From: Flavobacteriales bacterium
Lineage (GTDB): Bacteria; Bacteroidota; Bacteroidia; NORP154
Assembly: GCA_012965955.1 (NCBI GenBank)
Contig: DTRK01000111.1
Coordinates: forward strand, 559-33,571
Direction of reading: 5' to 3'
DNA: 33,013 bases
Under the pieces are notes generated by a model. That model was not told the DNA's origin and did no database searches. It worked only from the letters and a program-made list of their open reading frames with translations. Both the position numbers and the translations under genes were made by a program. Below, piece by piece: positions 1-33,013 of this stretch; positions within the stretch are counted from its first letter, which is position 1; the number at the start of each line of letters is the position of its first letter.

Positions 1-1694
1 CCGTCATTGCCCCCAAAGCAGCTTATCTGCGTCGAATCGGAGATCACAGACGACAATACACCCGGATCCAGTATGGTTATTGTTCCAGAGCTGTCGCAGC
101 CGTTGGCATCCGTTACGGTCACCGAATATGTTCCTGCGCTGAGCCCATTTGCCGTTGCCGTTGTTTGGTTGCCGGCACTATTATCCCATAGGTAGGTGAA
201 GGCACCTGTTCCCCCACTTGCTGTAACGGTTGCGGTAGCGTCGCTAAATCCATTGCAAGAAGCGCTCGTTGAATCCAGCTGCAACAGAAGGGGAGGGGGT
301 TCCAGTACGGTTATTGTCCTTGTCGGAGTGCAGCCGGAACTGTCAGTAATTAAGACGGTATAACTACCTGCGCAGAGACCTACAGCAGTGGCGTTTGTTT
401 GCGCTGCGGGGTCATCCCATAAATAGGTGTACGGCGAAGTTCCTCCGTTAACGACAACACCCGCCTGTCCATCGCAGACGCCCGGACAGCTGGCATCTTG
501 TATCCCGGACACGGAAGTGCTTATGTACCCGGTCACTGTAATGCAAAATGAAAATGTTTGGGTGCCCAGGAAAGGGCAATTGTCATCGGTAACATCTACT
601 GTGAAGCAATGAGCAGTGGCACTGATGTCTGAGGTGTCAGGCAACCAGCAAAAATTTCCTACCGGAAGGGGACTGCCGGTAATATTGAAAGTAGTATTGG
701 GAATACCTGCGTTCCAGTTCATGGTAATTGTTTGACTAGTGTCTGGATCTATACTATTGGTGAAGAAGCAGAAAGTGTCGCCAGCGCATACGCTTGCGGT
801 GAATATCCCTGTTCCGTTGATGCCATCCACGCTGGGCAGCGTATTGGGTACAACGCAGTCAACAACTCTCAGCTGGATATCCCTGTCGATATACCCAATT
901 TGCACACCGTTTCTCCACTCTTCAACACGCACCTGCATTACCGATACTTCTCCCAATACGGTAGGTGTTATGCAAATATCTCCTGTCAGGTTATTGAAAG
1001 CCAAAGGAGGGGACGAGGTAATAGGCACTGTGGGGCCGAATCCAGCAAGATAATTAACCGTGTCTCCGGGGTTTGGCCCTGTAGTGGGAGTTACCAGTGT
1101 GTAAACCAGTGAATCTCCATCAGGATCTACAGCGCCATTGTTAAAGCAGAAAGTGGCTCCCAGACACATGAAAGGCACCGGTGTATTTGTAAAAATAGGT
1201 GAGTTATTGCAAGGGGTATTGAGATAGTCCAGGGTAGTCTCCACATAAATATTGACATTCGTAGGGTTGATCGTATTGATCGCATTGTTCCGACAGCACA
1301 GGGCATAGCTGAATGTCCAGTCGTCGCAGGTGTCGGGCAGCACAATGGTGTCGGTGTAGAGATATTGTTCCACACCGGGATAGGGGCCACCAGAGCAGGT
1401 AGTAATCAGCGTAGGACATACAGCGCCCAGCTCCTGCATGGAGACAAAAGCCAGCGTTCTGGTGAGCGTTATATTACACGAGTCTGATATGATGTCGATA
1501 TCTGGAAGTGGCTCACTACCCTGCCCGGGCGCGTTGATGCCGGCACAGTCGCGGTAAAATGTCAATGTAATGGCGAAGGTATCCCCACCCAGGCATTGGT
1601 AGGTGAGGTCCATCCCCATTGAATGAGTTGCGTGAGCCTGGATATTGGTCAAGACACACCACGCCAGAAGCAATATGCGGTGTAAGATTCGCAA
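1..1694 (-). CDS. Large secreted/adhesin protein with SprB-type repeats (partial; C-terminal part lies beyond left edge)
   Basis: Reverse-strand frame is open from ~1694 to base 1 and absent from the ORF track (no stop in window, no ATG near start). Probable TTG start gives signal peptide MRILHRILLLAWCVLTNIQAHA; then DPDGDSLVYTLVTP..., and SprB-like repeats 'SASCNGFSDATATVTASGGTGAFTYLWDNSAGNQTTATANGLSAGTYSVTVTDANGCDSSGTITI'. Confidence 0.85.
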   Translation of the reverse strand, partial: MRILHRILLLAWCVLTNIQAHATHSMGMDLTYQCLGGDTFAITLTFYRDCAGINAPGQGSEPLPDIDIISDSCNITLTRTLAFVSMQELGAVCPTLITTCSGGPYPGVEQYLYTDTIVLPDTCDDWTFSYALCCRNNAINTINPTNVNIYVETTLDYLNTPCNNSPIFTNTPVPFMCLGATFCFNNGAVDPDGDSLVYTLVTPTTGPNPGDTVNYLAGFGPTVPITSSPPLAFNNLTGDICITPTVLGEVSVMQVRVEEWRNGVQIGYIDRDIQLRVVDCVVPNTLPSVDGINGTGIFTASVCAGDTFCFFTNSIDPDTSQTITMNWNAGIPNTTFNITGSPLPVGNFCWLPDTSDISATAHCFTVDVTDDNCPFLGTQTFSFCITVTGYISTSVSGIQDASCPGVCDGQAGVVVNGGTSPYTYLWDDPAAQTNATAVGLCAGSYTVLITDSSGCTPTRTITVLEPPPLLLQLDSTSASCNGFSDATATVTASGGTGAFTYLWDNSAGNQTTATANGLSAGTYSVTVTDANGCDSSGTITILDPGVLSSVISDSTQISCFGGND

Positions 1695-1866
1695 ATGTAG
1701 GTTCTTAAGTAGTAACGGATCGTGCTTATTGCTAATGCACGACACTATTATTAAATACGTTATTTATCTAACAAGGGTACTTAGATGGTGTAGGATAAAA
1801 CCCTATTGTCAAATACTTTCTTTATAGACGGAATAACGGGCAATTAGGTGCGTTGCGAAATCATAA

Positions 1867-2298
1867 TTAGGATTTCGGTTTCTTGCGGAAAATAAAATAG
1901 CCTTTCTTCTTTGTCCAGCCACTCATGTCGAGCTCTACCCAGTTCGCCTGCAGTAACTTGCTCTCCCTCATCTGAAGAGCCATACTGATTCGTTTGAGGT
2001 AGAGTATATTGTGCTCAACTTTCCAATAGCCTCGGTGCTTGGTGAATTCTATCAGCTCGAATCCATGGTTCAATCCGGGTTTTGAGGTGTGGTAGATGTG
2101 TTTTTCAAGCACATACTGGCTATCAACCTGCAGTTCCAGGTGGTATTCGGTGTAGTAAGAGAACTTGATATGCGCATTGCCAATTTCTGTTTTATAGATG
2201 TATTTGCCCTGAATTAGTGGTTTTTGAGCATAGCCAATGACACTTACAAGCAGCAGCGCGCTTATAAAACTAAATCGCATGGCCGTGTCTAGTTTCAT
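1867..2298 (-). CDS. Hypothetical exported protein (internal Met at 2280 gives a cleaner signal peptide)
   Basis: 143-aa ORF; MRFSFISALLLVSVIGYAQ signal peptide. Confidence 0.6.
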   Translation of the reverse strand: MKLDTAMRFSFISALLLVSVIGYAQKPLIQGKYIYKTEIGNAHIKFSYYTEYHLELQVDSQYVLEKHIYHTSKPGLNHGFELIEFTKHRGYWKVEHNILYLKRISMALQMRESKLLQANWVELDMSGWTKKKGYFIFRKKPKS

Positions 2299-2792
2299 TC
2301 GGGATTCATTACACCTGTATCCACCATTATCTTTGTGGCTTTTGTTATTGTTTCCTCATCCACACTGACGGTGCCCGGCAGCAGGATCAACCTTTTACGT
2401 AGGTTGCCCTTGCTGTCTTTAAAAATTACTTCGAAACGGGCCCGGGAAATTCCCCATATTCCTTTCTTAAATAAGACGTTTTGAATATCGGATCGGTTGA
2501 TGAGCGGAGTGCCAGAGAAGTTAATACTTCGAACAATGCCGTTGACCAACATGAGGCCGATACCCCCAAATACGATGGTGAGGGGCATATTACCCGTGAC
2601 ATAATTGGTGTATGCGGAGAAGAGCAATCCAGCGGCGATTACGCCATACATTATCAAAACACGCGATGTATGCTCTTTTACCACGATATCTGCGAGGTTT
2701 CCAATCTCCCCTGTTCTGGAGAAGACGATCTTGTCTGGCAGGATATGGCAGTACCCTGTCTTGGTTCTAAATTTCTGTTCTTTTCCTCCCAT
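2295..2792 (-). CDS. Hypothetical membrane protein
   Basis: 165-aa ORF with two hydrophobic stretches; ATGA overlap with downstream ORF. Confidence 0.6.
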   Translation of the reverse strand: MGGKEQKFRTKTGYCHILPDKIVFSRTGEIGNLADIVVKEHTSRVLIMYGVIAAGLLFSAYTNYVTGNMPLTIVFGGIGLMLVNGIVRSINFSGTPLINRSDIQNVLFKKGIWGISRARFEVIFKDSKGNLRKRLILLPGTVSVDEETITKATKIMVDTGVMNPE

Positions 2793-2836
2793 GATCTTTC
2801 AGGCCGGAAATTTAGAAAATTACGCTGAACACTTTA

Positions 2837-2867
2837 TTGTAGGGGTGAAATAAATGTTATAAATTTG
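2837..2867 (+). promoter_or_regulatory. Bacteroidota-type promoter of the initiator tRNA
   Basis: TTG (2837-2839), 20-bp spacer, TAAATTTG (2860-2867), matching the known -33 TTG / -7 TAnnTTTG consensus; tRNA begins 9 nt downstream. Confidence 0.6.
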
Positions 2868-2875
2868 CAGCACAT

Positions 2876-2948
<73 letters not shown>

Positions 2949-2957
2949 CAAGGAAAA

Positions 2958-2984
2958 ACCTTGCACGAAGTGCAGGGTTTTTTT
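2958..2984 (+). terminator. Rho-independent terminator after tRNA
   Basis: ACCTTGCAC-GAA-GTGCAGGGT stem followed by TTTTTTT. Confidence 0.85.
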
Positions 2985-3034
2985 ATGCCCATAAAAAAAT
3001 CCCATGATCGCGTAGCGAGGGAGGTTTTCCTTGT

Positions 3035-3189
3035 TAAGCCCCCCCTACTCAGGACCAATTCCAGCGCGAAGCGATGGAATTGAATCCTGTCCCCTTGGGA
3101 CACGTGGGGGGACACTTTTTCGAATTTGCTCCCATTTTTCATAGATTTACTTACCTTATCTCCTTAATCCACCAATCCACTATTTCGCC
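3035..3189. repeat. Direct repeat copy 1 (hairpin-rich, pairs with 8469-8618)
   Basis: Near identity with 8469-8600: '...TCAGGACCAATT..GCGAAG.GATGGAATTGAATCCTGTCCCC..GGGACACGTGGGGGGACACTTTTTC.AATTTGCTCCCATTTTTCATAGATTTACTTA...', both ending just before an ATGAA. Confidence 0.9.
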
Positions 3190-3219
3190 ATGAAAAGGCT
3201 ACTCATTCTTGCGACATAA
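3190..3219 (+). pseudogene. Truncated signal-peptide leader (MKRLLILAT*) directly after repeat copy 1
   Basis: ATGAAAAGGCTACTCATTCTTGCGACATAA, positioned like the ATG of the intact ORF after repeat copy 2 (8619). Confidence 0.35.
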
Positions 3220-3264
3220 ATCGGTATTGTCCTTTGCTTATTGGCACGATAAATCGTATTATTG

Positions 3265-3286
3265 TATTTAAGGAATTGCTTAAATA
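3265..3286. promoter_or_regulatory. 22-bp dyad, candidate operator upstream of the MbnP/MbnH-like operon
   Basis: TATTTAAG-GAATTG-CTTAAATA, perfect 8-bp arms; near-identical dyad at 11965-11986. Confidence 0.6.
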
Positions 3287-3328
3287 ATTTTTCAAATAGC
3301 TTATCGGGAGTTAATTAATCACAAGACA

Positions 3329-4312
3329 ATGCACAAACTACTACTTACAATTTCGTGTTGCATATTTGCTGTATCTATTCAAGCGCAAAGCAATATTAAC
3401 TTGATACTGAATCACAAATTCGATGGAGTTCCATTGGTCTATAATGATAATTATACGGATGATCAAGGAAGAGCAGTGAATTTCAATAGAGTGCAGTATT
3501 ATCTTTCATCTTTGGTTATTACGCATGATGGAGGACAAACGACTCCGCTAACTGATGTTTATGTGCTGACCAATGGAAACGTCAGCTATTACCCCTTGGG
3601 CTCATTTGCTATTGACAGCGTTGAATCTATAAAGCTTGATCTGGGTGTTGACGCCGTGGCAAACGCTGGAAACACCAGTAACTATCCGTCTTCGCATCCC
3701 CTTGGTCCACAATCTCCGGTGATGGATTGGAATTGGCCATCTGGATATTTCTTTCTGGTCTTAAATGGACAGGTTGATAGTGATGCTGATAGCACGCCAG
3801 ATAAAGTTTTTGAGATGAACGCAATTGGGGATGTTATGTTAACGAATGTTGAAGTGACCGTTAGCTCTGGTGCCGTAGGCAATACGCTGGATATCGCCAT
3901 GGATGTTCATGTAGATAATTGGATAAACAACATTGATTTGACATCTGTTTCGGTAGATCATAGTAGTAGTAATACCAATCAAGAGATGTGTCAAAATACG
4001 GATACCTATACTGTTTTTGAAGGCATTGAGCAGGCACCTCTTGTGGGAGTGGAGAAGGCTAAGGGACCACGTTCATATGTAACCGCTGATTATACAATGG
4101 CCTATGCACCTGTTCTCAATTACAATTTATCTAGCAAGCTGCCCAGTACTCTCGTGATTACCGATGCTTCGGGAAAGCGGGTTATTGAAGAAGCTAATGT
4201 TGGATTTGAGGGAAATTATTTCATCCTGAAGGAGCTGAAGAGTGGGGTATACTTTGCCACCTTCAGTAATGAGAAGGAGATTTTAACGTGTAAGTTCCTT
4301 GTTCAGAGATAG
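3329..4312 (+). CDS. MbnP-like copper-associated protein with T9SS C-terminal sorting domain
   Basis: Signal peptide; MbnP-like signatures 'VQYYLSSLVI', 'LDLGVDAVANAG', 'HPLGPQSPVMDWNWPSGYFFLVLNG'; tail 'LVITDASGKRVIEE...LKSGVYFATFSNEKEILTCKFLVQR' is type-A T9SS sorting domain-like. Confidence 0.75.
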   Translation: MHKLLLTISCCIFAVSIQAQSNINLILNHKFDGVPLVYNDNYTDDQGRAVNFNRVQYYLSSLVITHDGGQTTPLTDVYVLTNGNVSYYPLGSFAIDSVESIKLDLGVDAVANAGNTSNYPSSHPLGPQSPVMDWNWPSGYFFLVLNGQVDSDADSTPDKVFEMNAIGDVMLTNVEVTVSSGAVGNTLDIAMDVHVDNWINNIDLTSVSVDHSSSNTNQEMCQNTDTYTVFEGIEQAPLVGVEKAKGPRSYVTADYTMAYAPVLNYNLSSKLPSTLVITDASGKRVIEEANVGFEGNYFILKELKSGVYFATFSNEKEILTCKFLVQR

Positions 4313-5292
4313 TGAAGAAGCTCTTTGCTCTCTCTTTAATATTCTTATTGGCAATTGGGATTCTGTCTTTTTCAGAGGACCCAATCCTGAAAATACCTCT
4401 GGGTTTTCCCTCGCCACCGATACCGGAAGACAATCAGTTAACTAACTCTAGAATTGCCCTTGGCAAGAAGCTATTCTTTGATAAGGTAATGTCTAGGGAC
4501 TCCACTTTGTCATGTGCTACTTGTCACAAACCTGAATATGCTTTTACGGATCGACTTGAAAAGGCTGTTGGAATACGGAATCAGCAAGTAAGTAGAAACG
4601 CTCCAACACTTGCTAACGTTGTTTACCTTGATAAGTTACTCCTAGATGCGGTAAACCCGTCATTAGAGGCCCAGGTTATGGTACCTATTCACGAGAAGAA
4701 TGAATTTGACTTTCATATCATCCTTGTGGCAGAAAGGATGAAAAAAAATCCGGAATATGTTAAACTCTGTGAGGACGCGTACCAATCTGAGCCAAATCCT
4801 TATGCCATCACGCATTCTATCGCTTGTTATGAGCGGACTCTTATCAGTGGCAATTCCGCTTATGATCAATTCAAATATCAAGGAGATAGTACAGCCTTAA
4901 ACTCAGAAGAGAGGAGAGGAATGAGTTTATTTTTTAATGAACTATACTGTGCCAGCTGTCACGGTGGATTTAATTTTTCTGATCAAGCGCTGACAAACAA
5001 CGGCCTCTATGAATCATATGCCGACTCAGGAAGGATTCGACTCACAGGTTTGGAAACAGACAGGGCCGTTTTCAGAGTGCCAACGCTAAGGAATATTGCC
5101 GTTACTTATCCATATATGCACGACGGGGGCGTGGAGTCTTTGGATGAAGTGATTGAACATTACATGTCAGGTGGGAAGACTCATCCGAACAAAAGTTCTA
5201 TTATTCAACCTTTCCAACTCACAAAGGAAAAGAAGGAAGATTTGATAGCGTTCTTACATTCACTCACCGATTCCTCTTTTATATCCCACTAG
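4312..5292 (+). CDS. MbnH-like diheme cytochrome c peroxidase
   Basis: Two CxxCH haem motifs (CATCH, CASCH), 'RNAPTLANV', 'VPTLRNIAVTYPYMHDGGV'; GTG start overlaps upstream stop (TAGTG), so probably translationally coupled. Confidence 0.85.
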   Translation: MKKLFALSLIFLLAIGILSFSEDPILKIPLGFPSPPIPEDNQLTNSRIALGKKLFFDKVMSRDSTLSCATCHKPEYAFTDRLEKAVGIRNQQVSRNAPTLANVVYLDKLLLDAVNPSLEAQVMVPIHEKNEFDFHIILVAERMKKNPEYVKLCEDAYQSEPNPYAITHSIACYERTLISGNSAYDQFKYQGDSTALNSEERRGMSLFFNELYCASCHGGFNFSDQALTNNGLYESYADSGRIRLTGLETDRAVFRVPTLRNIAVTYPYMHDGGVESLDEVIEHYMSGGKTHPNKSSIIQPFQLTKEKKEDLIAFLHSLTDSSFISH

Positions 5293-5302
5293 AGCTGGGT
5301 AG

Positions 5303-7024
5303 CTATATTTTCAGGAATTTACCGCTATACTGTTTGTTGATCGATCTCACTACAACTGTATATAGTCCGGCTTGGAGCTTCGATACATCAAATGAAACTT
5401 GAAGATTATCTGGAGTATGAAGGTAAGATTGCACTTTTTGCCCTAGTATGTTATACACTTCGACTTCAAGTGTTTGAACGCTATCAAAGCGCCCTGACCC
5501 TATGCTGATAATGTCCGAACTTGGATTGGGAGATACAGAAATCTGTTGAGTTCCCATGATTTCTGGGACCGAGACAGCGTTGGTATCAATTACCAGAAAG
5601 TGTCCCATCATTCCTTCATCTTCATGATGAAGAATATGACAATGGAACATATAAGGATCGGTAGGATGTGCAAATCTTTCAAATTGCGTAATAAATCGTA
5701 CTGTATCTCCGGGCATCACAAGAACCACATCTTTTTGACCGTGTTGTCCTGGTGCTGGTGGGTTTCCATTTACATCTAAAACGTAGAACTGGATATCGTG
5801 AATATGGAACGGATGCGCCAACTCTGTCTGATTGATCAATCTCCAAATTTCAACTTCATCCAGAAAGCAAGTAACGTTGATAGAATCCATGTCAAAGGGA
5901 GCGTTATTGATCAGGAAAGGGCCCTCCACAGGAGATGCAAACAAGGTATTCGTATCGAGCGTAAAGACCATATCTCTCGAAACATCAACATCCGCTTCAT
6001 TCCAAGGATTAAGTGGAGCAAATGAGCTGGGGATACTGGTCACGGGGTTTGTTGTCGGTGCCACCACATCCAAGCGCAGCAAATTGTAGTCATTGCCATT
6101 AAGGGGGTTAGAATAATAACCTGGAAGCGTATCGCTTACTCCGGCAACTGGTCCGCCAATTATGCCATCTTCAAGCTCAGAGGCAAAACTCTTGAGGAAT
6201 ATGCTTTGCCCCTGTAGAGCAGATAGGTCGATCAATATCTCTGCTCGTTCGCCGGTAGAAAGTCTTAAACGTGTCATGCTCACCGGTTGGTCTAACAATC
6301 CTCCATCCGTTGCAATTTGATAGAATGGAAGATCCCCTTCCAGACCAAATAAGAAGCTGCGAGAAGATGCTGTGGCCAGTAACCTTAACCTGATAACTTG
6401 GGAAGGTACTTCCACGTAGGGATCTATGGTCCCGTTGATGAGTATGGTACTGTCGTAGGAATTAAAAGAAGCGAGCTGGTAAAAAGCGTCAAAAGATTTG
6501 GACTGCACGATCAGTGGAATGTCGTCAACCCCATATGTTCTGGGTAAATCATAAGTGGATTCTATACTGTCGCGAATAATAATCATCCCCGCTAGTCCCT
6601 TGGTCACCTGAAGCTCTGTATTCTCATGAAGATGTGGATGAAACCAATATGTGGCGGCATCATTACGCACTTTGAAGCTGGGGCTCCATGTTGTGCCAGG
6701 GTCAATGACTTGATGTGGTCCACCATCATTAGCAGCACTGATGTGAAATCCGTGCCAGTGCATAGTGGTGCTGATATTCAGATCATTTATTACGTTGAGA
6801 GTAATGCTATCTCCTTTGTTCATAAGCAAAACTGGCGCAAGGATATCTCCATTCATGCCATAAGTGTCGGTGACGTTCGGTGGAAAAAATACCTTGCTAC
6901 TATATGCAACGGTTAGGTTATAGATCGGTCCGTTAAGAGTATCGGGGATGTAAAGAGGATTTTGGGCCTTGGCAGTGACCAACGTGATAAGCAATACCAA
7001 AGATGGAATTATGGACCTGGTCAT
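5303..7024 (-). CDS. Multicopper oxidase (CueO/bilirubin-oxidase-like) with T9SS sorting domain
   Basis: Copper-site motifs MHWHGFHIS, YWFHPHLHENT, HPFHIHDIQF, MFHCHILHHEDEGMMGHF; C-terminal 'ISVSPNPSSDIISI...LQAGLYTVVVRSINKQYSGKFLKI'. Confidence 0.9.
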   Translation of the reverse strand: MTRSIIPSLVLLITLVTAKAQNPLYIPDTLNGPIYNLTVAYSSKVFFPPNVTDTYGMNGDILAPVLLMNKGDSITLNVINDLNISTTMHWHGFHISAANDGGPHQVIDPGTTWSPSFKVRNDAATYWFHPHLHENTELQVTKGLAGMIIIRDSIESTYDLPRTYGVDDIPLIVQSKSFDAFYQLASFNSYDSTILINGTIDPYVEVPSQVIRLRLLATASSRSFLFGLEGDLPFYQIATDGGLLDQPVSMTRLRLSTGERAEILIDLSALQGQSIFLKSFASELEDGIIGGPVAGVSDTLPGYYSNPLNGNDYNLLRLDVVAPTTNPVTSIPSSFAPLNPWNEADVDVSRDMVFTLDTNTLFASPVEGPFLINNAPFDMDSINVTCFLDEVEIWRLINQTELAHPFHIHDIQFYVLDVNGNPPAPGQHGQKDVVLVMPGDTVRFITQFERFAHPTDPYMFHCHILHHEDEGMMGHFLVIDTNAVSVPEIMGTQQISVSPNPSSDIISIGSGRFDSVQTLEVEVYNILGQKVQSYLHTPDNLQVSFDVSKLQAGLYTVVVRSINKQYSGKFLKI

Positions 7025-7063
7025 TGTCAGAACTGAATCAAAACGATATATATCCGGAAGGTT

Positions 7064-7834
7064 CTATCGTAGAACAGTGAACTTATGCTGCTCCATAATT
7101 CCATCGGATTTAATAGTTAGAAAATATACTCCGTTGGCCAAGGTGGAGATATTGATCATTTCATTGATTTCTCGACCTTCGACAATTGATTGAAGACGCC
7201 CTTGAGAATCGATGATCTGAATCTGAAAATCATTGGGTTTGGCAGAAGCAAATTGTACTCGAAGGGCATCCCTCGCAGGATTAGGACTTAATTGTAATAC
7301 CGGTGAAGTGCTTGAATATTCACCAACACCAGGCAGAACCCCGTAAAAGTTCCTTATAGCATTTGCTATCGTATTTGTATCATTTGCTCCGAAGCCAGTG
7401 TTGTTAAGAAAAAGTACTTCATGTGTTGCGCCGGCTACCACCACCACAGTAGGCATAGCCATCCCTCCATAGTATGCAACCTGATAAGCCCCAGAGTCGA
7501 AGGGAACCGAGTTATATCCATTAGCGGTTACCCAATTAGAAATATCGGTACATGAATAGGCATCGTCGAAACCAAAATGATAAAAGCGTACTTGACCAGG
7601 AAACTCTATATCCATTTGGTCATGCATCTCATCCAATTTATCTCCTGCGGTGATACAAGAGCCACAGGAAAGCATGAAGAATTCAATGATTACAACATTA
7701 TTCGAATCTAAAGTTGCAAATAGGTTGTGATAAATACCATTGCAATCGTCGGTGGTAAAATCCAGTGCTGTAGTCTGAGCCTTTGCTATTAGCATGATCA
7801 TTAACAAGAACAATGTGATTGCTATCCTCTTCAT
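7064..7834 (-). CDS. Thioredoxin-fold protein with T9SS sorting domain
   Basis: 'NVVIIEFFMLSCGSCITAGDKLDEMHDQM' CxxC motif, 'AMPTVVVVAG' cis-Pro-like loop; tail 'LQLSPNPARDALRV...LANGVYFLTIKSDGIMEQHKFTVLR'. 39-bp gap to the MCO gene suggests an operon. Confidence 0.75.
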   Translation of the reverse strand: MKRIAITLFLLMIMLIAKAQTTALDFTTDDCNGIYHNLFATLDSNNVVIIEFFMLSCGSCITAGDKLDEMHDQMDIEFPGQVRFYHFGFDDAYSCTDISNWVTANGYNSVPFDSGAYQVAYYGGMAMPTVVVVAGATHEVLFLNNTGFGANDTNTIANAIRNFYGVLPGVGEYSSTSPVLQLSPNPARDALRVQFASAKPNDFQIQIIDSQGRLQSIVEGREINEMINISTLANGVYFLTIKSDGIMEQHKFTVLR

Positions 7835-8081
7835 TATTACATTTTATTGCAAGTTATAAATTTTCCCGGGTATTCTCCCGGCACTCCAATACAAGAGAGG
7901 TTAACCATTCAGAATTTATCAAATCTGATTGATCTTTTAGGTGGTCTCGGCTCATTAAGCGAGTAGGTGTGGCTCCAATTGATCGAGACTATAATTTTAA
8001 CAATTCATCCTTCGGTCTACTAACAATAATATAAAAATAATAGAAATGGAATGATAGAGAGTCGCCATATACCTGATAAAC

Positions 8082-8213
8082 TCATTTCACAACAACCATT
8101 CTTTTTGTGTCCACCAACCCTCCATCAACCTCAACACTGTACAGATAGGATCATCTGGCAAGTTAGTTGTCGATATTATCAGCAACTTGAACAGTATAAG
8201 AACCAGCAGGAAT
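8082..8213 (-). pseudogene. Remnant of a T9SS-sorted protein C-terminus
   Basis: Reverse strand reads NIPAGSYTVQVADNIDN* then, after frame disruption, DDPILYSVEVDGGLVDTKRMVVVK*, a typical sorting-domain ending. Confidence 0.55.
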
Positions 8214-8215
8214 AT

Positions 8216-8472
8216 TGCTTTCGATAGTTTACGAATCCAACAATACATGAATTGTCCCCCAACAGGCAATGAAGCAGGATTATTGGGATATTGGAACTTT
8301 GAGAAAGAAACAGGTACTACCACTGCAGACCAAACCAGCTATGGGAATGACGGCACTTTAAATGGTGGTGTAACTTGAAGTACAGATGTACCTCCTTGTG
8401 ACACAACCTTATCTGTAGACACCTGTATCTACACTGATACCATCATTGTGTATGATACTATAGCAGTGTAAG
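8216..8472 (+). pseudogene. Remnant LamG-like domain
   Basis: FDSLRIQQYMNCPPTGNEAGLLGYWNFEKETGTTTADQTSYGNDGTLNGGVT*STDVPPCDTTLSVDTCIYTDTIIVYDTIAV*; in-frame TGA where TGG (Trp) would be typical. Confidence 0.55.
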
Positions 8473-8618
8473 ACCCCCTAATCAGGACCAATTTCATCGC
8501 GAAGTGATGGAATTGAATCCTGTCCCCGGGGACACGTGGGGGGACACTTTTTCAAATTTGCTCCCATTTTTCATAGATTTACTTATCCAATCTCCTTTAT
8601 CCACTTATTGACTCTGCC
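8469..8618. repeat. Direct repeat copy 2
   Basis: See copy 1 at 3035-3189. Confidence 0.9.
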
Positions 8619-9293
8619 ATGAATAAATTTCTGCCATTTCTATTTTTAATGTTTAGCGTTTCGCTCTCATTTGGGCAAATTAACGCTACAACCTCTGAGG
8701 GTAAACACGTACTATTAAATGAAGATGGGACATGGGAATATGCCAAGGAAAAGGCGGAGCCAGTGGGAAATACTGCTCCTGACAAGGCTCCCGTTGCATC
8801 GGGGTTATGCGACTATAAAACCAATGAAATTGACGAATTTACAGGTGTAAAGAAGGTGATAATGAAAGAGCAGGACCTTATTTCAGATACTCCAGAAGAA
8901 TTTAAAAAGTACTATCGAAATCAAGAATTAACCAATGCACAAGTTTATTGCGCCAGAGTGGATGATAAAAAGGCGGTTTATATTAATTGGAAACTCAACA
9001 CTGATTCAGCCTACAAAATATTTGGGTCGATTCAGAGCGACTCTAAGTTTATGGTTAAATTGGTAAGTGGAGACATAGTTGATCTTGTATTTCTCAAGAG
9101 TAACACCGGAGATAGTAACGACAGCCTTAAATACACGACCTATCATAGCTACTGTCTTTTGGGTGATGAATCGGTACAGGCACTTCAGAAAAGTCCAGTA
9201 GAAAAAATAAGAATGTATTGGAGTAAAGGATATAAGGAATATCCTGTTGTAGAGCCGAATCTGTTTATAGATCAGTTACCCTGCATTGAATAG
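8619..9293 (+). CDS. Hypothetical exported protein
   Basis: 224-aa ORF; signal peptide MNKFLPFLFLMFSVSLSFGQ; 'LLNEDGTWEY' motif common in Bacteroidota secreted proteins. Confidence 0.65.
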   Translation: MNKFLPFLFLMFSVSLSFGQINATTSEGKHVLLNEDGTWEYAKEKAEPVGNTAPDKAPVASGLCDYKTNEIDEFTGVKKVIMKEQDLISDTPEEFKKYYRNQELTNAQVYCARVDDKKAVYINWKLNTDSAYKIFGSIQSDSKFMVKLVSGDIVDLVFLKSNTGDSNDSLKYTTYHSYCLLGDESVQALQKSPVEKIRMYWSKGYKEYPVVEPNLFIDQLPCIE

Positions 9294-9518
9294 AAAAGAA
9301 AACTCCCATACTGGATTAGGATAGTCAGGTATCACTTCAAGTGTTTCTTCTGGCTGATTGGATGGGAAAAACTACCGGAACTCAAGAAAGGCATGGGGTG
9401 AGTGTTTAACTGCGTTTGTGCTTATGAAACATTGTGAGAAGCACTATTAACCGTGGCAAAAGCAGGTGGTGTGATTTAACGCGGGGGACGAAACTTCCGC
9501 CAAAGGCGGCTAAAAAGC

Positions 9519-11846
9519 TTATTTGCTCAATACAAATCGTTTTGAACGGACCTGTTCCCCGTTCTCTATTTTAATAAGGTAAACACCGCTTTCAACATCA
9601 TTAAGTTCCATAGAGTATTTTGAGTCTTTGGTATTACCCATCCTGACAATGCGGCCAAGCAGGTCTGTGACCGTTATTGCGACATTACCGTGAAAACTCT
9701 CATGAAGCTCGATGTTCAGTACCCCGTTTGTAGGATTGGGATAGACCACAAAGTTGTGGCCTTCAGAAAATTCTATGCCAGGTAGAATGTTTTCTGGTTC
9801 TATCCTGACAACGGTGTTAAGCGTTTCATTTACATACCAAATATACCCCTGCGTCCCAACTTTTAACCCGCATATCCCTTGCTGCCCGGTTTGGATCCTG
9901 CCCAGTTCAATGGCACTCGTACCCGAAATATCATAAATGACAATATCTCCAGTCGAATGATCACTTACCACAAGGTGATTGCCTACGACATCTATCCCAC
10001 TCGGCTCCGTTAAGCCGGAATCAATTAATACCTCCCATGTTACATTCACTACTGCTTTATGATCGAGAAAAGACTCACTTGGTGAGGACAGATTAGAACC
10101 CAGTGTTCCGGAGTTGATATCAAGCCTTAGGACCCGGTCATTTCCAACATCGACAATATATAGCCAGCCTGTTGTTTTATCCAGAACCAGGTGGCTGGGG
10201 ATCTCCCCGTCTCTCAGTACATCTATTTCGGTATACCGTCTTACTATTCCATCCGTGTGATCTGAATTGCCCGGGCCGTGGTCATCCATGAAATTATACT
10301 GCGCAATATCTTGGTTGTAACCGTCATAAACCCAAAAAATATTGTCTGCTTCATGGGCTATGCCCATGCAATTGGGGCTTTGATGCAGCATATCTAAATG
10401 ACTGCCGTTTCCACCTGAAGGCATGGCAAATATGCTTAGGTCACTTGACCAGAGCGTTGGGCCTGCAAAAATACCGGGAGGCGTATTGTGATTAGCATCC
10501 TGAATAGCGGTGGAGGTTGCAAAATTTATGTTGTCATCACTGAAAGCGATGGCTGAGGGCAATGACATGAAATGCCATGCATTTCCGTCTTCCCGATACT
10601 CTGAAGTTTGATTTGTCTCTCCCGGATTTTCGAACCTGATTACACTCCCCCCTGAACCCTCAGTTCCTTTATTGATAACCCATAAGGCATTACTTATCGG
10701 GTGGAAGTCAAGATCCTGCGGAGTATTGACCTGATCCGATATTGTTCCGATAGTTGTATATGTTTCTGTACCAATAAGGTAACTGTTAATTATGTCGGGA
10801 CTGGACCCAGGATCTCCTATAATAACGTCTTTAGTTAATTCATCATTTGCAGTATTTTGATCAGGATTTCCATTAATGTTACTGGCCCATACTTTCAAAT
10901 TATAGCTTCCGGTTGTGGCAGCGTTCCAGGTCGTGGCGTGGTTAAAAGTATAACTGGCGAGCGAAGCGATATTGACACTGCTCACAGTAGCAGTAACAGT
11001 ACTCCCGTTATCAATAGAATAATTAATATCAAAATCAGTGATGGTAGCAGATCCCAGGTTGTTTATTGTGCCGTTAACGGTAAATGGCGCATCGGCTAAA
11101 AGCAAGTAAGGAGAAACATCAATGCTGGTTAAATCTATGTCGAAATTGGGCTGGGTACCGTAGATAAACTCATAGTAAACGTTATCAGCATAATTATTAC
11201 CCGATCCCGAAATAGGAGTAATTGATGGCGAACCCGCCACAGAGATAGCGGTTGATCCGTCAATCTGCACTCCAATCGTCACGCCACCACTTGTACCGGT
11301 AGAATGACGCTGGTCTACAATATATATTTTATCCGTGCTTTCTTCCAGTACAATTGACCAATACGAAAACGCACCTCCTAATGTATAAGAAGAAAAGAAC
11401 ACCCAATGCTGCCTGTTCGGTGTGTTGCCAAATGTTTTGATGACAATATTGTCATTTGAACCGGTCCCTTCCACGCCCCAGACACAAATTGAATTATCAG
11501 GAATATTAGTGGAAGGCAAGCTGGTATTGGCATAAGGTGGCACAGTGGCAGCAGAAAGGTCAAAGGTCAGCACACCAGAGGTTGACACCTTGTATTGAGT
11601 AACAACGCCTCCGTTAAAGGAAAAAGAAAACGGGATGGATTGTGCGCTTGTCCATGCTGGTGTAGAGGCTGAACCTGCATGTATGGAAGTCCATGATCCG
11701 TCCAGGGTACTTATCGTAGCTTCATCGCCAGTGTTCAACCCTCCTGGATTCCCCGGGAAATCCAAATAAGGGAGGTAATAATATTGCGCGAACACCGTAG
11801 CTGTACTTAAGCATAATATGGCAAATACTGCAAATAACTTCTTCAT
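9519..11846 (-). CDS. Secreted NHL/beta-propeller-like protein with CARDB-like domain and T9SS sorting domain
   Basis: Signal peptide; 'GWLYIVDVGNDRVLRLDINSGTLG' NHL-like blades; 'GGNGSHLDMLHQSPNCMGIAHE'; tail 'FVVYPNPTNGVLNIEL...VESGVYLIKIENGEQVRSKRFVLSK'. Confidence 0.8.
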   Translation of the reverse strand: MKKLFAVFAILCLSTATVFAQYYYLPYLDFPGNPGGLNTGDEATISTLDGSWTSIHAGSASTPAWTSAQSIPFSFSFNGGVVTQYKVSTSGVLTFDLSAATVPPYANTSLPSTNIPDNSICVWGVEGTGSNDNIVIKTFGNTPNRQHWVFFSSYTLGGAFSYWSIVLEESTDKIYIVDQRHSTGTSGGVTIGVQIDGSTAISVAGSPSITPISGSGNNYADNVYYEFIYGTQPNFDIDLTSIDVSPYLLLADAPFTVNGTINNLGSATITDFDINYSIDNGSTVTATVSSVNIASLASYTFNHATTWNAATTGSYNLKVWASNINGNPDQNTANDELTKDVIIGDPGSSPDIINSYLIGTETYTTIGTISDQVNTPQDLDFHPISNALWVINKGTEGSGGSVIRFENPGETNQTSEYREDGNAWHFMSLPSAIAFSDDNINFATSTAIQDANHNTPPGIFAGPTLWSSDLSIFAMPSGGNGSHLDMLHQSPNCMGIAHEADNIFWVYDGYNQDIAQYNFMDDHGPGNSDHTDGIVRRYTEIDVLRDGEIPSHLVLDKTTGWLYIVDVGNDRVLRLDINSGTLGSNLSSPSESFLDHKAVVNVTWEVLIDSGLTEPSGIDVVGNHLVVSDHSTGDIVIYDISGTSAIELGRIQTGQQGICGLKVGTQGYIWYVNETLNTVVRIEPENILPGIEFSEGHNFVVYPNPTNGVLNIELHESFHGNVAITVTDLLGRIVRMGNTKDSKYSMELNDVESGVYLIKIENGEQVRSKRFVLSK

Positions 11847-11964
11847 AATCAGTTTGGAATTATAGATTATTAATCGAGCTCTTGATTTACACGTTCCATT
11901 ATGTATTCATCCTCCTTGTAGGCATCATGAAATTTCCCCTAAGTTAACAATTCTTACCCAATTA

Positions 11965-11986
11965 TATTTAAGTATTTGCTTAAATA
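11965..11986. promoter_or_regulatory. 22-bp dyad in the divergent promoter of the propeller paralogs
   Basis: TATTTAAG-TATTTG-CTTAAATA, same arms and spacer length as 3265-3286. Confidence 0.6.
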
Positions 11987-12006
11987 CACAAGTATTGTTA
12001 TTTTTG
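11976..12006 (+). promoter_or_regulatory. Predicted promoter of the 12059 gene overlapping the dyad
   Basis: TTG (11976-11978), 20-bp spacer, TATTTTTG (11999-12006); same geometry as the tRNA promoter. Confidence 0.5.
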
Positions 12007-12058
12007 TGTGGAATAAAACTTAATCGAACAAAAAACACCTATTCAAAACACCACACCC

Positions 12059-14143
12059 ATGAAGAGAATTACCCTTTTAATCGGAATAATTTGTTGTAGC
12101 CTGTCATACACCAATGCCCAGTGCCCGGGAGGACAGGTAGAAGTAACGATAGATGTCGCTGTGGACCAGTACGGGTATGAAGTCTATTGGGAGCTGCTTC
12201 CCAATGGCAACAACTGCGGAAACGGAACAATAGCGTCTGGAGGAAATACCAATGTAGGATGCGGTGGGGGTGGAGCCCAGAACCAGAACATGAGTGGGTA
12301 TGCCAACAACAGCACCAACAATGAAGGCCCCTGGTGTTTAACTGATGGTTCAGATTATGACATCTTCTTCGTCGATGATTGGGCTGATGGAGGTGCAACA
12401 TTTACAGTAAATATTGAAGGTTTCCCGGTTTATACATTTACTGGAACTGGGTCAGACGAAACATTTACGTTCACTGCTTCAGGGCCACCTGCCCTTGACG
12501 CTTCTGTTATTAGCATTGAGGTATACGATTTTGTGGAGGCGGGTAATATTTCGATTACCGGTGACATAAAGAACTTGGGTACAACGACTATCACATCCTT
12601 TGATCTCAGTTACTCCATTGATAATGGTGCTGCGGTTACCGAAAACATTAGCGCGTTGAGTCTCGCTCCCTTCGCAACCTATGAATTTGATCATAGTACA
12701 ACCTGGACTGCAAATACAGCTGCTACTTACTCCTTAAAGGTGTGGGTGAACAATGTTAATGGAGCAGGTGATGATGATGATATATCAAATGACGATATGA
12801 CCAAGACAGTCACTATTATTGAACCAATTCCTAATATCATGTCCAGCTACACGTCTGATACGATAACGCTGTCATATGACATGATCGGCACGAGTAGCGA
12901 CCAGGTGAGCAAACCTCAGGATCTAGACTTTCATCCCAATGGAGAACTCTGGGTAGTCAACAGGGGAATCGGAGGTGACGTTAGCGGTGGTGGTGGAACT
13001 ACAGTTACGTTCACTGATCCGGGCGGAACGGGTCAATCCTCTTTGTATAGAAAGGACCAGAATTCCAAACATTTTATGAATTCGCCGACAGGTGTTGCAT
13101 TCTCACTAAACGGCAATTTCTCAACATCTCCAGGTATGTATGACGCAAATTTTGGTAGTGGAAGCCCATTTACAGGACCCGCGCTTTGGTCAAGTGATCC
13201 TTTGGTTTATGCACAACCTTCCGGCGGGAATGGCAGTCATCTGGACATGCTGCACGCCAGTTCGTATGCGATGGGGATAGCGCATGAAACCGGAAATGTA
13301 TTCTGGATCTTTGATGGAAACAACAATGATATTGTAAGGTATGACTTCGCGTCTGACCATGGGCCTGGAAATACTGATCATGGTGATGGAAAGATAAGAC
13401 GCTTCACGGGAATGTCCGTCAGTCGAATTGATGACGTCATCGGATCGCACATGGAACTCCACAAGAGCTCAGGTTGGTTGTATATCGTTGATAATGGTAA
13501 CCAACGTGTGCTGCGTTTGGATATTAACTCTGGAAGTGTTGGCGGCACACCATCCTATGGTCCATGGGAAACCCTTGCTGAATACAAGAATGTAGACGGA
13601 GCTACCTGGGAAACTGTCGTTGATTCAGGGCTGGTTGAGCCGTCTGGCATAGATGTAGTTGATGATAGAATGATCGTTACGGATCACGCTACTGGAGACA
13701 TCATCATTTATGATATCTCTTCGATGCCTGCCGTGGAAATTAAGCGCATTGTAACAGGCAATCCTGGAATAATGGGTACGGTAATCGGACCTGAAGGTCG
13801 GATATGGTATGTTAATTATACAATGAATGAGGTCATTAAGATTGAGCCAAGCGATATAATTACTACACCACCGCCATTGGCAATTGATGAGGCCAATAGC
13901 GGTGGGAAATTTTCGATGTATCCCAATCCATCCAATGGGCAGGTAACCATTAACATTGGGTCAGTACAATCGAGCACGGCACTGCTTATTGTACAGGACA
14001 TGTTTGGCAAGACGGTATTTGAATCCAGGGCTAAGAATGGATCTATGACTCTGAATCTGTCGGATTATGCTGCGGGGATATTCATGATCAGTTTAGAGGA
14101 CAACGGCTCTCTAACCACTGAAAGGCTGGTAATTCAGAAATAA
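12059..14143 (+). CDS. Secreted NHL/beta-propeller-like protein with CARDB-like domain and T9SS sorting domain (paralog of 9519-11846)
   Basis: 'QVSKPQDLDFHPNGELWVVNRG', 'GGNGSHLDMLHASSYAMGIAHE', 'SDHGPGNTDHGDGKIRRF'; tail 'FSMYPNPSNGQVTINI...AAGIFMISLEDNGSLTTERLVIQK'. Confidence 0.8.
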   Translation: MKRITLLIGIICCSLSYTNAQCPGGQVEVTIDVAVDQYGYEVYWELLPNGNNCGNGTIASGGNTNVGCGGGGAQNQNMSGYANNSTNNEGPWCLTDGSDYDIFFVDDWADGGATFTVNIEGFPVYTFTGTGSDETFTFTASGPPALDASVISIEVYDFVEAGNISITGDIKNLGTTTITSFDLSYSIDNGAAVTENISALSLAPFATYEFDHSTTWTANTAATYSLKVWVNNVNGAGDDDDISNDDMTKTVTIIEPIPNIMSSYTSDTITLSYDMIGTSSDQVSKPQDLDFHPNGELWVVNRGIGGDVSGGGGTTVTFTDPGGTGQSSLYRKDQNSKHFMNSPTGVAFSLNGNFSTSPGMYDANFGSGSPFTGPALWSSDPLVYAQPSGGNGSHLDMLHASSYAMGIAHETGNVFWIFDGNNNDIVRYDFASDHGPGNTDHGDGKIRRFTGMSVSRIDDVIGSHMELHKSSGWLYIVDNGNQRVLRLDINSGSVGGTPSYGPWETLAEYKNVDGATWETVVDSGLVEPSGIDVVDDRMIVTDHATGDIIIYDISSMPAVEIKRIVTGNPGIMGTVIGPEGRIWYVNYTMNEVIKIEPSDIITTPPPLAIDEANSGGKFSMYPNPSNGQVTINIGSVQSSTALLIVQDMFGKTVFESRAKNGSMTLNLSDYAAGIFMISLEDNGSLTTERLVIQK

Positions 14144-14176
14144 TAATATTTGGTTTATTAAACATTCGTAATTGAA

Positions 14177-14226
14177 GGGCAGTCCTCAGGTATGCGCTTG
14201 CGCAAATCAGGACTCGCCCTTTTTTT
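14177..14226 (+). terminator. Rho-independent terminator
   Basis: GGGCAGTCCT...AGGACTCGCCC stem followed by TTTTTTT, downstream of 14143. Confidence 0.75.
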
Positions 14227-14281
14227 ATTGAGGCTTAAGGAGATTGATACAATCCTTTTAAGCTTAGATTCAAAGAAAGCC

Positions 14282-15466
14282 TTAACTCCTCAACTCCTCA
14301 ATCACCAACCACGACATCAGCCCCACGCCTGTTTCAAGGGCTCTTTCATCAATATTAAAGGTTGGGGTATGGACACCGGAAGTAATACCCTCCTCCTCAT
14401 TCCTGATGCCCAGCCGGAAATAGCAGCCCGGCATCGCTTGTGAGAAGGTGGCGAAGTCATCAGCAGTCATACGTAAATCAAGTTCCCCTACATTGTCCTT
14501 TCCGAGGAATTCTTCAGCTGCTGTTTTGGCAGCGGCGGTCATCGCCTCATCATTGACAAGACAGGGATAGCCTTTTTTAATCAACACCTCGCACTCCGCA
14601 CCATGGTTAACTGCAATATCCTGGGCAGTTTTGGCAACGATTTGATGTAGCTCCATCCTCCATTCCTCATTCATCGTTCTAAATGTACCTTCAATAGTGA
14701 CTTCGGAGGGAATCACATTGGTAGCCCCATTGGCATTCATTTTTCCAAACGCCAGGACCATCGGAATATCATCGGCAGGAGATGTGATCTTATACAACTC
14801 TACGAGTATCTCAGCAGCAATGGGCAGCGGATCTATGTTTAAGGCAGGAAGGGCAGCATGTCCGCCTTTACCTTTTATGGTGAGGTATATCTCATCCGCA
14901 GAAGCCATGTATATGCCTGAACGAAAACCCACCTGCCCCGCATCAATGGTGGGCATCACGTGGATACCGAAAATAGCAGTTGCGTTAATCTTGTCAAGAA
15001 TACCTTCTTCTATCATAAGCGAAGCTCCTCCTGGCAGTTTCTCTTCACCTGGTTGGAAGATGAGCTTTAGGGTCCCGGTGAACTCTTCCCTGATTTCGTT
15101 GAGCACGCGAGCCATTCCCAATGCCACCGAAGTGTGTACATCGTGTCCACAGGCATGCATCACGCCATCATTCTTTGATTTGTAGGGCACGTCGTTTTCT
15201 TCTAAAATGGGAAGCGCATCGAGATCTGCCCGCATTGCAATTGTTTTCGTCCCAGGATCCTTCCCCTCAATTGTCGCTACAATGCCAGTCTTTACGAATC
15301 CATCTTCGTATTCAATTCCCAAAGCCTCCAGTTGACCCTTGATGAATTTGGAAGTTTCGAACTCCTGAAATGACAATTCAGGATTGGAATGGATGTGGTT
15401 CCGAATATTAACAGTGTCAGAATGAAACTGTTTTGCCAGAGATTTTATGGTTTCTTTTAAACTCAT
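14282..15466 (-). CDS. M20-family amidohydrolase (N-acyl-amino-acid/hippurate hydrolase-like)
   Basis: 'MRADLDALPILEENDVPYKS', 'HACGHDVHTSVALGMARVL', 'IFQPGEE'; start MSLKETIKS at 15466 preferred over ORF-track 15493. Confidence 0.88.
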   Translation of the reverse strand: MSLKETIKSLAKQFHSDTVNIRNHIHSNPELSFQEFETSKFIKGQLEALGIEYEDGFVKTGIVATIEGKDPGTKTIAMRADLDALPILEENDVPYKSKNDGVMHACGHDVHTSVALGMARVLNEIREEFTGTLKLIFQPGEEKLPGGASLMIEEGILDKINATAIFGIHVMPTIDAGQVGFRSGIYMASADEIYLTIKGKGGHAALPALNIDPLPIAAEILVELYKITSPADDIPMVLAFGKMNANGATNVIPSEVTIEGTFRTMNEEWRMELHQIVAKTAQDIAVNHGAECEVLIKKGYPCLVNDEAMTAAAKTAAEEFLGKDNVGELDLRMTADDFATFSQAMPGCYFRLGIRNEEEGITSGVHTPTFNIDERALETGVGLMSWLVIEELRS

Positions 15467-15668
15467 ATTACGAATACGAATGTACGAATTCACCTCTAGA
15501 AAATTTGTGGAACTAAATTTTCATTTGAGCATAAAAGAATTTCGAATTGAAACCCCCATAGGGTAAATAGGAAAATAACTATTGAGCATTATAAGATGCT
15601 AATACATGAATGAGTGGATAGGGCATTGGGGGCTAATTCGTAAATTCGTACTGATTCGCATTGGCAAC

Positions 15669-18600
15669 CTAGAAGTCCAGGCTCAATGACCAGTAGAATC
15701 TAGGTTGGAGGTGAATGCCGTCTTCAATGCCCCTCGCCCAATCAACGCGCACGAAATAACCGAATATGCGACTCCGGAGACCGATGCCATATCCAGCCAC
15801 AATGGGTTCTTGCTGGTGGATAATTCTGATCTCGCCGTCTCCGGTCTCTGATCCGAATTGGTAGACCTTTGTATTGAAGGAATTATCAGAAGCATAGGGA
15901 TTACTGCCGGTCCAGGCTGTTCCTGCATCAGCAAAGCTTACGATTTGAAAATTCTTCACAAAGTCTGATTTCATGGGCCTGTTCATGAAGTATTTGAAGA
16001 TGGGGAATCGAATTTCAGAACTCGCAACCATAAAGCTGTTGCCATTTCTGATGTTCTGCAGAAATCCCCTCATGTTGGTAGCGACGGACTGATATGCGTA
16101 GTTTTGATCCGGAGCAATGGCTGTTTCATTATTGAACTCAGGCTTGAGCCATCCATCGACGCCTCCCATGTAGTAGATGACTTTCTTGTCTCCCAGCGAT
16201 GTGCTGGCGGCGATTCTATTGGCCCAAATCAGAGACCGGTGAATTCTGAGGTACTTTCTAAAATCCAGGCCAACTACAAACAAATCCGTATTAGTATTGT
16301 CCAGCTGCCTATACCATTCCCCAAATATCTTATATCTTGTTCCTTTATAGAGGTTCAGCCCTAGACTGGATGTATTATCGAAAATGAACTCTCCTTTTAG
16401 TCCTGACCAATTTTCATATGTGGTCGGCACAAGCAAGCTTCTCCTGTCAGTTGATAGTGTCACAGACCGATCATTTCTGTAAATCACCGAGCCATGGGCC
16501 GCCATAATTTCAGTGAAAGGCCATTTGAAGGTGTATTTAATGTCATGTGTATGCACTTTGATCCCTGTACCATCATTTTGAAAAGTCAGGTAGGATTGAC
16601 GGTGAAACACAACTTGCTTGTCTAGTCGTTGCTGTAGGTTTTCATAGCTGACAAAAAACTCGTTGTTGTTTAAGTTCCCCGATAGGCGCATCCCAGCTAC
16701 AATTCGCTTGTCTTCAAAAAGGTCGCTTACACCAATCTTAAAAAATAGATTCAAGCCTGGGTTCGTGTACACAGCGCCGCCTCCAGTGAATTTTTGATAG
16801 GTTTCATTGAGATAGCGATTGTCAAGTTGGCTGACGAAATATTCAGTAAAAAACGCCGTGTTGTAATTCCATTGCTTACTCGGAATTTGCAGGTTTTCAA
16901 TGGTTCGAACATAGTAGTTAGCCTCAGAGTCTTCACCGCCCGAGTCAGCATCGCTGTCTTCATCCGTCGCCTCTTCCAAAATATTGTCGGGGAACTCAAC
17001 GGGAACATCGGTGACCTTTAACTTCTCTTTTTCTTCCTCTTCATTGACCTTTTCGATTTCAAATACATAATCATAAATGTCGATCTCCCGTTTGTTGTCC
17101 TTGTCACCCAAGTTAAAGCCCTCTCCATCCAAATCATTGTTGTCGGGCTCATTTGGATCACGTTCATAATTTGCTGGCTTCGGTTGGTTTCTTGGTTTGC
17201 TGTCCTGCAACCCAGATCCAGCATTTATTAAATCTTCCACTGAAAGATCATCCATGAGTATGTGATAACGGCCCTTGTTGTAGATGATTTCTGCATACTT
17301 TTTGGATTTGATATTGGCATCCTGTTCAATAATACTGCGCCGGTAGTTCGAAGCGGGAAACTGCTTCGTTGTGAAGCGGTAGTGTGCTGTGGTATCTACA
17401 TGGCTGATCACGCTGTCGAATTTGGTGAGCATGCGATTGTTCACTCCATTCTTGTCACTGAGGTAGCTGACCACGCTTTGATCAAATTCCATTGGAAAAG
17501 ACTCATCGTCTTCCGGTGTATGCGTAATGCGCTTAAGCACTTTGGCCTTACGTGCAAAATTGTATAAGAAAACATCCTTATTCTTGGCTGTCGATAGTGA
17601 CGTAGTCTTACCGGCTTCTTGAGAAACGCTGAGGGTATCATTGATGCGATTGGAGGTGAACACAATATCCTCTGAGTTATTAATAAACCTGGGATTGAGA
17701 TCGTCGTAGATGTCGTTGGTAATGTTAACAGAGGTGTTTTTGGAGAGGTGGTAAACAAAAATATCTGTTCGCCCATTTTTGATGGCCGACATGACGAATT
17801 GCTTCCCATCATCAGAATATGAGAAATCAAGAATCTTGTGGAAGTGGTGTATCGTTCGACGTTGTTTCTCCTGGGTCTCGAGAAAGTAGTAATTCAAGTG
17901 AATTTCCTCCTTATCCTCTACGATTATTGACAAAATCTGCTTGGTTGGGTGCCAGTCGATCAACGGGTATGAATAATCTACAAGTCTGTCAATCTTATAG
18001 CCGCCTTTGAATACTTTCCTGCTTTTCCCCGTCTCTGTTTCCACAATATAAACTTTGTACTTGCCTAGCTGATTGGTGGCAAACGCAACATGTGTTCCAT
18101 CCGGGCTAATTTTCAATTGCGTATATATCCTCGACTTCCTGGTTCGCTTCAGAATTGAATTCTCCAGCGGAAGTCCCGCAATGTTTTCGTAACCATAGAA
18201 TTTATTGTGATAGAACTCCAGCCAGTCTTCAGTTAGATTCCGAAGGGAAGATCCCAGGACAAAGATCAACCCGCTCTCAATATTGCGGCTCACCTTTGTC
18301 ATGTACAAGATGCTGGGAATTAAGGATTCGCCGTACCGCTCAACGATAAAGTTCCAAATAGAATGTCCGGCATACTTTGCATCAAGGCCAGTCAGGTGGT
18401 TAAACCTCTTGTACCGCCCCGATAGAATACCATCCTTTACCCTGTTTTCGATTTCCTGTGTCCATCCCATGGAATAGTAGGAGATGAGTCCTTCTAAATA
18501 CCAGTCGGGAAGAGTGAGCAATGTGGAGTTCTTCACCCGATCTTTCCAATTTCCGCCATACATCATCTGGCTGATGAGTACTTCTGCTATTCCCTCTCGC

Positions 18601-19031
18601 AGCTGCTGGATCAAATGATTGTGATCTCCGTTGAAATACAAGAAGATCTTCGAACCTACGATCCTGGTTACCCCCCCAACATTATAGTCTTCATCACTGG
18701 TATAGCCAATATTGCTCTGCTTTAAATCTCCCAGTTTATTATAGATGACCAGCTGTAGTTTGCCTTCTAAAGCATAGTCGAAAAAGTCTTCAGCTTGCTC
18801 TATAATCTGATCAGCGCTGTTCGCTGTAAATATTGCCAGATCCTTGCCGCCGGTATAGAAATAGACGTCAGCTTTCTCGAACTTGTAAAACGACCAAATA
18901 AACTCTCTGTGCTGTACCCTGTTTTTGCCAAAGTCCTGATAGGATCCATTGTAAAATTGGGCAAACGAACTGCCCCCTACTACAAGTGCAATAGCGGTGA
19001 GCAGCAATTTCAATTGGATTCGTGCCAACAT
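15669..19031 (-). CDS. TolB-like (PD40 propeller) protein with predicted C-terminal outer-membrane beta-barrel
   Basis: Signal peptide MLARIQLKLLLTAIALVVGGSSFAQ; repeats 'ISPDGTHVAFATNQLGKYKVYIVETETGK'; acidic linker; C-terminus 'VRVDWARGIEDGIHLQPRFYWSLSLDF' ending in aromatic residue. Confidence 0.7.
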   Translation of the reverse strand: MLARIQLKLLLTAIALVVGGSSFAQFYNGSYQDFGKNRVQHREFIWSFYKFEKADVYFYTGGKDLAIFTANSADQIIEQAEDFFDYALEGKLQLVIYNKLGDLKQSNIGYTSDEDYNVGGVTRIVGSKIFLYFNGDHNHLIQQLREGIAEVLISQMMYGGNWKDRVKNSTLLTLPDWYLEGLISYYSMGWTQEIENRVKDGILSGRYKRFNHLTGLDAKYAGHSIWNFIVERYGESLIPSILYMTKVSRNIESGLIFVLGSSLRNLTEDWLEFYHNKFYGYENIAGLPLENSILKRTRKSRIYTQLKISPDGTHVAFATNQLGKYKVYIVETETGKSRKVFKGGYKIDRLVDYSYPLIDWHPTKQILSIIVEDKEEIHLNYYFLETQEKQRRTIHHFHKILDFSYSDDGKQFVMSAIKNGRTDIFVYHLSKNTSVNITNDIYDDLNPRFINNSEDIVFTSNRINDTLSVSQEAGKTTSLSTAKNKDVFLYNFARKAKVLKRITHTPEDDESFPMEFDQSVVSYLSDKNGVNNRMLTKFDSVISHVDTTAHYRFTTKQFPASNYRRSIIEQDANIKSKKYAEIIYNKGRYHILMDDLSVEDLINAGSGLQDSKPRNQPKPANYERDPNEPDNNDLDGEGFNLGDKDNKREIDIYDYVFEIEKVNEEEEKEKLKVTDVPVEFPDNILEEATDEDSDADSGGEDSEANYYVRTIENLQIPSKQWNYNTAFFTEYFVSQLDNRYLNETYQKFTGGGAVYTNPGLNLFFKIGVSDLFEDKRIVAGMRLSGNLNNNEFFVSYENLQQRLDKQVVFHRQSYLTFQNDGTGIKVHTHDIKYTFKWPFTEIMAAHGSVIYRNDRSVTLSTDRRSLLVPTTYENWSGLKGEFIFDNTSSLGLNLYKGTRYKIFGEWYRQLDNTNTDLFVVGLDFRKYLRIHRSLIWANRIAASTSLGDKKVIYYMGGVDGWLKPEFNNETAIAPDQNYAYQSVATNMRGFLQNIRNGNSFMVASSEIRFPIFKYFMNRPMKSDFVKNFQIVSFADAGTAWTGSNPYASDNSFNTKVYQFGSETGDGEIRIIHQQEPIVAGYGIGLRSRIFGYFVRVDWARGIEDGIHLQPRFYWSLSLDF

Positions 19032-19114
19032 AGTGAATGGAGAGAATACCTGATGTAACAAAGATATAACTAATTTTAGCGAATAATAGTGCATGATTTC
19101 TTACCGATTTAGCC

Positions 19115-19756
19115 TTGATACAAATTCAGAGTATAACATTCAACCCTTTTGCCGAGAACACTTTCATCTTATATGATGAATCCAGGGAGTGTATAATCAT
19201 TGATCCGGGGTGTTACGATCCTCAGGAGGAAGACTCGCTATCGGCCTTTATTTCCAACAACAATTTAAAGCCTGTCAAGCTCATTAACACCCATTGTCAT
19301 ATCGATCACGTGCTGGGGGTTGAATATGTAGCAAAAAGGTATGAATTAGGTTTCGAGTTTCATCATTTGGACATGCCTGTTTTCGAAAGTACTGAGACCG
19401 TAGCCGCCATGTACGGCATTCCCAATGTTAAATTGCCGGTAGAACCAACGGGATTTTTAGATGAAAATGATACTGTGAAATTTGGGAGGTCAGAACTGGA
19501 AATTCTGTTTGTTCCAGGCCATGCTCCGGGGCATATTGCGTTTTTAAACAAGGCTCAAAAATTTGTAATAGGAGGGGACGTGCTCTTTTATGGAAGTATA
19601 GGAAGGACCGATTTGCCGGGCGGCGATCACGCCACTTTGATTCACAATATTAAAAGTAAATTTCTGCCACTGGGGGACGACTTTACGGTTTATTCCGGAC
19701 ACGGTCCGGAAACGAACATGGGTTTCGAACGGGCCAACAATCCGTTTTTGCAATAG
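19115..19756 (+). CDS. MBL-fold metallo-hydrolase (glyoxalase II-like)
   Basis: THCHIDHVLG zinc motif, VPGHAPGHIAF, GGDVLFYGSIGRTDLPGGD, YSGHGPET. Confidence 0.9.
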   Translation: MIQIQSITFNPFAENTFILYDESRECIIIDPGCYDPQEEDSLSAFISNNNLKPVKLINTHCHIDHVLGVEYVAKRYELGFEFHHLDMPVFESTETVAAMYGIPNVKLPVEPTGFLDENDTVKFGRSELEILFVPGHAPGHIAFLNKAQKFVIGGDVLFYGSIGRTDLPGGDHATLIHNIKSKFLPLGDDFTVYSGHGPETNMGFERANNPFLQ

Positions 19757-19764
19757 CTCAGATC

Positions 19765-21117
19765 CTAAATTAGGTGGGTAACAGATTCTGCGAATGAATC
19801 ATCTTCCCATTTATCCTCAATACCCTGGATAGCTATAATCTTCTTCATTACCTCATCCTGTCTTAATCCTTCAGTCCAGGCTTCGCTATAGGGGATATCA
19901 GTGAACTTTACCTGAGAGTATAGCGGAATCCACTCATCAGGGAATGCAATTTGCAGTTTGGCTTCAATTTTCTTTCGAAAAATAAAGTCTGGATCGGAGA
20001 CCAAATCCCGCATCTCCACAAAATTGCGAAGTGAAAGATTCGCAATGGCATCCGCGTTGGGTTTTCTTGCTTCGTAGTACTGGGGAAGCACAGTGTTCCA
20101 GTCAGTCCCAGATTTGTCGATCAGGGAATTTAGCACGTTGCAATCTTCAAATCCGCAGTTCATGCCCTCTCCATAAAACGGGACAATCGCATGTGCGGCA
20201 TCTCCAATCAACGCTACCCGGTTCATATACATCCATGGAGTGCATTTCACAATTGCCAGTCGAGAAGTTGGGTTCTCAAAAAAGTCATTTTTCAAAGTGG
20301 GCATTAAAGGCACTGCATCGACAAAAACCTCATTGAACAATGCCATAAGGTCATCCTGTGTTTGCAGGGTTTCAAAGGAGAATGCCCCCTTAAAAGGCAG
20401 GAATAGCGTGCAGGTAAACCCCCCATCCAGATTGGCGAGTGCCATAAGCATATACTGCTTTCTCGGCCATATGTGTAAGGCATTTTCATCCAATACCCAT
20501 TTCCCATTTTCATCTGGGGGGATAATGAGTTCTTTATATCCATGCTCAATATACTCTTCCAGGAATTCATGATCTCCATCTGGATCATTTTTCTCAAGAT
20601 GGTCCCGCATGGAATTCCTTACTTCAGAATTCGCCCCGTCAGCCCCGAAGATCACATCGGCCTCTACCTGAACATCTGCCCCCAGGTTGTTCGTGAAGCT
20701 TGCCCTTGCCCCATCCTCGGTAATACCGGTGCACTTGTGCTCAAAATGAAATGAAACATTGTCAAAGTCGTCTGCTATCTCAATTAACCGCTTGTTTAAT
20801 TCTGCCCTGGAAACAGAGTAAATCGCCTTGCGATCGATTGAGTATTGCTGAAAATCCTGATTTCCGTCGGTGCCGTGGGCCATTCTACCATAAACAGGCA
20901 CCGTTATTTGGCGAATAGCGTCGTGGATTCCGGCTTTTTCAAGAGCTTTCCAGCCACGGTCCGCAACTACAAGATTGATGGATCTTCCTGCCACGATTTT
21001 TGCTTTTCGGATGTCAGTCCGCTTGTCAAAAACGCTGACCTCAAAGCCCTTTCTTGCTAGGAAAACGGAGAGCAAAGAACCTACCAATCCCCCTCCTATA
21101 ACTGCGATTTTACTCAT
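19765..21117 (-). CDS. kmo: Kynurenine 3-monooxygenase (FAD-dependent)
   Basis: MSKIAVIGGGLVGSLLSVFLARKGFEVSVFDKR dinucleotide motif, 'GRSINLVVADRGWKALEKAG', 'ALIGDAAHAIVPFYGEGMNCGFEDC'. Start at 21117, not ORF-track 21240. Confidence 0.88.
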   Translation of the reverse strand: MSKIAVIGGGLVGSLLSVFLARKGFEVSVFDKRTDIRKAKIVAGRSINLVVADRGWKALEKAGIHDAIRQITVPVYGRMAHGTDGNQDFQQYSIDRKAIYSVSRAELNKRLIEIADDFDNVSFHFEHKCTGITEDGARASFTNNLGADVQVEADVIFGADGANSEVRNSMRDHLEKNDPDGDHEFLEEYIEHGYKELIIPPDENGKWVLDENALHIWPRKQYMLMALANLDGGFTCTLFLPFKGAFSFETLQTQDDLMALFNEVFVDAVPLMPTLKNDFFENPTSRLAIVKCTPWMYMNRVALIGDAAHAIVPFYGEGMNCGFEDCNVLNSLIDKSGTDWNTVLPQYYEARKPNADAIANLSLRNFVEMRDLVSDPDFIFRKKIEAKLQIAFPDEWIPLYSQVKFTDIPYSEAWTEGLRQDEVMKKIIAIQGIEDKWEDDSFAESVTHLI

Positions 21118-21245
21118 GGATTTAAAAGTAGAAATAATATTAGTTTTGTTATCCAATTGTGCATTTTTTTTTAACTTAGCGTTGCTGTTTGGACCAAAAG
21201 TTAATTTATATTGTATTATTGCATTGCAAGAGCCGCACAACTTAC

Positions 21246-22220
21246 ATGTTAAAAAAACCTTTCGTTTCTGTTGTTATTCTGATGTTGCTGGCATGCTGCG
21301 ATGTTGCGTATGCACAGGATCCTCAGTTTACGCAATTCTATGCGAATCCGCTGTATTTGAACCCAGCATTTGCCGGTACTGCTCGGTGTCCTAGATTGAT
21401 CATGAATTATAGAAATGAGTGGCCGGCTCTTTCAGGCACTTTTGTTACATATAGCGTTTCCTACGACCAACACGTTGATGGACTTCAAGGTGGATTGGGA
21501 GTAGTGATTCTTCAGGACCGTGCCGGTGAAGGTACGTTGAATACTACAACGGGAAATATTTTGTACTCTTATCAAATGAATATCAATAGAAACTTCTCTG
21601 TCAAAGCGGGGTTTCAGGTTGGTTATATGCAGAAGAAGATTGACTGGGAGAAACTCACCTTTGGAGATATGATTGATCCGAGATACGGGTTCATCTATGA
21701 GACAGCGGAGACCAAGGTAAATGATACCAAGGGAAATTTGGATCTATCTGCTGGAGTTCTCGGATTTTCTAAGCAGTATTTCCTGGGAGTAGCCGTGCAT
21801 CACCTAACTCAGCCATATGAGGGCTTTGTTAATCCTAATGAGGCGAGATTGCCAATGAAGATCACGGCACATGCGGGGGCTATTATACCGTTGGATGAGA
21901 CAGGAGAAGAGTCCAACGTATCGCCGAACATATTATATCAGAAGCAGCAGGACTTCCAGCAGATCAACCTGGGTATCTATATTAACAAAGGGCCAATAAT
22001 AGGGGGTCTTTGGTATCGTCAGGCGGAGAAGAATTCAGACGCATTCATTGCTCTGGTAGGATTTCACGAAGGAATGGTGAAATTTGGGTATAGTTATGAC
22101 ATTACACTATCGAAATTGAGTAATGCTACTTCAGGTTCACATGAATTCTCATTTGCCCTCCAGTTTGAATGTAGACCGAAGAAAAGAAAATTCAGAGCAA
22201 TAAGTTGTCCGTCATTCTAG
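21246..22220 (+). CDS. PorP/SprF family type IX secretion membrane protein
   Basis: 'DPQFTQFYANPLYLNPAFAGTARCPRLIMNYRNEWPALSGTFVTYSVSYDQHVDGLQGGLGV'. Confidence 0.93.
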   Translation: MLKKPFVSVVILMLLACCDVAYAQDPQFTQFYANPLYLNPAFAGTARCPRLIMNYRNEWPALSGTFVTYSVSYDQHVDGLQGGLGVVILQDRAGEGTLNTTTGNILYSYQMNINRNFSVKAGFQVGYMQKKIDWEKLTFGDMIDPRYGFIYETAETKVNDTKGNLDLSAGVLGFSKQYFLGVAVHHLTQPYEGFVNPNEARLPMKITAHAGAIIPLDETGEESNVSPNILYQKQQDFQQINLGIYINKGPIIGGLWYRQAEKNSDAFIALVGFHEGMVKFGYSYDITLSKLSNATSGSHEFSFALQFECRPKKRKFRAISCPSF

Positions 22221-22291
22221 TTTTATTGTGGTAACCTTTTTGAATGATTTTCGTTATACCGGAATCTATCTGTGAAATTAAATCTGATATT

Positions 22292-23785
22292 ATGATGAAA
22301 AAAGCCAATATACACGTCTATACAGCGCTATGCTTAGTTGGACTCTTAGTATTAGCTTCGTGTGGTAAGGAGTTATCTTCGATGACAGGTTGGGCGTATA
22401 ATGAGCCAAACAACGGGGGATTTCAAGTTGACCTATATATGGGGCAGGAAACCGGCCCAGGCTTGATTTTAGTTCAAGGTGGCACCTTCATGATGGGCCG
22501 TGTTGAGCAAGACGTATTCTACGATTGGAACAATATCCCGAGACGAGTGACGGTATCATCTTTCTATATGGATGAGACAGAAGTGGCCAACGTGCATTAT
22601 AGGGAATATCTACACTGGGTGGGCAGGGTATTCGCGCTTGATTATCCAGAGGTATATAAAAGAGCATTACCTGACACACTGGTTTGGAGATCAAAATTGG
22701 CTTATAATGAGCCGTATGTAGAATTGTATTTAAGGCACCCAGCATACCAGTGGTACCCGGTAGTTGGAGTTAACTGGGTTCAGGCAGCAGAATTCTGCGC
22801 CTGGCGTACAGATAGAGTTAATGAGTATATTCTGATACGTGAGGGGCTTCTGGATGTAAATCCTAACCAGACAGCTGATGATAACTTCAACACGGATGCT
22901 TATCTGGCTGGTCAGTATGAAGGACTCGTTATTACAGACCTTCCTGATCTGGATCCCAATAAAGATACTCGAAAGGTACGCATGGAAGACGGAATATTCC
23001 TTCCGAGGTATAGACTCCCAACAGAGGCAGAGTGGGAATTTGCTGCTCTTGGATTGATCGGTAACACATATTTTGAGCGTGTAACTGAAAGGAGAATCTA
23101 TCCATGGAATGGCCACTACGTAAGAAATGACCACGTTAAGGAGCTTGGTAGGATGATGGCTAACTACACACGTGGACGTGGAGATCAAATGGGTGTTGCC
23201 GGGCAGTTAAACGACAATGCTGATATAACATCGCCTGTTTATGCCTATTGGCCAAACAACTACGGCCTCTACAATATGGCTGGAAATGTTAGTGAGTGGG
23301 TCATGGATGTATACCGTCCGCTTACCATAGAGGATGCTGATGACTTCCGATCGTTTAGGGGAAATGTCTTTAAAACTCAGATGAGGGATGAAGAAGGAAT
23401 TATCGCTGAAAAAGATACACTGGGACGAATCATTTGGAGAGACGTAACGGAAGAAGAGAATCTTGGCAAGATTCCGGCCACCAACCGAAGAAACTATACA
23501 ACTGCGGATAACATATCTTATCTCGATGGCGATAAGGTTTCCAGTATTCGTTACGGTGAGGATGTTGAGCCTGAAAACATGAAGAAGATTATGTATGAAT
23601 CTACTGGTGAATTCCCTACGACTTTGGTTGACGATCGCGCACACGTCTATAAGGGTGCCTCATGGAAGGATAGGGCATACTGGATGGGACCTGGAACACG
23701 TCGATTCATGGATATGGAGCAAGAAACATCTTATCTTGGTTTCAGATGTGCGATGGTCAGAGTTGGAAGCCCGGTAGGATTCTAA
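22292..23785 (+). CDS. gldJ: Gliding-motility lipoprotein GldJ-like (FGE-sulfatase/SUMF1 domain)
   Basis: Lipobox LASC; 'GPGLILVQGGTFMMGRVEQDVFYDWNNIPRRVTVSSFYMDETEVANVHY', 'RLPTEAEWEFAALG'; adjacent to murF as in other Bacteroidota. Confidence 0.82.
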   Translation: MMKKANIHVYTALCLVGLLVLASCGKELSSMTGWAYNEPNNGGFQVDLYMGQETGPGLILVQGGTFMMGRVEQDVFYDWNNIPRRVTVSSFYMDETEVANVHYREYLHWVGRVFALDYPEVYKRALPDTLVWRSKLAYNEPYVELYLRHPAYQWYPVVGVNWVQAAEFCAWRTDRVNEYILIREGLLDVNPNQTADDNFNTDAYLAGQYEGLVITDLPDLDPNKDTRKVRMEDGIFLPRYRLPTEAEWEFAALGLIGNTYFERVTERRIYPWNGHYVRNDHVKELGRMMANYTRGRGDQMGVAGQLNDNADITSPVYAYWPNNYGLYNMAGNVSEWVMDVYRPLTIEDADDFRSFRGNVFKTQMRDEEGIIAEKDTLGRIIWRDVTEEENLGKIPATNRRNYTTADNISYLDGDKVSSIRYGEDVEPENMKKIMYESTGEFPTTLVDDRAHVYKGASWKDRAYWMGPGTRRFMDMEQETSYLGFRCAMVRVGSPVGF

Positions 23786-23810
23786 CTAAACGATCGAGTA
23801 ATAATATTTT

Positions 23811-23846
23811 CGCCCCTCACTTAACTTAAGTGAGGGGCGGTTTTTT
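23811..23846 (+). terminator. Rho-independent terminator between gldJ and murF
   Basis: CGCCCCTCACTTAA-C-TTAAGTGAGGGGCG followed by GTTTTTT. Confidence 0.85.
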
Positions 23847-23858
23847 ATAGATGCCAAC

Positions 23859-25157
23859 TTGTCTATCTCCATAAAAGATCTGTATTCCGTTTACCTGGAG
23901 CATCCATTCATTTGCACGGATAATCGCAAAGCTGAGAAGGGATCAATGTTCTTTGCCCTAAAAGGGGACCATTTCAACGGAAACAACTATGCTGAGCAGG
24001 CAATAGCAGGTGGATGCGCCTATGCCATTGTAGACGACATGGAGAAGTCAGATGGCGAGCGGTTAATCTATGTGGAGGAGGTTTTGCCAGCCCTGCAAGA
24101 GTTGGCTGCTTATCATAGGGAATCCCTAAATATTCCAGTGCTATGCATTACTGGTACCAATGGTAAGACTACTACTAAAGACTTGACAGCTCGTATATTG
24201 TCTAAGAAATTAAATGTGGTTGCGACTAAAGGGAATTTGAACAATCACATAGGCGTCCCCTTATCACTCTTAACGATTGGAAAGGATGCGGAAATGGCTG
24301 TTATAGAATTAGGTGCCAATCACATCAAGGAAATCGAATTCCTTTGTAAGATAGCAAAGCCTACGCATGGATTGATTACAAATATCGGAAAAGCACATCT
24401 GGAAGGCTTTGGTGATCTTGACAGTGTGAGACAAACAAAATTGGAGTTGTACCAATTTCTGAAATCCAATGATGGACAAGTGTTCGTGAATAGAGACAAC
24501 ACGATGCTGATGGATCTGAGTAAAGGAATGAATCCGGTGTTTTACGGGTCTTCGGAAGACAGCGATTGTCGCGGTACTTTATTAGATGTGGACGGGCACT
24601 TAAAAGTAAGCTATTGCCAGCAAGGTGATGCACCGCGGGAAATCATTACTTCTTTGTTAGGCACTTACAATTTTGAAAATATTATGGCTGCAATATGTAT
24701 TGGTTCATTCTTCCAGGTCCCGGCAACGGACATCGTAGAAGCTGTCGAGAGCTACGTTCCGGATAACAACAGGTCGGAGGAGTTAGATACCGACAACAAC
24801 CATATCATCCTGGACGCTTACAATGCCAACCCCATGAACATGCGTGCGGCATTGGAAAGTTTTACAAATCTTGTAAAAGCCAATCGTATGGTCATCTTGG
24901 GTGACATGTTGGAACTGGGTACTTATGCTGAAGAAGAGCACACGGCCATTGTAGATTTGCTAAGAGAACACTCTTATGAGCGGGTGATTCTCGTGGGTGA
25001 GGAATTCTCAAAAGTGTGCACGATGCTGAGATGTGAACATTTTACGAACGTCAATGACGCGAAAATATGGTTGGAGTCTTCGCCTGTCTCTGGGATGAAC
25101 ATACTCGTAAAAGGTTCGCGTGGAATAGGCCTGGAAGTCCTGCTTGAAGCTTTATAG
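23859..25157 (+). CDS. murF: UDP-N-acetylmuramoyl-tripeptide--D-alanyl-D-alanine ligase
   Basis: 'ITGTNGKTTTKDLTARIL', 'GNLNNHIGVPLSLL', 'ELGANHIKEIEFL', 'DAYNANPMNMRAALE'; TTG start. Confidence 0.93.
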   Translation: MSISIKDLYSVYLEHPFICTDNRKAEKGSMFFALKGDHFNGNNYAEQAIAGGCAYAIVDDMEKSDGERLIYVEEVLPALQELAAYHRESLNIPVLCITGTNGKTTTKDLTARILSKKLNVVATKGNLNNHIGVPLSLLTIGKDAEMAVIELGANHIKEIEFLCKIAKPTHGLITNIGKAHLEGFGDLDSVRQTKLELYQFLKSNDGQVFVNRDNTMLMDLSKGMNPVFYGSSEDSDCRGTLLDVDGHLKVSYCQQGDAPREIITSLLGTYNFENIMAAICIGSFFQVPATDIVEAVESYVPDNNRSEELDTDNNHIILDAYNANPMNMRAALESFTNLVKANRMVILGDMLELGTYAEEEHTAIVDLLREHSYERVILVGEEFSKVCTMLRCEHFTNVNDAKIWLESSPVSGMNILVKGSRGIGLEVLLEAL

Positions 25158-25162
25158 ATTGA

Positions 25163-26302
25163 TTACTTCAATAACGCCCTTGAGATCACGATCTTTTGAA
25201 TCTCTGTGGTCCCTTCGTAAATCTGGGTAATCTTTGCATCTCGAAGCATTCTCTCAACGTGGTATTCCTTAACATATCCATAGCCTCCGTGCACCTGAAT
25301 AGCTTCTGATGTTACGTCCATGGCAATTTTTGAAGAGTAAGCCTTGGCCATAGCGCTAGACAAATTGTAATCTTCCCCAGTATCCTTATGCCAGGCAGCC
25401 TTTAGGCACAGCAGTCTGGCGGCTTCAATCTGTGTTGCCATATCCGCCAACTTAAAGCTGATCGCCTGATGTTTGTATATCTCCTTTCCGAATGTCTTTC
25501 TTTCTTTAGAATAGGCCAGCGCCAATTCGTAGGCTCCCGAAGCGATACCCAAAGCCTGTGAGGCAATTCCTATTCTACCACCTGCAAGGGTTTTCATCGC
25601 GAACTTAAATCCAAACCCGTCATCTCCAATTCTATTCTCCTTTGGCACCTTAACATCGTTAAACAGCAAGGTATGGGTGTCAGAACCCCGGATGCCCAAT
25701 TTGTTCTCCTTAGTGCCAATAATAAATCCATCCATTCCTTTCTCCACAATGAACACATTAATGCCCCGATATCCTTTGGACACATCAGACTGGGCAATCA
25801 CCAAATAAGTGGAAGCAGAACTTCCGTTTGAGATCCAATTCTTTGTTCCGTTTAATAAATAATGATCATCCTTTTCAATCGCGGTAGTTTTCTGAGATGT
25901 TGCGTCCGAACCCGCCTCAGGTTCAGACAGGCAAAAGGCGCCAATATTTTTCCCTGATGCCAGTGGGACTAAATACTTTTGCTTCTGCTCCTCTGTCCCA
26001 AATTGCTCAAACCCCCAACAAACCAACGAATTGTTTACCGACATGATAACACCAGTGGATGCGTCAACCTTGCATATCTCTTCCATCGCATGAACGTATG
26101 ACATACAATCCATTCCACCTCCGCCGTACTCGGGTGCCACCATCATTCCGAGGAAGCCCAGTTCCCCAAGTTTCGCAACCTGCTCCGTAGGGAACGCTTG
26201 ATTTTCATCTCTCTCTATAACCCCGGGAAGCAGCTCTGTCCGGGCAAAATCTCTGGCAGCACGCTTAACCGTTTCCTGTTCTTCTGTGAGTTCCAAATTC
26301 AT
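25163..26302 (-). CDS. Acyl-CoA dehydrogenase
   Basis: 'CLSEPEAGSDATSQKTTA', 'LNGTKNWISNG', 'AIQVHGGYGYVKEYHVERMLRDAKITQIYEGTTEIQ'. Confidence 0.95.
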   Translation of the reverse strand: MNLELTEEQETVKRAARDFARTELLPGVIERDENQAFPTEQVAKLGELGFLGMMVAPEYGGGGMDCMSYVHAMEEICKVDASTGVIMSVNNSLVCWGFEQFGTEEQKQKYLVPLASGKNIGAFCLSEPEAGSDATSQKTTAIEKDDHYLLNGTKNWISNGSSASTYLVIAQSDVSKGYRGINVFIVEKGMDGFIIGTKENKLGIRGSDTHTLLFNDVKVPKENRIGDDGFGFKFAMKTLAGGRIGIASQALGIASGAYELALAYSKERKTFGKEIYKHQAISFKLADMATQIEAARLLCLKAAWHKDTGEDYNLSSAMAKAYSSKIAMDVTSEAIQVHGGYGYVKEYHVERMLRDAKITQIYEGTTEIQKIVISRALLK

Positions 26303-26390
26303 CCGAATCTTAATTTTGAAGGGTTGCAAATATAGATTTTTCGACTGATTTTTACTAATCTTGCTCCCGAACAACACATGCTTAATTCAG

Positions 26391-27455
26391 ATGGTGTATA
26401 AAGTAATAGGGTTGATGTCTGGCACTTCCCTTGACGGCTTGGATTTAGCATATGCAGAGTTCGTTGAACAGCAAGGTGAATGGTCGTTTGAGTTAAAGCA
26501 CTCCACTACATTGCGGTACAGCGACGAGTGGTTCGCTGATTTAAGGAATGCACAAAGCCTTCCTAAGAGTGAACTCCAAAAACTGCATGTAGATTATGGC
26601 GCGTATCTGGGGAGGGCATGTGCTAAATTTATTGGGCAGTATGATATTAGCCCTGATTTGATTGCCTCCCATGGGCATACAGTATTTCATCAACCAGAGC
26701 AAAGATATACCTGTCAACTCGGAGATGGAAAATCCCTTGCCAATGCCTGCGGCATTCAAACAATCAACGATTTTCGTACACTTGATGTGTCTCTTGGTGG
26801 TCAGGGAGCGCCCCTGGTACCGATAGGCGACAGATACCTGTTTGCGCAATACGATGTCTGTTTGAATCTGGGAGGTTTCGCGAATGTTTCATTTGAGGCT
26901 GATGGTTCAAGGATTGCATTTGATGTTGCACCTGTGAATATTGCCCTGAATGTTATGGCCAACGCCCTGGGGAAAGAATATGATGATAATGGCAATCTTG
27001 CAGCGACTGGCAGTATCGATGCCAACTTACTGGAAGCGTTGAGTGTATTGCCCTATTATTTTGATCCCGCACCTAAATCCTTGAGTAGAGAGTGGTTGGA
27101 TGAACAATTCATGCCTGTAATCAGTCAATCTTCAGCATCAAATGAGGATAAACTATGCACGGTATGCAAGCACATCGCCATTCAAGTTCGCCGAAGCACG
27201 CTGGAGAAGGGAATTAATCCGGGAGCGCATATGTTGGTTTCTGGAGGTGGAACACTTAACGGTTTTCTGGTGGATTGCATTAGACAAGAAACGGAATTGG
27301 AGATTACTGTACCTGGCAAAGCAATTATTGAATATAAAGAGGCACTGATATTCGCCTTCCTGGGTGTGCTGAGGATTCGTGGCGATATTAATTGCTTATC
27401 ATCAGTAACAGGTGCAAAAAGAGATTCTTCTTGTGGTGTGATCGTGAGACCATAA
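26391..27455 (+). CDS. anmK: Anhydro-N-acetylmuramic acid kinase
   Basis: 'VIGLMSGTSLDGLDLAYAEF', 'ASHGHTVFHQP', 'NLGGFANVSFE'. Confidence 0.92.
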   Translation: MVYKVIGLMSGTSLDGLDLAYAEFVEQQGEWSFELKHSTTLRYSDEWFADLRNAQSLPKSELQKLHVDYGAYLGRACAKFIGQYDISPDLIASHGHTVFHQPEQRYTCQLGDGKSLANACGIQTINDFRTLDVSLGGQGAPLVPIGDRYLFAQYDVCLNLGGFANVSFEADGSRIAFDVAPVNIALNVMANALGKEYDDNGNLAATGSIDANLLEALSVLPYYFDPAPKSLSREWLDEQFMPVISQSSASNEDKLCTVCKHIAIQVRRSTLEKGINPGAHMLVSGGGTLNGFLVDCIRQETELEITVPGKAIIEYKEALIFAFLGVLRIRGDINCLSSVTGAKRDSSCGVIVRP

Positions 27456-27506
27456 ATTGTCATTCTCTTTAATCTTAATAATGCTTCATGAATCCAATTG
27501 TTTTCA

Positions 27507-27514
27507 TACTTTTG
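27507..27514 (+). promoter_or_regulatory. Putative -7 element upstream of mscS-like gene
   Basis: TACTTTTG matches TAnnTTTG; no clear -33 TTG. Confidence 0.35.
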
Positions 27515-27586
27515 CGTGCGATTTTAACCTGATAGAATACTGGTCTGTAAGTCGTTGTCCCAGATTTATTAGTAAACAGGAATATC

Positions 27587-28684
27587 ATGCCTTTTCAGGA
27601 TTATCTAGACTCCACCTTCTGGGGGAATTCCGTTGAGAACTACCTCTGGGCCGCAGGCATCATTCTGGTCGCACTTGTCTTTAAGCGCCTTATCTCTAAA
27701 AAGCTCGGGCAAGTTGTGTTTAAAATATTTAAGCGCAACAAAGGTGACGGCTTTTTAAACCTGGATCAGTTTTTTGATTTGATGATCAAGCCAATTGAGC
27801 TTTTGATCGTCTTTGTTGGCTTGGCATTCGCGGTGAAGATGTTGCACTTTCCTGGAGGTGAAGGAGACGATGTAGACATTGAACGATTGGTAAATATTAC
27901 GCTTCAAATTTGTTTGGTAGTATCGGTAACATGGTCAATCCTAAGACTTATAGATTTTATCGGATTGGTGTTGATGCAGCAGGCTGAAAAGACAGAATCC
28001 ACCACAGATGACCAGATAATTCAGTTTGTCAAAGAGGCGCTCAAGATCTTCACCTATATATTTGCCTTCCTATTCACGTTAGGAGCTGTTTTCCAGTTGA
28101 ATATTGGTGCTATGGTGGCAGGACTGGGAATTGGCGGATTGGCCATCGCCCTTGCCGCACAAGACACGCTGCAAAATGTGATCGCCTCATTCATCATCTT
28201 CTTTGATAAACCGTTCGTTGTGGGCGATTACATCAAGGTCGAGGGTATAAGTGGTGTGGTTGAAAAAATTGGCTTTAGAAGCACGAGGATCAGGACATTG
28301 GAGAAGAGCTTCCTCACCATCCCCAATAATATGCTGATCAGCAATGTGCTTGACAATATGTCGCTGCGAACTTTTAGGCGCTCTAAATTTCAGGTCGGCC
28401 TTACCTACGATACGGCGATTGACCAGATCAAAGCGATTGTTAAGGATGTACAGGCATACATTGACGAGCACGAAAGGACCAATCAGGATGGGCTGGTAAG
28501 GTTTGAGGAATTTGGTGATAGTTCGCTTAATCTCACTATTCTGCTGTACGTAGACACACAGAACTATGATGAGTATATGATGGTGGTTGAAGACATCAAT
28601 TTCCGGATTATGGAAATCGTGAAGGAACATGGAAGTGACTTTGCGTTTCCATCGACCACCGTCTATCTGCACAAAGAGAACTAA
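27587..28684 (+). CDS. MscS-family mechanosensitive ion channel
   Basis: 'GLGIGGLAIALAAQDTLQNVIASFIIFFDKPFVVGDYIKV', 'IPNNMLISNVLDNMS'. Confidence 0.94.
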   Translation: MPFQDYLDSTFWGNSVENYLWAAGIILVALVFKRLISKKLGQVVFKIFKRNKGDGFLNLDQFFDLMIKPIELLIVFVGLAFAVKMLHFPGGEGDDVDIERLVNITLQICLVVSVTWSILRLIDFIGLVLMQQAEKTESTTDDQIIQFVKEALKIFTYIFAFLFTLGAVFQLNIGAMVAGLGIGGLAIALAAQDTLQNVIASFIIFFDKPFVVGDYIKVEGISGVVEKIGFRSTRIRTLEKSFLTIPNNMLISNVLDNMSLRTFRRSKFQVGLTYDTAIDQIKAIVKDVQAYIDEHERTNQDGLVRFEEFGDSSLNLTILLYVDTQNYDEYMMVVEDINFRIMEIVKEHGSDFAFPSTTVYLHKEN

Positions 28685-28710
28685 CAGCTTAGGGATTATA
28701 TACTGAGGAT

Positions 28711-30099
28711 ATGTTTGTTTTGATGGTGGTAATATTTGTGATTGGCTATACGGCAATCGCTTTTGAGCATCCAATCAAGATAGATAAGGCCGCTTCCGCA
28801 CTCCTGATAGGTGTGCTTACCTGGACAATATTTCTTTTTGGAGCGGATGAAATTCTAGCGGGCAGTGAACATTTCGCCAAAGAGTTTTTTGATTGGTTAA
28901 AGCATAACCCTAAAGAATCAGAATCAATAGAATCAATACGCCTTTTTATTTATAAACATGAGGTGGGTCATCACCTGAATGACATAGCTCAGATACTCTT
29001 CTTTTTACTCGGTGCCATGACCATCGTTGAGCTGATAGATGCCCACGAAGGTTTTGCTGTTATCACGGATAGGATCAATACGGATAACCGGGTAAAGCTG
29101 ATGTGGATCCTTTCAATCCTTACGTTCTTTTTCTCAGCTGCTTTGGACAACCTAACAACCTCTATTGTGATGGTTGCATTGATCAGGAAGTTGTTGAAGG
29201 AAAAGGAAGAACGCTGGTTTTTCTGTGGGATGATCATACTGGCGGCCAATTCTGGCGGGGCATGGTCACCGATCGGTGACATAACGACCATTATGTTGTG
29301 GATAGACGGTCAGGTCACAGCAGGTAACATTATCACTTCGATCTTTATACCCAGTGTTGTGTGCATGGTTGTACCGCTGCTCTACCTGTCTTTCACGAAG
29401 CAAGGGACGGTAGTAAGGGCTTTGGGAAGAATGGATATAGAACACATGAAAAACCCAACAACAGCGTTTGAACGCAATCTCGTCTTTTTTATGGGCGTTG
29501 CAGGATTGTTGTTTGTGCCAGTCTTTAAAACAGTCTCTCATTTACCCCCGTTTATGGGCATGATGCTTAGTTTGGGTGTATTGTGGGTTACCACGGAAAT
29601 ACTGCACAGAAAGAAGAACGTTGAGCAAAAGTCGGGATTGTCGGTGATTGGTGTCCTGCAAAAAGTGGATGTGTCCACAGTTTATTTTTTCCTTGGAATT
29701 TTATTGGCGGTAAGCAGCCTGCAGTCGGCTGGGCACCTGGGCATATTGGCCACATGGTTGGATGGCGTTGTGGGTCATATCTATGGAATTAATTTGATTA
29801 TTGGCGCATTATCGGCGATTGTGGATAACGTTCCACTGGTTGCAGGCGCTATGGGCATGTATGAACTGGGGCCACTTGTGCAAGGTAGCGCATACCCGGT
29901 AGATCATGAATTTTGGGAATTTCTGGCTTACTGCGCTGGTACCGGTGGGTCTATGTTGATAATTGGTTCAGCTGCTGGTGTTGCCGTCATGGGCATGGAA
30001 AGAATTGACTTTATCTGGTATGTCAAGAAGATTTCGCTTCTTGCAGCGATGGGTTACCTGGCAGGTGCTGCCACCTACATTCTGATGAATCCGTATTAA
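28711..30099 (+). CDS. nhaD: NhaD-type Na+/H+ antiporter
   Basis: 'SAALDNLTTSIVMVALIRKLL', 'AANSGGAWSPIGDITTIMLWI', 'DNVPLVAGAMGMY'. Confidence 0.88.
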   Translation: MFVLMVVIFVIGYTAIAFEHPIKIDKAASALLIGVLTWTIFLFGADEILAGSEHFAKEFFDWLKHNPKESESIESIRLFIYKHEVGHHLNDIAQILFFLLGAMTIVELIDAHEGFAVITDRINTDNRVKLMWILSILTFFFSAALDNLTTSIVMVALIRKLLKEKEERWFFCGMIILAANSGGAWSPIGDITTIMLWIDGQVTAGNIITSIFIPSVVCMVVPLLYLSFTKQGTVVRALGRMDIEHMKNPTTAFERNLVFFMGVAGLLFVPVFKTVSHLPPFMGMMLSLGVLWVTTEILHRKKNVEQKSGLSVIGVLQKVDVSTVYFFLGILLAVSSLQSAGHLGILATWLDGVVGHIYGINLIIGALSAIVDNVPLVAGAMGMYELGPLVQGSAYPVDHEFWEFLAYCAGTGGSMLIIGSAAGVAVMGMERIDFIWYVKKISLLAAMGYLAGAATYILMNPY

Positions 30100-31403
30100 G
30101 GATTATTACCCAGCGCTATGTACAGGCTGTACTGCGCCTTATTGTATTGGGTAACGGCATCTATCAAATCGAGCTCCGCTTCCATCATTTGTTCCTGTGC
30201 CCTGATCACTTCCAGTGGTATTGCCGTTCCGAGACGCTGTCTTTCTATACTTTGATCCAATCCTTCGCTCGCAAACGCGACAGAGGACTCAGCCAATTTC
30301 ATCCTGACCTTTGAAGTTTGAAGATTCATTTGTTCATCCTGGATCTCCCGGCGTATCTCATTTTTAGCCCGGTCCACATTGATCCCCGCAATTCGGATGC
30401 GCGCGTCAAAGGCTTTTTTTGTGCCGCCGTAGAACAATGCACCAAGAGGAATTTCCCATTTGGCACCTACATAGTAGTTGAGCGCATTGCCTTCAGGGCT
30501 GAAATAAGGCCCGTATGGCCCATTGTTCAAGCCAAAATTGATATTGGGCAATAGTAAACCTGTGGTTTGAGATTTGCGGTCGATCTTAAAACCTTCAATC
30601 CTACTATTAAAAACCATTAGCTCCGGCCGTTTATCGAAGGCGCTGGTGAATTCAACCTTGGATGTGTCCACCAAATTAACCGGTACCAGCAGCGAATCAG
30701 AGACAAGCAGCTGGACATTATCAGAAATATTCAATAGCTCCAGCAGCTCGTGAGAGTTTCTTTGTATTGCTGAACGGGCCTTACTGACCTCTATTTTTAT
30801 ATGGTTTAAATTGGATTTTGCCAGAAGCAGGTCGGATTTATACGTGATTCCCTGCTCCACTTGTAGCGCAATTTGGGTAACAATATCCTCCGACTTAAGT
30901 GCTACTTTTTCCAGCGCTACAAGCTTACTTTGAGCAGCACTCAAATCATAAAAAGACTGTACTGCCTGTACATTGGCCCTATTTTGTTCCACCATTTTCT
31001 CATATCCAACCGACTCTACATTTTGTTTCGCAGCCAGATACGAATACACTGCATTTCCCAAATCCCACTCAGAAGTTACATTGACCCCGGCCCAAAAACT
31101 GTTCTTGTCCACATCCACAAAAGTCCCATCGGTCGCCTGGGCGATGCCCTTGTAGGACATCAAAAGCACACCTGGACTAATAGTCGGAATCATCCATTCC
31201 TTAGCCTCCAGCTGTTGAGCCTTAGCCAGTTCATACCGCGCGTTTATTTCAGCTACATCCAGATGGCTGGAGCCAGCCAATTTAAGCACGGTCTTTATGT
31301 CAATAGGCATTATTTTATCCTGGGCCTGTACTGAATTTGCCAGTCTGGCAATCAGCAATAAGGCGATAACCGCTTTTGCCATATTTTCATTAAACCCTCT
31401 CAA
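30096..31403 (-). CDS. TolC-family outer membrane efflux protein
   Basis: OEP-type coiled-coil repeats 'LAKSNLNHIKIEVSKARSAIQRNSHELLELLNI', 'GTAIPLEVIRAQEQMMEAELDLIDAVTQYNKAQYSLYIALG'. Confidence 0.88.
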   Translation of the reverse strand: MRGFNENMAKAVIALLLIARLANSVQAQDKIMPIDIKTVLKLAGSSHLDVAEINARYELAKAQQLEAKEWMIPTISPGVLLMSYKGIAQATDGTFVDVDKNSFWAGVNVTSEWDLGNAVYSYLAAKQNVESVGYEKMVEQNRANVQAVQSFYDLSAAQSKLVALEKVALKSEDIVTQIALQVEQGITYKSDLLLAKSNLNHIKIEVSKARSAIQRNSHELLELLNISDNVQLLVSDSLLVPVNLVDTSKVEFTSAFDKRPELMVFNSRIEGFKIDRKSQTTGLLLPNINFGLNNGPYGPYFSPEGNALNYYVGAKWEIPLGALFYGGTKKAFDARIRIAGINVDRAKNEIRREIQDEQMNLQTSKVRMKLAESSVAFASEGLDQSIERQRLGTAIPLEVIRAQEQMMEAELDLIDAVTQYNKAQYSLYIALGNNP

Positions 31404-32510
31404 TTATCTTTCTGTCTTTAGCATTGCTTCCACTTGCTGCCCTGTTTTCACCAAGCTTTTCCCCTGTATAATTACCATGGAAGTGGAATCAAGATTTGTA
31501 TTGAGGACTTCGAAATAATCTTTGTTAGTCAGTCCTCGTCGTAAAGGTGTCCTTACAACCTTGTCATCGATCACCTCCAGCACAAATAGTTCATCCTGAA
31601 ACATATACTGACATTGAACAGGAAGGGATAGCACGTTTTCCCGGCTCACCAGCATCATGACTACCTTGGCATACATCCCAGGCTTTATCACACCCTTTTT
31701 ATTGTCAATGTCTACTTCTGTTTGCATGGTTTTGGAAGCTACATCCAATACCCCCGCAGTACGGCTTACTTGAGCGGTAAACGCTTCACCTGGAAGTTCT
31801 GGGAACGTAACTTTAACCGTGTCCCCAATCTTGATAATACCGGCGTCACTCTCAGGAAGTGGAATCGTCAATCGGATTGGGTCCAGCTGTTGCAGTTCTA
31901 CAATAGGCGAAGTACCGGTATTGGTTATTCCGCTTTGTACCAGGGCCCCGTTATCTACAAATCGCTGTGTGATCACTCCGCTGAACGGTGCTTTCACCCG
32001 CAGAAAGGACTGGCGATCCTGAATTGCCCCAAGCTCAGCCAGAGCCGTTAAATAAGCAGCCTCTGCTTCCTCAAGCACTTGGAGTGGGGTCAGGTCAGGA
32101 GTTTGTTCAGCTGTGGATTTGAGCCTGTCATAAGTGGATTTTTTGACTTCCAAAAGTGCAGCAGCCTTCTGGTACATCCTGTTTAATTCAGGATTGTCCA
32201 GCTCCGCAATAATCTGCCCCGCAACCACATAATCGCCAATGTCTCTATTTATTTCCTTCACATAACCGCCTTCCATCGCATGAACCATCACCTGTTGATT
32301 GGCCATAGCTGTTCCCACAATATGCAGCTCTGCATTGAAAGATCTCCTGGATGGATTAATGACCTCCACTGTTCTAGTCTTGAGCGTCTCGACTTCTGCA
32401 GCTGTTTCAGCATCGTCCGCTGGTGTCGAGGTACATGCCTCTAACAAGCATAGCGAACCAAGTGCCAGGTAAGAAGTTATTTTGAAATTCAGTTTATTGG
32501 ATATTCTCAT
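31404..32510 (-). CDS. RND efflux periplasmic adaptor (HlyD/MFP) lipoprotein
   Basis: Lipobox LEAC; 'VHAMEGGYVKEINRDIGDYVVAGQIIAELDN', 'RVKAPFSGVITQRFVDNGALV'. Confidence 0.92.
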   Translation of the reverse strand: MRISNKLNFKITSYLALGSLCLLEACTSTPADDAETAAEVETLKTRTVEVINPSRRSFNAELHIVGTAMANQQVMVHAMEGGYVKEINRDIGDYVVAGQIIAELDNPELNRMYQKAAALLEVKKSTYDRLKSTAEQTPDLTPLQVLEEAEAAYLTALAELGAIQDRQSFLRVKAPFSGVITQRFVDNGALVQSGITNTGTSPIVELQQLDPIRLTIPLPESDAGIIKIGDTVKVTFPELPGEAFTAQVSRTAGVLDVASKTMQTEVDIDNKKGVIKPGMYAKVVMMLVSRENVLSLPVQCQYMFQDELFVLEVIDDKVVRTPLRRGLTNKDYFEVLNTNLDSTSMVIIQGKSLVKTGQQVEAMLKTER

Positions 32511-33013
32511 CGTGATCTGGTAAAATCGTATTCTTTGCGATATAAGAATACAGAATTGGAATAATGTACAATGTTAAAAGTGTTGCCATAAATGTTCCTC
32601 CGATTACTGCAATTGCCAGTGGTACATTTGATTCTGAACCGTGACTTAAAGCCAATGCGGTGGGCAATAGGGCGAAGATTGTGGTACCGGCCGTCATGAG
32701 TATTGGTCGGTACCTATCAGCTGAACCCGTAATAATCGCATCACTCTTGGCCATGCCTTCCTTCATCAATGCGTTAATCCGGTCCACCAAAATGTTTCCG
32801 TACGATACTGCGATACCGACCATCATGATAATGCCCATGATAGACTGTACGCTCAGGTAGGTATTAGTCGCCCACATCAACAAGGCTACCCCAATAATTC
32901 CCAGTGGAAATGCCAAAATAATAATTAGAGGAAGCCGGAATGACCTGAACAGTGGAACGATGATTAAAAATGCTAATACAATGGCTAATCCCAGTCCCAA
33001 TCCAAGATCACCA
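32494..33013 (-). CDS. RND efflux transporter permease, C-terminal part (5' end beyond right edge)
   Basis: 'FPLGIIGVALLMWATNTYLSVQSIMGIIMMVGIAVSYGNILVDRIN', 'DRYRPILMTAGTTIFALLPTAL'; AcrB-family. Confidence 0.92.
   Translation of the reverse strand, partial: GDLGLGLGLAIVLAFLIIVPLFRSFRLPLIIILAFPLGIIGVALLMWATNTYLSVQSIMGIIMMVGIAVSYGNILVDRINALMKEGMAKSDAIITGSADRYRPILMTAGTTIFALLPTALALSHGSESNVPLAIAVIGGTFMATLLTLYIIPILYSYIAKNTILPDHDENIQ

Follow-up and report, generated by a model that had tools for sequence, protein, structure and literature searches.

Do four adjacent genes in a Flavobacteriales contig, three of which encode products ending in T9SS sorting tails, make up a single system for handling copper? 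A first-pass annotation of the 33,013-nucleotide stretch of DNA analysed here (the window) proposed that they do, naming MbnP, its partner MbnH, a multicopper oxidase (MCO) and a thioredoxin-fold protein (Trx) as one copper module. The stronger and more general finding, which is absent from that annotation, is a clade of tailed MbnPs with its own MbnH lineage.

The four genes and their families

The open reading frame list confirms four adjacent genes at 3329–7834, and their coordinates and strands bear out an arrangement in two convergent operons. MbnP and MbnH lie on the + strand and overlap by 1 base, Trx and MCO lie on the − strand with 39 bases between them, and the gap between the operons is about 10 bases. 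We found no promoter or regulatory motif shared by the two. The family names also hold, i.e., PF20243 for MbnP, TIGR04039 as the best model for MbnH, Cu-oxidase domains for MCO and a thioredoxin fold for Trx. Elsewhere in the window, the ORF at 2834–3142 (− strand) overlies a tRNA-Met gene (2876–2949, + strand) and is probably spurious, and the open-ended ORF at 3–1745 (− strand) contains repeats which by appearance resemble those of the SprB gliding adhesin.

MbnP (3329..4312, + strand, 327 aa) is an MbnP domain protein with a C-terminal T9SS type A sorting domain. It scores 82.6 bits against PF20243 (cut-off 27), and within the PDB its predicted structure (pLDDT 89.9, 48-sequence alignment) most closely matches the solved MbnP 7l6g (E 2.6e-8, probability 1.00), with chains of this Methylosinus trichosporium MbnP filling the top six places. 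Profile and fold searches were needed to see the relationship, as a phmmer search against the PDB returned nothing. Against the equivalog model TIGR04052 (MbnP_like_WxW), the window protein reaches 22.4 bits, below the cut-off of 140, which other Bacteroidota members tested also miss.

The candidate Trp for modification by MbnH lies in the WxW motif W134-N-W136 (3728..3736, + strand), which is conserved in the family: of the 129 aligned MbnPs, 99% have W134 and 86% have W136. Two nearby positions have changed. Residue 133 is Asp in the window MbnP and mostly His in other tailed MbnPs, and residue 164 is Asn, against His in 91% of the family, a conserved feature that to our knowledge is not established as essential. 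The MbnP of locus L126 (genome G004, Flavobacteriales MAG UWMA-0041, the same record as L221) has likewise lost both His, with R at 164. H194 is present in the window MbnP, in L126 and in L130.

MbnH (4312..5292, + strand, 326 aa) is an MbnH-like diheme c-type protein with no sorting tail. Its best NCBIfam model is TIGR04039 ("MbnH family di-heme enzyme"), with a score of 284.5 bits that misses the cut-off of 362.85; three MbnH relatives in tailed loci score 224–287. Profile models support MbnP (PF20243 above its cut-off) and, for the partner, the bCcP/MauG superfamily, with TIGR04039 the best model but below its own cut-off. The top PDB entry is 6e1c ("Di-heme enzyme"), and residue alignment identifies two CxxCH motifs, Glu131, and Tyr284 at the MauG-type 6c-heme ligand position (the Met position of bCcP). 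The heme-bridging Trp is absent, with LLLDAV at that position.

Two CxxCH hemes and a Tyr ligand are shared with MauG and BthA of the bCcP/MauG superfamily. The MauG substrate is methylamine dehydrogenase, unlike the one predicted for the window MbnH, and we know of no MbnP-like partner for BthA. BthA resembles the window MbnH in having no inter-heme Trp: Ser replaces Trp93 between its hemes, yet bis-Fe(IV) forms (PMC6405878), so a Trp-less MbnH may still be catalytic. The near-infrared bis-Fe(IV) feature of BthA requires the 6c-heme Tyr, and work cited in the same paper describes this requirement for MauG as well (PMC6405878).

The window pair is like known MbnP/MbnH pairs (PF20243, TIGR04052/TIGR04039) in its 7l6g fold, its WxW motif and its adjacent diheme enzyme with a 6c-heme Tyr. 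It is unlike them in the T9SS tail on MbnP, the missing heme-bridging Trp, the replacement of two conserved His and scores below both curated TIGR cut-offs, and no methanobactin genes were noticed in the window.

MCO (5303..7024, − strand, 573 aa) has three Cu-oxidase Pfam domains (PF07732, PF07731, PF00394) and all four copper motifs, namely HWHG at residue 89, WFHPHLH at 127, HPFHIH at 404 and HCHILHHEDEGMM at 461. Its structural matches include CueO (among the best), laccase and bilirubin oxidase. It had been called CueO-type, and the shared Cu-oxidase domains and T1/T2/T3 motifs make it a multicopper oxidase, but the CueO label goes too far: the protein scores 353.6 bits against the CueO model NF008205 (cut-off 525), carries a T9SS tail, and has no Met-rich loop near the T1 site (6 Met in residues 301–485, with no cluster except the HEDEGMM motif). 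In alignments with CueO, the stretch before HPFHIH differs and the extra CueO copper ligands are not evident. Given this divergent stretch and the missing loop, the sequence lends no support to cuprous oxidase activity. As a side observation, the window's own genome (G000; contigs C278, C266 and C74) contains at least two more T9SS-tailed paralogues of MCO (L214, L215) and an MCO fragment with its tail end cut off (L216).

Trx (7064..7834, − strand, 256 aa) matched no Pfam family above cut-off besides its sorting tail. A fold search with its moderately confident model (pLDDT 75) matched ResA, TlpA and DsbE (E about 1e-8), and the protein has CGSC together with Pro128 at the cis-Pro position. 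C31, C57xxC60, C95 and P128 are invariant in 11 relatives. Trx therefore resembles TlpA/ResA oxidoreductases in fold, CxxC and cis-Pro, and differs from them in its T9SS tail, the extra invariant C31 and C95 and the lack of a Pfam match; its closer relatives also differ in having a conserved downstream MCO-CTD gene.

Sorting tails and the clade of tailed MbnPs

All three annotated sorting tails score above the 23-bit cut-off of TIGR04183. Those of MCO (aa 497–572, 5309..5536, − strand) and Trx (aa 183–254, 7073..7288, − strand) reach 36.6 and 40.2 bits, with PF18962 scores of 46.4 and 48.5 bits, respectively. The MbnP tail (aa 264–326, 4118..4306, + strand) is the weakest at 32.9 bits and misses the PF18962 cut-off (19.9 vs 27); the predicted structure shows it as a beta domain of its own at the C-terminus, and the nearest relative of the window MbnP is also tailed (TIGR04183 29.0 bits). 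N-terminal signals of the three proteins were judged by eye.

The genome contains SprA (split over two contigs) and PorU (1392 bits vs a cut-off of 420), and the window itself encodes a PorP/SprF family T9SS membrane protein (21189..22220, + strand; TIGR03519 243.9 bits vs 90.55) and the gliding-motility/T9SS lipoprotein GldJ (22244..23785, + strand; TIGR03524 464.4 bits vs 458.2), which makes T9SS export of MbnP, MCO and Trx plausible from sequence. TIGR04183 detects no tail in the window MbnH, nor did any of 122 surveyed MbnHs have one. As attachment of c-type heme is periplasmic, the missing tail leads us to place MbnH in the periplasm. For tail-less MbnPs, a lipoprotein export signal was considered as a general route and rejected as too weak: an LES-like motif, itself a crude pattern, occurs in 13/67 MbnP and 4/76 MbnH lipoproteins.

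Sorting tails occur in 20 of 129 surveyed MbnPs, a figure that is not a prevalence because the phylum sample favoured long MbnP frames at the fetching stage, regions were partial and genomes incomplete. Among the relatives, for which nearly all matches were fetched, tailed MbnPs occur in seven genomes, including the window's own. When the tail columns are left out and the tree is built from the MbnP domain only, the 20 tailed proteins all group in a single clade (support 0.972), of which L145, with no tail detected, is also a member. The tailed proteins are spread over many families of the phylum.

A matching clade (support 0.942) unites 15 MbnHs from tailed loci with the MbnH of L145, and its members have no inter-heme Trp. 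Both trees were made with FastTree and midpoint rooting. Across tailed loci, this Trp is missing in 16/29 MbnHs, and the Tyr at the bCcP Met ligand position is kept in 29/29. Tandem MbnH genes are found in 11/18 tailed loci and in 9/103 of the remaining loci (Fisher p 2.4e-6, relatedness ignored), and the second MbnH of such pairs retains FFWDGR. We considered loss of the Trp as a sign of decay and rejected this, as the loss is common to the whole partner clade and is known in BthA.

Tailed MbnPs make up a single coherent and apparently undescribed branch within a known family. With their MbnHs they form a clade that equivalog-level annotation misses, because those models score its members below cut-off. 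In the open literature searched, no relevant paper dealt with Bacteroidota MbnPs or linked a T9SS multicopper oxidase to copper.

Distribution of the two gene pairs

PF20243 matches occur in 38/60 relatives and in 97/396 genomes drawn from the phylum. We scored 120 regions around MbnP matches for the four families (121 loci with the window), each extending about 6 kb either side, with many of the genomes incomplete. Most of the 121 loci have MbnH beside MbnP, almost invariably on the same strand and downstream of it; in 18 it is out of range or absent. The MbnP-MbnH pair is therefore widespread in Bacteroidota. Besides the window, MCO relatives were seen in four loci and Trx in one. A search of viral contigs and plasmids confirmed no relatives.

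Trx followed by MCO on one strand occurs in G052, G055, G009, G032 and G246 and in the named genomes L222 (the same contig stretch as G052) and L224–L227; one gene lies between the two in G032, and G246 has room for one. The pair, with both members tailed, is conserved in several families, usually with no MbnP nearby, and the tailed pairs of L222, L224–L227, L201, L203 and L204 span Flavobacteriia, Chitinophagaceae, Sphingobacteriales and other Bacteroidota MAGs. As far as we found, it has no name. More distant tailed thioredoxins (L228–L232) have no MCO; a TonB-dependent-receptor-like gene lies directly upstream of the one in L228, and in L229 and L232 the upstream gene is of about the same size.

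Across the 121 loci and the named relatives, the full four-gene set was found in the window and L126 alone, where full-length identity is 61% for MbnP, 70% for MCO and 58% for Trx. A universal four-gene module is rejected on this count of two genera. The neighbourhood survey thus places the four genes together in a single further genus of this family, and not generally across Bacteroidota. Because MbnP-MbnH and Trx-MCO are each widespread without the other, we read the set as two units meeting in one family, a local arrangement, and the claim of one copper module is left weakly supported. A different meeting is seen in G009 and G055, where MbnP-MbnH, a tailed YHYH protein and another MCO-CTD are all encoded on one strand. 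Here MbnP has no tail, and the order is MbnP, MbnH, tailed YHYH protein, tailed MCO (L079 2573–7444, and L075, which is cut within MCO).

A candidate fifth partner, on suggestive grounds, is a T9SS-tailed protein with a CARDB domain and an NHL-like propeller region (9519..11846, − strand; tail 54.8 bits). A second tailed NHL-like propeller protein (12059..14143, + strand) lies divergent to it, matches the same profile and is 44% identical to it. The family recurs in 4/18 tailed-MbnP loci vs 0/103 other MbnP loci (p 3.6e-4, uncorrected), including L126, where it is next to Trx, L122, and L119, where it is inside the MbnP-MbnH cluster of G007. Genome-wide its distribution is broader: it is found in 10/60 relatives, and the 396 phylum genomes yield 11 strong hits with the window's own genome set aside. 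An MbnP is present in the majority of these genomes, though not in every one, which keeps the link suggestive.

Copper, export and competing readings

In the known pairs, MbnH converts a Trp of MbnP into kynurenine, and MbnP itself binds copper. Genome G007 has five tailed MbnPs (L119, L124, L125), several of them in copper-efflux islands: tailed MbnP-MbnH genes adjoin a P-type ATPase of the copper type (TIGR01511 579 bits vs 397), and the islands also hold a CopA-type MCO, a CusB-like adaptor, DUF3347 proteins, HYC_CC_PP and an outer-membrane efflux protein. Family membership and these islands make a copper role for tailed MbnPs plausible. The case is weakest for the window MbnP, in which WxW is kept and D133 and N164 replace His, beside an MCO with no Met-rich loop. 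No copper genes lie next to the four-gene locus within the window. About 25 kb from MbnP, TolC, an RND adaptor and the C-terminus of an RND pump are encoded at 30096–33012 (− strand); this pump is not clearly copper-specific (CusA/CzcA 97 bits, multidrug RND 114 bits).

The first-pass annotation described the parts as usually periplasmic, which overlooks MopE (SACCP) and CorA, surface or secreted proteins of methanotrophs that hold Cu(I) through kynurenine and are each encoded with a diheme bCcP/MauG-type partner, CorB for CorA (PMC3912023). The window MbnP would share with them its location, its diheme partner and, as the likely chemistry, a Trp-derived copper ligand.

We propose, at about even chances, that the substrate MbnP and not the enzyme MbnH is routed to the cell surface, with Trx-MCO as an independent cargo pair alongside. 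MbnP would cross the inner membrane with its sorting tail on, and the tail-less diheme MbnH would oxidise the WxW Trp in the periplasm (to kynurenine in known pairs, and we infer the same here). Folded and modified, MbnP would then be exported by the T9SS and act as a surface or released metal site, probably for copper, in the manner of methanotroph MopE and CorA. The products of the Trx-MCO operon, placed beside MbnP-MbnH in one family only, would be separate T9SS cargo able to act on copper and thiol redox in the same compartment. We count in favour the tails on three proteins, the 0/122 tailed MbnHs vs 20/129 tailed MbnPs, the T9SS genes, the MbnP fold, the adjacent MbnH, both clades, the retained CxxCH, Tyr and Glu131, the copper genes of G007 and the MopE/CorA precedent. 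D133 and N164, the absence of the heme-bridging Trp and of the Met-rich loop, the lack of adjacent copper genes and of a shared promoter motif, and the presence of all four genes in two genomes only count against it. A broader history is conceivable, if doubtful: tailed MbnP may have arisen once in Bacteroidota and co-diversified with a Trp-less MbnH, its ligand installed in the periplasm before folded export, with ligands rebuilt in a sub-branch (D133, N164, H194) and a secreted redox assembly formed with tailed Trx, MCO and beta-propeller.

The two operons of T9SS cargo might also be unrelated, having become neighbours by chance and stayed so in one family through common descent and not a joint task, which we rate slightly below an even prospect. 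Trx-MCO does occur with no MbnP nearby (G052, G055, G009, G032, G246, L224–L227), nearly all 121 loci have MbnP-MbnH with no MCO or Trx, and the convergent operons share no promoter motif. However, synteny of the four genes has been kept between two genera at 58–70% identity, an MCO-CTD meets MbnP-MbnH twice in different layouts (the one-operon version of G009/G055 being joined by the tailed YHYH protein), and a HYC_CC_PP protein is present both in a Trx-MCO locus and in tailed-MbnP loci.

The function of a surface-routed pair could also differ from copper acquisition. The modified Trp might be a redox cofactor or a site for another metal, with MCO a laccase-like oxidase of organics; we think this rather unlikely. 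The two lost His, the Trp-less MbnH, the MCO with no Met-rich loop and with laccase and bilirubin-oxidase matches, and the absence of copper genes beside the locus would all fit, but copper-efflux islands surround tailed MbnPs in G007, and the known MbnP is a copper-binding protein. So are its relatives in function, MopE and CorA (PMC3912023). Should copper be the metal, the exported proteins might instead defend the cell by binding and oxidising Cu(I) outside it and so lowering toxicity. The only copper-gene neighbours seen (in G007) are efflux genes and MCO has the fold of copper-tolerance oxidases, yet copper represses MopE and CorA, and CorA has been proposed to acquire it (PMC3912023); we consider defence improbable.

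If surface routing of MbnP is correct, the copper chemistry of methanotroph surfaces would exist in a large and common phylum via a different export route. The tailed clade would then offer a clean test of whether the T9SS exports proteins with an enzyme-installed ligand, and a test case for how an MbnH functions when it lacks the inter-heme Trp.
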